A stretch of DNA of 64,000 bases from Serratia quinivorans (GTDB lineage Bacteria > Pseudomonadota > Gammaproteobacteria > Enterobacterales > Enterobacteriaceae), in the NCBI GenBank assembly GCA_900457075.1, contig UGYN01000002.1:1798001-1862000 (forward strand). The letters run 5' to 3'. This document shows, piece by piece, positions 1 to 64,000 of this stretch. Position 1 is the first letter of the stretch. The number at the start of each line of letters is the position of its first letter. The notes under the pieces are model-generated. The model saw nothing but the letters and a program-made list of their open reading frames with translations. It was not told the origin of the DNA and searched no databases. The translations under genes were made by a program, and so were the position numbers.

Positions 1-369
1 GTCATTCTTCACTACGTTGGTCACCAGGTTGGACATGCGCATGCCTTCAACCAGGGAGTTGTCGTAAGCGAAGGTCAGCTCAGGTACTACGCGCAGGCGC
101 ATGGCTTTACCCAGCAGCGTGCGGATGTAGCCGGAAGCGTCTTCCAGAGCTTTGATGCCGTTAGGCACCAGATTCGGATCGGCGTTTTCGGTCAATACGT
201 TCAGGAAGGTGACGTAAACTTTGGCATAGGCCAAATCACGAGAAACTTCTACACCAGAAACGGTAGCCATGCCGACACGCGGATCTTTGACTTCACGCTG
301 CAGAATGATAGCAATCTCTTTTTGCATCTCTTGTGCCACGCGCTGACCGCGGCTGAATTCTTTTGCCAT
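1..369 (-). CDS. rbfA: Ribosome-binding factor A (partial, 3' end outside window)
   Basis: RbfA is a small KH-fold protein that binds the 30S subunit and helps late maturation of the 16S rRNA 5' end, especially in the cold. The ATG at 369 opens a frame beginning [20 protein letters not shown] that stays open to base 1. That gives 123 codons against a family length of about 133, so only the short charged C-terminal tail and the stop are missing. It follows infB on the same strand after 68 bases and is the distal visible gene of the metY-rimP-nusA-infB-rbfA operon, an order conserved in enterobacteria. Identification is secure. Confidence 0.95.
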
Positions 370-437
370 TATGGATTCTCCAGACAAATCGGGGGGCACA
401 AGGCCCCCCAGAACAGACTTAAGCAGATGTGCTAGCG

Positions 438-3125
438 TTAAGCGATGGTGCGTTGGATCTCGATGATTTCGAATACTTCGATCATGTCGCCGACGCGCAC
501 GTCGTTGTAGTTCTTAACGCCGATACCACATTCCATGCCGTTACGGACTTCGTTGACGTCATCTTTGAAGCGGCGCAGGGATTCCAGCTCGCCTTCATAG
601 ATAACCACGTTGTCGCGCAGAACGCGGATTGGGTTGTGACGCTTGATGTTCCCTTCGGTAACCATACAACCTGCAATGGCGCCGAATTTAGGTGATTTGA
701 ACACGTCACGAACTGCGGCCAGGCCGATAATCTGCTGCTTGTACTCAGGCGCCAACATACCGCTCATCGCCTGCTTCACTTCGTCGATCAGGTTATAGAT
801 CACGGAGTAGTAACGCAGATCCAGGCTTTCTGCTTCAATCACGCGGCGCGCTGAAGCGTCGGCACGAACGTTGAAGCCCAGGATGATGGCGTTGGAAGCC
901 GCTGCCAGCGTGGCGTCGGTTTCGGTGATACCACCTACGCCAGAGCCAACAATCTTGACTTTCACTTCGTCGGTAGAGAGTTTCAGCAGTGATTCGCAAA
1001 TCGCTTCACAAGAACCCTGTACGTCGGATTTCAGTACGATGTTCAGTTCAGAAACTTCACCGTCGGTCATGTTCGCAAACATGTTTTCCAGTTTGGATTT
1101 CTGCTGACGCGCCAGTTTAACTTCGCGGAACTTGCCTTGACGGTACAGCGCAACTTCACGCGCTTTCTTCTCGTCACGCACCACAGTCGCTTCATCACCC
1201 GCGGCTGGAACGCTGGACAGACCCAGGATCTCAACCGGAATAGAAGGACCTGCAGAGGTCACTTCGCGACCCAGTTCGTCACGCATCGCACGCACGCGGC
1301 CGTATTCGAAGCCACACAGAACGATATCGCCCTTGTTCAGCGTACCTTCCTGTACCAACACGGTAGCAACCGGACCACGACCTTTATCCAGGAAGGATTC
1401 GATAACCACACCGCTGGCCATGCCGCTGCGTACCGCTTTCAGTTCGAGAACTTCGGACTGCAACAGGATGGCGTTCAACAGCTCGTCGATACCGGTACCG
1501 GCTTTCGCAGATACGTGAACGAACTGCGCTTCGCCGCCCCACTCTTCCGGCATAACGCCGTACTGAGACAGTTCCTGCTTAACGCGGTCCGGATCGGCTT
1601 CCGGCTTGTCAATTTTGTTCACTGCAACAACCAAAGGCACCTGCGCTGCTTTCGCATGCTGGATAGCTTCGATGGTTTGCGGCATCACGCCGTCGTCGGC
1701 AGCAACCACCAGAACAACGATGTCTGTCGCCTGAGCACCACGAGCACGCATTGAAGTAAAGGCTGCGTGGCCTGGAGTATCCAGGAAGGTGATCATGCCG
1801 TTGTCGGTTTCTACGTGGTAAGCACCGATATGCTGGGTAATACCACCGGCCTCGCCTGCTGCCACCTTGGTGGAGCGGATGTAGTCCAGCAGAGAAGTTT
1901 TACCGTGGTCAACGTGGCCCATGATGGTCACAACTGGCGCACGTGGCTCAGCAGCAGCACCGGTATCACGGTCGCTCATCAGCGCTTCTTCCAGCTCGTT
2001 CTCACGACGCAGGATAACTTTGTGGCCCATCTCTTCGGCAACCAGCTGTGCGGTTTCCTGGTCGATGACCTGGTTGATGGTGGCCATTGCGCCCAGTTTC
2101 ATCATCGCTTTGATGACCTGAGAGCCTTTAACCGCCATCTTGTTAGCCAGTTCGGCTACGGTGATGGTTTCGCCGATCACAACGTCACGGTTAACCACCT
2201 GAGCCGGCTTGTTGAAGCCCTGCTGCAGAGTACTTGGCTTACGCTTGCCTTTACCACCACGGGTCACGGCGCGCGCTTCTTCACGGTCTGCTTTAGACTC
2301 GGAAAGTTTGTTGCCTTTTTTCTGCTTGGTCGCTTTACCGCCACGAGTGCGGGTGCGGCGTTCGCCTTCAACTTTAGCGTCGTTTTCATCTTCGGCAGCA
2401 CGGGCGTGCTGGGAAGTGGTTACATGATAATCGGCAGTTTCAACCGCTGCGCTGGCTTTCTCGGCAGCAGCCCATTCTTCGCCTTTCTCTTCGGCCATGC
2501 GGCGCGCTTCTTCCGCTACGCGTTTGGCGTCTTCTTCAACCTTGCGTCGTACTTCCTCTTCCGCTTTACGTTTCAGTTCTGCGGCTTCGGCTTCACGGCG
2601 TGCTTTTTCTGCCTGAGCTGGCTTGGTCATTTCGTCGGTATGTTGATTCGTCACTTTTTCTTTTTCCGCTGAATTACGCTTAGCAATCTCCGCGGCCTCA
2701 CGTTTGGCTTGCTCTTCGGCTGCGCGCTTTGCTTCTGCTTCGCGTTTCGCCAGCTCTTCTGCTGCGCGCTGTGCCTGCTCTTCCGCTTCACGCTGTGCCT
2801 GCTCTGCCGCTTCAGCCTGTTGGGCTTCTGGCGTATCGCGATTTACATAAGTGCGTTTCTTGCGGACCTCGATTTGCACCGATTTACTTTTACCGCCGGT
2901 GCTCGGAATATTCAAGGTGCTGCGCGTTTTGCGCTGCAACGTGAGCTTACCCGGCGCACTACCGTGTTCACGGTTCAGGTGCGCCAGTAAGGCTTCTTTC
3001 TCATGTTGGGTTACAGAGTCTGTCTCAGACTTGTTAATCCCTGCATCAGCAAACTGCTGTACCAGGCGATCAACTGGAGTCTGAATCTCTGCTGCCAGCG
3101 ATTTTACGGTTACATCTGTCGTCAT
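438..3125 (-). CDS. infB: Translation initiation factor IF-2
   Basis: IF2 is the GTPase that brings initiator tRNA to the 30S subunit and promotes 50S joining. The 895-residue protein has an IF2-type N-terminal domain (about 1-50). A long Ala/Glu/Lys/Arg-rich coiled segment follows (about 100-260), then a basic Gly/Lys linker and a second IF2_N domain (about 315-365). The GTPase domain starts with G1 GHVDHGKT at 403-410, followed by DTPGHAAF and NKID, and then the C-terminal fMet-tRNA-binding domains. An in-frame GTG at codon 158 (2654-2652) and ATG at codon 166 lie where E. coli starts its shorter IF2 isoforms. It sits 24 bases after nusA. Confidence 0.98.
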
Positions 3126-3149
3126 GCTGTTCCTTCCTGCTACAGTTTA

Positions 3150-4658
3150 TTACGCGTTGTCGCCAAACCAACAGATATTACGTGCGGCCATAATCAGCTC
3201 GCCGGCTTGCTCATCGCTAAGCCCTTCAATATCAGCCAGATCGTCAACACCCTGCTCGGCAAGATCTTCCAGCGTACAAACCCCACGCGCGGCCAGTTTA
3301 AAGGCCATGCTGCGCTCAAGACCCGGCAGGTTGAGCAAATCGTCAGCAGGTTTTTGGTCGCCCAGGCTTTCTTCTTGTGCCAGGGCCAGCGTGGTCAATG
3401 CAGCTTTGGCGCGATCGCGCAACGCTTCAACCATATCTTCATCCAGACCGTCGATTTCCAGCAGCTCTTTGATTGGCACGTAAGCCAACTCTTCCAGAGT
3501 AGAGAAGCCTTCTTCAACCAGTACGGTGGCGAAATCTTCGTCAATATCAAGATGTTTGGTGAAGGTATCAATGGCGGCATGAGCTTCGGCCTGGTGCTTG
3601 GCCTGCAGATCGTCCGCCGTCATCACGTTCAGTTCCCAACGGTCATCGTCACGATGCTGTTTTAACAACTGGGATGCCAAACGCACGTTTTGGCCATTAC
3701 GGCCGATCGCCTGTGCCAGATTGCTGGCTTCAACGGCGATATCCATAGTGCAATTATCTTCATCAACCACGATTGAGGCAACGTCTGCCGGCGCCATGGC
3801 GTTGATGACGAACTGCGCAGGGTTATCATCCCACAGGATGATGTCGATACGTTCACCGCCGAGCTCGCTCGAAACGGCCTGAACGCGCGCACCGCGCATA
3901 CCTACGCAAGCGCCGACCGGGTCGATGCGTTTGTCGTTGGTTTTCACTGCAATTTTTGCACGGGAGCCAGGATCGCGGGCTGCCGCTTTAATTTCGATCA
4001 CTTCTTCGCCGATTTCCGGTACTTCGATGCGGAACAGTTCTTTCAGCATCTCGGCGCTGGAGCGGCTGACAAACAGCTGCGCGCCACGGGCTTCTGGACG
4101 AACGGCGTACAGGATACCGCGGATACGGTCGCCCGGACGGAAGTTTTCGCGTGGCAGCATATCTTCACGGCCAATGACCGCTTCAGCGTTGCTACCCAGA
4201 TCCAGCGCAATGCTGTCACGGTTAACTTTCTTCACCACGCCGGTGACGATTTCACCTTCGTGCTGGCGGAAGGCGTCAACCACCATCGCGCGCTCGGCTT
4301 CACGTACTTTCTGTACGATAACCTGTTTCGCGGTTTGAGTGGTGATACGGTCGAAGGTCACAGATTCAATCTGATCTTCGATGTAACCGCCCAGCTCGAT
4401 GCCTGGCTCTTCATACTGTGCAGCTTCCAGCGTGATTTCACGCGTTGGCTGAGTCACTTCATCTACAGCGACCCAACGGCGGAAGGTGTCGAAATCGCCA
4501 GTTTTGCGGTCAATGCTGACGCGAACTTCGATTTCCTGCTCGTATTTTTTCTTGGTGGCGGTGGCTAATGCGGTTTCCAGCGCTTCGAAAATCTTCTCAC
4601 GCGGAAGGGATTTTTCATTGGAAACAGCTTCAACAACAGCCAGAATCTCTTTATTCAT
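3150..4658 (-). CDS. nusA: Transcription termination/antitermination protein NusA
   Basis: NusA binds RNA polymerase and nascent RNA and controls pausing, termination and lambda-type antitermination. The 502-residue protein has the N-terminal polymerase-binding domain, then S1 and two KH RNA-binding domains (the second around '[13 protein letters not shown]'). Two acidic helix-hairpin-helix repeats end in [10 protein letters not shown] chose ATG 4658 ([12 protein letters not shown]), which matches the family start and has GAGG 8 bases upstream. A frame-compatible ATG at 4676 would add six unrelated residues. It lies 21 bases after rimP. Confidence 0.97.
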
Positions 4659-4679
4659 CCTAGTTGCCTCATCCAAACT

Positions 4680-5132
4680 TTAAAAGTGGGGTACCAGGTT
4701 CGCTTTCTGGATATTGCTCAGCGCGAACACTTCATCTTTCCCTTCCACAGCAACCGTGATCATCTCGCCATCGACAGACTTGATAATGCCCTGCCATTTG
4801 CGACGGTTCTGTACGGCCATGCGCAAGACCAGGCTGACTTCGTCACCGAGGAAACGAGTATAGTGCTCGGCGGTGAACATCGGGCGATCAAGGCCAGGAG
4901 AGGAGACTTCCAAGTTGTAAGCGACTGTGATTGGCTCTTCAACGTCCAATACAGCGCTGACCTGGTGGCTGACATCAGCACAATCGTCAACATTGATGCC
5001 GTTTTCACTATCAATATAGATACGGAGCGTCGATTGGCGCGCACGAATAAATTCGATGCCTACAAGTTCAAAGCCCAACGCTTCTACCGGTGCCGAAAGC
5101 ATCTCTGTTAATTTTTGCTCTAATGTGGACAA
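4680..5132 (-). CDS. rimP: Ribosome maturation factor RimP, TTG start
   Basis: RimP binds free 30S subunits and is needed for efficient 30S maturation. The 150-residue protein has the N-terminal alpha/beta domain and the C-terminal SH3-like domain ending [13 protein letters not shown]. The family begins [10 protein letters not shown], and the codon just before that is TTG at 5132-5130, so I take TTG as the start. The ATG at 5144 would add the four residues MGVG and is not supported by the family. It is the first protein gene downstream of the initiator tRNA gene metY, as in E. coli. Confidence 0.93.
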
Positions 5133-5192
5133 GCCCACCCCCAAGACATAAAAAAAGGGCCTAATAGCCCAGTGATTCTGTTGCCAAATAAC

Positions 5193-5214
5193 AAAAAACC
5201 CCGAAAATTCGGGG
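5193..5214 (-). terminator. Intrinsic terminator between metY and rimP
   Basis: On the minus strand CCCCGAA pairs with TTCGGGG around a 2-base loop (5199-5214) and is followed by six U (A run at 5193-5198). It lies downstream of the metY tRNA and 60 bases before rimP, so it probably ends most tRNA transcripts. Read-through would feed the rimP-nusA-infB operon, which NusA itself may modulate (inference). Confidence 0.75.
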
Positions 5215-5349
5215 CTTTATGCAACTGGACCCTGTTTGCCGCTAAGCGGCTTCGGTGCAACTTTCTAGCAAGTGTCATTTTCAAATGTTGATCGAGAAAA
5301 GCGGAATTCAATCGAAAAGTGTATTTGAAAATAAACACTTAAAGGAAAG

Positions 5350-5426
<77 letters not shown>

Positions 5427-5486
5427 TCCGAAAACGTGGCAAATATTACGCCGATAATCGCAAAATAGCAAGTTATCTCTGGGATT

Positions 5487-5573
5487 TGGTACCGAGGATG
5501 GGACTCGAACCCACAAGCCCGTTAGGGCACTACCACCTCAAGGTAGCGTGTCTACCAATTCCACCACCTCGGT
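5487..5573 (-). tRNA. leuU: tRNA-Leu (anticodon GAG)
   Basis: An 87-base class II tRNA with a long variable arm and encoded CCA. The acceptor stem is ACCGAGG/CCTCGGT, the T arm contains GGTTCGAGTCC, and the anticodon loop TTGAGGT (stem CTACC/GGTAG) gives anticodon GAG, reading CUU/CUC. It lies between secG and metY as leuU does in E. coli. The spacing suggests a secG-leuU-metY transcript (inference). Confidence 0.96.
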
Positions 5574-5651
5574 ACTGATTCTTACTGCTAACGGCTGTTA
5601 TTTATATCGAGGTAACAACAACCGTTTTCAAACTCTGTTACTGCTTGGCGC

Positions 5652-5987
5652 TTACTGCGGGATATCGCTGCTCGGCTTGGTTGGTGCTGCCGGCGCGCTA
5701 GTCTGCTCAGATTTCACTGGCTGACCCAAATTTTCCCACTCGCTGCCCTTCTTGGTCTGGTTGGTGCTCAGATTGCCAAGGATCAGACTGATGACGAAGA
5801 ACAACGTCGCCAGCACAGCTGTCATGCGGGTCATGAAGTTGCCGGAACCACTCGAACCGAACAATGTGCCAGATGCACCTGCTCCGAATGAGGCTCCCAT
5901 ATCAGCGCCTTTACCTTGCTGCAGCATAATCAGAGCTACCAGCCCGATTGAGATCAGCAGGAAAATTACCAGAAGAGCTTCGTACAT
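5652..5987 (-). CDS. secG: Preprotein translocase subunit SecG
   Basis: SecG is the small inner-membrane subunit of the SecYEG channel and stimulates SecA-driven export. The 111-residue protein has two transmembrane helices (about 2-22 and 52-73) joined by a conserved cytoplasmic Gly/Ser/Phe loop (MLQQGKGADMGASFGAGASG). A Thr/Pro/Ala/Ser-rich tail follows, typical of the enterobacterial form. It lies just upstream of leuU on the same strand. The gap to glmM (5988-6238) holds the secG promoter region and the glmM terminator. Confidence 0.96.
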   Translation of the reverse strand: MYEALLVIFLLISIGLVALIMLQQGKGADMGASFGAGASGTLFGSSGSGNFMTRMTAVLATLFFVISLILGNLSTNQTKKGSEWENLGQPVKSEQTSAPAAPTKPSSDIPQ

Positions 5988-6194
5988 AGTTGTACCCGTA
6001 TCCTTGCGGCTTCACCGCGTGCCAAATGCTTCACACCCCATAGGCTTCTTTTCTAACAAGAAGTCGCAGGCGTTATATCAAACTGCCCACTGAAGCGGGT
6101 GTGAATACTAACCAAAGGTGCCAAACCACGCAAGGGCAATTTGCAGCCACCGGCGCGTTTGCGGAAAAAAACACCAATAAAATTCGCAGGCTGT

Positions 6195-6220
6195 GATTTT
6201 AGGGGGCAACTGCCGCCCCC
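6195..6220 (-). terminator. Terminator after glmM
   Basis: GGGGGC (6202-6207) pairs with GCCCCC (6215-6220) around a 7-base loop. Reading on the minus strand the stem is followed by UAAAAUC. It lies 19 bases past the glmM stop. The U tract is short, so efficiency is uncertain. Confidence 0.55.
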
Positions 6221-6238
6221 GAACTCATCAGCGCCCCA

Positions 6239-7576
6239 TTAACCAGCAGACTTCACCGCATCGGCGATGCGATGTGCCAGCGCAGTCACCTGCTGCTCAT
6301 CCTCACCTTCCACCATCACACGGATCAGCGGTTCGGTACCGGACTTGCGCAGCAGAACGCGGCCGCGACCGGCCAATTCCACTTCAACCTGCTCGGTGAT
6401 TTTACGCACCTCTTCGGATTCCAGCGGGTTATGCTCGCCGGCAAAGCGCACGTTGACCAGAATTTGCGGCAACAATTTCATGCCGCTGCACAGGTCGTGC
6501 AGACTCATACTGTTACGAACAATCGCAGTCAGCACCTGCAGACCGGCAACGATGCCGTCACCCGTGGTGGTCTTGTCCAACAGGATCACGTGGCCGGAGT
6601 TTTCCGCACCGATACGCCATCCCAGCTCCTGCAGCTTCTCCAGCACGTAGCGGTCGCCGACTTTCGCACGTGCAAATGGGATGCCCAACTGCTTGAGCGC
6701 CAATTCCAGACCCATGTTGCTCATCAGCGTGCCAACCGCACCACCGCGCAACTGGCCCTGACGCAGCCCTTCACGAGCGATGATATACAGGATTTGGTCG
6801 CCATCGACCTTGTTGCCAAGGTGATCAACCATCATCACACGGTCGCCGTCACCGTCAAATGCCAGGCCGACATGGGCTTTTTCCTTCAGTACACGTTCCT
6901 GAAGTTGACGAACATCAGTCGCGCCGCACTTTTCATTGATATTCATGCCGTCCGGCTCAACGCCGATGGCAATCACCGTGGCGCCCAGCTCACGCAGTAC
7001 GCTTGGCGCAATGTGATAGGTCGCACCGTTGGCGCAGTCCACCACGATTTTCAGGCCCTTCAGGCTCAATTCGCTCGGGAAGGTGCCTTTGCAGAATTCG
7101 ATATAGCGGCCGGCCGCGTCGATGATCCGGCTGGCCTTGCCCAATTCGGAGGATTCCACGCAGGTCAGCGGTTTTTCCATTTCGGCTTCAATGGCTTCTT
7201 CAACATCGTCCGGCAGCTTGGCCCCATCAATCGAGAAAAACTTGATGCCGTTGTCGTAAAACGGGTTATGTGATGCCGAAATAACAATACCGGCTTCAGC
7301 ACGGAAGGTACGCGTTAAATACGCCACCGCTGGCGTCGGCATTGGGCCGGTAAACGAGGCTGACAGCCCCGCAGCGGCAAGCCCGGCTTCCAACGCCGAC
7401 TCCAGCATATAGCCGGAGATGCGGGTATCTTTGCCGATAATAATTTTGCGAGATCCGTGACGTGCCAGTACCTTACCCGCCGCCCAGCCCAGCTTCAGAA
7501 CGAATTCCGGGGTAATAGGAGTATCGCCGACCTTGCCACGAATGCCGTCGGTACCAAAATATTTACGCTCACTCAT
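6239..7576 (-). CDS. glmM: Phosphoglucosamine mutase GlmM
   Basis: GlmM converts glucosamine-6-phosphate to glucosamine-1-phosphate, the step before GlmU on the route to UDP-GlcNAc for peptidoglycan and LPS. The 445-residue protein starts [14 protein letters not shown]. The phosphorylated serine lies in ISASHNP (Ser102), the Mg-binding loop is DGDGDR, and the C-terminal phosphate loop is [15 protein letters not shown] 7576 is chosen because it gives the family length; the frame stays open further up but overlaps folP. The start lies 7 bases after the folP stop, so the two are co-transcribed. Confidence 0.97.
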
Positions 7577-7583
7577 GTCTCTA

Positions 7584-8417
7584 TCATCCCTTAGCTGAAA
7601 GTGTTGCCTCGACGACACGCATCGCCTCGACGGTTTCTTTAACGTCATGCACTCTGACAATCTGTGCGCCCTGCATGGCGGCGATCACCGCACAGGCCAC
7701 GCTGCCGATGACCCGCTGATCGGGGGGCACGTTCAGCAGTTGTCCAATCATCGACTTACGCGACATCCCCACCAACAACGGCAGGCCGAAGTGATGAAAC
7801 TCTGACAATCTGGCCAGAAGCTGATAATTGTGCGCTAAATTCTTACCGAAACCGAATCCTGGGTCGAGCAGCAATTTCTGATTTTTAATCCCGGCGGCAT
7901 TACAGCGTTCAATATGTCGCTGGAAAAAGGCGTTAACATCGCCAATAAGGTCATCATAGTGCGGCGCCTGCTGCATGGTGCGCGGTTCACCCTGCATATG
8001 CATCAGACACACCGGTAGCCCGCTTTCCGCGGCGGCAGCCAGCGCGCCCGGCTCCTGTAGCGAGCGAACGTCGTTGATCAGATGCGCCCCGGCCTGAGCC
8101 GACTCGCGGATCACCCCGGCTTTCGAGGTATCCACCGAAATAAAGACTTCAAAACGCCGGGCAATGGCTTCCACCACGGGCACTACGCGTGCGATCTCTT
8201 CCTCTTCACTAACCTCTGCCGCTCCCGGTCTGGTCGACTCGCCCCCCACATCAATCATGGTCGCACCGGCCGAAATCAGGGCATGGGCATGCAACAACGC
8301 CTGATTTAGCTGGTTGTGTTGGCCGCCGTCAGAAAAAGAATCCGGGGTTACGTTGAGGATCCCCATCACCCGCGGATGGGAGAGATCGAAAGTCGTGTCT
8401 CGCACGGTTAACTGCAT
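7584..8417 (-). CDS. folP: Dihydropteroate synthase
   Basis: FolP condenses p-aminobenzoate with 6-hydroxymethyl-dihydropterin diphosphate to form dihydropteroate in folate synthesis, and is the target of sulfonamides. The 277-residue TIM-barrel protein carries the family signatures [14 protein letters not shown] near the N terminus, [11 protein letters not shown], and the substrate-binding segment around [10 protein letters not shown]. Length matches E. coli (282). It forms a folP-glmM operon. An intrinsic terminator separates it from ftsH upstream, so it likely has its own promoter or depends on read-through. Confidence 0.97.
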
Positions 8418-8461
8418 TACTAATCCACCTTACTGTTGCCTGGTTCACTGCCCGCCGGACA

Positions 8462-8487
8462 ATAAAAAACCCCGGCATGCCGGGGTT
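8462..8487 (-). terminator. Terminator after ftsH
   Basis: AACCCCGGC (8468-8476) pairs perfectly with GCCGGGGTT (8479-8487) around a 2-base loop. The A run at 8463-8469 gives U residues on the minus strand. It lies just after the ftsH stop and before folP. Confidence 0.85.
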
Positions 8488-8509
8488 CGATGTTATTACA
8501 CAGCCAAAG

Positions 8510-10450
8510 TTACTTGTCTAGCTGTTCAGACATGGTATTGCCTGGGTTTGGCGTGCGTGGCTCATCTACCGGCGTTGGGGCTTTTGGTGTGCCGCCATTG
8601 TCGGAGTTGCTGCCTTTGCTCGCATCGTCCCAACCCGCTGGCGGACGCACGTCTTTGCGGTTCATCAGATCGTCGATCTGAGGCGCATCGATGGTTTCAT
8701 ACTTCATCAGTGCATCCTTCATTGAATGCAGGATGTCCATGTTTTCCATCAACAACGCACGCGCACGGATGTAGTTGCGTTCGATCAGGGATTTAACTTC
8801 CTGGTCGATGATGCGCGCGGTTTCGTCCGACATGTGTTTCGCCTTGGCCACGGAACGGCCCAGGAACACTTCGCCCTCTTCTTCCGCATACAGCAATGGC
8901 CCCAGCTTCTCGGAGAAGCCCCATTGGGTCACCATGTTGCGGGCAATCGAGGTCGCCACTTTAATGTCGTTCGACGCACCGGTAGAGACTTTCTCTGGCC
9001 CGTAGATGATCTCTTCAGCCAGACGGCCACCGTACAGAGTAGAGATTTGGCTCTCCAGTTTCTGACGGCTGGCGCTGATAGCATCGCCTTCCGGCAGGAA
9101 GAAGGTAACCCCCAACGCACGGCCACGAGGAATAATGGTTACCTTGTGTACCGGATCGTGCTCAGGAACCAGACGGCCGATAATGGCGTGGCCTGCTTCG
9201 TGATACGCGGTCGACTCTTTCTGCGCTTCGGTCATCACCATGGAGCGACGTTCCGCACCCATCATGATCTTGTCTTTGGCTTTTTCGAACTCAACCATCG
9301 ACACAACGCGTTTGTTGCCACGGGCAGCAAACAGTGCCGCTTCGTTGACCAGGTTAGCCAGGTCAGCACCTGAGAAGCCCGGTGTACCACGTGCCAGTAC
9401 TGAAGCATCAACATCCGGCGCCAAAGGCACGCGACGGGAGTGCACTTTCAGGATCTGCTCACGACCACGTACGTCTGGCAGACCAACAACAACCTGACGG
9501 TCGAAACGGCCTGGACGCAGCAATGCCGGGTCAAGTACGTCAGGACGGTTGGTCGCAGCGATGACGATAATGCCTTCGTTGCCTTCAAAGCCGTCCATTT
9601 CAACCAGCATCTGGTTCAGCGTTTGCTCACGTTCATCGTGACCGCCACCCAGACCGGCGCCACGCTGGCGACCGACGGCGTCGATTTCATCGATAAAGAT
9701 GATGCACGGTGCCGCTTTCTTGGCCTGTTCGAACATGTCACGCACACGAGATGCACCAACACCCACGAACATTTCCACGAAGTCGGAACCGGAAATGGTG
9801 AAGAACGGCACTTTTGCCTCGCCGGCGATAGCTTTCGCCAACAGCGTTTTACCGGTCCCTGGAGGGCCAACCATCAGCACGCCTTTAGGGATCTTGCCGC
9901 CCAACTTCTGGAAACGGCTCGGCTCACGCAGGTATTCCACCAGTTCGCTCACTTCTTCTTTTGCTTCGTCGCAACCAGCAACGTCGGCAAAAGTGGTTTT
10001 GATCTGGTCTTCCGTCAGCATGCGGGCCTTGCTCTTGCCGAAGGACATCGCGCCCTTGCCGCCGCCGCCCTGCATCTGCCGCATGAAGAAGATCCAAACC
10101 CCGATCAGCAACAGCATTGGGAACCACGAAATAAAGATAGAAGCCAGCAAACTCGGCTCTTCCGGCGGTTCACCAACAACTTTCACATTCTTGGTTAACA
10201 ACGTATCCAGCAATTTCGGATCGTTGACAGGGATGTAGGTCGTGTATTTGTTACTGTCTTTCTTGGTAACGTTAATTTCACGTCCGTTGATTCGCGCTTC
10301 GCGAACCTGGTCCTGGGTCAGCTCGGACATGAAGGTAGAGTAATCCACCCTACGGCCATTCGACTCGCTGGGCCCAAAGCTCTGGAATACAGACATCAAC
10401 ACTACCGCGATGACTAACCAGAGAATTAGGTTTTTCGCCATGTCACTCAA
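8510..10450 (-). CDS. ftsH: ATP-dependent zinc metalloprotease FtsH
   Basis: FtsH is the inner-membrane AAA+ protease that degrades LpxC, sigma-32 and damaged membrane proteins. It has two N-terminal transmembrane helices flanking a periplasmic domain, the AAA module with Walker A GPPGTGKT and Walker B FIDEID, the second region of homology, and the zinc site HEAGH. The Pro/Gly-rich tail ends MSEQLDK. Two starts are possible. TTG 10450 gives 646 residues and has GAGG 8 bases upstream. ATG 10441 gives the commonly annotated 643 residues, but its Shine-Dalgarno spacing would be about 17 bases. I give the TTG. It lies 47 bases after rlmE, with which it forms the heat-shock operon known in E. coli. 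Its regulators HflKC are encoded at 55411-57681. Confidence 0.97.
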
Positions 10451-10497
10451 GGGATTAACCTCATATTACAACTGTGTTAACAAACAGCGTTAGGGTA

Positions 10498-11127
10498 CTA
10501 CAGCTTGCGCCCTGTCGCTACAATGTACACTTCGCGCGAACGTGCGCGGGAAGCGTCTGGCTTACGAATCTTAACCTTCGTAAACAGGGAGCGAATTTCC
10601 CGTAGGTACTCGTCAAAACCATCTCCCTGGAACACCTTCACCAGGAAACTTCCGCCTGGTGCGAGGACATCACGACACATTCCCAGTGCTAATTCCACCA
10701 GGTACATCGATCTTGGAATATCGACGGCCGGAGTGCCACTCATATTCGGGGCCATGTCAGACATAACCACCTGAACCTTGCTTTCACCTACACGTTCCAA
10801 CAGAGCCTTGAGCACCAGTTCATCACGAAAATCGCCCTGAAGGAAATCGACGCCAACGATTGGATCCATTGGCAAAATATCACAGGCGATGATGCGGCCG
10901 GATCCGCCGATCTGGGTCACGACATATTGCGACCAACCACCCGGTGCCGCACCTAAGTCCACTACGGTCATGCCGGGTTTAAACAGTTTGTCACTCTGCT
11001 GTATTTCATCAAGTTTAAACCAGGCGCGCGAACGCAGCCCTTTTTTCTGCGCCTGTTGAACATATTTATCGCTAAAGTGTTCTTGTAACCAGCGACTGGA
11101 GCTAGCAGAACGCTTTTTATTAGCCAT
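10498..11127 (-). CDS. rlmE: 23S rRNA 2'-O-ribose U2552 methyltransferase RlmE
   Basis: RlmE (RrmJ/FtsJ) methylates the 2'-O of U2552 in the 23S A-loop, aiding 50S assembly. The 209-residue protein has the SAM-binding motif [13 protein letters not shown] (about 55-67) and the catalytic triad Lys38, Asp124 (SDMAPNMSG) and Lys164 (FLVKVFQ). ATG 11127 ([10 protein letters not shown]) matches the family; an upstream in-frame start would add only MENE. It leads the rlmE-ftsH operon and diverges from yhbY. A sigma-32-like promoter lies upstream. Confidence 0.96.
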
Positions 11128-11220
11128 CTCGTTTTCCAACTATCATAAAAAGAGTCTTAATGTCAGGTTCGCAGCTCACGTAGACTCACACCGGTGAAGA
11201 CCGATTTGGTGATATACATG

Positions 11221-11250
11221 AGATGGCGGTAGAATGTACCGTTTTCAATC
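11221..11250 (-). promoter_or_regulatory. Candidate sigma-32 (heat-shock) promoter of rlmE-ftsH
   Basis: On the minus strand GATTGAA (11250-11244) is followed after 15 bases by CGCCATCT (11228-11221). The heat-shock consensus is CTTGAA and CCCCATNT with 13-17 bases between. The rrmJ-ftsH operon of E. coli is a known sigma-32 target, which supports the reading. The same segment on the plus strand holds TAGAAT (11230-11235), a plausible -10 for yhbY, so the two promoters would overlap back to back. Confidence 0.45.
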
Positions 11251-11271
11251 CCAACTTAAGCAAAAAAGACA

Positions 11272-11565
11272 ATGAATCTGAATAATAAACAAAAACAGCA
11301 CCTGAAAGGCCTGGCGCATCCGTTAAAACCGGTTGTCATGCTGGGTAATAACGGTCTCACCGAAGGGGTGCTGGCTGAAATTGAACAGGCTCTGGAGCAT
11401 CATGAGCTGATCAAGGTAAAAATCGCTGCTGAAGATCGCGAAACCAAAACCCTGATCGCCGACGCTATCGTGCGTGAAACGGGTGCCTGCAACGTGCAAG
11501 TCATCGGCAGTACGCTTATTCTTTACCGCCCTTCTAAAGAGCGCAAGATCAGTCTACCGCGTTAA
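11272..11565 (+). CDS. yhbY: Ribosome assembly RNA-binding protein YhbY
   Basis: YhbY is a single CRS1-YhbY (CRM) domain protein of 97 residues that binds pre-50S particles and acts in ribosome assembly. The GxxG-type RNA-binding loop is in VVMLGNNGLTEGVLAEIEQ. The protein is nearly colinear with its E. coli homologue and ends RPSKERKISLPR. It diverges from rlmE and is followed by a strong terminator, so it is monocistronic. Confidence 0.94.
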   Translation: MNLNNKQKQHLKGLAHPLKPVVMLGNNGLTEGVLAEIEQALEHHELIKVKIAAEDRETKTLIADAIVRETGACNVQVIGSTLILYRPSKERKISLPR

Positions 11566-11610
11566 TAAGCATTGGGTTAACGAAAAGGTGCCATGCACCT
11601 GATTCAGATA

Positions 11611-11634
11611 AAAGGCCGCGTGCGGCCTTTTTCC
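11611..11634 (+). terminator. Terminator after yhbY
   Basis: AAAGGCCGC (11611-11619) pairs with GCGGCCTTT (11622-11630) and is followed by a T-rich tract. A second small hairpin GGTGC/GCACC precedes it at 11587-11599. Confidence 0.85.
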
Positions 11635-11679
11635 TTTCTTTACAAAACCCTGGCGATTTTCTGAACGAATGCAGAGCGA

Positions 11680-12156
11680 TCAGAGATAATCAACCTTCAA
11701 GATCTCATAATCGACATCGCCACCCGGGGTTTTTATCACTACCACGTCATCCACTTCTTTACCGATCAAACCACGCGCCATCGGTGAATTGACCGAAATC
11801 AGATTTTTCTTGAAATCGGCCTCATCGTCGCCAACGATGCGGTAGGTCACTTCTTCTTCGCTATCGAGGTTCATCACCGATACGGTGGAGCCAAAAATCA
11901 CGCGGCCATTGTTGGGCATCTTGGTGATATCGATCACCTGCGCGTTGGACAACTTGGCTTCAATTTCCTGGATACGCCCTTCGCAGAAACCCTGCTGCTC
12001 ACGAGCGGCGTGATACTCTGCGTTTTCTTTCAAATCGCCGTGTTCACGGGCGTCAGCGATATCCGCAATGATTTTCGGACGGCGCACGCCTTTTAAATAT
12101 TCGAGTTCTTCGCGCAGTTTTTCAGCGCCAAACAAGGTCATCGGAATCTGTTTCAT
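11680..12156 (-). CDS. greA: Transcription elongation factor GreA
   Basis: GreA enters the secondary channel of RNA polymerase and stimulates cleavage of backtracked RNA. The 158-residue protein has the N-terminal coiled coil (about 1-75), with the catalytic acidic tip residues Asp41 and Glu44 in [10 protein letters not shown], and the C-terminal FKBP-like domain ending [13 protein letters not shown]. It is convergent with yhbY and divergent from dacB. A 256-base leader region separates it from dacB and contains an attenuator-like hairpin. Confidence 0.97.
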
Positions 12157-12250
12157 AAGCTAAATACCTCTAAATCCTTCCTGTTCAAATAACCGTCATC
12201 CTGACGTGTTCGAATGAAAAAACGGTGGCTACATGCCCCCCGCCTCCAGG

Positions 12251-12295
12251 CGACAAACAAAAGAAGCCTGACTCGGAACAGTTGCCCAAGTCAGG
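12251..12295 (-). terminator. Attenuator in the greA leader (GraL-type RNA 3' end)
   Basis: CCTGACT (12267-12273) pairs with AGTCAGG (12289-12295). On the minus strand the stem is followed by CUUCUUUUGUUUGUC, a U-rich tract typical of an intrinsic terminator. It lies 95 bases or more ahead of the greA start. In E. coli early termination in the greA leader yields the small RNA GraL. I infer the same here from position and shape. Confidence 0.5.
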
Positions 12296-12412
12296 ATCGA
12301 TTTTGCATTTTGATACGCATTTTAGCTTAGAGTTCCTTGAGGGTCATCGTTTACTTTTTCCCTGAATGCACCGTAGTATGACGGCACGTTATCCAGCTGT
12401 TATCCCGAGATT

Positions 12413-13846
12413 ATGCGTTTTTCACGAATTGTCAGTGCATTGGCTTGCGCATTTGTTCTAAATGCGAATGCGGCCCCGGTTGAAGATTACACACAATATT
12501 TGCCTGATGGGGCCAACCTTGCCCTGGTAGTTCAGAAGATCGGCGCAGACGCACCGACCATCGATTATCACTCTCAGCAAATGGCGTTGCCGGCCAGTAC
12601 CCAGAAAGTGCTGACCGCGCTGGCTGCATTATTGCAGCTCGGCCCCGACTATCGCTTCACCACCACGCTGGAAAGCCAGGGTGATATCAGTGACGGCGTG
12701 CTGCGCGGCAACCTGATTGCCCGCTTCAGCGGCGATCCGACCTTTAAGCGCCAAAGCCTGCGTAACATGGTGGCGATCCTGAAAAAGCAGGGTGTCCGCC
12801 AGATCACCGGCGATGTGCTGGTCGATACTTCGGTATTCGCCAGCCATGACAAAGCCCCCGGCTGGCCGTGGAACGACCTGACCCAGTGCTTCAGCGCACC
12901 GCCGGCGGCGGCTATAGTCGATCGCAACTGTTTCTCTGTGTCGTTGTACAGCGCGCCGAATCCGGGCGATATGGCCTTTATTCGCGTGGCCTCGTATTAC
13001 CCGGTCAATATGTTCAGCCAGGTACGTACGCTGGCAAAAGGCTCCGCAGATGCCCAATATTGTGAGCTGGATGTGGTGCCGGGCGAGTTGAATCGCTTTA
13101 CCCTGACCGGCTGTCTGACCCAACGCAGCGATCCGCTGCCGCTGGCCTTCGCCATTCAGGATGGTGCCAGCTATGCCGGGGCTATTTTGAAAGATGAGCT
13201 GACGCAGGCCGGCATTCAGATCGACGGCCACCTGAAGCGTCAGACCCAACCTGGCCTGAAGGGAACGGTGATCGCACAGGCTCAATCGGCGCCTCTGCAC
13301 GAGTTGCTGAAGATCATGCTGAAGAAATCGGACAACATGATTGCCGATACCGTATTCCGCACTATCGGCCATGAACGTTTTGGCGTGCCGGGCACCTGGC
13401 GTGCCGGTGCCGATGCCGTGCGTCAGGTACTTCGTCAGAAAGCCGGTGTCGATTTGGGCAACAGCATCGTGGTGGACGGCTCAGGCCTGTCACGCCATAA
13501 CCTGCTGGCCCCGGCAACCATGATGCAGGCGTTGCAGTACATCGCGCAGCATGACAGTGAGCTGAACTTTATTTCAATGCTGCCGCTGTCTGGCTATGAC
13601 GGCACCTTACGTTACCGTGGCGGCCTGCATGAAGCCGGTGTCGACGGGAAGGTTTCCGCTAAAACCGGGGCATTGCAAGGCGTGTACAACCTGGCCGGGT
13701 TTATCACCACCGCCAGCGGCCAGCGTTTTGCATTCGTACAGTATCTGTCGGGCTATGCCGTGCCGCCGGAAGATCAAAAACAGCGCCGCGCTCCACTGGT
13801 GCGTTTCGAAAGCCGTCTGTACCGGGATATTTATCAGAATAACTGA
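12413..13846 (+). CDS. dacB: D-alanyl-D-alanine carboxypeptidase/endopeptidase PBP4
   Basis: PBP4 is a periplasmic low-molecular-weight penicillin-binding protein that trims pentapeptides and cleaves D-Ala-mDAP cross-links. The 477-residue precursor starts with a signal peptide cut after about residue 20 (LNANA). It carries the three active-site motifs: SxxK as STQK at 62-65, SxN in KKSDNMIAD, and KTG in SAKTGALQG. The large insert between the first two motifs is normal for class C PBPs. It is followed after 8 bases by pmrA; in E. coli dacB is monocistronic next to obgE. Confidence 0.96.
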   Translation: MRFSRIVSALACAFVLNANAAPVEDYTQYLPDGANLALVVQKIGADAPTIDYHSQQMALPASTQKVLTALAALLQLGPDYRFTTTLESQGDISDGVLRGNLIARFSGDPTFKRQSLRNMVAILKKQGVRQITGDVLVDTSVFASHDKAPGWPWNDLTQCFSAPPAAAIVDRNCFSVSLYSAPNPGDMAFIRVASYYPVNMFSQVRTLAKGSADAQYCELDVVPGELNRFTLTGCLTQRSDPLPLAFAIQDGASYAGAILKDELTQAGIQIDGHLKRQTQPGLKGTVIAQAQSAPLHELLKIMLKKSDNMIADTVFRTIGHERFGVPGTWRAGADAVRQVLRQKAGVDLGNSIVVDGSGLSRHNLLAPATMMQALQYIAQHDSELNFISMLPLSGYDGTLRYRGGLHEAGVDGKVSAKTGALQGVYNLAGFITTASGQRFAFVQYLSGYAVPPEDQKQRRAPLVRFESRLYRDIYQNN

Positions 13847-13854
13847 GGGTTACG

Positions 13855-14517
13855 ATGAAACTGCTGATTGTTGAAGACGATGAGCTGCTGCAGCAAGGCC
13901 TGGCCCTGGCATTAGCTGGCGAGGGCTATGCCTGCGACTGCGCGGCTACGGCCGCGGAGGCCAATGCTCTGCTCCTTACCAGTCAGTACAGCATGATTAT
14001 CCTCGATCTGGGCCTGCCTGACATGGACGGCGCCAGCCTGCTTCGGCAGTGGCGCCGTCAGCAAGTCGAGCTGCCGGTGCTGATCCTGACCGCTCGCGAT
14101 GCGCTTGAAGACCGTGTTGATGGGCTGGATGCCGGCGCCGACGATTATCTGGTGAAACCCTTCGCGTTGGTTGAACTGCAGGCGCGCGTGCGGGCGCTGA
14201 TCCGTCGCTATCAGGGTCACAGTGACAACCTCATGCAGCTCGATGACCTCCAACTCAATCTCTCCAGTCAGCAGGTTTATGTTCAGCAACAGCCGGTGGA
14301 AGTCACCCCGAAAGAGTTCGCCATCCTGTCACGTCTGATGATGCGCGCCGGGCAAACGGTCAATCGTGAACTGCTGCAGCAGGATCTCTATACCTGGCAG
14401 GACGATTTGGGCTCCAACACGCTGGAAGTACATATCCATAATCTGCGCCGCAAATTGGGTAAAGATCGCATCCGCACCGTTCGCGGTATCGGCTATCGTC
14501 TGGAATCCTCATCATGA
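13855..14517 (+). CDS. pmrA: Response regulator PmrA/BasR
   Basis: An OmpR-family regulator of 220 residues. The receiver domain has Asp51 as phosphoacceptor (ILDLGLPD), and the winged-helix output domain contains NTLEVHIHNLRRKLG. Whole-length similarity is closest to BasR/PmrA (for example VLILTARD and GADDYLVKPFALVEL), which controls lipid A modification with aminoarabinose and phosphoethanolamine in response to Fe3+, Al3+ and low pH. It lies between dacB and the partner kinase, overlapping pmrB by 4 bases (ATGA). E. coli instead has basRS next to eptA. Confidence 0.88.
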   Translation: MKLLIVEDDELLQQGLALALAGEGYACDCAATAAEANALLLTSQYSMIILDLGLPDMDGASLLRQWRRQQVELPVLILTARDALEDRVDGLDAGADDYLVKPFALVELQARVRALIRRYQGHSDNLMQLDDLQLNLSSQQVYVQQQPVEVTPKEFAILSRLMMRAGQTVNRELLQQDLYTWQDDLGSNTLEVHIHNLRRKLGKDRIRTVRGIGYRLESSS

Positions 14518-15575
14518 TCAGCATGCGCCGTCGTCTGTTGTTGATGCTGGCGCTGATCCTTTTGGTCACCCAGCTTATCAGTGCCTTTTGGTTGTGGCAT
14601 GAAAGCCAGGAGCAAATCAGCTTCCTGGTGGATGAAACCCTGTCGGCCAAGGTTCGCACCGAGCGTGTCGATACGGAAATCGCCGAAGCAATAGCCTCAC
14701 TGCTCGCCCCTTCACTGATCATGATGGTCGTGACTTTGCTCGCCTCATTTTGGGCTATCAGCTGGATTATCCGCCCGCTCAATCAGTTGCAACAACGGCT
14801 GGAAAAGCGTTCTGCCGATAACCTGACGCCGCTGCCGCTCAACAGCGACAGCCTCGAAATAATGTCGGTCACCACTACGCTCAACCAATTGTTCTCGCGG
14901 CTGGATAACACCATCCAGCAGGAACGGCTGTTTACTGCCGACGCCGCCCATGAGCTACGCACGCCTCTGGCGGGCATCCGCCTGCATCTGGAGTTAATGG
15001 AAAAACAGGGGGTCCCGCAAAGTGGGCCACTGATTAAGCGTATTGACCAACTGATGCACACCGTCGAACAATTGCTGATGCTTGCACGCGCCGGTCAAGA
15101 TTTTGCCAGTGGCCATTATCAACGCTTCGATTGGGTGAGCGATGTGATCCAACCGCTGCGGGAAGAACTCGAGGAGTTGGCCACACAACGAGGGCAAAGT
15201 TTGCAATGGCAGCTTCCGTCCACCGCCCCGGTGCATGGTGACCCGGTACTGTTACGTCTGCTGCTGCGTAACCTGGTGGAGAATGCCCATCGTTATAGCC
15301 CTGAGGGCAGCAGGATCCAGGTACAACTTTCTGCGCAGGAACGCGGTTACCGGCTACAGGTGATCGATGAAGGTCCGGGCGTCAAAGAGAAAATAGCGGG
15401 TGAACTCACGCAGGCCTTCCGCCGTATGGATCAACGCTATGGCGGCAGTGGGTTGGGATTGAATATCGTAACTCGTATTGTGCAGCTGCATCAGGGGCGT
15501 TTAACACTGGAAAACCGCCAGGACACCAGCGGGCTCGATGCACGATGCTGGCTCCCGGAAAACGTCCTGAAATAA
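14514..15575 (+). CDS. pmrB: Sensor histidine kinase PmrB/BasS
   Basis: The inner-membrane sensor partner of PmrA, 353 residues. It has TM1 (about 8-28), a short periplasmic loop of about 30 residues, TM2 (about 65-85) and a HAMP segment. The dimerisation helix carries His146 in AAHELRTPLAG, followed by the catalytic HATPase domain (NLVENAHRYSPEG, DEGPG, GGSGLGLNIV). The loop holds two ExxE sequences (ESQE at 30-33 and EIAE at 55-58), the iron-binding type of motif described for Salmonella PmrB. Coupled to pmrA by the ATGA overlap. Confidence 0.88.
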   Translation: MISMRRRLLLMLALILLVTQLISAFWLWHESQEQISFLVDETLSAKVRTERVDTEIAEAIASLLAPSLIMMVVTLLASFWAISWIIRPLNQLQQRLEKRSADNLTPLPLNSDSLEIMSVTTTLNQLFSRLDNTIQQERLFTADAAHELRTPLAGIRLHLELMEKQGVPQSGPLIKRIDQLMHTVEQLLMLARAGQDFASGHYQRFDWVSDVIQPLREELEELATQRGQSLQWQLPSTAPVHGDPVLLRLLLRNLVENAHRYSPEGSRIQVQLSAQERGYRLQVIDEGPGVKEKIAGELTQAFRRMDQRYGGSGLGLNIVTRIVQLHQGRLTLENRQDTSGLDARCWLPENVLK

Positions 15576-15602
15576 AAAAAGGGCCCAGTGTTAACTGAGC
15601 CC
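15573..15602 (-). terminator. Terminator after obgE, convergent with pmrB
   Basis: GGGCCCAGT (15581-15589) pairs with ACTGAGCCC (15594-15602) with one mismatch. The A run 15574-15580 makes a U7 tract on the minus strand. It lies between the pmrB and obgE stops and may serve both. Confidence 0.75.
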
Positions 15603-15616
15603 CTCTCTTCACAAGA

Positions 15617-16789
<1,173 letters not shown>

Positions 16790-16805
16790 TTACCGTCTCC
16801 GTAAA

Positions 16806-17777
16806 TCATTCACCGGGCTGCTTCAAAGGAGCAACCAGGCGGGGTTCTGCCCGTCGCGGCCACCAACGGTGACCAATTGCGGAAAACATGGCGCCCGCTA
16901 CCACTACGAAAGCACCGACATAGCCGACGACATTTAAGGTCGGGGCGGCGAATACGTGTGGCCAGGCCAGCGCCAATAAATCTGAAAAAAGCAGGGTAAA
17001 CAGCGGTGTCAGCGTAACTAACGCACTCACCTGTGCCGCCTGCCAGCGCGCCATTGCTTCAGCCAGCGCACCATAACCAATCAACGTGTTGGCACCACAG
17101 AACAGCAAACAGGCTAATTGCCAGCCGCTGAGCTGGAAAATCCCCTCCGGCCTGGCCAGAGGAAATAACGCCACTGCACATAAAGTGTACAACATTACCA
17201 GAATTTGCGGCGAGGCTAATCGACGCAGCAACACTTTCTGCGCAACGCCATAAGTGACCCAGACCATTGCCGCACACACACCCAGCAGCACCCCAAGGGT
17301 GTAATCTGTCAGGCGGGTGAAAATCTCAATCAGGCTGACGTTGAAAAACAACAGCAACCCGCAGATCAGCATCAGCGCGCCAATCACCTGAGTGATGCGC
17401 ATCCGCTCTTTTAAAATCAGCACGCTGGCAAACATCATGCCGACCGGCGATAACTGGCCGATCACCTGTGATGCTGTCGGGCTGAGATACTGCAGCGAAG
17501 AGCTGAAGAAAATAAAATTCCCCAGCAGGCCTGCGGTGGCGATGGCCAGAATCAACAACCAGCGCGGTTGACGGAACAGGGTCACCGGCGGCAACTTGCC
17601 GCGCACGGCCAAAATAAGCCCCAACCCAAGTGCAGCCATGGTAAATCGATACCAAACGATGGTAAACGGATCCATCACTACCAGCACTTCTTTCATCGCA
17701 ATCGGCAATGCGCCCCAGCAAACTGCCGTAGTCACCGCCAGAGAAATGCCAATTCCGACCTGCTGTTTTGTTTCCAT
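16806..17777 (-). CDS. yhbE: DMT/EamA-family inner-membrane transporter YhbE
   Basis: A 323-residue membrane protein with two EamA repeats and about ten predicted hydrophobic helices, closely matching YhbE throughout (for example SPTASQVIGQLSPVGMM). The substrate is not known. ATG 17777 (METKQQVGIG) fits the family start; a further in-frame codon upstream would add 11 residues overlapping the rpmA terminator region. It lies between rpmA and obgE as in E. coli, behind a strong terminator, so most obgE transcription may start at or after this gene (inference). Confidence 0.92.
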   Translation of the reverse strand: METKQQVGIGISLAVTTAVCWGALPIAMKEVLVVMDPFTIVWYRFTMAALGLGLILAVRGKLPPVTLFRQPRWLLILAIATAGLLGNFIFFSSSLQYLSPTASQVIGQLSPVGMMFASVLILKERMRITQVIGALMLICGLLLFFNVSLIEIFTRLTDYTLGVLLGVCAAMVWVTYGVAQKVLLRRLASPQILVMLYTLCAVALFPLARPEGIFQLSGWQLACLLFCGANTLIGYGALAEAMARWQAAQVSALVTLTPLFTLLFSDLLALAWPHVFAAPTLNVVGYVGAFVVVAGAMFSAIGHRWWPRRAEPRLVAPLKQPGE

Positions 17778-17827
17778 CTTACCTTTGCCAGCGCTGACGG
17801 GCCGATGCATAAGCAGCCCATAAATGT

Positions 17828-17856
17828 AAAAAGCCCCGCAACGAATTGCGGGGCTT
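17828..17856 (-). terminator. Terminator after rpmA
   Basis: AAGCCCCGCAA (17831-17841) pairs with TTGCGGGGCTT (17846-17856) around a 4-base loop. The A run at 17828-17832 gives a U tract on the minus strand. Confidence 0.88.
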
Positions 17857-17882
17857 ACATCTATTTAGTAAGGCTCGAAAAA

Positions 17883-18152
<270 letters not shown>

Positions 18153-18157
18153 CTAAC

Positions 18158-18469
18158 TTAAGCGCTGATGCCGGTGATTTTAACGTCAGTGAACCACTGA
18201 CGGTGGCCCTGCTGCTTACGATGGTGCTTACGACGACGAAACTTAACGATCTTAATTTTCTCGCCACGACCGTGAGCAACGACTTCAGCTTTGATCTTAC
18301 CGCCATCGACGTAAGGAACGCCGATTTTGATATCTTCGCCATTAGCGATCATCAGAATCTGGTCAAACTCAACTGCTTCACCAGTTGCGATGTCCAGCTT
18401 TTCCAAGCGAATGGTTTGACCTTCGCTTACTCGGTGTTGTTTACCACCACTTTGGAAAACCGCGTACAT
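18158..18469 (-). CDS. rplU: 50S ribosomal protein L21
   Basis: L21 binds 23S rRNA with L20. The 103-residue protein starts [14 protein letters not shown] and ends with the basic segment around [18 protein letters not shown] and [13 protein letters not shown] 18469 is the family start; the frame extends upstream without homology. It heads the rplU-rpmA operon and diverges from ispB across a 269-base gap that must hold both promoters. Confidence 0.98.
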
Positions 18470-18738
18470 ATAAAACTCCGCTTTCCGCGTGCCCAACTGT
18501 TCAGTACAGAGCGCGCTATAAATATTCACAATAGGGCGCGAATTCTACGCAATAATCCAGCGTATGACAAGAGCAGAATAAGACCAGAAGCAGAAAAAAG
18601 AAGAAAAAAAGCACAGTTTCTTTCATGGCGTTTATCTGGGCCGTTTTTCAAGTACAATCAGAGGGACAGTTACCGCCATGTACCGATGTGAGCAGCGATC
18701 TCAACGCGGTGAAGAGAAACACAGCTGAAAAAAATACA

Positions 18739-19710
18739 ATGAACCTAGAGCAAATTACCGAGTTAACCGCGCAAGATATGGCGGCCGTGAACGCAACAAT
18801 TCTCGAACAGCTGAATTCCGATGTCACGCTCATCAATCAGCTTGGCTATTACATTATCAGTGGTGGCGGTAAACGCATCCGCCCGATGATCGCCGTTCTG
18901 GCGGCGCGGGCTTTGCATTATCAGGGTGATAAACACATTACCGTTGCCGCGCTGATCGAATTCATTCACACCGCAACTCTACTGCATGATGACGTAGTGG
19001 ATGAATCAGATATGCGCCGCGGCAAGGCCACCGCCAATGCCGCCTTCGGCAATGCCGCCAGCGTCCTGGTCGGCGACTTCATCTATACGCGTGCTTTCCA
19101 GATGATGACCAGTCTGGAATCGCTGCGCGTGCTGGCACTGATGTCTGAGGCGGTCAACGTGATTGCCGAAGGTGAAGTTCTGCAGTTAATGAACGTCAAC
19201 GATCCTGACATTACCGAAGAAAGCTACATGCGGGTGATCTACAGCAAAACCGCACGTCTGTTTGAAGCGGCGGCGCAATCTTCGGCGATCCTGTCAGACG
19301 CAAGCGTTGCTGAAGAAAAAGCACTGCAGGATTACGGTCGCTATCTCGGCACCGCTTTCCAGTTGATCGACGATCTGCTCGATTACAGTGCCGACGGCAG
19401 TACACTGGGTAAAAATACCGGTGACGATCTCAATGAAGGGAAGCCGACATTGCCGCTACTGCACGCCATGCATAACAGCGAAGGCGAGCAGAAAGCCATG
19501 ATCCGCGGGGCGATCGAACAGGGTAACGGCCGTCATTTGCTGGAACCGGTGTTGCAAGCCATGCAGCAATGCGGCTCACTGGAGTATACCCGCCAACGGG
19601 CTGAGGAAGAGGCTGACAAGGCCATTGCCGCCTTGCAGGTTCTACCCGAATCGCCACATCGCTCCGCGCTGGAAGGATTAGCGCACCTTGCGGTCCAACG
19701 CGATTTTTAA
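18739..19710 (+). CDS. ispB: Octaprenyl diphosphate synthase
   Basis: IspB extends farnesyl diphosphate with isopentenyl diphosphate to make the C40 side chain of ubiquinone and menaquinone. The 323-residue protein has both aspartate-rich motifs, DDVVD at 84-88 and DDLLD at 211-215, and GGGKRIRP near the N terminus. ATG 18739 (MNLEQITELT) gives the E. coli length; the open frame upstream lacks homology. It diverges from rplU and is followed by a hairpin terminator and then the Mu-like regulator pair. Confidence 0.97.
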   Translation: MNLEQITELTAQDMAAVNATILEQLNSDVTLINQLGYYIISGGGKRIRPMIAVLAARALHYQGDKHITVAALIEFIHTATLLHDDVVDESDMRRGKATANAAFGNAASVLVGDFIYTRAFQMMTSLESLRVLALMSEAVNVIAEGEVLQLMNVNDPDITEESYMRVIYSKTARLFEAAAQSSAILSDASVAEEKALQDYGRYLGTAFQLIDDLLDYSADGSTLGKNTGDDLNEGKPTLPLLHAMHNSEGEQKAMIRGAIEQGNGRHLLEPVLQAMQQCGSLEYTRQRAEEEADKAIAALQVLPESPHRSALEGLAHLAVQRDF

Positions 19711-19738
19711 GAAACTATAAGAATATTATTGTTTCCAC

Positions 19739-19757
19739 AGACCCGCACTGCGGGTCT
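19739..19757 (+). terminator. Hairpin after ispB
   Basis: AGACCCGC (19739-19746) pairs with GCGGGTCT (19750-19757) around a 3-base loop. It lies between the convergent ends of ispB and the Mu c-like gene. The T tract after the stem is weak in both directions, so terminator function is likely but not certain. Confidence 0.55.
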
Positions 19758-19759
19758 GA

Positions 19760-20116
19760 TCATTTATCTGCTGAAATACGTGCCAGCAAGCTACCGATCC
19801 CTTCTCGTACCAAGAACGCCAATACCTTCTCACGTTCGCACTCTGTCAGGTGATAGTAGTACTCAATCCACACGACTAGCGGATCTTTGCGTTCAACCTG
19901 ATAGCTGGCAGGCTCTTCTTTCAACACCAGCAAATTGCGCGTTCCCGCAGGCAGGCTGTCAATATGGTATTCCAGCGCTTTCCCCTGCACGCCCTTGCGC
20001 CGACGGCTGTTCCAGCCTTCCCGACGTGCCATCAAATTTATTCCCTGTGGTGAGGAAGGTAATCCTGCCACGCCTGTCAGTTCCTTGGCGGCAAACCACT
20101 CTTTTTTCATAGCCAT
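19760..20116 (-). CDS. Mu c-repressor/transposase-type DNA-binding protein
   Basis: A 118-residue protein resembling the HTH_Tnp_Mu_1 domain shared by phage Mu repressor c and the N terminus of Mu transposase. Residues about 4-60 show the family pattern W-x-x-x-K-E, L-x-x-x-x-G-(I/V), GW-x-x-R, R-x-GV-x-GKA-x-EY, SLP. The C-terminal part (ECEREKVLAFLVREG) recalls the helical C-terminal region of Mu c rather than a transposase, and there is no catalytic DDE domain. It is divergent from the Ner-like sfsB, exactly as c is from ner in Mu. Start may be ATG 20116 or ATG 20110. The target is unknown; autoregulation of the pair is an inference. Confidence 0.7.
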   Translation of the reverse strand: MAMKKEWFAAKELTGVAGLPSSPQGINLMARREGWNSRRRKGVQGKALEYHIDSLPAGTRNLLVLKEEPASYQVERKDPLVVWIEYYYHLTECEREKVLAFLVREGIGSLLARISADK

Positions 20117-20152
20117 GTTCTCTGGGCAAAGTCGGCAAATATCTTTTTTTGG

Positions 20153-20261
20153 GAAATTTATGGGATGTTTTTTAAGAAATTTAGTGGTATCCTAGTTTCC
20201 GTATAAGCGCTTCATGTTGTTCAAAAGATTAATCTTGACCTGTTAGTTATACCACTAACAG
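20153..20261. promoter_or_regulatory. Operator-like repeats between the Mu c-like gene and sfsB
   Basis: The 176-base divergent spacer holds several repeats. TAGTGGTAT (20182-20190) recurs inverted as ATACCACTA (20249-20257). CTGTTAG (20240-20246) and CTAACAG (20255-20261) form a perfect 7-base inverted repeat with an 8-base centre. GAAATTTA occurs twice (20153-20160 and 20176-20183), 23 bases apart. These fit binding sites for the two encoded DNA-binding proteins, but no site is proven. Confidence 0.45.
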
Positions 20262-20292
20262 AACTTTCGCTAATCAAAAAAGGAATGCAAAC

Positions 20293-20553
20293 ATGAACTC
20301 AAGGAACAAGGACTGGCATCCGGCGGATATCATTGCGGCTCTACGTAAGAAGGGGACAACACTGGCGGCGGTTTCGCGCAAGGCGGGGCTTAGCTCATCA
20401 ACACTGGCAAACGCGCTGTCGCGCCCCTGGCCAAAAGGGGAATGGTTAATTGCTGAAGCACTTAACATCCATCCTGCAGAGATTTGGCCAAGCCGCTATT
20501 TCGACCCACATACCCATCACCTGCTGGATCGAAAAGCCCGCATCCGCACATAG
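20293..20553 (+). CDS. sfsB: Ner-like DNA-binding transcriptional regulator SfsB/Nlp
   Basis: An 86-residue helix-turn-helix protein of the phage Mu Ner family, closely matching E. coli SfsB (Nlp). Shared segments include DWHPADIIA-LRKKGT, the recognition region LSSSTLANALSRPWPKGE, and IWPSRYxDPxTH. Multicopy nlp/sfsB is known in E. coli to restore maltose use in crp mutants; its native role is unclear. It is preceded by AGGA 8 bases before ATG 20293. In E. coli sfsB also follows ispB, but there murA comes next; here mdh does. Confidence 0.9.
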   Translation: MNSRNKDWHPADIIAALRKKGTTLAAVSRKAGLSSSTLANALSRPWPKGEWLIAEALNIHPAEIWPSRYFDPHTHHLLDRKARIRT

Positions 20554-20563
20554 CTACAGGCAT

Positions 20564-20592
20564 AAAAAAACCGCCGGTACGCTGTCCGGCGG
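20564..20592 (-). terminator. Terminator after mdh
   Basis: CCGCCGG (20571-20577) pairs with CCGGCGG (20586-20592). The A7 run 20564-20570 supplies the U tract on the minus strand. It lies between the convergent sfsB and mdh. Confidence 0.85.
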
Positions 20593-20621
20593 CCTATGCA
20601 TACTCATGCACCACTGAATGA

Positions 20622-22497
<1,876 letters not shown>

Positions 22498-22503
22498 TGT
22501 AGT

Positions 22504-22550
22504 GCGCTAACAAAATGCGGCTAACCGTCGCGTTTTGTTAGCGCTTCTTT
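22504..22550 (+). terminator. Terminator after argR
   Basis: A 16-base stem: 22504-22519 (GCGCTAACAAAATGCG) pairs with 22529-22544, with one T-G pair, followed by TTCTTT. It begins 7 bases past the argR stop. Confidence 0.88.
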
Positions 22551-22846
22551 AACCCTATCCTTACCTTTCCCTCATTCCTTGCCACGTTTAAAACCAGATT
22601 CCTGTCGCGCTGCAGCACATTTCAATGACATTGGTACGTAACTAGTGATAGCTGCTGTGATCTTCCGCACTTTTGGTCAAAAGCACTTACCTTATTGAAA
22701 TTACATAAATTTAACATTGAAAGATCGTTTTATAAGCGTTTTTTATTCCATATAGTTATTAAAAATAAGCAACACCATAATAAAGTTTCACAAGAAACTG
22801 TTAGCTAACTATTAATTTTTCGCGTTACTAGATGTATACTCATTTC

Positions 22847-22863
22847 CGTGACGTAAATCACAG
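22847..22863 (+). promoter_or_regulatory. CRP-like site upstream of the first yhcN copy
   Basis: CGTGACGTAAATCACAG contains GTGA-N6-TCAC, the symmetric core of CRP sites. It lies 40-56 bases before the ATG at 22903 and just downstream of TATACT (22835-22840). If that is the -10, CRP would bind over the transcription start and repress; an unseen promoter would change this. Confidence 0.45.
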
Positions 22864-22902
22864 TTCACAGGAACTGATAAAAGAATACGATAAGGTGAGA
22901 AA

Positions 22903-23166
22903 ATGAAAATTAAAGCTACCATCGCAACCATGAGCGTTCTATCCATGCTTTCTTTCGGCGCATTTGCAGCACAATCTGTTGATGCAAATCAGGCTGCAAA
23001 TATGCAGTCTGCAGGCACTATCACCGTCAGCGGTGTTGCCGGTGCACCTTCAGACATCCGTCAGGCACTGTCTGAAAAAGCCGATGCCAAAGGGGCAACC
23101 GCTTACCGTGTGATCGAAGCGCGCAACGAAGGCAACTTCCACGCGACCGCAGAAATTTACAAATAA
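22903..23166 (+). CDS. yhcN: YhcN-type periplasmic stress protein, copy 1
   Basis: An 87-residue secreted protein of the YdgH/BhsA/McbA family (DUF1471). It has a signal peptide cut after AFA (residue 22), then the family core SAGTITVSGVAGAPSDIRQ, KGATAYRVIEA and the ending HATAEIYK. E. coli YhcN, linked to acid and peroxide stress, lies next to argR just as here. A clear AAGGTGAG ribosome-binding site precedes ATG 22903. It has a tandem paralogue at 23290 with 56 of 87 positions identical by my count. Confidence 0.9.
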   Translation: MKIKATIATMSVLSMLSFGAFAAQSVDANQAANMQSAGTITVSGVAGAPSDIRQALSEKADAKGATAYRVIEARNEGNFHATAEIYK

Positions 23167-23289
23167 GTACAAGGCGTTACCCGGCAACGGGCAATAAAAC
23201 TCTGGAACCCAGTACCCCGATAACGGCCTTCAAGTATAAAAACGCTGAAAAAGCCCTTCCAGGCGGTTATCACAACAGGACTTAATATC

Positions 23290-23553
23290 ATGAGCATGAA
23301 AACTACCCTCGTCGCACTTAGCCTGCTGTCAGTTGTTTCCTTCGGGGCTTCTGCCGCTACGTTAATCACAAATGACCAGGCGACCAATCTTCAGTCTGTC
23401 GGTACCATTACCGCCAGCGGCATTACCGGCGCACCTTCTGATATTCGTCAGGCGCTGTCTGACAAGGCCGACAAACAAGGTGCTAAAGCCTACCGCGTGA
23501 TCGAAGCCTACGAAAATGGCAACTGGCACGCGACCGCCGAAATCTATAAATAA
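23290..23553 (+). CDS. YhcN-type periplasmic stress protein, copy 2
   Basis: The second 87-residue DUF1471 protein, aligned to copy 1 without gaps. The signal peptide ends at ASA (about residue 22). The core shows SVGTITASGITGAPSDIRQALSD, KAYRVIEAYENGNWHATAEIYK is the C terminus. Divergence is greatest in the signal peptide and residues 24-34. A 123-base spacer with no terminator separates the copies, so they may be co-transcribed from the promoter ahead of copy 1. By sequence either copy could be the YhcN orthologue. Confidence 0.88.
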   Translation: MSMKTTLVALSLLSVVSFGASAATLITNDQATNLQSVGTITASGITGAPSDIRQALSDKADKQGAKAYRVIEAYENGNWHATAEIYK

Positions 23554-23667
23554 CAATTCAGAGGACAGGCTTACCGAACTGATTACCCTCGTCACTGCCA
23601 CTGCCGAGTTCTGTCGTAAGCTTTGATTCTCTGAAGAAATTCGTCGTCCTATCCGACGAACCCCGTT

Positions 23668-23691
23668 GCCCTCGCTCGCGAGGGCTTTTTT
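23668..23691 (+). terminator. Terminator after the second yhcN copy
   Basis: GCCCTCGC (23668-23675) pairs perfectly with GCGAGGGC (23678-23685) and is followed by T6. It ends the yhcN transcripts 115 bases after the stop. Confidence 0.88.
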
Positions 23692-23699
23692 ATGGGCGT

Positions 23700-23723
23700 A
23701 AAAAAGGGCCGCTATCGGCCCTT
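23700..23723 (-). terminator. Terminator on the mpl strand
   Basis: AAGGGCCG (23704-23711) pairs with CGGCCCTT (23716-23723) around CTAT, with a U tract on the minus strand. It faces the yhcN terminator and would end transcripts from mpl after they cross the structured repeat. Confidence 0.8.
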
Positions 23724-23789
23724 AGACGCTGGCAAAGCCCGTTATTAGGGAGAGCGTGCCGATGGGGTCGTAGCGGCTTGTCCGCCGAC

Positions 23790-23857
23790 CAATTTTCCGG
23801 GAGCAAATTGGAACGACTTCCAGTCGGCCCGCAGGGCGGGACACATGGATGTGTCCC
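23790..23857 (+). repeat. Four-hairpin intergenic repeat, copy 1
   Basis: Four hairpins follow one another with no more than 3 bases between. H1: 23790-23810, outer stem CAATTT/AAATTG, loop CGGGA. H2: 23814-23826, CGACT/AGTCG. H3: 23827-23837, GCCC/GGGC. H4: 23838-23857, GGGACACA/TGTGTCCC with loop TGGA. The same series of hairpins with the same loops in H1 and H4 but different stem bases occurs at 37400-37471. It lies in the 368-base gap between the second yhcN copy and mpl, on the 3' side of mpl. Whether it acts as RNA or DNA is unknown. Confidence 0.75.
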
Positions 23858-23921
23858 ATAATGGCCCCTCGGTGCGCTAGGCCCGAGTATCTCGGGTTCA
23901 AAGACGACTTTGTCATCAAAA

Positions 23922-25302
23922 TCAATAGGTGGCTTTCGGATCGGGTTTGTTGGCCAAAGCCTCCAGCAGCCGATCGTGAATACCCCCAAAGCCGCCGTTA
24001 CTCATCACCAGAATATGGTCGCCCGGCTGAGCCGTTTTCACGATCATATCCACCAGCGTATCCAGATCGGCGCTCCAGTGGGCCGGCTGCACGCAGGCTT
24101 CCGCCACTTCCGCCACCTGCCAGGGGATATGGTGCGGCTGGAACAGGAAGACTTCATCGGCACGACCCAGCGACGGGGCCAGATCGTTCTTGCTGATGCC
24201 CATTTTCATGGTGTTGGAGCGCGGCTCAAGCACCGCCAGAATGCGGGCAGTGCCACCCACCTTGCTACGCAACGCAGCCAGGGTCGCCAGAATTGCCGTT
24301 GGATGATGGGCAAAGTCGTCATATACCGTGACGCCATTGGCTTCACCACGCAGCTCCAGACGACGGCGGGCATTGATAAAATCGCCGAGCGCGCGGCAGG
24401 CATCTTCAGGCAACACACCCACATGGCGCGTGGCGGCAATGGCCATCAAACCGTTATGCATGTTGTGTTCACCGACCAGCGACCACTTAACTTCGCCCAC
24501 CTGCTCACCATTAAGGAAAACCGCATAATGGCTGGCGTCCGGCGTCAGTTTCTGTGCACGCCATGCGCCTTCTTCCCCAACCAGCTCCTGCTCGCTCCAG
24601 CAGCCCATCGCCATCACCTGTTTCAGGTGGCTGTCGTTATCAGGCAAAATAATTTTGCCCTTGCCTGGCACCAAACGCACCAGATGGTGGAACTGTTTCT
24701 GGATCGCTTTCAGATCGTCGAAGATATCAGCGTGATCAAACTCCAGATTGTTCAGGATCAGCGTACGCGGGCTGTAATGCACAAACTTGGAACGCTTGTC
24801 GAAGAACGCGCAGTCATATTCATCGGCTTCGATGACAAAGAACGGGCTGCCCCCCCAGGCGAGCAGAAACGTCAAAGTTGCCCGGCACGCCACCGATAAC
24901 AAAGCCCGGCTGGTAGCCGCAGGCTTCCAGGATCCAGGTTGCCATGCCGGCGGTGGTGGTCTTGCCGTGTGTCCCGGCAACGGCCAGTACCCAGCGATCG
25001 CGCAGCACATAATCATGCAGCCACTGCGGGCCGGAAACGTAAGGGATGCCCTGCTCCAGTACTGCTTCAACACACGGATTACCGCGCGTCATGGCGTTAC
25101 CGATGATCACCAGATCCGGTGCAGGATCCAACTGAGCCGGATCGTAGCCCTGGATCAGTGCGATCCCTTCTTTCTCCAACAGCGTGCTCATCGGCGGATA
25201 GACATTAGCGTCAGAGCCGGTCACCTCATGCCCTAGCGAACGAGCCAGCACCGCCAGCCCGCCCATAAAGGTGCCACAGATCCCAAGAATGTGAATGCGC
25301 AT
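23922..25302 (-). pseudogene. mpl: UDP-MurNAc:L-Ala-gamma-D-Glu-mDAP ligase Mpl, frameshifted
   Basis: Mpl reattaches recycled murein tripeptide to UDP-MurNAc in peptidoglycan recycling. Codons from ATG 25302 (MRIHILGICGTFMGG) give the Mur-ligase N-terminal domain and the ATP loop AGTHGKTT. At about residue 150 the frame shifts inside a run of seven G (plus-strand C 24850-24856). With six G the reading would be LGGSPFFVIEADEYD, the expected Mpl sequence, and it continues to the TGA at 23922. As given, translation ends soon after the run. The restored protein would be 459 residues (E. coli 457). It is a real lesion, a slippage-prone tract or a sequencing error. Confidence 0.9.
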
Positions 25303-25470
25303 AGTTTTCTCATAGAGTACGTCGAATGTTGGCACATTCTAACGCTCAGAATCGTCCAGAAGAAATGGATTTGCCTATGAATAGCGTTCATCTTTGGGCT
25401 ACACTGCTCGCGAATACGTTGGCGGTTTGTTAACAAACCGCTACCCATCCGTAGATTCAGGGATTGTGTC

Positions 25471-26475
25471 ATGAAAACGTTAGGCGAATTTATCGTCGAG
25501 AAACAGCACGACTTCTCTCACGCCACCGGCGAGCTGACAGCGTTACTTTCTGCAATTAAACTGGGCGCCAAAATCATCCACCGCGATATCAACAAAGCGG
25601 GTCTGGTTGATATTCTCGGCACCAGCGGCGTTTCCAATGTACAGGGTGAAGTTCAGATGAAACTGGACCTGTACGCTAACGAAAAGCTGAAAGCAGCATT
25701 GAAAGCGCGCGGTGAAGTTGCGGGTATCGCTTCTGAAGAAGAAGATGAAATCGTGATATTCGACGGCGAGCGGGCTGAAAATGCCAAGTACGTGGTGCTG
25801 ATGGATCCGTTGGACGGTTCGTCCAACATCGATGTCAACGTCTCGGTCGGTACGATTTTCTCTATCTATCGTCGCATTACCCCGGTCGGCATTCCCGTGA
25901 CCGAAGAAGACTTCCTGCAGCCTGGCAGCGCTCAGGTCGCCGCCGGCTATGTGGTTTATGGTTCATCCACCATGCTGGTGTACACCACCGGTTATGGCGT
26001 GCATGCCTTTACCTACGATCCTTCTCTGGGCGTGTTCTGCCTCTCCCATGAGAAAGTTCGCTTCCCGGCTACCGGCAATATGTATTCCATCAACGAAGGT
26101 AACTACATCAAGTTCCCGCGCGGTGTGAAGAAATACATCAAATATTGTCAGGAACAGGATGAAGCCACTCAGCGCCCTTATACCTCACGCTACATCGGTT
26201 CGCTGGTTGCCGACTTCCACCGCAACCTGCTCAAAGGCGGCATCTATATTTATCCAAGCACCGCCAGCCACCCGCAAGGCAAGCTGCGCCTGCTGTATGA
26301 ATGCAACCCGATGGCGTTCCTGGCGGAACAGGCCGGCGGTAAAGCCAGCGACGGTAAAAACCGTATTCTGGACATTACCCCGGTGAAACTGCACCAGCGT
26401 GCACCGTTCTTCGTCGGCACCAAATCCATGGTGGAAGACGCCGAGCGCTTTATCGCCGAGAACCCGGACGAATAA
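25471..26475 (+). CDS. fbp: Fructose-1,6-bisphosphatase class I
   Basis: Fbp removes the 1-phosphate of fructose-1,6-bisphosphate in gluconeogenesis. The 334-residue protein has the metal-binding signature [17 protein letters not shown], the acidic loop SEEEDE and the C-terminal substrate region [19 protein letters not shown]. Length fits E. coli (332). It diverges from mpl, the same arrangement as in E. coli. Confidence 0.97.
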
Positions 26476-26487
26476 CCGGTTCTATGT

Positions 26488-26508
26488 GGGGGGCGCCTGT
26501 CGCCCCCC
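26488..26508. terminator. Hairpin between fbp and the chemoreceptor gene
   Basis: GGGGGGCG (26488-26495) pairs with CGCCCCCC (26501-26508) around CCTGT. It sits between convergent stops. No T run follows on either strand, so it may need other factors. Confidence 0.55.
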
Positions 26509-26512
26509 TGCA

Positions 26513-28066
26513 TTATAGTTTGAACGCCGCCATACTCTGGGCCAACAACTGGGCCTGATCCTCCAGCGAGCGCGTTGCCGCCGCCGACTCCTCGACCAAT
26601 GCCGCATTTTGCTGCGCCACCTGATCCATCTGCGCCACCGCCAGATTGACCTGTTCAATACCGCTGCTTTGCTCACGCGTTGCCGCAGAAATTTCCCGCA
26701 TCAACGCCGTCACACGCCCTACCTCACCGGTTATACCATTCATGGTTTTCGCCGCGGACTCGGCCATCTGCTCGCCTTCCTGTACCCGATTTTGCGAAGC
26801 TTCGATCAACCCTTTGATCTCCTTGGCCGATTGTGCGCTGCGCTGAGCCAGGCTGCGTACTTCACCCGCCACCACGGCAAAACCGCGCCCTTGCTCACCC
26901 GCGCGTGCCGCTTCTACCGCCGCATTCAGCGCCAGAATATTGGTCTGGAAGGAAATACCGTCCATCACGCTGATAATATCGGCGATACGCCGCGAGCTAT
27001 CGGTAATGGCCTGCATCTTGTCCATCACCTGGCTGACGACCTCACTGCCCTGATTGGCAATATCAGAGACGCTGAGCGCCAGCTGATTGGCCTGCTCGCA
27101 ATTCTCGGCGTTCATTTTCACCGTCGAGGTCAGTTGCTCCATGCTGGCAGCGGTTTCCTCCAGCGAAGCGGCCGACTCTTCGGTGCGCTGCGCCAGATGC
27201 AGGTTGCCGGCGGCCAGCTCGCGTGAGCCGGTGTCAATTTGGCTGCTGGCATCACGAACCTTGCTGACCGAACTAACCAGTGCCTGCTGCATCCGCTGCA
27301 TCGCACGGATCAGACGACCCATTTCGGTTTCCCCTTCGCCGGTGATGTCGTGCGTCAGGTCGCCGCTGGCGATATGTTCCAACTGGGCGATGGACTCATC
27401 GAGTGGGCGCAGAATGATCACCCGCAGCGCGAACCAGGCCAGTACCGCCAGCAACACGCTGAGCAGGCCGGCGATCAGGATCAGGGTAATCTTGGTGCTG
27501 GCATTGCTTTCCGCTTCATTCACCCGCTGCTGGCCGATCTTCATGGCAAAGCTGCGGAAGTCGCTGAGGTCCTTTTCGAAAGCGATGCTCAGGGCAGAGA
27601 TTTTGGTTTCCTGGATGTCGTAATAGTCATCAACCTTGCCGGCCTTGATGGCGTCGGCCATCGGTCTGACGCCCTGTTCCAGATAGGCGCGGTAACTGTT
27701 TTGCAAGCGACTGGACAGTTCACGCCCACGTTCGGTCACGGTGCCGACGCTGACAAAGCGCGCCATTTCCTGTTTCGACTGTGCAAGGTAATCATAGATG
27801 CGCCCCACAGTGGCGTCGGATACCTCGATCTGGCCGATTTCACGCTGGCGCACCGCCAAGGAGGCGGCCGTTCTGGCGCGTAGCGTCAGGTTGGAGCTAC
27901 TGGCCAGCGACCCCAGTTCTTCCCCTAAAATCTGGTTGAGGGTGTGCAACGATCGCGACCCTTCGTTAATGGCGTTGACGCCGATGGTGCTGACCATAAT
28001 CAACAGCAGCGTCATCAGGCTCAGCAAGGCAATCAGCCCGGCCTTGACCGTAATCTTTTTTAGCAT
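26513..28066 (-). CDS. Methyl-accepting chemotaxis protein (ligand unknown)
   Basis: A 517-residue transmembrane chemoreceptor. It has TM1 (about 8-31), a periplasmic four-helix (Tar-type) sensor of about 160 residues, TM2 (about 191-214) and a HAMP domain (about 215-267). The long signalling coiled coil carries the hairpin tip [20 protein letters not shown], which contacts CheA/CheW. It ends in AAFKL and lacks the C-terminal NWETF-like pentapeptide that tethers CheR and CheB, so it probably relies on a major receptor for adaptation. A sigma-28 promoter lies upstream. No gene with this position occurs in E. coli, where fbp-mpl and ppa are not separated by a receptor. Confidence 0.9.
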
Positions 28067-28158
28067 GAGTTCTTCCCGGCTTCAGAAATAGTGAGTTCTA
28101 ACGTAGAGGAGGTAAAACGCGGAGCCAGACTTCGCCGACTCATTATTATTTGATGAAG

Positions 28159-28185
28159 TTATCGGCAACCTCGGGGAAAACTTAA
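28159..28185 (-). promoter_or_regulatory. Sigma-28 (FliA) promoter of the chemoreceptor gene
   Basis: On the minus strand TTAAGTTT (28185-28178), 11 bases, then GCCGATAA (28166-28159). The flagellar class 3 consensus is TAAAGTTT-N11-GCCGATAA, so 15 of 16 positions match with the exact spacer. It starts about 95 bases ahead of the receptor ATG and places the gene in the flagellar regulon. Confidence 0.85.
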
Positions 28186-28322
28186 CGTCGCTGGAGGATT
28201 AATCTGGAAATTCAGTGGATGACTGTCTGCCGGGGCCTGGGTGATGAAAAGGGCAGGAAATCGCAAAAGAGTCCGCTATAATAGCCGCCACTCCATTTCT
28301 GGTTTGATTAAAGGAAACCGAC

Positions 28323-28853
28323 ATGAGCTTGCTTAACGTCCCTGCTGGCAAAGACCTGCCAGAAGACATCTACGTAGTTATCGAAATCCCGGCCAATGCC
28401 GATCCGATCAAATATGAAATCGACAAGGACACCGGCGCGCTGTTTGTTGACCGTTTCATGTCCACCGCGATGTTCTATCCGTGCAACTACGGTTACATCA
28501 ACCACACCCTGTCTCTGGACGGTGATCCGGTTGACGTGCTGGTACCAACGCCATACCCGCTGCAGCCTGGCTCAGTGATCCGCTGCCGTCCGGTGGGCGT
28601 ACTGAAGATGACCGACGAAGCCGGTGAAGATGCGAAACTGGTTGCCGTTCCGCACAGCAAACTGAGCAAAGAGTACGATCACATCAAAGATGTGAACGAC
28701 CTGCCGGAACTGCTGAAAGCACAGATCTCTCATTTCTTCGAGCACTACAAAGATCTGGAGAAGGGCAAATGGGTGAAAGTGGAAGGCTGGGCAGACGCTG
28801 CCGCTGCCAAAGCTGAAATCATTGCCTCTTTCGAACGTGCTGCCAAGAAGTAA
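28323..28853 (+). CDS. ppa: Inorganic pyrophosphatase
   Basis: Ppa hydrolyses pyrophosphate and pulls forward biosynthetic reactions. The 176-residue protein starts [21 protein letters not shown] and has the family signature [13 protein letters not shown] with metal-binding aspartates, plus the basic residues of the active site (KYEIDKDTG). Length equals the E. coli enzyme. It diverges from the chemoreceptor gene and ends in a bidirectional terminator. Confidence 0.98.
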
Positions 28854-28871
28854 TTCCTGACCGCCGTCCGA

Positions 28872-28906
28872 TAAAAAAACACCGCTCAGTGAGCGGTGTT
28901 TTTTTT
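28872..28906. terminator. Bidirectional terminator between ppa and ytfP
   Basis: ACACCGCTC (28879-28887) pairs with GAGCGGTGT (28891-28899). It is flanked by A7 on the left and T8 on the right, so it serves both convergent genes. Confidence 0.92.
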
Positions 28907-29252
28907 ACTTTTCGTCGAGACGCTTCAGCCAGTCACCGCTGTTAATCCGCGGGTAACCGTCCACACTGTGTTTATACAGGTAGATCCACGCACTTCCATA
29001 AGGCGTCTGAATCAGCTCGCGCTTATAGTCCTTGGTGTTGCTTTTCAGTTCGTCCAGCTCAGCCAAAATCGATGAGTTGATGCGGTACACCTCACAATGT
29101 ACCGTGCCCTCTCCAGGGATCGCCGCCGGGTAATGGCCCAGATTATAAATCTGATAGCCTTCGAGCTCATGCTCGCCTAACCATTGGGCGTTAGTCATCC
29201 AATGGCTGTTTCCCTGTTTGCGTCGTAAACTGCCGTAGACAATTATTCGCAT
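28905..29252 (-). CDS. ytfP: Gamma-glutamylcyclotransferase-fold protein YtfP
   Basis: A 115-residue protein of the AIG2/GGCT-like fold with the substrate-loop motif YGSL at 6-9 (MRIIVYGSLRRKQGN) and the conserved PAA-x-PGEG and DELDEL segments. Its substrate is not established. It follows tamB with 2 bases between, ending the tamA-tamB-ytfP operon found in E. coli. Confidence 0.93.
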   Translation of the reverse strand: MRIIVYGSLRRKQGNSHWMTNAQWLGEHELEGYQIYNLGHYPAAIPGEGTVHCEVYRINSSILAELDELKSNTKDYKRELIQTPYGSAWIYLYKHSVDGYPRINSGDWLKRLDEK

Positions 29253-29254
29253 CG

Positions 29255-32200
29255 CTAAAACTCAAACTGATAGAGCAAATCTAATGCCTGGTCGAGACCA
29301 GACACCGCTTCAAGATACAATTTAGGCATCAGGCGGTAACGCAACGTCAGTGTGGCCAATGAGTCGAAAATGCCCACCCCATATTTTACTTGTAAGCCTG
29401 GGAGAACATAACCGCTGACGACAACCTGGGAACTGTCGCCAACCCCCTGAGTATCCAGGGCCAAATTGCTTACGCCAAATGCCTCGCCGATTTTACCCAC
29501 AAGTTGACCACTTTGTGCAACCCCCATCCCAATTAACATTGAGGTCATTGCGTTACCATCAGCTCCGGAACTGCCCAATCCCTGGCCGCGCAACAGATAA
29601 GACAGCGCTTCCTGCTGGGATTTGGCCGGATCCGAGAACACTTCCAGCTTGGGTGCATCCGCCAACCCGGTGACGCGTACCCCAGCGGTGACGTCATCTT
29701 CGGTCGAGTCCGGATTACGGATCGCCTCAAGATTCAGCAACGGCTGATCCGGCGGCCCCGAGAACATCAACTGGCCCTTGCGAACGATCAAATCCTGACC
29801 ATAAGCATGGAAGCGACCGGAAGGGATGTCAATCTGACCGTTCAGGCCCAGGCCATTCTTATCCTGCACCACTTTCAGATCGCCCTTCAACCGCGCTTTC
29901 AGACCAAAGGCATCCAGCCGCACATCGTTGCCAACGTGGATCATCAGGTTGCTGTTGATCGGGATCCCCGCCGTTTTCGGCTGTATCGGTTTAAGCTGCT
30001 CATCCAGCATCACTTCGTCGGAAGAGACGCCCACCGCGCTTTCCGGCAGTTCCTGTACCGTAATACGCGCCCACGGAATGTCTACCGAACCATTAAGTGA
30101 GAACAGCTGCGGCGTGGCTTCAAAGACCAGATCAGGTGACACGTCGATGCGGATCATCGGCGGCACCGTCACCCGCAGTTTATCGCCCTTGGCGGCAATG
30201 CGTGCACGCCAGGCGTTGATATCACGCCAGTCAGCGTCACCGGACAGATTAAGCTGACCGTGGGTGGTGCTAACCAAGCCTTCCAGCGTCGAGGTCATGC
30301 CGTCAAAGTTCATCGCCAGCCGGCCTTCGGTCATGTCGAACGGCATCCAGTGACCGTCAATATCGACCTTGTCCAACGCCATACGGCCATACACCAAAGG
30401 TTTCTGCGCGTTACCGCCCAGACGCAGGTTGGCATTCAGCATGCCCGCGGCTTTTTCCCCCTGCATCAACGCCGGGTTAATCATCGCCAGTGAAATATTG
30501 GTAATGTTGACGTTACCGCTGATATTGCGGCGCACCTGCGGATCGACAACCTGTACGTTACCGTCAAACTGGCCATTATTGGTCAGCTTAATCAACCAGT
30601 CGGCCTGCGCACGGCCATTGGTCAGCCCGGCGTTGAGATTCAGCTTGTCAAAGGCGATCGGCAGCGCATTACCCTGCACCTGCTGTACCACCTTCACGCC
30701 GTTGCCCACCAGCGAGACTTTCGCCTCCGGCAACGCACCGCCCGGTTTCCAGCTGACGTCCGCCCGCCCGCTGAACACGCCGCTCAGGGCCGTCTCCGGG
30801 CCGAGGAAAGGCTTGATCATCGCCAGATCAAAGCGGTTCAGCACCACGCTGGCCTGACCGCTCTGCCCGGCTTCGATGGTTTTCGGCACGCAGAGTTCAG
30901 CATTCGGGTTCTGCCAGCAGTGTGGCCCGATACTGATTTTCTGTGCGGTATTCAGATAATCGAGTGCGATGGCGCGACTTAACCGCCATTCCCCCACCGG
31001 AGTATCGAAGCGCGTATTGTTCAGGTTGCCGCGCCAGCGTTGCTGCTCGCGATCGAAACTGCCCTGCAGCGCCAACTGGCCAGAGACCGGTTTGCCGTCA
31101 ATTTTCAGTTGCAGCTGATGCTGTTTCTCACTGCCTTTAGCATCCAAAGTCAGCAGGTTGATGTCCAACGCATCTTGCTTGAGCTGTTCGACGCGTACTG
31201 CCAGTTGCCCCTGGATCTGGTCGCTGGATCGCACGTCTCCGTCAATTTTGACCCGGTTGATGCGCAGCGCCTGCCACTGCAGGCCTGACGCGGTCAGGTC
31301 CGCCAGCAACTGAGGTGCCTGCAGGTTGCCGCGTAGCTTAAGCAAACCTTTCGCCGTACCGCCCAGTCCCGGCAAAGCGCCGTCAAGGCGCGGTGCGTCG
31401 ATGTTCGCATCCAGGTTCCAGCTCTTCTCGTCCAGTTGGCCTTTGACGTTCAGTTGGTTACGACCCAGAGTCAGATCGATACCCGGAATTTTCCACTGGC
31501 CGGCAGCGTTGCCGCTGAGCGTACCGCGCGCGGTGACCTTGTTTTGCTTCACGTTACCGTCGAGCTGCAGCACCGGCACCTGCAATTGCCAACTGCCGCC
31601 GTGCAGACTACCGCGGGTGGTGATTTTGCCGTCCAACTTCGCCGGCCATTCCGGCCACTGTTTGGCGGTATTGATGCCGCTCAGCGTTAGCTGTGAATTC
31701 CAGCTGATGGCCTTGCTCCAGTCTACCAGCGCAGTCAGGTCGGTATTGCCCTGCAAGGCCGCCAACCGCAGGCGATCCAGTTTGAACTGTTCAACGTTAC
31801 CTTTACCGTCCAGCGTCAACACCGCCGGGGGCAAGTCCTGGCCTTTGATATTGGCGCGGGTCGACAATGCATAGTCGGTTGCCTTGCCGTTAAAGCGCAG
31901 GCGGAAATCGTTAATCTGGTACTGCGATTCGCCGCTCAACGGCCATTTCAGCTGTTTACTTTGCAGCGTCAGCGCCAGCGGTAAACCGGCTTTGGCCAGT
32001 TGGGTTTGCAGATCAAGCTGCGCGCCGACCGGACCGGACAGGCTGAGCGCCACCTTGAGTTCTTCACGCAGCCCACCGCCAATGTTCAGCTTAACCTTTT
32101 CGCCTTTCAATGGATCGATGTTCAACGTGCTGTTGGCCACCATTTCCACCGGCCAACTGCCGGTCAGCGTAGCTTGCCCCTGGGCCGACAGCGTGCCCTG

Positions 32201-33073
32201 CGGGGATTTGACGTCGAAATTGTCCAGCTGGATATGCTGATCCAGAGTACTGGCCTGCAGCAGCAGGCTGGTGATCAGCACGTCGGTATCACCGGTCAAC
32301 CGCAGCTGTTCGCCGCTGATCTCCTTAACGGTGATATCCAGCGGCAGGCGAATATCCGGCAGATCCGGCAGCAGTGGCTTGGCGAACAGTTCTTTCAGCG
32401 TTTCGCCCAGCGGCTTCTCTTCCGGCTGAGGAGCCGGCTTCGCGCCCTGATTGGCTTTTTCCTCTACCTTTTTCGCCACCTCAACCACCGGTTGCACGGC
32501 CTCCGGCAGTGGGTTCTGCGGCGTTTTCGGCAGAGCTATCAACAAGCCGCTGATTTTGGTTGGCAGCAGGGTCAGCGCACGTTCCTGCCACTGTGCGCCA
32601 GTCCGGAACTCGCCAAGAGAAATGGCAGTATCGTCGACGCTGACCTTAACGTTGTTCAGCGCCAGCATGCGTAAAGTGATGGGGTACGGCGTGCTCAGGT
32701 TGGTGGTCGGCTCGCTGGTCTCTGCCACCGGTGCGGACGGCGTCATTTCTTTGGTTTTCACCACCACGTCCACATCCTGCGCAGTCAGGGCGTTGACGCA
32801 CAGCGAACTGTTTTTAAAACAGGCCAGATCCAGCGACAGATGGAACTGCCCGGCATTTACCGTTACGCCGGGCATCTGGTATTTCACGCCTTTCAGCGTC
32901 AGGTCACGCCAGCCGCCGGTGACGCTGGCAATATCCAGCCCCGGCACCCAGCGTGCCGCACTGTTGATAACCAAATGCAAACCACTGGTGGTCCCGAGCA
33001 GGTACGCAACGCCGCCGATCAGCAATAGCAGGACAATCAGGAAACCCAGGCAAATCTTTTTTATCAGGCTCAT
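29255..33073 (-). CDS. tamB: Translocation and assembly module subunit TamB
   Basis: TamB is a very long AsmA-like protein anchored in the inner membrane that spans the periplasm to TamA. It takes part in outer-membrane protein assembly and probably in phospholipid transfer. The 1272-residue protein has one N-terminal membrane anchor (about 7-28), many beta-strand repeats forming the lipid-groove fold, and the C-terminal DUF490 domain ending [10 protein letters not shown] Pro/Glu/Lys-rich segment lies around 190-225. It overlaps tamA by 4 bases (ATGA), indicating translational coupling. Confidence 0.96.
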
Positions 33074-34806
33074 AGTTCAGGCCCCAAACCAATATAGAAC
33101 TGCACCCCGTGGGTGTCTTTATCCCCAACCGGGGCGGCGATATCCAGCTTCACCGGGCCAACCGGTGACTGCCAGCGCACGCCGAAGCCGGCACCGGTCT
33201 TAAAGTCGCTCTGCTTGATATCGTTCACCGCTTCGCCTGAATCGACAAACACCGCGCCCCACCATTTGCCGGTCACGTTGTATTGATACTCCAGCGAGCC
33301 GGTCAGCATTTTGGATGCACCGGTCAGCTTACCGTCATCGTCGCGGGGTGAAATGCCCTTGTACTTGTAACCACGAATGCTGCGATCGCCACCGGCGAAG
33401 AATCGCAGGTCTGGCGGCACTCTCTCAAAGTCGTTGGTTTCAATCCAGCCCACCTGCCCACGCGCGACAAAACGGTGCTTGTCGGCCAGGGTGCGGATCC
33501 AGACGTTCTGCGCCTGCATCAGCGCGAAGTCCACGTCTGATCCCCAGGTGCTGTCGGACACATCGATAGAATAGCGCTGGCTGTCCCCCCAGGTGGGCAT
33601 CAGGCCGCCGCGCGAACGGGTGCGGTTAACGCTAACGCCGGGATACAGCAGCATGGTGGTGTTGGTGACATTACCCTGAGTAAAGTGGTCAAGACGCCAG
33701 GTCAGGTTCAATGCCCGCTGCCAGCCGCTGGAAAGATCCCAGTTGCGGGAAACCACCGCTTTTGAAGTGACGGACTTGGTATCGTTGAGATCGACGTTCT
33801 TGAAACCGCCCTGCAGCAGATAGTACTGCTCCAGTGGATTCTTCAATAACGGGATTTTATAGGTCAAATCGAGCTGCTGTTCCGGGGCCGAAACGCTGGC
33901 GCTGGTTTCCAGGCTGTGACCTCGGTCGTTAAGCCAGGGTTTTTTCCAGGTGCCTTTGATCCGGGGACCGACGTCGGTGGAATAACCGACCCCGGTTTCG
34001 ATGGTGTTACGCGTGCGCGGCGATACCAACGCATCTAACGGCAAAATCTTGTTCTCTTTGGCATCTTTGAAATCAGGGGACACCACCACCGAGTTAAACC
34101 AGTTAGTGGCGGATAAACGGCGGTTCAGTTCGGCCAGGTCTTCCGAACTGTAATAATCCCCCTGATGAAAGGGCACCAGATTTTGCAGATAGTCTTCACG
34201 AATTTGCGAGCCGGTAAACTTCACCTGGCCAAAGCGATAACGCTGCCCGCTGTTGAAGTCGATGTCCCAATAGGCCTTGTGCAGCTCTTCGGCCACGCCG
34301 AGCTGGCTCTTGGTCAAATCGGCATCGAAATAGCCTTTACGCAGCGCCAGGCCGGTCAGCGAACCTTTAAAACTGTCGTATTTGCCGTGATTGAGGATCT
34401 CGCCTATCGTCGGCTTGCCTTTTTTGACTAACGCCAGATAGTCGTCATCGGTTTTCGCGCCGCCTTCCAGCACGATATTGGCGCCGGCAATCCGCACCGG
34501 CTCGCCCGGATTAACCTTGGCGTGCAGCACCGGACGAGCCAGCCCTGGCCGGTCATCCAGCGTAAAGTCGATGGTGGGCTGATAATAGCCAAGTGCTCTC
34601 AGCCCCTGACGGACGGCTTCATCCACACGTGCGCGAAAACGGCCATCTGTACTGACCTCCTCCGGCGTGATGGACGACAAACGCACCCGGACGTTTTTTT
34701 CCAATTCCCCACTAAGTCCTTCAACCTGCAGCCGCACATTCGCCGAATAGGCCGCAGGCGTGGCGAGCAGCGCACACACAAAGCACAGGGCACGGTATCG
34801 TGGCAC
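33070..34806 (-). CDS. tamA: Outer-membrane assembly factor TamA, GTG start
   Basis: TamA is an Omp85-family outer-membrane protein acting with TamB. The 578-residue precursor has a signal peptide cleaved after AYSA (about 21), three POTRA domains (about 22-265) and a 16-strand barrel with the conserved lid motif RGYKYKG. It ends in the typical barrel strand [11 protein letters not shown]. The start is GTG at 34806-34804 with AAGGAG 5 bases upstream. It leads tamA-tamB-ytfP and diverges from msrA. Confidence 0.96.
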
Positions 34807-35093
34807 GTGTTCTCCTTAATTTATTTTACTTTCCTGTAATAACACTCGCTCTGGGGCCAGGGCCTACTCCGCGCTATCAGGACGGCGGCCCTTTTCAGCA
34901 TTTTTCCAGACGCTGCATGTTACGGTTTTACTGCCGCAGTGAACTGGCGCATTCTTATCTTTTGGCGCTCTAGATACTGCGTTAATCTGATACATAATCT
35001 CAATATGTAGCTTATTGTGGGCAAAGTTGCGGTTAGATACAACTTAACTGCCGCCTCTTGGGCCAATTCTTACTGTGACAACAGGAGTCAACC

Positions 35094-35735
35094 GTGGTGC
35101 CATTTTTTGATAAAACACAAACTGTCGACCAGGCAAACGCATTACCTGGCCGCACCACTCCCATGCCGGTTGCCACGCTTAACGTGGTCACCGATCACTC
35201 AATGACCCAAGTGCCGGACGGCCTGGAAGTAGCGATCTTCGCCATGGGGTGTTTCTGGGGAGTGGAACGCCTGTTCTGGCAGCAGCAAGGGGTTTACAGC
35301 ACCGCAGCAGGCTACAGCGGTGGCTATACGCCAAACCCGACCTACCGCGAAGTATGCAGCGGCCAAACGGGCCACACGGAAGTGGTACGAGTGGTATTCG
35401 ATCCGAAAATCATCAGCTACAAACAGTTGCTGCAGGTATTCTGGGAGAACCACGATCCGGCGCAGGGCATGCGTCAGGGCGGCGACGTCGGTACCCAGTA
35501 TCGCTCGGCGATTTATACGCTGACGCCGGAGCAGCAGACCGAAGCGGAAAGCAGCCTGCAGCGTTTCCAACAGGCGATGGAGCAGGCCGGCGATAAACGC
35601 GCCATCACCACCGAGGTCGCACCGGCCCTGCCGTTCTACTATGCCGAGGACGACCACCAGCAGTACCTGTACAAAAACCCTGAAGGATACTGTGGCCTGG
35701 GTGGTATCGGTGTTTGCTTGCCACCACAAGGCTAA
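35094..35735 (+). CDS. msrA: Peptide methionine sulfoxide reductase MsrA, GTG start
   Basis: MsrA reduces methionine-S-sulfoxide in proteins and as free amino acid. The 213-residue protein has the catalytic cysteine in MGCFWGVE (Cys53) and two resolving cysteines near the C terminus in [11 protein letters not shown] (Cys200, Cys208). Two GTG codons stand in tandem at 35094 and 35097; AGGAG ends 7 bases before the first, and no ATG is available in a position that fits the family. It diverges from tamA across a 287-base gap holding both promoters. Confidence 0.95.
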
Positions 35736-35912
35736 GCCGCAGGTTGGAGGTAATTTTTTAACCGCTGGCGGCCCCGGTAGGGCTGCTGCTATACTGTGCG
35801 GGCCGGATCATCGGCCCGATAACCTTCTTTCTGGTTGTTATCGCTACTTTTTTTACAATGTACTACCCTTCCTCAAGAGCGCCGTCATCCCGTCGGCACG
35901 TATGGATAGATT

Positions 35913-37244
35913 ATGTTAAACAGTATTTTACTGATTCTTTTTCTGATCGCAGTGAGTGCGTTCTTCTCACTGTCGGAAATATCTCTGGCCGCGTCACGCA
36001 AGATTAAACTGAAAATGATGGCTGACGAAGGTAACGTCAATGCCGCCAAAGTCCTCAAACTGCAGGAAACCCCGGGGCTGTATTTTACCGTGGTACAGAT
36101 TGGCCTGAACGCCGTGGCCATTCTCGGCGGTATCGTCGGCGATGCAGCCTTTTCTCCTACATTCCAACCGTTGTTCGACCGCTTTTTATCACCTGAACTG
36201 GCAGAGCAGGCCAGCTTCGTCTGTTCGTTCGTGCTGGTAACCAGCCTGTTTATCCTGTTTGCAGATTTGACCCCGAAGCGCATCGGTATGATTGCACCAG
36301 AGACGTTTGCCGTCCGGATCATCAACCCGATGCGTTTCTCGATCATGATTTTCCGGCCGCTGGTGTGGTTCTTCAACGGCATGGCGAACCTGATCTTCCG
36401 CCTGTTCAAACTGCCGATGGTGCGCAAAGACGACATCACCTCCGACGATATCTACGCGGTGGTAGAAGCCGGTGCCCTGGCGGGTGTGCTGCGCAAACAG
36501 GAACATGAGCTGATCGAAAACGTCTTCGAACTGGAGTCTCGCACCGTACCTTCGTCAATGACCTCGCGTGAAAGCGTGGTTTACTTCGACCTGCGTGAGA
36601 CCGAAGAAAGCATTATCGAGAAGGTTTCGACCCATCCGCACTCCAAGTTCCTGGTCTGTGATGGCAATATCGATCAAGTCGTCGGCTACGTGGACTCCAA
36701 AGACCTGTTGAACCGCGTGCTGGGCAATCAGAGCCTAGTGCTGAGCAGCGGCGTGCAGATCCGCTCGGCGCTGATCGTGCCGGATACCCTGACGCTGTCC
36801 GAAGCGCTGGAAAGCTTTAAAACCGCCGGTGAAGACTTTGCGGTTATTCTCAATGAATATGCGTTGGTCGTGGGTATCATCACACTCAATGACGTGATGA
36901 CCACGCTGATGGGCGATCTGGTAGGCCAGGGCCAGGAAGAGCAGATCGTGGCGCGTGATGAAAGCTCATGGCTGATTGAGGGCGGGACGCCGATCGACGA
37001 TGTAATGCGCGTGCTGCACATTGATGAGTTCCCGCAGGCGGGCAACTACGAAACCATCGGCGGCTTTATGATGTATATGCTGCGCAAGATCCCGAAACGG
37101 ACCGACTTCGTCAAATACGCCGGCTACAAGTTTGAAGTGGTGGATATCGACAGCTACAAGATTGACCAGCTGTTGGTAACCCGACTGAGCGACAAACCGG
37201 CATCAGTACTGCCGAAGGCACCGGAAGAAAAACCCGCAGCCTGA
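35913..37244 (+). CDS. ytfL: Polyamine exporter-like CNNM/CorC family protein YtfL
   Basis: A 443-residue inner-membrane protein. It has an N-terminal DUF21 domain with about four hydrophobic helices (1-145), a pair of CBS domains (about 200-330, beginning MTSRESVVYFDLRE) and a C-terminal CorC_HlyC domain (about 345-425). Its Salmonella homologue PaeA exports cadaverine and putrescine in stationary phase. In E. coli ytfL likewise lies beside msrA. A 177-base gap follows msrA. It ends in its own terminator. Confidence 0.9.
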   Translation: MLNSILLILFLIAVSAFFSLSEISLAASRKIKLKMMADEGNVNAAKVLKLQETPGLYFTVVQIGLNAVAILGGIVGDAAFSPTFQPLFDRFLSPELAEQASFVCSFVLVTSLFILFADLTPKRIGMIAPETFAVRIINPMRFSIMIFRPLVWFFNGMANLIFRLFKLPMVRKDDITSDDIYAVVEAGALAGVLRKQEHELIENVFELESRTVPSSMTSRESVVYFDLRETEESIIEKVSTHPHSKFLVCDGNIDQVVGYVDSKDLLNRVLGNQSLVLSSGVQIRSALIVPDTLTLSEALESFKTAGEDFAVILNEYALVVGIITLNDVMTTLMGDLVGQGQEEQIVARDESSWLIEGGTPIDDVMRVLHIDEFPQAGNYETIGGFMMYMLRKIPKRTDFVKYAGYKFEVVDIDSYKIDQLLVTRLSDKPASVLPKAPEEKPAA

Positions 37245-37265
37245 TCTCCATCGATAAAAACGTCA

Positions 37266-37295
37266 GCGGCCCCAAACGGGGCCGCGATTATTTTA
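37266..37295 (+). terminator. Terminator after ytfL
   Basis: GCGGCCCC (37266-37273) pairs with GGGGCCGC (37278-37285) around AAAC and is followed by GATTATTTTA. Confidence 0.8.
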
Positions 37296-37319
37296 GCTTT
37301 TGCAGGTGCTCTAACTATT

Positions 37320-37517
37320 ACCCTATGAATTTCGAGTTGCAGCTAGGCGGCCAGCTCACTCATCCCCAGGCGCTTACTTTAGTAAGTAACTGAGGTGACA
37401 AATCTGTCGGGAACAGATTTGAACGCTGCTTGCAGCGGCCCCTTTAGGGGCGTGGCCCACGGATGGGCCACGTAACTGAGTGCAGGTAACAACGCTGCAG
37501 CTTGAAAGGCGACGGGT
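37320..37517. repeat. Intergenic palindromic element with imperfect terminal inverted repeats
   Basis: A 198-base noncoding element between ytfL and ytfK. Its left end (from ACCCTATGAATTTCGAGT) and the reverse complement of its right end (from ACCCGTCGCCTTTCAAGC) match at 17 of 25 positions. Inside is a CTTACT/AGTAAG palindrome (37373-37386). I recall similar ends in intergenic repeats of Yersinia and Serratia. It contains the four-hairpin repeat at 37400-37471, which appears inserted within it. Confidence 0.7.
37400..37471 (+). repeat. Four-hairpin intergenic repeat, copy 2
   Basis: H1: AAATCTGT/ACAGATTT with loop CGGGA (37400-37420). H2: CGCTGC/GCAGCG (37424-37437). H3: GCCCC/GGGGC (37438-37451). 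H4: GTGGCCCA/TGGGCCAC with loop CGGA (37452-37471). Order, spacing (GAA between H1 and H2, none between the others) and the CGGGA and YGGA loops equal those of copy 1 at 23790-23857, while most stem bases differ on both sides together. Confidence 0.75.
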
Positions 37518-37523
37518 AGTTGA

Positions 37524-37730
37524 TCAACCCATCTCGGTCTGCAATAACAACACCTGACGGTTAACCTCTGACATCACGCTGAAGTGACGCCGGTCGCGAA
37601 TTTTCGGCAGCAGAATTTTCCCTTCATCGAATTCGAACGCGCCCACATCTTTGATATACAGCCGGCCACGAAACAGGGTCTTGACGTACTTCGCCACTTT
37701 CAACGGATTATAACGCTGGAAGATTCTCAT
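37524..37730 (-). CDS. ytfK: Stringent-response regulator YtfK
   Basis: YtfK (DUF1107) binds SpoT in E. coli and favours (p)ppGpp synthesis during phosphate and fatty-acid starvation. The 68-residue protein starts [17 protein letters not shown] and contains [20 protein letters not shown] and [10 protein letters not shown], nearly identical to the E. coli protein. ATG 37730 is the family start. Its 3' end abuts the palindromic element. A candidate PhoB half-site pair lies about 140 bases upstream. Confidence 0.93.
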
Positions 37731-38056
37731 TCTATTACTTTCCTCCGTTTGGTCCATGCGCTCAGCGAGCCGCCAAGGTGGCAGCCTCTAAAGTAAGAAC
37801 GCAACTTGATTGCCATGTAGTAGACCTAGTAAAGACTATAACGTTCATTTCCGCCTGGAGATCTTCACTGGATTTACACTTTTTGACAGAATTGTATATG
37901 ATTATATATAACTTTTTCAGTATATCCCTTCAAAAACCGGGTATTAGCGGCCTGAAGGAAGAACTGAGATCCGGCTAACAGGACAGACCTCCGATCACCA
38001 TCTATGCTTTAGGCTGTCGGGTGCGGTCGGCACCATTCCACCTTCAAGGAGAAGGC
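37731..38056. other. ytfK-ytfJ divergent intergenic region
   Basis: A 326-base AT-rich gap with no gene that I can support. It must hold promoters for both divergent genes. A Pho-box-like sequence is listed separately. TATATGATTATATATAA around 37893-37911 is the most AT-rich part. Confidence 0.5.
37871..37889 (-). promoter_or_regulatory. Candidate Pho box upstream of ytfK
   Basis: On the minus strand the sequence reads CTGTCAAAAAGTGTAAATC. The first half matches the PhoB consensus CTGTCAT well; the second repeat 11 bases on (TGTAAAT) is weak. E. coli ytfK belongs to the Pho regulon, which makes the site plausible but not proven. Confidence 0.3.
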
Positions 38057-38614
38057 ATGAAAAAAAGTCACATGCTCATTGCGTCCCTGCTGTTTGCCCC
38101 CCTTTTTGCCTCTGCGCATAACTTCCAGCTCCAGCAACGCGTAGCGCCGATTGGCGTCAGCGACAAGGGTGAGCTGAACTACGCTAATGATAAGTTTAGC
38201 TATCAAAACTGGAATAGCGCGCAGCTCAGTGGAAAAGTGCGAGTCATCCAGCATATTGCCGGCCGCAGCTCTGCCAAGGACATGAACGACCCACTGATAG
38301 AAGCGATTAAGAAAGCCAAGCTACCGCACGATCGTTACCAAACGACGACAATAGTGAATACCGATGATGCTCTGCTCGGCACGGCGATGTTTGTCCGCAG
38401 CAGTATCGAAGACAGCAAGAAAGAGTTCCCCTGGTCGCAGTTTGTGGTCGACAGCAACGGCAACGTGCGCAAAGCCTGGGATTTACAGCCGAAGGGGTCA
38501 GCCATTGTGGTGCTGGATAAGCAGGGCAGGATCCAGTTTGCCAAAGACGGCGCACTGACGCCGGAAGAGGTGCAGCAGGTCATGACCCAACTGCACCAAC
38601 TGCTGGCAAACTGA
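38057..38614 (+). CDS. ytfJ: Periplasmic thioredoxin-like protein YtfJ
   Basis: A 185-residue precursor matching the YtfJ family. The signal peptide ends at FASA (about residue 20). The mature part has a thioredoxin-like arrangement (GKVRVIQHIAGRSSAKDMN, then PWSQFVVDSNGNV) but no CxxC, so no redox activity is expected from sequence. ATG 38057 follows AAGGAGAAGGC. It is convergent with cysQ with one base between the stops. Function unknown. Confidence 0.88.
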   Translation: MKKSHMLIASLLFAPLFASAHNFQLQQRVAPIGVSDKGELNYANDKFSYQNWNSAQLSGKVRVIQHIAGRSSAKDMNDPLIEAIKKAKLPHDRYQTTTIVNTDDALLGTAMFVRSSIEDSKKEFPWSQFVVDSNGNVRKAWDLQPKGSAIVVLDKQGRIQFAKDGALTPEEVQQVMTQLHQLLAN

Positions 38615-38615
38615 A

Positions 38616-39359
38616 TTAGAACAGCGAAACCCGGAAACCGGGGTTGAGGAAAGACTCACGCGGCGTATAGAGCAGCGGCCTGCCCTGCCAGTCGTGGATC
38701 TGCGCTCCGGCCGCCACCGCGACCGCGTGTCCGGCGGCGGTATCCCAGATATTGGTCGGCCCAAAACGTGGGTAAAGCTGCGCTTTACCTTCTGCCACCA
38801 GGCAGAACTTCAGCGAGGAACCGACCGATACGGTCTGATGCTCACCTAACTGATTCAGGTAATCCTTCAGCTCTTCGTCACTGTGCGAGCGACTAACCAC
38901 CACCAACGGCGGATTGGCATTACTGACGCCAATCGCCTGACGTTGGCCTTTTTCTTCTTTCCAGGCTTTGCCGCGTTCGGCCAGATACAGCACGTCGATC
39001 GCCGGGGCGTAAACCACGCCCATCACCGCCTGCCCGTCTTCAATCAACGCAATATTTACCGTGAATTCGCCGTTACGATTGAGGAATTCCTTGGTGCCGT
39101 CCAGCGGATCGACCAGCCAGTAACGCGTCCAATTCTGTCGCACTTCCCAGCCCGGTGGATCTTCTTCTGACAGTAAAGGTATTTCCGGCGTTAACGCTGC
39201 CAGGCCGCGTTGGATAATGTGGTGCGCTGCCAGATCGGCCGCCGTCACCGGGGAATCATCTTTTTTCTGTTCGACATCAAGCGGTTGTTTACCGTCATAT
39301 ACCGCCATGATCGCTGCGCCCGCCTCGCGGGACAGTTGGCAAATTTGCTCTAACATCAT
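38616..39359 (-). CDS. cysQ: 3'(2'),5'-bisphosphate nucleotidase CysQ
   Basis: CysQ hydrolyses 3'-phosphoadenosine 5'-phosphate, a by-product of sulfate assimilation. The 247-residue inositol-monophosphatase-fold protein has the Li-sensitive motifs DPLDGTKEF and [14 protein letters not shown] and the metal ligand region LLSEEDP. It diverges from cpdB, another nucleotide phosphatase, as in E. coli. Confidence 0.96.
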
Positions 39360-39612
39360 TCACCTCAGATATGCAGTTCCATGGGTCATTTCCCCTTTCT
39401 CATTGCTAGCAGCCTAGTTTTTTTTGCATGGAATATCCATCACAACGATTTAACCCGCGGTAATCACTCGAGTCTTTGCCGTCACAACTGTGACATTTAC
39501 TGTCCTGCACTGGCTTATTTTCTGCCACACTTCACAGTTTGGTGAGACAACCAATGTTAATTACATGTTCCTCTGCGATAAAACTCGAAAAATGGAATGG
39601 AGAAAACTAAAA

Positions 39613-41565
39613 ATGATGAAGCGTCCGCTGACGTTGTCTGCCCTCGCTATGCTGGTGTGCGCCTCCGCACAAGCGGCAACGGTCGATCTGCGCGTGCTGG
39701 AAACCACCGACCTGCACAGCAACATGATGGACTTCGATTACTACAAGGATAAACCGACCGATAAATTCGGTCTGGTACGCACCGCCAGCCTGATTGAACA
39801 GGCCCGTCAGCAGGCAGCCAATACGGTGCTGGTGGACAACGGCGACATTATTCAGGGCAGCCCGCTCGGCGATTATATGGCGGCCAAGGGCCTGAAACCC
39901 GGTGATGTACACCCGGTGTATAAGGCGATGAATACCCTGAATTATGTGGTCGGCAATATCGGCAACCATGAATTCAACTACGGGCTCGATTACCTGAAAA
40001 ACGCCATTGCCGGTGCCAAATTCCCGTATATCAACGCCAACGTGATCGACGCTAAAACACAAAAACCCCTGTTCACTCCTTACATTATCGTCGATACGCC
40101 GGTAAAAGACCGTGACGGCAAAGAACATAGTTTGCGCATCGGTTATATCGGCTTTGTGCCACCGCAAATCCTGGTGTGGGATAAAGCCAATCTGCAGGGC
40201 AAGGTCACCGTTAACGACATCACCGAAACGGCTAAACGCTACGTGCCGGAAATGCGCAAACAGGGCGCCGATCTGGTTGTGGCTATCCCGCACTCCGGCC
40301 TGTCCAGCGAGCCGTACAAGGCCATGGCGGAAAACTCGGTGTACTACCTCAGCCAGGTACCGGGCATCGACGCCATCATGTTCGGCCACGCTCACGCCGT
40401 GTTCCCCAGCAAGGACTTCGCCAATATCCAAGGGGCTGACATCGCACAGGGTACGCTGAACGGCATCCCGGCAGTGATGCCGGGCCAGTGGGGCGATCAT
40501 CTCGGCGTGGTCGATCTGCAATTGAATAACGACAGCGGCACCTGGAAAGTCACGGCGGCCAAGGCGCAAGCTCGGCCGATTTACGACAAAGAGAACAAGA
40601 AATCGCTGGCGGCGGAAGACGCCAACCTGCTGAAAGTGCTGGCGGAAGATCACAAAGGCACGCGAGATTTCGTCAGCAAGCCTGTCGGCAAGGCCGACGA
40701 CAACATGTACAGCTATCTGGCGCTGGTGCAGGATGATCCGACGGTGCAGATCGTCAATAACGCGCAAAAGGCCTACGTCGAGCACTATATTCAGGGCGAT
40801 CCGGATCTGGCTGACCTGCCGGTGCTGTCAGCCGCGGCGCCGTTCAAGGTGGGCGGGCGCAAAAACGATCCGGCCAGCTTCGTTGAGGTGGAAAAAGGTC
40901 AGCTCACCTTCCGTAACGCTTCAGACCTCTACCTTTATCCCAACACACTGGTGGTGGTGAAAGCCAGCGGCAAAGAAGTGAAGGAATGGCTGGAGTGTTC
41001 CGCCGGGCAGTTCAACCAGATCGACGTCAACAGCAGCAAACCACAGGGCCTGATCAACTGGGACGGTTTCCGCACCTATAACTTCGATGTGATTGACGGA
41101 GTCAATTATCAGGTCGACGTCAGCCAACCGGCGCGTTACGACGGCGAATGCCAGTTAATTAACGACAAGGCGCAGCGCATCAAGGAGCTGACGTTCAAAG
41201 GCAAACCGATCGATCCAAACGCCACTTTCCTGGTTGCCACCAATAACTACCGCGCCTACGGCGGCAAGTTTGCTGGTACCGGCGATCAACACATTGCCTT
41301 CGCCTCACCGGATGAGAACCGTTCGGTACTGGCGGCTTATATCAGCGCTGAAACCAGGCAACACGGCGCAGTGAAGCCACAGGTGGATAATAACTGGCGC
41401 CTGGCGACGTTCAGCAGCCCGCAGCCGCTGGATATCCGCTTCGAAACCTCGCCGAGTGACAAAGCCAGCGCGTTTATCAAAACGCACGCCCAGTACCCGA
41501 TGAAAGCAGAAGGGACAGACAGCATCGGCTTTGCGGTTTATCAGATTGATTTGCAGAAGAAATAA
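39613..41565 (+). CDS. cpdB: 2',3'-cyclic-nucleotide 2'-phosphodiesterase/3'-nucleotidase
   Basis: CpdB is a periplasmic bifunctional enzyme that hydrolyses 2',3'-cyclic nucleotides and 3'-nucleotides for scavenging. The 650-residue precursor has a signal peptide ([20 protein letters not shown], cut near AQA). The metallophosphoesterase domain has [19 protein letters not shown] and FGHAHAVFP, and a C-terminal 5'-nucleotidase domain contains [17 protein letters not shown] 39613 or 39616 fits the signal peptide best; ATG 39592 would add MEWRKLK. Confidence 0.95.
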
Positions 41566-41570
41566 ACAAT

Positions 41571-41600
41571 AAGGGCGCCGTTAAGGCGCCCTTGAAAAAC
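41571..41600. terminator. Hairpin between cpdB and fklB
   Basis: AAGGGCGCC (41571-41579) pairs with GGCGCCCTT (41585-41593) between convergent genes. Neither side has a long T run, so strength is uncertain. Confidence 0.65.
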
Positions 41601-41611
41601 TCTGCGGTGAC

Positions 41612-42232
41612 TTACAGAATTTCCAACAGCTCGACGTCAAACACCAGCGCGCTGAATGGCGGGATGGATGCGCCTGCACCACGCTCGCCGTAGGCCAGGT
41701 CGTGTGGGATGTACAGCTGCCATTTGGAGCCGACCGGCATCAGAGTCAGCGCTTCGATCCAGCCTGGGATCACGCCGCTCACCGGGAATTCTGCCGGCTG
41801 GCCGCGCTCTACAGAGCTGTCGAACACGTCGCCGTTAATCAGACGACCGGTGTAATGCACACGCACGCGATCCTGACGGGACGGGATTGGGCCATCGCCC
41901 TGCTCCAGCACGGAGAACTGCAGACCAGATTCGGTCAGCGTCACTTCGTCACGCTTGGCGTTGTCTTCCAGGAATTTCTGACCTTCAACGGCCATCGCCT
42001 GCTGACGATCGCGACGCACGGCATCCGCACGTTCGTGAATTTCACGCAGCGCACGGTGAACCACGTCTACCGGAACCGCCGGGGCATTCCCTTCCAGCGC
42101 GTCACGCAAACCTGCCAGCAGAGCTTCCGGTTGTAAACCTTCCAGACCGGACTCTTGCAACTGCTGGCCGACCTGTAAACCAATCCCGTAACTCGCTTGA
42201 GCTTCAACGCTGTCAAAAGAAGGGGTTGTCAT
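41612..42232 (-). CDS. fklB: FKBP-type peptidyl-prolyl isomerase FklB (FKBP22)
   Basis: A cytoplasmic prolyl isomerase of 206 residues. The N-terminal helical dimerisation domain (about 1-95, containing [12 protein letters not shown]) precedes the FKBP domain (about 110-206, with [16 protein letters not shown] and [15 protein letters not shown]). There is no signal peptide, which separates it from FkpA. It diverges from ytfB as in E. coli. Confidence 0.95.
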
Positions 42233-42518
42233 GGGGTTTTCCTTTAGTCTTTAAAAAGTCGAAAGCGCAGCATAACAGCGCCGTAAAGCCGGGTAAAATC
42301 TTGTGTGGAGAATGATGACTTTTGTCGTAGAAAAAGAAACAATAACCTCCTGTTAACGCCCGCTCCCGCGCCCCAGGCGAATTGCCTGCCGCAACAGGCA
42401 TGGGTTTGCTGCTGCCTTTCACTTCAATCAGTTAGCGGACTATACTGAAACAAGAGCATCGGGACGTCGGTACAGACTTTTGTACCCTGATATTTTACGC
42501 CGTTGAAGAGAGGTCACC

Positions 42519-43193
42519 ATGGGCAGAATCTCGCCCAGGAGAAGGAAAACCACCCGTGTCTACCAGCCATTGCTGCGCACCTGGCTGAACTTCAGCCAGC
42601 GCCTGAAACCAGGCTCCGCGCCAGAGGCGGTAGAAGATCCGGATTCAGAACAACCACCGGGAAACGGTAAGGGGCAAAGTATCAAAGCATTATTGCTGAA
42701 GATCTGGCACCTGCCGGACGGTTTCGGTTGGATGGAGCCATTACCCTATTTTCACCGCCGCTGGACCCTGATTTTCGGCATCATCCTGCTGTTGGCGCTG
42801 CTATGGCCATACTCTTCACAGAACAGCGGGCAACCTTTCCCGGTTACCCAGCAGGATAACAGCGTGCCATTGCGGGCCGATCTGCAAAATAATGCTCAGC
42901 AACAGCACGCTGTCGAACCTGAACCGGCGGGCAACTGGCAACGTTTCCAGATCCAGCCGGGGCAGACGCTGGCGCAACTGTTCCGCGACAACAGCCTGCC
43001 GGTGAACGAAGTCTTCGCCATGGCGCAGGTGGAAGGTAATGACAAGCCGCTCAGTAACATGAAAGCCGGCCAGGAAGTGCGTATCGAACGTGATACTAAC
43101 GGCGTGATCACCGCGCTCTCGGTCACCGCCGCTGATAATACGCAGGTGTTGTTCCGCCGCCAGGCCGACGGCAGTTACCGCCGCGAGCGTTAA
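42519..43193 (+). CDS. ytfB: OapA-family cell-envelope protein YtfB
   Basis: A 224-residue bitopic membrane protein. It has a basic cytoplasmic N terminus (MGRISPRRRK), an OapA N-terminal segment (LPDGFGWMEPLPYFHRRW) and one transmembrane helix (about 82-97). A periplasmic OapA domain of LysM-like type (about 138-222, FQIQPGQTLAQLFRDNSL) follows. E. coli YtfB is linked to cell division and glycan binding. GAGAGG precedes ATG 42519. Its TAA stop shares the bases TTAA with the stop of the convergent DUF488 gene. Confidence 0.88.
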   Translation: MGRISPRRRKTTRVYQPLLRTWLNFSQRLKPGSAPEAVEDPDSEQPPGNGKGQSIKALLLKIWHLPDGFGWMEPLPYFHRRWTLIFGIILLLALLWPYSSQNSGQPFPVTQQDNSVPLRADLQNNAQQQHAVEPEPAGNWQRFQIQPGQTLAQLFRDNSLPVNEVFAMAQVEGNDKPLSNMKAGQEVRIERDTNGVITALSVTAADNTQVLFRRQADGSYRRER

Positions 43194-43549
43194 TCGGCCA
43201 ACTGCGCCAACAGAAAGTCGCGCAGCACGACGCCATGGTTGTGCTGTGTGTCTTTACTGCCATAAAGCAGGGTCATGGGCTGACCTTGCCGTAATAATGC
43301 CACCAGCGGCTGCCAGGCGTCATTTTCCGCCAGTTGCCGTCGGTAGCGGCTTTCAAACTCTTCCCACTGCTCAAGGTGCTGATGAAACCACTGACGCAGT
43401 GCGTTATCCGGTGCCACCTGCTTTAGCCACTGCACGCCCTGCAGCCTTTCCTTGCTGACGCCTCGCGGCCACAGCCGATCTATCAGATAACAGTTCACCG
43501 GCGCCGGGCCAGTAAAATCATAAACACGCTGTAAGTTAATCTCTGCCAT
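43190..43549 (-). CDS. DUF488 family protein
   Basis: A 119-residue cytoplasmic protein of the DUF488 (YeaO-like) family, with the typical LIDRLWPRGVSKERL segment near residue 25 and TLLYGSKDTQHNHGVVLRDF near the end. No activity is established for the family. ATG 43549 (MAEINLQRVYDF) fits; an upstream in-frame start would add seven residues. It is convergent and overlaps ytfB by 4 bases. I know no E. coli gene at this position. Confidence 0.8.
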   Translation of the reverse strand: MAEINLQRVYDFTGPAPVNCYLIDRLWPRGVSKERLQGVQWLKQVAPDNALRQWFHQHLEQWEEFESRYRRQLAENDAWQPLVALLRQGQPMTLLYGSKDTQHNHGVVLRDFLLAQLAD

Positions 43550-43611
43550 TTGCCGCTGCTCCTCACTCAAGGTGATAACAGGGTAACGCGATTTAGCGGA
43601 CCTAAGAAAAG

Positions 43612-43639
43612 CAAAACGCCAGCACGAGGCTGGCGTTTT
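43612..43639 (-). terminator. Terminator after rplI
   Basis: AAAACGCCAGC (43613-43623) pairs perfectly with GCTGGCGTTTT (43629-43639). The A/T ends supply a U tract on either strand. It ends the rpsF-priB-rpsR-rplI operon. Confidence 0.88.
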
Positions 43640-43659
43640 AACTTGGCGAGCAGCAGCGA

Positions 43660-44112
43660 TTAAGCTTCTGCTACCACAACTACATTCAGCTGTGCGAATA
43701 CGTCGCTGTGTACCTGGAACTGAACTTCGTGTTCACCAGTGGTACGCAGAACGCCATTCGGCAGACGAACTTCGCTCTTGGCAACTTCAACGCCTGCCGC
43801 AGTAACTGCGTCAGCGATGTCGCGGGTGCCGATAGAGCCGAACAGTTTACCTTCGTCGCCTGATTTAGACGCGATGGTGACTGAACCCAGTTCGTTGATC
43901 TTGGTTGCGCGAGCTTCAGCAGCAGTCAGAATTTCAGCCAGTTTGGCTTCCAGTTCTGCACGGCGTACTTCGAAGAACTCTACGTTTTTCTTGGTAGCAG
44001 GAACAGCTTTGCCCTGTGGTACCAGGAAGTTACGGGCGTAGCCCGCTTTAACGTTAACTTGATCACCCAGGCTGCCCAGGTTTGCTACTTTATCAAGCAG
44101 AATAACTTGCAT
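43660..44112 (-). CDS. rplI: 50S ribosomal protein L9
   Basis: L9 binds 23S rRNA near the L1 stalk and helps hold the reading frame. The 150-residue protein starts [20 protein letters not shown], followed by the connecting helix ([20 protein letters not shown]) and the C-terminal domain. Last gene of the S6 operon, 39 bases after rpsR. Confidence 0.98.
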
Positions 44113-44151
44113 TACCTTATCCTCTTAAAGTCGTTAATAGACGGCGGCCGA

Positions 44152-44701
<550 letters not shown>

Positions 44702-44707
44702 GGTAAA

Positions 44708-45563
<856 letters not shown>

Positions 45564-45830
45564 ATGAAACACATCACCATCGCTACCGCCATTGCTTTAC
45601 TGTTTTCCGCCAACGTCATGGCCGCAACAGAGATCACCTCACACCAGGCCGATCAACGTCAGAGCGTTGGCTTCGTCACGCTGAACCAGAATGTGGTTTC
45701 TCCGGATGACGCCACCAGTCAGGTGAGCAAGATAGCCGACCAGCGCGGCGCCACCGCCTATCGGATCATTGCCCTGCATGAGCCTGAAAACAACAGCACC
45801 ATCCACGTCAGCGCCGAACTGTATCGCTAA
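45564..45830 (+). CDS. yjfY: YjfY-type periplasmic protein (DUF1471)
   Basis: An 88-residue secreted protein of the YdgH/BhsA/McbA family. The signal peptide ends at NVMA (residue 20). The mature part has ITSHQADQRQSVGFVTLN, RGATAYRIIALHEPEN and the ending HVSAELYR. Family type and place upstream of rpsF match E. coli YjfY. AGAGAGG precedes the ATG. Function unknown; relatives respond to stress and affect biofilm. Confidence 0.85.
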   Translation: MKHITIATAIALLFSANVMAATEITSHQADQRQSVGFVTLNQNVVSPDDATSQVSKIADQRGATAYRIIALHEPENNSTIHVSAELYR

Positions 45831-45899
45831 GTGAAAATGCAGTACCAGGGAAGCAACTCGCGCCTAAAACAGTAAATCAAACTGCGAAAGTCACCATCG

Positions 45900-45926
45900 G
45901 CCCCCTGCCTGCAGGGGGCTTTTTTA
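45900..45926 (+). terminator. Terminator after yjfY
   Basis: GCCCCCTGC (45900-45908) pairs with GCAGGGGGC (45911-45919), followed by T6. The T tract touches the stop codon of the convergent yjfP. Confidence 0.9.
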
Positions 45927-46676
45927 CAGCGATTGCACGAAGAAATCGGCGGTGGCACTGAGTGCCTGTGGCGTAATGCGATGCTTGACCCCTGGCTCAG
46001 TGAGTAACGTCAATTGACGGTCCCAGCCACTTTGGCGCAGTTCGGTCGCCAGCCGCAGGCTTTCCGCCGCGGGCACCAGGTCATCCGCCTCACCGTGCCA
46101 CAGCAGTAAAGGACGATCGGCAACTTTCTCCAACTGCTGTTCCAGACCGTAATCCGCCAGCATGGCAATGCGCGCATCAAAATCCTCGCTCGACAAAGGA
46201 TTTCCCTGCTCATCCAGCGGTGGGAACAGCGTTTGCGCCAGAGAGGTGTAGTAACCGGCCCCCATCAGGCTGGCCGCCGCTTTCACCCACGGATAGCGGG
46301 CAAAACTGCCCAATGTCGTCATGCCGCCCATTGACGCACCGCCCACGCCAATGCGCCCCTCGGCAATCAGACCGAGCTGTTCAAAGTGCGCCTTCAGCGC
46401 CGGTAACTCGTCAATATTGCGCCGAAGGATCTCCCAAAAACTGGCCAACCGTTTGGTTTCATTGCCATCAAAACGTTCGCCGTGCAGATCGGCATCCGGC
46501 AGCACCACACGAAACCCTGCCCTGGCTAATGCATAGGCAAAGTAGGCATACACTTCTTTCGACGAGGTATAGCCATGGTAGAAAAATACCGTCGGCAATG
46601 GCTGGTGATATTGCCCCGCAGGCACCGCGTGGATCACCGCAGTGTCTCCCACTCGCTCGTCATAGATTTCAATCAT
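45924..46676 (-). CDS. yjfP: Alpha/beta-hydrolase esterase YjfP
   Basis: A 250-residue cytoplasmic esterase. The nucleophile elbow is GGASMGG with Ser115, the oxyanion region YHGYTSSKEVY, and the likely acid and base lie in HGEADDLVP and GVKHRI. E. coli YjfP hydrolyses short acyl esters and has been linked to sugar efflux. It diverges from bsmA, as in E. coli. Confidence 0.92.
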   Translation of the reverse strand: MIEIYDERVGDTAVIHAVPAGQYHQPLPTVFFYHGYTSSKEVYAYFAYALARAGFRVVLPDADLHGERFDGNETKRLASFWEILRRNIDELPALKAHFEQLGLIAEGRIGVGGASMGGMTTLGSFARYPWVKAAASLMGAGYYTSLAQTLFPPLDEQGNPLSSEDFDARIAMLADYGLEQQLEKVADRPLLLWHGEADDLVPAAESLRLATELRQSGWDRQLTLLTEPGVKHRITPQALSATADFFVQSL

Positions 46677-46802
46677 CCGTTTTTCTCCACGTCGCTGTTT
46701 GCCTCCATAATGGCAAACTTGAGCTTAATAGCATTAGCTCAATCTGTTCCAATTTATAATGAGTTACACTGAAATCATGCTATCCGCTTTGTCGAGGTCT
46801 CT

Positions 46803-47111
46803 ATGAAACTGTCCCATCTGTTGCTGCCCCTGGCGCTGGTCACGCTGCTTAGTGCCTGTGGCATGATGACCACGACGCCAAAAGCCCCGCCGGCGCCCAA
46901 TGGGCAGGCGCAAGAGGTAACCCGGGCGCAAACCGGCAGTCTGGTGAAAATGGGCACCACCAGCGCCCTGGTCCGCGGCAGTCCGATGGATGTGGAAGCG
47001 GAAATTCAGAAGAAAGCCAACGCCAGCGGCGCACGCTATTACATGATCATGATGAACAGTGAAACCGTGGTGCCCGGCCAGTGGTATTCGCAGGCGATCC
47101 TGTACCGGTAA
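46803..47111 (+). CDS. bsmA: Biofilm/peroxide-resistance lipoprotein BsmA
   Basis: A 102-residue DUF1471 lipoprotein matching E. coli BsmA (YjfO). The lipobox is LSAC with Cys19. The core has LVKMGTTSALVRGSPMDVEAEI and the C terminus is GQWYSQAILYR. E. coli BsmA affects motility, biofilm and peroxide tolerance. It heads a probable bsmA-yjfN transcript. Confidence 0.9.
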   Translation: MKLSHLLLPLALVTLLSACGMMTTTPKAPPAPNGQAQEVTRAQTGSLVKMGTTSALVRGSPMDVEAEIQKKANASGARYYMIMMNSETVVPGQWYSQAILYR

Positions 47112-47233
47112 ACTCTGGAGTTTTAATAAGATTTACATTGGCTTTGCACAGACTGAAGTTGGCTGTTGCACACTGGCGGTCAGCGCGCCGCAGCCTGCGA
47201 GCGTGAGTCCAGGATCCGACCAAGGGGAACGCC

Positions 47234-47509
47234 ATGACACGCTCCGCCGCACTCACCGCCCTCCTGCTCTCAATGGGGTTACTCAGCGCCAGCGCTCAGT
47301 CCGCTGAGTTGGCGCCCGCAGACCGCGTTACGCCGCTTAGCGAAATTGCACAAATCACCCTGAATAACCTGCCCGGCTCGCCTCAGGATGTAGAACAATT
47401 GATTGCCCGCAAGGCTGATGAGCATGGGGCGAGCTATTACCGCATCCTGCGGATGGAAGAACAGGCGCATCAGCCTGGCTGGCGCGCCTTTGCAATTCTC
47501 TATCTTTAG
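47234..47509 (+). CDS. yjfN: Periplasmic protein YjfN (DUF1471)
   Basis: A 91-residue secreted protein with a signal peptide ending AQSA (about 24). It shares EIAQITLNNLPGSPQDVEQL and HGASYYRILRMEE with E. coli YjfN, which in that species activates the protease DegP. It follows bsmA by 122 bases and ends in a 4-base tail overlap with yjfL (TTAG). Confidence 0.88.
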   Translation: MTRSAALTALLLSMGLLSASAQSAELAPADRVTPLSEIAQITLNNLPGSPQDVEQLIARKADEHGASYYRILRMEEQAHQPGWRAFAILYL

Positions 47510-47904
47510 TAGGTCATGCAGGCCGCATTCAGTATGCCGCCGCTGATTGACACGCCCCCCAGGAAAATCCCGGCGGCGACGTGATTGGACTCAATCTTGT
47601 CGCTGATACGCGGCATATAGATTTTCACCGCCGCAAACAGCAGCAGTTGTACCACCAAGGCCACCACGCCCCATAGCAGGTAGTCCAGCAGGCTGACCGA
47701 GTTGATCGCCGCGCTGGCCAACGGGATCACATAACCCAGGCAGGCACCGACGAATCCAAAAGCGGCTGACTGATTGTCGGCCTTGATCAACGCCCATTCG
47801 TCATGCGGCGTAATGAGGGTATAAACAAACAAGAACACCAGAACCATGGCAAAGCCACTGAAGAAATAAGAGGCGAATGCCGCCAACGCGCTGAGAATAT
47901 CCAT
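47506..47904 (-). CDS. yjfL: DUF350 inner-membrane protein YjfL
   Basis: A 132-residue membrane protein with four hydrophobic helices (about 11-30, 47-66, 72-92, 108-128), of the YjfL/DUF350 (UPF0719) family. Function unknown. In E. coli yjfL sits in a yjfI-J-K-L-M-C cluster next to aidB; here it stands alone between yjfN and aidB. Confidence 0.85.
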   Translation of the reverse strand: MDILSALAAFASYFFSGFAMVLVFLFVYTLITPHDEWALIKADNQSAAFGFVGACLGYVIPLASAAINSVSLLDYLLWGVVALVVQLLLFAAVKIYMPRISDKIESNHVAAGIFLGGVSISGGILNAACMTY

Positions 47905-47991
47905 GTCATGTTTCCTGGTCAGAGGTCAGTATCCCTTACGGGCCAAGTGCTGAATTAAAAAGCTTTTCCCGCTGTAGCGCTACTGTTTTCC

Positions 47992-49626
47992 CTAGCCTCC
48001 CATCGCTCGGGCAAACAATGTCTCGCACAGACGGTCTGGTAATGTTCGCTCACCACGGGTATCGAGCATCATTTGGCACCAGGCTTCCGCTAACGGCGGT
48101 GAACTGTAGCGCAGAAGCTGCGCCGCGGCGAACAGATTGAATAACGCTCCGGTGACTGCCCGTCCCTGCTCCTCCTGGGGTTTGCGCATCAACTGGAGCA
48201 ACTGCCGCCACTGGCGATCAAAGTGACGGTTCTGCCCCCTGACCTCACCAAATTCAAGCTCCAGGGCTTCTTGTACCACCGGCAGCTTCCCCCAGGCTCG
48301 CATCACGTCCAGACACATGATATTGCCGGAACCTTCCCAAATGCTGTTCACCGGCATTTCACGGTACAGCCGCGGCAGTTCACTCTCTTCACAGTAGCCG
48401 ATACCGCCCAGCGCCTCCATCGCTTCACCGATAAAAGGGATGCCCTGTCGACAGACTTCAAACTTCGCCGCCGGGGTCATCACCCGACACAGCGCCTGTT
48501 CCAAAGGCGCCCCGACGCCGATGCTGTCATAGGCTCGCGCCAGGCGCATCAGGGCCGCCGTTTGCCCCTCCAGCCGCAGCGCCATCCGCGCCAACACCTG
48601 ACGCATCATCGGTTGTTCGATCAAGGGTTTGCCGAACGCCTGCCGCTGCAGAGCGTGGTATAACGCCACCGATAGCCCGCGCCGCATCAAACCCTGGCTG
48701 CCCAACGCACAGTCAAAGCGCGTCAGGCCGCCCATTTTCAGGATATGCCGCACGCCATCCCCTTCCTCGCCCACCAGCCAGGCGCTGGCATCCTGAAACT
48801 CAACCTCTCCGCTGGCGTTGGAACGATTACCCAGTTTATCCTTCAGCCGCTCCAGCCGAATGGCGTTGCGCGTGCCGTCCGGCAAAATACGTGGCAGGAA
48901 GAAGCACGACAGTCCCCCTTCGGCCTGTGCCAGCACCAGGTGCGCATCGCTTTGCGGCACTGAGAAGAACCATTTATGCCCCACCAGTCGGTATGCCTCC
49001 CCCGGGCCGCGGGCCGCTAACGGGCTGGCGGTGGTGGTATTGCTCAATACGTCGGAACCGCCCTGTTTTTCGGTCATGCCCATGCCAATCAGTAAGCCGC
49101 GCTTTTGCCCACCGGGCAGCACATGCGCGTCGTAACGATCGGATAGCAACGGCGTTAACCAGGATTGGAATTCTGCCGGCAGAGAACGCTGCAGCAGTGG
49201 GATAGCGCCAAAGGTCATGGTCACCGGGCACAGGGTGCCGGCTTCGACCTGAGCATGCAGCACAAAACGCGCGGCGCGCGCCACGAATGAACCAATACGG
49301 GCATCCTCCTGCCACGGCAGGTTATGCACACGGTTAGCGATCAAGCCTTGCATCAGGATATGCCAGGCGGGATGGAAACGGACGTCGTCCAACCGCTGGC
49401 CGGTGGCATCATAGCGCAATAACTCCGGCGGGTTGGCATTGGCCAGTCGCCCCAGTTCCAGCGATTCCTGGGTACCCAACTGCTGCCCCAACGAGGCCAG
49501 CACTTCCACATCCCAACCGGCTTGCTCGCGCTGTACCGCCTCATGCAGTGGCGTATCGGACAGGAACAGATTGCTGTTCCCCAGCGGCTTCGGCTGATTA
49601 AAAACGGTGTGTGTATTCCAGACCAT
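47992..49626 (-). CDS. aidB: Adaptive-response acyl-CoA dehydrogenase-like protein AidB
   Basis: AidB is an FAD-containing DNA-binding protein induced in the Ada response and thought to protect DNA from alkylation. The 544-residue protein aligns with E. coli AidB over its length: GMGMTEKQGGSDV, KWFFSVPQSDAHLVLAQ, RLERLKDKLGNRSNAS and LGGIGYCEESELPRLYREM. It is transcribed away from rlmB after a 129-base gap and has no visible ada-type operator that I can define. Confidence 0.95.
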   Translation of the reverse strand: MVWNTHTVFNQPKPLGNSNLFLSDTPLHEAVQREQAGWDVEVLASLGQQLGTQESLELGRLANANPPELLRYDATGQRLDDVRFHPAWHILMQGLIANRVHNLPWQEDARIGSFVARAARFVLHAQVEAGTLCPVTMTFGAIPLLQRSLPAEFQSWLTPLLSDRYDAHVLPGGQKRGLLIGMGMTEKQGGSDVLSNTTTASPLAARGPGEAYRLVGHKWFFSVPQSDAHLVLAQAEGGLSCFFLPRILPDGTRNAIRLERLKDKLGNRSNASGEVEFQDASAWLVGEEGDGVRHILKMGGLTRFDCALGSQGLMRRGLSVALYHALQRQAFGKPLIEQPMMRQVLARMALRLEGQTAALMRLARAYDSIGVGAPLEQALCRVMTPAAKFEVCRQGIPFIGEAMEALGGIGYCEESELPRLYREMPVNSIWEGSGNIMCLDVMRAWGKLPVVQEALELEFGEVRGQNRHFDRQWRQLLQLMRKPQEEQGRAVTGALFNLFAAAQLLRYSSPPLAEAWCQMMLDTRGERTLPDRLCETLFARAMGG

Positions 49627-49723
49627 CGGCTTGCTCCCTGATAAAGGCGTCAGGAGTAAGTATGGTCGTCAGGGGGATTTCTGCCGCAGGTGAGATCACA
49701 GGGTGGGAATTGAGAAAGCAACA

Positions 49724-49745
49724 AGGGCGCAAAATTCTGCGCCCT
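49724..49745 (-). terminator. Terminator after rlmB
   Basis: AGGGCGCA (49724-49731) pairs with TGCGCCCT (49738-49745). On the minus strand UUGUUGCUUUC follows. It lies 10 bases past the restored rlmB stop, which supports that stop as the genuine gene end. Confidence 0.7.
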
Positions 49746-49755
49746 AAACGGTAAA

Positions 49756-50486
49756 TCAGCTGCGTTGACGCACCGCTTCAAACAGGCAGATACCGGTGGC
49801 GACTGATACGTTCAGTGAAGACACCGTCCGGCCATTGGGATGCTGATCAACTCGTCACAGTGCTCGCGAGTCAGACGACGCATACCTTCGCCCTCTGCCC
49901 CCATCACCAGCGCCATCGGGCCAGTCATTTTGCTCTGGAACAAAGTGTGATCGGCTTCGCCGGCAGTGCCGACGACCCAGACGTTCATTTCCTGCAGCAA
50001 ACGCAGGGTACGCGCCAGGTTGGTGACGCGAATCAACGGAACGTTTTCCGCCGCGCCGCAGGCCACTTTCTTGGCGGTAGCGTTTAACTGGGCAGAACGG
50101 TCGCGCGGGACGATCACCGCGTGTACACCGGCCGCATCGGCGCTGCGAAGACAGGCGCCGAGGTTGTGCGGGTCGGTCACGCCGTCCAACACCAGCAGGA
50201 AAGGCGTGTCCACGCTTTCCAACAGCGCCGGCAAATCGTTTTCCTGATACTGACGCCCTTCGCGCACCCGGGCGATAATCCCCTGATGCACCGCGCCCTC
50301 GACCTTCTCATCCAGCCACTGGCGGTTAGCCACCTGGATAACAATACCGGTCGCTTCCAGCTCCGCGATCAGCGGCTGCAAGCGGCGATCGTCACGCCCT
50401 TTGAGGATAAACACTTCCAGGAAGCGTTGCGGATCGTTATCTAACAGGGCCTTGACGGCATGAATACCGTAAATAATTTCGCTCAT
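49756..50486 (-). pseudogene. rlmB: 23S rRNA Gm2251 2'-O-methyltransferase RlmB, frameshifted
   Basis: RlmB methylates the 2'-O of G2251 in the peptidyl-transferase loop. From ATG 50486 the frame matches E. coli RlmB ([32 protein letters not shown]) to ISIPMAG. One base is then missing near 49840-49846, so the frame ends RCLH at 49812. One base later the second frame reads [18 protein letters not shown], the expected C-terminal SPOUT motif, to the TGA at 49756. The restored protein is 243 residues, as in E. coli. As given, the SAM-binding knot is lost. A sequencing error in a short G run is possible. Confidence 0.9.
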
Positions 50487-50545
50487 GATGCTCTTTTAAC
50501 TGTGCGGCTGGCGTATGCCAGCCGGTGATAATGACGTGTGGCAGC

Positions 50546-53032
50546 TTAAGCCTGCTCAGCACCTTTCTTCTTGCCGGCGCGTTTGGCCTTGGTCGCCGAC
50601 GCTATTTTCCGGGTTTTGTCGGACACTTTCTTGGCTTTCGCCTTTTTGTCTTTCTTCACCTTGTCAGCGGGTTTGGCTTCGTCTTTACGGAAGGCGCTGT
50701 CAGGCTCAAAATTGGCGGGCGCTTTACCACCACGACGTTTGCGTGGTGCAGAAGTACGACCTGCGCCAGCCCCGCCACGCAGGGTGCGTTGGCCACCATT
50801 CTTGGCGCGATCGCGTTCGGTTTTGCCTTCACCACGCGGCTTGCGAGTGCTGGAGACCAGAGCGAAGTCAATTTTACGCTCGTCCATATGCACCGCTTCA
50901 ACGCGGATCTCTACCGTATCGCCCAGGCGATACACCACGCCGGAGGATTCGCCAATCAGACGCTGGCCGATATTATCGTAGCGATAATAATCATTATCCA
51001 GCGATGATACGTGCACCAGACCGTCGATAAACAGATCGTTCAGACGAACGAAGAAACCAAAGCCGGTCACGCTGGCAATAATACCGCTGAACACTTCGCC
51101 AACGTGATCCTGCATAAAGTCGCATTTCAGCCAGTCGGCAACGTTACGCGTCGCTTCATCAGCGCGGCGCTCGGCCATCGAACAGTGCTCGCCCAGCTGC
51201 AGCATTTCTTCAAACTCGCTGTGCCAGCCACCGGTCGGCGTCCAGCGCTCTTTCGGCTCGCCGTGCTCTTTAGCCAGCTGGTATTTGATTGCGCGGTGCA
51301 TCGCCAGATCCGGATAACGACGGATCGGCGAGGTGAAGTGGCCATAAGAAGCCAGCGCCAGGCCAAAGTGGCCCCGGTTTTCCGGATCGTAGACCGCCTG
51401 CTTCATGGAACGCAGCAGCATGGTTTGCAGCATTTCATGGTCAGGACGTTCGGAAACTTCATCCATCAAGGTGGCGTAGTCCTTCGGCTGCGGCTTGTTA
51501 CCGCCGCCCAGCGTCAGGCCCAGTTCGCCCAGCACGCTGCGCAACGCGGTAATGTGATCGTCGCTTGGACGGTCATGCACGCGGAACAGCGCCGGCTCGT
51601 TATTCTTCTCAACGAAGCGTGCCGCGGCAACGTTCGCCATGATCATGCACTCTTCGATCAGTTTGTGGGCGTCGTTACGCACCGTTGGCTCAACACGTTC
51701 AATACGACGTTCGGCGTTGAAGATAAACTTGGCTTCTTCGGTTTCGAAAGCAATACCGCCACGTTCGGCGCGCGCCTGATCCAACACCTTGTACATTGTG
51801 TGCAGTTCTTCCAGGTGCTTGACCAGCGGGTGATAATGTTCACGCAGCTCCTGATCGCCCTGCAAGATGTGCCAGACTTTGTTGTAGGTTAAACGGGCGT
51901 GAGAGCTCATTACCGCTTCATAGAATTTGGCCGTCGACAGACGCCCCTGGGCGGAGATGGTCATCTCGCACACCATACACAGGCGGTCAACCTGCGGGTT
52001 AAGCGAACACAGGCCGTTGGACAGCACTTCCGGCAGCATCGGGATGACTTCTGATGGGAAGTACACCGAAGTTGCGCGGTTGCGCGCTTCGTCATCCAGC
52101 GCGGTGCGCGGACGCACGTAGTAGCTGACGTCGGCAATGGCCACCCACAGGCGCCAACCGCCACCGCGTTTTTTCTCACAGTAAACCGCGTCATCGAAAT
52201 CGCGTGCGTCTTCGCCGTCAATGGTCACCAAAGGTAACTGACGCAGATCGACACGGCCTTTCTTGGCGGCTTCAGGTACCTGTTCACTGAGATCGGCAAC
52301 CTGTTTTTCCACCTGTGGCGGCCAAACATGCGGGATCTCATGGGTGCGCAGAGCGATATCCACCGCCATGCTGGTGCCCATTTTATCGCCGAGGATCTCA
52401 ACGATCTTGCCTACCGCCTTGGTGCGACGGGTCGGACGTTGGGTCAGCTCAACCACCACCATAAAGCCCATGCGTGCGCCACTGGCTGCTTCGGCCGGGA
52501 TCAGGATATCAAAGCTCAGGCGGCTATCATCCGGCACCACAAAGCCGGTACCGGCATCCATAAAGAAGCGACCGACGATTTGGCTGGTTTTCGGCACCAG
52601 CACACGGACGATACGCGCTTCACGGCGGCCCTTGCGATCTGCAGCCATTGCCTGTGCCAGCACCACATCACCGTGGATTGCCATTTTCATCTGCTCAGCT
52701 GACAGATACAGGTCGTCTTTGCTGCCTTCAATACGCAGGAAACCAAAGCCATCACGGTGGCCGATAACGGTACCGCGCAGCAGATCGAGACGTTCCGGCA
52801 GCGCATAGCACTGGCGGCGGGTAAATATTAACTGACCGTCACGTTCCATCGCACGCAGACGGCGACGCAACGCTTCTAACGGCTCTTCACCGGTTAAATT
52901 CAGCTCTTTGGCCAGCTCTTCGCGGCTGGCCGGCGTTTCTCTTTTCGCCAGATGGGCCAGAATGAATTCACGGCTCGGGATTGGGGATTCATATTTTTCT
53001 GCTTCTCGTTCCAGGAATGGATCTTGTGACAT
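50546..53032 (-). CDS. rnr: Ribonuclease R
   Basis: RNase R is a processive 3'-5' exoribonuclease that degrades structured RNA and acts with tmRNA. The 828-residue protein has an N-terminal helix-turn-helix (about 20-85), cold-shock domains and the RNB catalytic domain (about 260-590, with [15 protein letters not shown]). An S1 domain (about 645-730) and a Lys/Arg/Ala-rich tail of about 90 residues follow. It lies between nsrR and rlmB, the enterobacterial nsrR-rnr-rlmB order, with 59 bases on each side. Confidence 0.97.
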
Positions 53033-53091
53033 TGCGGTTCCTCCGTTGTCATCAGCAGGGTGCCGCTGAGCCTTGTCTTCTCAGCGACGCT

Positions 53092-53517
53092 TTATTCGAC
53101 AAGCAATAGCTTGTAGAGCGATGGATTGTCTTCGACCATATCGGCCAGCGTGTGGCTGTCCAGCTCTTCAAGGAAATTCTGTACGCCCTGTTGGAGCACC
53201 TGCTTCAGGCGGCAAGCAGGGGTTATGTGGCAGAAAGTACTGTTGCAGTTAACCAGTGACAGCGGCTCCAGCGCCCTGACTACGTCGCCGAGGCGAATGG
53301 TTTCGGCCGGTTTGCCTAAACGGATGCCGCCGTTCTTACCGCGCACTGCGGTTACAAACCCAACCCGGCTTAACTGATTGATGATCTTTACCATATGGTT
53401 TCTGGACACGCCGTAGACCTCGGTGACTTCCGAGATGCTGGTCATTTTGTCCGGTGGCAGCGAGGCCATGTAGATCAACGCCCGCAGGCCGTAATCAGTA
53501 AAACTTGTTAACTGCAC
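53092..53517 (-). CDS. nsrR: Nitric-oxide-sensing repressor NsrR
   Basis: NsrR is an Rrf2-family repressor with an Fe-S cluster that is destroyed by nitric oxide. The 141-residue protein has the winged helix ([15 protein letters not shown] as recognition region, [12 protein letters not shown] as wing) and the three cluster cysteines Cys91, Cys96 and Cys102 ([13 protein letters not shown]). It heads nsrR-rnr-rlmB. I found no clear NsrR palindrome in its own upstream region. Confidence 0.95.
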
Positions 53518-53700
53518 ATCTACCTCTGGGTATCATTTTACCCGCCTGATACGCCGATTTTCGGCATTATTCAAAAGATTACTTATTGGATAATAAACCA
53601 GCCAGAGAGTTCGCCGCTAATTATTTAGCGCATCTCGGACGCTGGACAGGTTAAAGAAAGGATTTTTTGAAGTGAAATCGCAACCGGGGGAAATCAGGAT

Positions 53701-53734
53701 AAAAACAAACCGGGACAATGCCCGGTTTGTTTTA
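53701..53734 (-). terminator. Terminator after purA
   Basis: ACAAACCGGG (53705-53714) pairs perfectly with CCCGGTTTGT (53721-53730), with A-rich and T-rich flanks. It lies 20 bases past the purA stop. Confidence 0.9.
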
Positions 53735-53750
53735 CTGCAGTAAAACCAGA

Positions 53751-55103
<1,353 letters not shown>

Positions 55104-55146
55104 TCAGCACTTTTAGCATAGGGTTGCATATTTTTTAGGCTAAACT

Positions 55147-55347
55147 TTAAACCCCTGCGTGTGTACGCAACATGTAGTAGATCACACAGCCCGCAACCAC
55201 TATTCCACCGCCAAATCGACGCAGTGTCGCGTCAGGAAACTGGGTCATCGCCAGTATCATTTTGCGCCAGGCCTGCGGGAACAGCATCGGGCCCAAGCCT
55301 TCCAGCACCAAAACCAGCCCAAGCGCCAGCCAGATCGTTGAATTCAT
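55147..55347 (-). CDS. yjeT: DUF2065 membrane protein YjeT
   Basis: A 66-residue protein with two hydrophobic helices (about 4-22 and 44-60) that matches YjeT, including LVLVLEGLGPMLFP and RRFGGGIVVAGCVIYYMLR. ATG 55347 is chosen; the preceding TTG is not needed. Function unknown. It lies between hflC and purA as in E. coli, after a terminator. Confidence 0.88.
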   Translation of the reverse strand: MNSTIWLALGLVLVLEGLGPMLFPQAWRKMILAMTQFPDATLRRFGGGIVVAGCVIYYMLRTHAGV

Positions 55348-55360
55348 CAATGTCTCCCAA

Positions 55361-55390
55361 AAAGAAAGGGCCCGCGTTTAAACGGGCCCT
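55361..55390 (-). terminator. Terminator after hflC
   Basis: AGGGCCCG (55367-55374) pairs with CGGGCCCT (55383-55390) around a GTTTAAA-containing loop. On the minus strand UUCUUUUU follows. It ends the hfq-hflX-hflK-hflC transcripts before yjeT. Confidence 0.85.
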
Positions 55391-55410
55391 CGATCATTAA
55401 CCTGTCGCGG

Positions 55411-56418
55411 TTACTTACGTACGGAATCAGGCGACTTCATGTAGCGGAAGAAATCGCTGTCCGGGCTCAGTACCATCACGTCCTGGTTATTGCTGCTGAA
55501 GCTGGTTTCATAAGCACGCAGGCTACGGATAAAGGCATAGAAGTCCGGATCCTGACTGAATGCGTTAGCAAACAGTTTAGCCGCTTCGGCATTACCTTCA
55601 CCACGGGTGATACGCGCTGTACGTTCGGCTTCCGCCAGGGTACGAGTCACTTCGTAGTCTGCGGTAGCGCGCAGCTTCTCAGCCTCTTCCTGACCCTGTG
55701 AACGGTGACGACGGGCTACCGCTTCACGCTCGGCGCGCATACGCTGGTAGATTGCATCAGACACTTCTGCCGGCAGGTTGATCTGCTTGATACGCACGTC
55801 GATCACTTCGATACCCAACGCCGCCATGCTGTTCGGGTTAACCTTCGGCAGTTTGCCGGTGGTTTCCTTTTCAACACGCGCCGCTGCAGAAGCAATAGCG
55901 TCATCGGCTTCGGTGGTCGCCACTTCCTGGTCATCACCGACGGTACCGGTGTTCAGCGCGTCACGCACGTCGGACATCAGTTTACCGCGCGAGTCGGTCA
56001 CGATGTCTTTAACATCCAGACGACCAATTTCGGAACGCAGACGGTCACTGAACTTACGTTTCAGCAACACTTCGGCCTGTGAAACATCACCGCCGCCGGT
56101 TGCCAGATAGTAACGGCTGAAATCGCTGATACGCCATTTCAGGTATGAGTCGACGATCAGGTCTTTCTTCTCGCTGGTAACAAAGCGGTCAGCCTGGTTG
56201 TCCATGGTCTGGATACGTGCATCCAGCGTTTTCACTGTTTCAATGAACGGGATCTTGAAGTGCAGGCCCGGCGCATAGACCAGCGGTTTGTTGTCGCTGT
56301 CACGCAGTACCTTGCCGAAACGCAGCACGATGCCGCGCTGACCTTCCTGAACCACGAACAAGGATGCATACAACGCCACCAGCACCGCGAGGATAATTAC
56401 TATAAAAGACTTACGCAT
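55411..56418 (-). CDS. hflC: FtsH modulator HflC
   Basis: HflC is an SPFH/prohibitin-family inner-membrane protein that forms the HflKC cage around FtsH. The 335-residue protein has an N-terminal membrane anchor (about 4-23), the SPFH domain (about 24-210) and a coiled-coil region rich in Glu/Ala/Arg. It lies 3 bases after hflK, so translation is probably coupled. Confidence 0.97.
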   Translation of the reverse strand: MRKSFIVIILAVLVALYASLFVVQEGQRGIVLRFGKVLRDSDNKPLVYAPGLHFKIPFIETVKTLDARIQTMDNQADRFVTSEKKDLIVDSYLKWRISDFSRYYLATGGGDVSQAEVLLKRKFSDRLRSEIGRLDVKDIVTDSRGKLMSDVRDALNTGTVGDDQEVATTEADDAIASAAARVEKETTGKLPKVNPNSMAALGIEVIDVRIKQINLPAEVSDAIYQRMRAEREAVARRHRSQGQEEAEKLRATADYEVTRTLAEAERTARITRGEGNAEAAKLFANAFSQDPDFYAFIRSLRAYETSFSSNNQDVMVLSPDSDFFRYMKSPDSVRK

Positions 56419-56421
56419 TGA

Positions 56422-57681
56422 TTATTCTCTCCCTACGCGAGTGGTGTCGTCACGCTGCGCATTCGCCCGGCGCTGGTCCATGACCGTGCCGTTACTGGTG
56501 CGCTGGCTGCTGGAGCTGGCGCCGCTGTTGGCAGACGGAGCGGGGTTGAGACGAATCAGGCTGGTGTCTTTACTGCCTTCAGCCGCCGCGCCGGTTTGGC
56601 CACGCAGCATTTGATCCAGCGGTAACACCATAAGATTGTTGCCTTTGTCATTCACCAACACTTTACGGGTGTGGCTCAGGACTTTTTCCATGGTTTCGAT
56701 ATACAGACGCTCGCGGGTGATTTGCGGTGCAGACTTGTATTCCGGCAACAGCTTGGCAAAGCCCGCAACCTCACCCTGTGCTTCCAGGACGGTACGGTCT
56801 TTATAGGCTTTGGCATCTTCCAACAGACGCTGTGCCTGGCCATTAGCGCGTGGCTGAACTTCGTTGGCGTAAGCTTCTGCCTCACGGATGTACTGCTGCT
56901 CGTTCTCACGTGCGGCAATCGCATCATCAAATGCGGCTTTCACCTCTTCCGGCGGGCGAGCGGCCTGGAAGTTGACGTCCAGCAGCGTGATGCCCATGTT
57001 GTACGGACGAATAGTCTCTTCCAGTACGCGTTGGGTATCGCTACGCACGATAGTACGGCCTTCGGTCAGGATCTTGTCCATGGTGTACTTGCCGATAACG
57101 CCACGCAGGGCGCTGTCAGTAGCCTGACTCAGGCTATCGTCGGCGTTGGTCACGCTGAACAGATAGGCTTCCGGATTGGTCACGCGGTACTGCACGTTCA
57201 TTTCTACGCGCACCACGTTCTCATCGGAGGTCAGCATCACGCCAGAAGCGGCCAGTTCACGCACCGACTCCACGTTGACCGGACGCACTTCATCGATGAA
57301 GGTCGGCTTCCAGTTCAGACCCGGCTGCACCAGGTGGCTGAACTTGCCGAAACGAGTCACGACACCGCGCTCGGCTTCTTTGATGGTGTAGAAACCGCTG
57401 GCGGCCCAAATCACCACCACCGCAACCGCAGCGATACCGATAATACGACCGCTAAAGCCCGGCCCCGAAGTGCCAGTACCGCCGTCGTTATTGTTGTTGG
57501 AGCCTTTGCCCCCGCCCAAGCCGCTCAGTTTCTTGCTCAGCTTGCGGAAGATATCGTCCAAATCAGGTGGCCCTTGATCGCGACCGCCTTTGTTATTACC
57601 GCCAGAGTTGCCGCCATTGTTATTGCTGCTCCCCCACGGGTCGCGGTCCTGTCCGTTATTACCGGGCTGATTCCACGCCAT
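56422..57681 (-). CDS. hflK: FtsH modulator HflK
   Basis: HflK pairs with HflC to control FtsH access to substrates. The 419-residue protein has a long Gly/Asn-rich cytoplasmic N terminus (NNNGGNSGGNNKGG and similar), one membrane helix (about 80-100), the SPFH domain (about 100-300) and a Ser/Asn-rich C-terminal tail. It follows hflX by 68 bases in the hfq-hflX-hflK-hflC order of E. coli. Confidence 0.97.
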   Translation of the reverse strand: MAWNQPGNNGQDRDPWGSSNNNGGNSGGNNKGGRDQGPPDLDDIFRKLSKKLSGLGGGKGSNNNNDGGTGTSGPGFSGRIIGIAAVAVVVIWAASGFYTIKEAERGVVTRFGKFSHLVQPGLNWKPTFIDEVRPVNVESVRELAASGVMLTSDENVVRVEMNVQYRVTNPEAYLFSVTNADDSLSQATDSALRGVIGKYTMDKILTEGRTIVRSDTQRVLEETIRPYNMGITLLDVNFQAARPPEEVKAAFDDAIAARENEQQYIREAEAYANEVQPRANGQAQRLLEDAKAYKDRTVLEAQGEVAGFAKLLPEYKSAPQITRERLYIETMEKVLSHTRKVLVNDKGNNLMVLPLDQMLRGQTGAAAEGSKDTSLIRLNPAPSANSGASSSSQRTSNGTVMDQRRANAQRDDTTRVGRE

Positions 57682-57749
57682 GTTTTAGCTCCATATTCTG
57701 TGATTGGGTACTTCAGGCTTACGCGAAGCTCAAATGTAACAGGATATGA

Positions 57750-59030
57750 TCATACTATAAAGTTAATCAGATCCAGTTCCTGTTTGCAGAGGCGACGCCA
57801 TTCGACGATAGGCATACGAACCACCACGCCAATGCTGCCGTCTTCTTCGTTCCACTCTTTCTCAATTGCCTGAAGCTGGTAAAAACGGCTACGAAGACGG
57901 CCTGCCTCTGGCGGTAAGCGCAGCTCATAATGCGCGATTTCCCCCGATAAGCGCTCCGTCAACGCCTGATACAGCAACGGGATACCTTCACCGCTGGCGG
58001 CGGACAGCCACACCCGGATCGGTAAGTTTTCATCGTTGCGGTCGATACGCGGAACAAAATCATCCAGCATATCTATTTTGTTCATCACTAACAGTGTAGG
58101 GATCTCATCCGATTCAATCTCTGCCAGCACGGTATTTACCGCTTCAATGTTCTCATCGACACGGGTATCCGCGGCGTCGATTACATGTAACAGCAAAGAT
58201 GCCTGACGCGTTTCTTGCAGCGTTGCCTTGAAGGCGGCCACCAGATCGTGCGGCAGGTGCCGGATAAAGCCTACGGTATCCGCCAACACGGTATCGCCCA
58301 CATCGGCCACGTCGATACGCCGCAGGGTAGGATCCAGGGTGGCAAATAGCTGGTCGGCCGCGTACACATCGGCAAACGTTATTCGATTAAACAGGGTAGA
58401 TTTACCGGCGTTGGTGTATCCCACCAGCGATACGGTTGGCACTTCGGCACGGGTACGCGCACGTCGGCCCTGTTCACGCTGCTTAGCTACCCGCTCCAGG
58501 CGGCGTAGAATCAGGCTAATGCGATCGCGTAACAGACGACGGTCGGTCTCTAATTGGGTTTCCCCTGGCCCGCGCAGGCCAATCCCCCCTTTTTGGCGCT
58601 CAAGGTGCGTCCAGCCACGAACTAAACGCGTGGCGATATGACGCAACTGCGCCAGCTCTACCTGCAGCTTACCTTCATGGGTACGGGCACGCTGGGCAAA
58701 GATGTCTAGAATCAACCCGGTGCGATCGATCACCCGGCATTCGCACAGGCGTTCAAGGTTTCTCTCTTGCGCCGCGGAAAGGGAGTGATCAAACAGGACA
58801 ACAGATGCGCCACTGGCTTTTACCGCATCTGCAATTTCTTCGGCCTTTCCTTCACCGACAAAGTACTTGGGATGTGGGGCTTTGCGGCTACCAGTCACCA
58901 CTTGCAAAGCTTCGACACCCGCAGAGGACACCAGGGATTCGAACTCACTGAGATCTTCTGTATCTTTGTCTTGCGAGAAATAGATATGAACCAGGACGGC
59001 CTGCTCACCGGCTTCATAACGGTCAAACAA
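57750..59030 (-). CDS. hflX: Ribosome-associated GTPase HflX, TTG start
   Basis: HflX binds the 50S subunit and splits stalled ribosomes, notably in heat shock. The 426-residue protein has the N-terminal HflX domain with a glycine-rich segment ([20 protein letters not shown]) and the G domain with [23 protein letters not shown] and NKID. The family start MFDRY corresponds to TTG 59030-59028, with GAGAGG 8 bases upstream; no ATG fits. It lies 95 bases after hfq. Confidence 0.95.
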
Positions 59031-59125
59031 GCGTGCAACCTCTCAAACGGAAATCCGTGAGTTTGGGGGACATAAACAGCCCACGGCTGCTTATGCTCCC
59101 CGTCATGGTTGACTCGCAACGCGCT

Positions 59126-59446
<321 letters not shown>

Positions 59447-59548
59447 TTATTTGCTTGTTGTTTTTAACTAAGAACCTGTCGGCTCTAAAATAAACGACCT
59501 AAAAAATTTGCGCGCTGAATACTCATCAATTGTACACAATCACTCAAC

Positions 59549-60490
59549 CTATGCACTAACAACCTGTATTACCGAGTCCAAAGCCTCTCCCGGCTTCTCG
59601 CTGTCCAGCCAATGTACCGAGTCCCAGCCTCGTAACCAGGTCATTTGGCGCTTGGCCAATTGACGCGTTGCGCAAATACCACGATAAACCATCTCATCGT
59701 AACTAATTTCACCAGACAAATATGACCACATCTGGCGATAACCGACACAGCGAATGGAAGGCAAGTCCGTATGCAAATCACCCCGTGCAAAAAGTGCACG
59801 CGCTTCCGTCTCAAAACCTGCCGCCAACATTTGATGGTACCGCAGCTCGATGCGTTGATGGATCAACTCACGGCTGGTCGGCGCTATCGCAAATTGGTGC
59901 ACATGATACGGCAACGATTCACCCGAAATTTTAGTCAGTTCCGTTAAAGTTTTACCCGAAATAAAAAAAACTTCCAGTGCTCTGGACAGTCTCTGCGGAT
60001 CATTCGGATGAATTCTCAATGCCGCAACCGGGTCAATCTCTTGTAACTGACGGTGTAAAACGTCCCAACCCTGCTCCGCCGCCTGCTGTTCGATGCGTTC
60101 GCGCACCGCAGGATCGGCAGGTGGCAACGGCGATAAACCTTCCAGCAACGCCTTGAAATAAAGCATGGTGCCCCCTACCAGCAGCGGGATACGCCCGGCA
60201 GCGGTAATGGCGGCCATCTCTTTCAGTGCGTCGGCGCGAAAGTCCGCGGCGGAGTAGGCTTCGGCGGGATCGCGAATATCAATCAGCCGATGCGGTGCCT
60301 GCGCCAGTTCTTCTGCGCTCGGTTTGGCCGTGCCGATATCCATGCCGCGATAAATCAGCGCGGAATCCACGCTGATCAATTCCACAGGCAGGCGTTCACG
60401 CAGCGCGATCGCCAATGCGGTTTTGCCCGAGGCGGTCGGCCCCATGATAAAGATAGCCGGGGGACGTGGTGTCATTTCAGTTTCAATCAT
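59549..60490 (-). CDS. miaA: tRNA dimethylallyltransferase MiaA
   Basis: MiaA adds a dimethylallyl group to A37 of tRNAs that read UNN codons. The 313-residue protein has the P-loop GPTASGKT (17-24), [36 protein letters not shown] and the zinc-free C-terminal region with [16 protein letters not shown]. It overlaps mutL by 8 bases and leads into hfq 114 bases on, the amiB-mutL-miaA-hfq order of E. coli. Confidence 0.97.
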
Positions 60491-62357
60491 GCCTAAGTGC
60501 TGTCAGTGCAGCCTGTAAATCAACAGGTTGTAAAAGTCCGCTGGGTGGTGATTTGACCAGCTGCGGGCAAAGTCGTTCAACGTCGGTCAGCAATTGTATC
60601 GCTTGCGAGGTGTTCCACTGTTCATGTTCGCTACCTAAATGGCGGGCAAACCAGGTGGCCAATACCGCGGGCGACATCTCCTGATGCTCGGCCAGATAGC
60701 CTAACAGTTCGGGTATCAGTTTTTGTAAATTTTGTTGGCGTAATGGTAAAGGTACTGCGCGCAACGTCACACGCCCGTGATCTACTTGCAGATCCAACCC
60801 CATTGTTACCAATAGCGGCTGATGATGTATGCAGGCTGCCGCCTCTTGTTTGTTCAACGTCAGCTTGATGGGGATCAGCAGCGGCTGTGGCCGCAGGCCT
60901 TCTTGCGAAGGATTAAGTTGCGCCTGACGTAACCAGCGTTCGGCCACCGGCAGGTTAAGCAACATCAACTGCTGACCGTTTTCAATCAGCGCATAACACG
61001 GCGGGTAGATCATCAGCACACGGCCGAAACTGTGCTGACTCCCGGCCAGTGGCGTTTCCTGCTCGGTTTTTACCGGTGGAAACAGCGGTTGCTTTGGTGC
61101 TTCTTGCCGTGGCTCAGCCACTGGCGTGGCCTGCAACAGCTTGCCGTACAGCTCACCTTCCCGCTTCTGGTAACCACTGCCCGAATGATAGGCCGGTTGC
61201 GGGGCACGTTCACGCGCGACGGCAGGCTCGGTTGATGCGGTTTCTCGGCGTGGTGCAGGCTGCGAAAAATGGTTGCCGCCAGCGGCGACGCGGTTTTCCG
61301 GCTGCCAGACCGGTGCCGGTTGCTGATCGGTTTCATCGGTCAACGGCAGCGGCGCATTGCCGACCTGCTGCAACACGGTAGTTACCGCCTGATAGATAAA
61401 ATCGTGCACCAGCCGAGCCTGATGGAAACGCACCTCGTGCTTGGCCGGGTGAACATTCACATCCACCTGATGCGGGTCTACCTCGAGATACAGCACATAG
61501 GCAGGCTGCTGGTCGTCTTTCAGTTGATCCTGATAAGCCTGGCGGATGGCGTGATTGATCAAACGATCGCGCATCATGCGGCTGTTGACGTAGCAATACT
61601 GCATTTCGCCCAGTTGCCGGGCACCGGCGGGATCGGCCACCCAGCCGCGAATGGTCAGGTCACCGTGCTGCCAGGAGATGTTCAGCGCATGCTGCAAAAA
61701 GGCCGGGCCGCAAATACTGCCCAGACGGCGCTCATACTGGCTCTCGTCTTTCGCTGCGCGATATTGACGCATCAGCTTGCCATTGTGACTAAGGTTGATC
61801 GCCACATCGAAACGCGCCAGTGCAATACGTCGCACCACTTCATCGATATGGCCAAATTCGGTTTTCTCGGTGCGCATAAATTTGCGCCGCGCCGGGGTGT
61901 TGTAGAACAGATCCAGCACTTCCAGCGTGCTGCCTATCGGGTGTGCCGCCGGCTTGACCGTCACCGCCTGATCGCGGCCTTCGGCATAAGCCTGCCAGGC
62001 TTCGTTTTGTTCTGCGGTACGTGAAGTGAGGGTTAAGCGAGAAACCGAGCTGATACTGGCCAACGCCTCGCCGCGAAAGCCGAGGCTGACAATGGCTTCC
62101 AAATCGTCGAGCGTGCTGATTTTACTGGTGGCGTGACGAGCCAATGCCAGAGCCAGGTCGTCCTTGCCAATACCACTGCCGTTATCACGAATGCGAATCA
62201 GCTTGGCGCCACCGCGCTCGATATCAATATCAATACGCGTCGCCCCGGCATCCAGACTGTTTTCCACCAATTCCTTGACCACCGACGCGGGCCGCTCGAC
62301 CACTTCACCGGCGGCAATCTGGTTGGCAAGCTGGGGCGGTAACACCTGGATGGGCAT
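60483..62357 (-). CDS. mutL: DNA mismatch repair protein MutL
   Basis: MutL links MutS to MutH and UvrD in methyl-directed mismatch repair. The 624-residue protein has the GHKL ATPase domain (about 1-335, with [11 protein letters not shown] and [12 protein letters not shown]), a variable Gln/Pro/Ala/Arg-rich linker (about 340-430) and the C-terminal dimerisation domain. No DQHA-x2-E-x4-E endonuclease motif is visible, as expected where MutH exists. It lies 21 bases after amiB. Confidence 0.96.
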
Positions 62358-62378
62358 GCTGACTCCTGTATGTGGGCG

Positions 62379-64000
62379 CTAGGCCTGCGGAATGGTCAGC
62401 GTCCGATCCAGCGGCGCGACGTCCGACTTCAGTTTATTCACGCGTTTCAGATCGCTGACGCTGACACCATAACGGCTGGCAATAGAAGTCAAAGTATCAC
62501 CGCGGGCCACTTTATGCTTCGATGGCTTCTTCACGCTGGGTTTCGCCTTGGCGACCGTGCTGGCTGCAGCGGCGGATTTACCCGCCGGCACCTTGAGGCG
62601 CTGGCCGACCCATACGCCATCCTTCTTCAGCTTGTTCAGGTCACGCAACGCCGCCATGGTAGTGCCATAGCTGTCGGCGATCCCGGAGAGCGTTTCAGCC
62701 CGCTTCACTACGTGAATCTGCGTTTTACCGCTAATACGGCTGCTGCCGGCCGAACTGACGATCGGTGCAGGCTGACTGACGTCTGGTGTTGAGGAATTAA
62801 CCGCCGCTGCGACGTCCAGCGGTCGGTTTTCCACCTTTGGGTCGGCTTGTAGCGGATGCGCCAGGAAATAACTACGCAGGCCGTTGTGGATCGCCCTGGC
62901 AATTTTTTCCTGATACGCGCTACTGCCGAGCAGCCGCTCCTCCGTGCTATTACTGATAAATCCTGTTTCCACCAGCAATGATGGAATGTCCGGCGAACGC
63001 AGCACGCCAAGGCTGGCGTGTTCCGGACGACGTTTATGCAATGAACCGACGCTCTGTAACTGCTGCAAGACTTTGACCGCAACATCGTAACCCACACGCT
63101 GCGAGTGACCGAATTGCAGATCCAGCACTGCCTGGCTCAGGTAAGGATCCGCCTGGCTGTTAGCCAGCAAATCGCCCGCACCGCCCAGCAATTCAGACTG
63201 TTTCTCATGCTGTTCCAGCCAGCCCGCCATTTCACTGTTGGCCCGGCGGTTGGACAGAACCCAAACCGAGGCCCCGTTGGCACTGCGGTTTGGCGCGGCA
63301 TCGGCGTGAATGGAGATCAGCACGTTGGCGCCCTGCTTGCGCGCTACGTCGGAACGTCCCATCACCGAGATGAAGTAGTCACCATTGCGCGTCAGGACCG
63401 GTTTGAACTGAGGATCGGCATCCAACAACGCCTGCAGGCGACGAGCAATAGCGATAGTGACATTCTTCTCTTTCAGGCCGTTCGGGCCGATAGCGCCCGG
63501 ATCCTGCCCGCCGTGACCGGCGTCAATGGCTACCACTACCCGATCGCCGGAACCTGCGGAAACGCGGCTGCTGCGCGGCGTAATTTCCGATGCGGTCCCC
63601 GCAACTACGGTTGTCTTGTTGCTGAACGGATTCGAACCGCTCGGTGCTTTACGCACCGGTGCCGGCTCATCAGGCTCACTCACCACGACTGGCGCTTTAC
63701 GCGTTGGCTGGCTCACCACCGGCGCAGGCACCGGAGCTTTACGCACTATGTTGGTATTAGCGCTACCCTCGGCGGCAATGGTAAACACCACGGTATAGAT
63801 ACTGCCGCTTTGGCGTGTGGCCACCCGGGTCTTCGAACGTTGTGTCAGGTCAAACACCAGCCGCACACTCTGGGCGTCTTTCGGCGTACTGGAGCGGATA
63901 CTTTTCACCAGGTTTTGACCGCTAAAATTCAGCGGCAGACCGCCGACCTTGCCCTTCTGGTTAACGTCCAGGACCACGCGGTCCGGGCCGTGCAGTGGGA
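62379..64000 (-). CDS. amiB: N-acetylmuramoyl-L-alanine amidase AmiB (partial, 5' end outside window)
   Basis: AmiB is a periplasmic zinc amidase, activated by EnvC, that splits septal peptidoglycan. The frame is open to base 64000, so the signal peptide and first residues are missing. Visible are most of the AMIN domain (targeting), a Pro/Val/Ala-rich linker and the Amidase_3 domain ([35 protein letters not shown]). Two C-terminal LysM domains follow ([17 protein letters not shown] and [17 protein letters not shown]). The LysM pair is absent from E. coli AmiB. It heads amiB-mutL-miaA-hfq-hflX-hflK-hflC. Confidence 0.95.

Follow-up and report, generated by a model that had tools for sequence, protein, structure and literature searches.

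A broad structured insertion unit related to RtT: four-hairpin cassettes in two different host repeats of Serratia quinivorans

Two segments of the window, the whole 64,000-nt stretch of Serratia quinivorans DNA analyzed here, are copies of a broad structured insertion or repeat unit related to RtT. The unit is probably a nonautonomous mobile cassette of hairpins that inserts behind an A in the loops of other hairpins, with an enzyme presumably supplied in trans. As proposed, the cassette would comprise about 72 to 76 nt of one strand, running from CAAA or CCAA to TA and forming four abutting hairpins (H1 to H4), of which H1 and H4 carry GGA in their loops. An earlier note on this DNA had reported the same four hairpins at both sites; that observation is real and stronger than originally claimed. 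Absent from it were the two different host repeats around copies 1 and 2 and the connection with tRNA genes. The features concerned are the following.

23704..23723, strand not assigned: putative terminator-like hairpin AAGGGCCG-CTAT-CGGCCCTT immediately left of scaffold B, read from the sequence and the fold of 23690-23830.
23729..23915, + strand: scaffold B, host repeat of copy 1, with left part 23729-23788 and right part 23861-23915; outer limits read from shared sequence.
23789..23860, + strand: cassette copy 1 (locus L022), opening with CCAATTTT and closing with CCCATA; H1 23789-23811, H2 23814-23826, H3 23827-23837, H4 23838-23857; supported by its fold and a match to covariance model R1 (E 8.5e-9), with borders from empty and filled sites.
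37319..37518, + strand: ERIC element, host of copy 2, with ends TACCC... and ...GACGGGTA; identified by shared ends and centre.
37399..37474, + strand: cassette copy 2, one of the three training copies of R1; H1 37399-37421, H2 37424-37437, H3 37438-37451, H4 37452-37471; supported by its fold and a match to RF02902 (32.7 bits, E 1.2e-4).

Folding bore out the same four hairpins at both sites, and compensated stem changes were present. Positions 23785-23862 of the window gave four adjacent hairpins at -29.0 kcal/mol (z -2.49), and positions 37396-37473 gave four at -42.5 kcal/mol (z -6.08). The stems and loops that had been described were correct within one base, H1 of copy 1 beginning at 23789, one base before the start given in the earlier note. 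Both copies share the same junctions, with AA between H1 and H2, then H2, H3 and H4 abutting, and a TA end. The H1 loop is CGGGA in both, and the H4 loop is TGGA in copy 1 and CGGA in copy 2. The reverse strands folded almost equally well (-28.5, z -1.77, for copy 1; -41.9, z -6.26, for copy 2). A stretch in which copy 1 is truncated within H3 (23690-23830) adopted a different fold (z -1.48).

A pattern search of the genome to which the window belongs gave 7 places, versus 0 in the reversed control; 3 of these are true copies and 4 are probably chance matches. Model R1 was built from three copies, including copy 2, and without copy 1 because the MAFFT alignment had placed H2 of copy 1 one column off. 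It gave 18 matches in the same genome, recovering copy 1 at E 8.5e-9, and the copies differ in sequence. With this genome included in each set, every one of the 30 genomes searched from the genus had matches, as did 37 of 60 genomes of a "relatives" set. A wider covariance model, R2, whose training set contained the E. coli rrnB copy, matched 53 of 148 genomes of the order (13 families) and 31 of 120 genomes in a sample of the phylum, some of them outside the class. Among the matches listed (80 of at least 119 stretches), the exact H1 pattern was found in Serratia, Yersinia, Pectobacterium, Klebsiella, Citrobacter and Salmonella, and further in Xenorhabdus, Rheinheimera, Arsukibacterium, Pseudoalteromonas, Thioalkalivibrio and Methylomonas. 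R2 confirmed 79 of these 80 loci at E ≤0.001, the exception being L210. BLAST with copy 2 matched 674 of 5,426 E. coli genomes.

Phages and plasmids were dropped as a vehicle for the unit. Viral contigs contained 4 stretches with one exact pattern. Out of 72,556 plasmid records, BLAST with copy 2 matched 173, with Salmonella accounting for 167; it also matched 7 records of a phage collection, all named Salmonella and some of them bacterial contigs. In an E. coli plasmid (L055, 1501-1580) and a Salmonella plasmid (L058, 1501-1580), the cassette lies between ybtP and ybtA. Tandem arrays of 3 to 6 units were observed in L106 (1501-2009), L103 (1298-1779) and L378 (292-972); the spacing was 143 nt in L106, where the array follows a tRNA-Ser, and about 203 nt in L103.

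The earlier claim that the hairpins belong to a repeat family with structure under selection was supported by the additional copies, their differing sequences and covariation above shuffled controls. In an alignment of 45 structurally aligned copies, 41 of them distinct (A5), 96.2% of cells were paired, and both sides of a pair had changed in 107 cells, compared to 27 in shuffles. The covariation score was 0.310, versus 0.125 in shuffled and at most 0.053 in slid controls. The exception among the five measures was the number of further pair types (29 versus 27.3), which was reached by 125 of 500 shuffles. In a wider sample of 62 distinct copies (A8), both-side changes occurred at 23 of 27 pairs and in 288 cells, versus 67 in shuffles; the score was 0.485, compared to 0.152 shuffled and at most 0.071 slid, and none of the five measures was reached by any shuffle. 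A5 and A8 were fitted to the structure and are therefore biased in its favor, and the shuffle test is inflated by kinship among the sequences; the covariation excess, slid controls included, was nevertheless judged too large for alignment bias and kinship alone. A chance likeness of two hairpin clusters is ruled out by the covariation and the copy number.

The conserved letters are found in the loops, and the stems vary freely. GGA was present in the loop regions of both H1 and H4 in 250 of 292 distinct cores, or in 99 of 114 rows when loops were compared in alignment A10, and it was missing from both regions in 13 of the 292. The motif CA, up to two further bases and GGA occurred near the 3' end of 241 of these cores. 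G-T pairs made up 94 of 2944 cells in the 114-row alignment A10, nearly all other pairs being Watson-Crick, and G-T outnumbered A-C mismatches by 50 to 18 when two special pairs were excluded. At the foot of H4, two positions set a G opposite an A, one in 59 and the other in 49 of the 114 rows; the sequences suggest tandem G-A pairs that are Watson-Crick in other subfamilies. Two copies in one genome (L063 and L080) have no GGA in the H1 and H4 loops and carry GCAA in H4, as if H1 and H4 changed jointly; their close relative L088 retains GGAA in H4.

The borders CAAA...TA emerged from a comparison of empty sites, insertions in unrelated hosts and head-to-tail doubles (L211, L235). The base before the cassette was A in 290 of 292 distinct cores, and the preceding dinucleotide was GA in 216, CA in 51, AA in 12 and TA in 11, so that "after GA" is not a strict rule. 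No target-site duplication was seen at the cassette insertions. The hosts of the 18 copies in the S. quinivorans genome were ERIC in nine cases (L008-L016), scaffold B in seven (L018-L024), a tRNA operon in one (L025) and another context in one (L017); a further host was seen in relatives at L044-L046.

The host of copy 2 is a repeat that we take to be ERIC on the basis of primer sequences. Within it, the cassette is flanked by ..CTGAGGTGA on the left and CTGAGTGCAGG on the right. The terminal inverted repeats and the centre of ERIC were common, in a comparison by eye, to the nine cassette-bearing copies of this genome and to 15 empty elements, which have only a few bases at the cassette site (found with one pattern). 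Two entry points were used, one after GTGA and one after GTGAGCGA. The left part of scaffold B, the host of copy 1, occurs 26 times in this genome, 7 times with the cassette and 19 times without. Its usual empty form is CCGCCGGAGCGCCCC, and its filled form is CCGCCGA, the cassette, and then ATGGCCCC or ATAGCCCC. Scaffold B is often bracketed by near-identical terminator-like hairpins, which were recognized by eye at nine of the 26 copies (L325, L328, L332, L334, L335, L338, L340, L343 and L345), and it folds well itself (z -4.15 for the L345 stretch). From its sequence, it looks like a repeat tied to terminators.

The association with tRNA genes was surveyed in 36 of the 53 R2-positive genomes of the order, a set that omits 6 genomes of the Serratia family and 11 others, mostly copy-rich. 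From 100 loci, 121 unselected R2 hits in 35 genomes were obtained, leaving out L067 (the only hit of its genome) and L077. For 39 of the 121 hits, the distance to a tRNA or 5S gene was at most 120 nt. Of these, 26 were downstream on the same strand (24 after tRNA genes and 2 after 5S genes; median distance, 79 nt), 8 were on the opposite strand at the 3' side of the gene, 3 on the opposite strand at the 5' side and 2 upstream on the same strand. Chance would place about 0.15% of hits in the downstream same-strand class, a rough estimate rather than a computed value. The right flank repeated at least 10 exact nucleotides of the last 20 nt of the adjacent tRNA in 17 of the 24 tRNA-linked copies, and at least 18 nt in 13, while a swapped-isotype control gave no match of 10 nt or more (maximum, 9); the other 7 copies had no 10-nt match. 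No tRNA was present within 400 nt of 80 of the 121 hits, and a tRNA-end match was found in just 3 of these 80 (control, 1). In the typical case, GGTTCGA closes the left flank, and the T-loop and acceptor end of the adjacent tRNA open the right flank. Since the right flank copies the tRNA's own 3' end, the cassette interrupts the T-loop of a tRNA 3' fragment that has been duplicated.

Individual loci gave a similar arrangement. At L260, a degenerate tRNA-Val whose T-loop contains the cassette adjoins an intact tRNA-Val, and at L208, a 5' fragment of tRNA-Ser whose D-loop contains the cassette adjoins an intact tRNA-Ser. In the S. quinivorans genome, the copy at L025 is situated downstream of tRNA-Lys, and the sequence after it, ATCCCGCACGACCCACCA, is shared with that tRNA; no tRNA was found in the loci of the window copies (L009, L022). 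In the genomes omitted from the survey, the best copies were antisense beside tRNAs in L052, L096 and L099 and in sense after tRNA-Glu in L064. In the named genomes, the link was less frequent: among the matches listed, a tRNA or 5S gene lay within 300 nt of 16 of 103 copies, 9 of which were downstream in sense. Elements that might close the host structure around T-loop copies were supported modestly in one case and little above control in the other: a closing stem (P0) that would join the left flank to the tRNA end by at least 6 complementary nucleotides occurred in 11 of 49 T-loop copies, versus 5.9% of swapped pairs, and an extra hairpin (H0) in 19 of 49, versus 26.8% in the control.

The E. 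coli K-12 rrnB operon has a copy between terminators T1 and T2, which scored 56.2 bits with R1, a model not trained on rrnB, and 74.7 bits with R2, which was. It starts 80 nt past the 5S gene, and the 3' end of 5S is repeated after it. Of 31 loci drawn from the phylum search, 13 contain a gene for a tRNA or tmRNA. Outside the class, the same arrangement was detected after tRNA-Ser, -Gln and -Asp, and some copies had no nearby tRNA. In other orders of the class, this arrangement was detected after tRNA-Arg (L370). One copy is situated 83 nt downstream of a tmRNA gene (L351, 1501-1580). In a Serratia marcescens genome, a copy (L237, 834-912) precedes a 5S rRNA gene by 71 nt, which by position places it in the 23S-5S spacer.

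The cassette was also found antisense within an IS200-like transposase gene at seven loci in five genomes.

L119, L123, L128, L154, L166, L173 and L371, antisense to the gene: cassette insertions in the transposase gene, always between ...GRF and (W)EGR.

The front piece of this transposase scored 20.2 bits with Pfam Y1_Tnp, under the cut-off of 23, and no NCBIfam model matched it. Judged from its sequence, the gene looks broken by the cassette. The Y1 transposase was dropped as an autonomous partner, since a recurrent gene that is itself interrupted by the cassette is a target rather than evidence for a partner. A set of 867 distinct open stretches of at least 130 codons near copies yielded neither an enzyme nor an autonomous partner.

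The A before the core, together with GGA loops on freely varying stems, suggests that a folded single strand is kept and recognized and that the unit moves or has moved. Insertion would take place beside an A in other palindromes, on the 3' side of their loops or unpaired bends, and the host structure would still be able to fold around the inserted cassette. The candidate target sites are the T-loop (TTCGA^ATCC), the D-loop (CTGA^AGGC), 5S (GGGA^ACTG), ERIC (GTGA^ or GCGA^), scaffold B and the transposase gene (CCCA^GAA). A trans-acting enzyme may recognize the folded single strand, specifically by strand and through the GGA loops, and insert the cassette; the folded-strand use by integron integrases or IS200/IS605-type transposases might serve as a model for this step. 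Copies may persist since the neighboring RNA gene retains an intact version, and a secondary RNA role is possible where a copy is transcribed. Counted in support of a mobile cassette are the covariation, the exact borders, the filled and empty sites, the head-to-tail doubles and the local copies of tRNA 3' ends, and the same target was used in unrelated genomes. Counting against it are the search near copies that gave no enzyme, the lack of a target-site duplication, the loose GA rule, the copies that are far from a tRNA or do not match its end, and the excess of G-T over A-C (50:18), which RNA explains no less well than DNA.

The main rival to the mobile cassette is a structured RNA with a function, either a trailer of the RtT type or a module of 3'-UTRs. 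The 3' ends of stable RNAs and mRNAs would carry it for the binding of a protein to the transcript, and its spread in repeats would be secondary. We consider this unlikely, though it accounts for several of the observations. CsrA/RsmA sites have GGA in a hairpin loop, with the consensus CANGGANG. Compared with this consensus, the cassette cores have GGA in the loop as well, and the resemblance of the H1 and H4 loops in 250 of 292 cores may point to such sites; H4 of copy 1 gave a 14-bit single-hairpin match to Rfam RsmV. The sense-strand placement about 79 nt downstream of tRNAs, the G-T preference, the weak R2 match (22.4 bits) of RttR, an annotated E. coli small RNA, and the ties of RtT to tRNA operons and the stringent response, as described in excerpts of PMC4986893, also favor an RNA. 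However, the orientation to flanking genes was mixed (++ 15, -- 11, +- 10 and -+ 7 of 43 intergenic copies; home-made gene call, 45 loci), and because of this mixed orientation in the genus, a transcription-linked 3'-UTR placement was not adopted as the main reading. Antisense copies lie at similar spacing to tRNA-Phe and others (8 of the 39 adjacent hits, plus L052, L096 and L099), copies are antisense to the transposase gene, terminators often stand between the tRNA and the cassette (by eye), and neither loop region contains GGA in 13 of 292 cores.

A palindrome of the REP/BIME kind, acting as DNA by binding protein or forming hairpins, kept for the nucleoid or replication and spread by a RAYT transposase, is improbable. 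It would be in line with the intergenic position of 43 of 45 loci, the nearly complete Watson-Crick pairing (G-T in 94 of 2944 cells) and the rtT-like elements within BIMEs mentioned in the excerpts of PMC2965389. The unit is nevertheless not a single palindrome but four distinct hairpins whose order is fixed and whose loop letters are specific to one strand, and the Y1-type genes seen are interrupted targets. Least probable by far is local rearrangement only, in which slippage duplicates hairpin-prone tRNA-end sequence and gene conversion between arms keeps the structure. Duplications of tRNA ends and terminators do accompany many copies, and tandem arrays exist, but the same unit with the same borders is found in ERIC, in scaffold B and at one transposase codon, in several families. 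Slippage would not carry the unit to unrelated sites and is therefore disfavored.

The family had been left unnamed in the earlier note, and its nearest named relatives are RtT (RF00391), AaHKsRNA22 (RF02902) and known ERIC insertions. The window copies do not belong to an existing Rfam family at the gathering level, as neither had such a hit, and the suggested comparison with Rfam yielded the sub-cut-off RF02902 match of copy 2. RF00391 had no match at E ≤1 in 23700-23950 or 37290-37540 of the window. The position typical of RtT, after a tRNA and with the tRNA 3' end beyond, was observed for L025 and others, not for the window copies. RtT resembles the cassette in its location after a tRNA, in the flanks GGTTCGA on the left and AATCC...CCA on the right, and in H2, H3 and a GA-flanked H4. 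In L067, the cassette core (1501-1574) lies inside an RtT match (1458-1591) of 45.2 bits against a cut-off of 45, and the E. coli tyrT region, where RtT is located, gave four R2 matches of 16.1 to 22.4 bits. In contrast to the cassette, the Rfam alignment of RtT annotates just part of the unit as structure, and the literature, as far as excerpts go, treats RtT as a product of tRNA operons rather than as an inserted unit. A 2010 study (PMC2965389) describes, in excerpt, Enterobacteria attenuator candidates that resemble rtT and are located in BIMEs, and a link between rtT and repeats is therefore already published.

The Rfam structure line of AaHKsRNA22 contains the same four hairpins in the same order. 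L066 matched RF02902 above the cut-off (47.8 bits), copy 2 matched below it (32.7 bits; cut-off, 39.8) and copy 1 gave no match. Copy 2 aligned to positions 1-101 of 101 and forms the first four hairpins with some nonstandard pairs. AaHKsRNA22 differs in having a short fifth hairpin after the four and a consensus without GGA in the H1 and H4 loops; a different AaHKsRNA is the subject of PMC9577009, as judged from an excerpt. Interruptions of enterobacterial repeats that preserve a well-folded RNA appear in the titles of Cromie et al. (1997) and Sharp (1997), cited in the reference list of PMC3696847; copy 2, an insertion in ERIC, is comparable going by these titles. ERIC, RU elements and Box C are covered in PMC10969869, PMC2229807, PMC2759123 and PMC2267715, the last of which tabulates 32 copies of the 56-bp Box C of E. 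coli, in the excerpts available. From such descriptions rather than sequence, Box C resembles the cassette as a short folded repeat. Integron attC sites, IS200/IS605 and RAYT/REP were likened, by analogy, for the proposed use of a folded strand and for conserved loop letters. The E. coli rrnB T1-T2 spacer is known as a single locus that forms part of a terminator region, and it is not known to have been described as a mobile unit. No publication joining the rrnB spacer, RtT, AaHKsRNA22 and ERIC insertions was found in the limited literature searched, which included few subscription journals.

A wider proposal is more tentative than the mobile cassette itself. The copies may represent a phylum-wide class of hairpin cassettes of about 75 nt that a putative enzyme moves as a folded single strand into hairpin loops, giving RtT RNA, AaHKsRNA22, the rrnB T1-T2 element and the ERIC insertions a common origin. 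The targets of this class would be tRNA T- and D-loops, 5S and tmRNA neighborhoods, MITEs and a transposase gene. If this is true, a number of so far unexplained bacterial elements, namely the RtT RNA, the rrnB inter-terminator element, the structured ERIC insertions and an Rfam family that has received little study, are a single mobile element whose structural target is clear. The rrnB T1-T2 element is present on many cloning vectors. The proposal raises a testable question, that of the enzyme by which 75-nt hairpin cassettes are inserted into tRNA loops, and a starting alignment for a broader RNA family is now available. Elsewhere in the window, other Rfam leaders were detected, namely greA (12260-12382), RpsF (45104-45190) and rimP (5150-5251).
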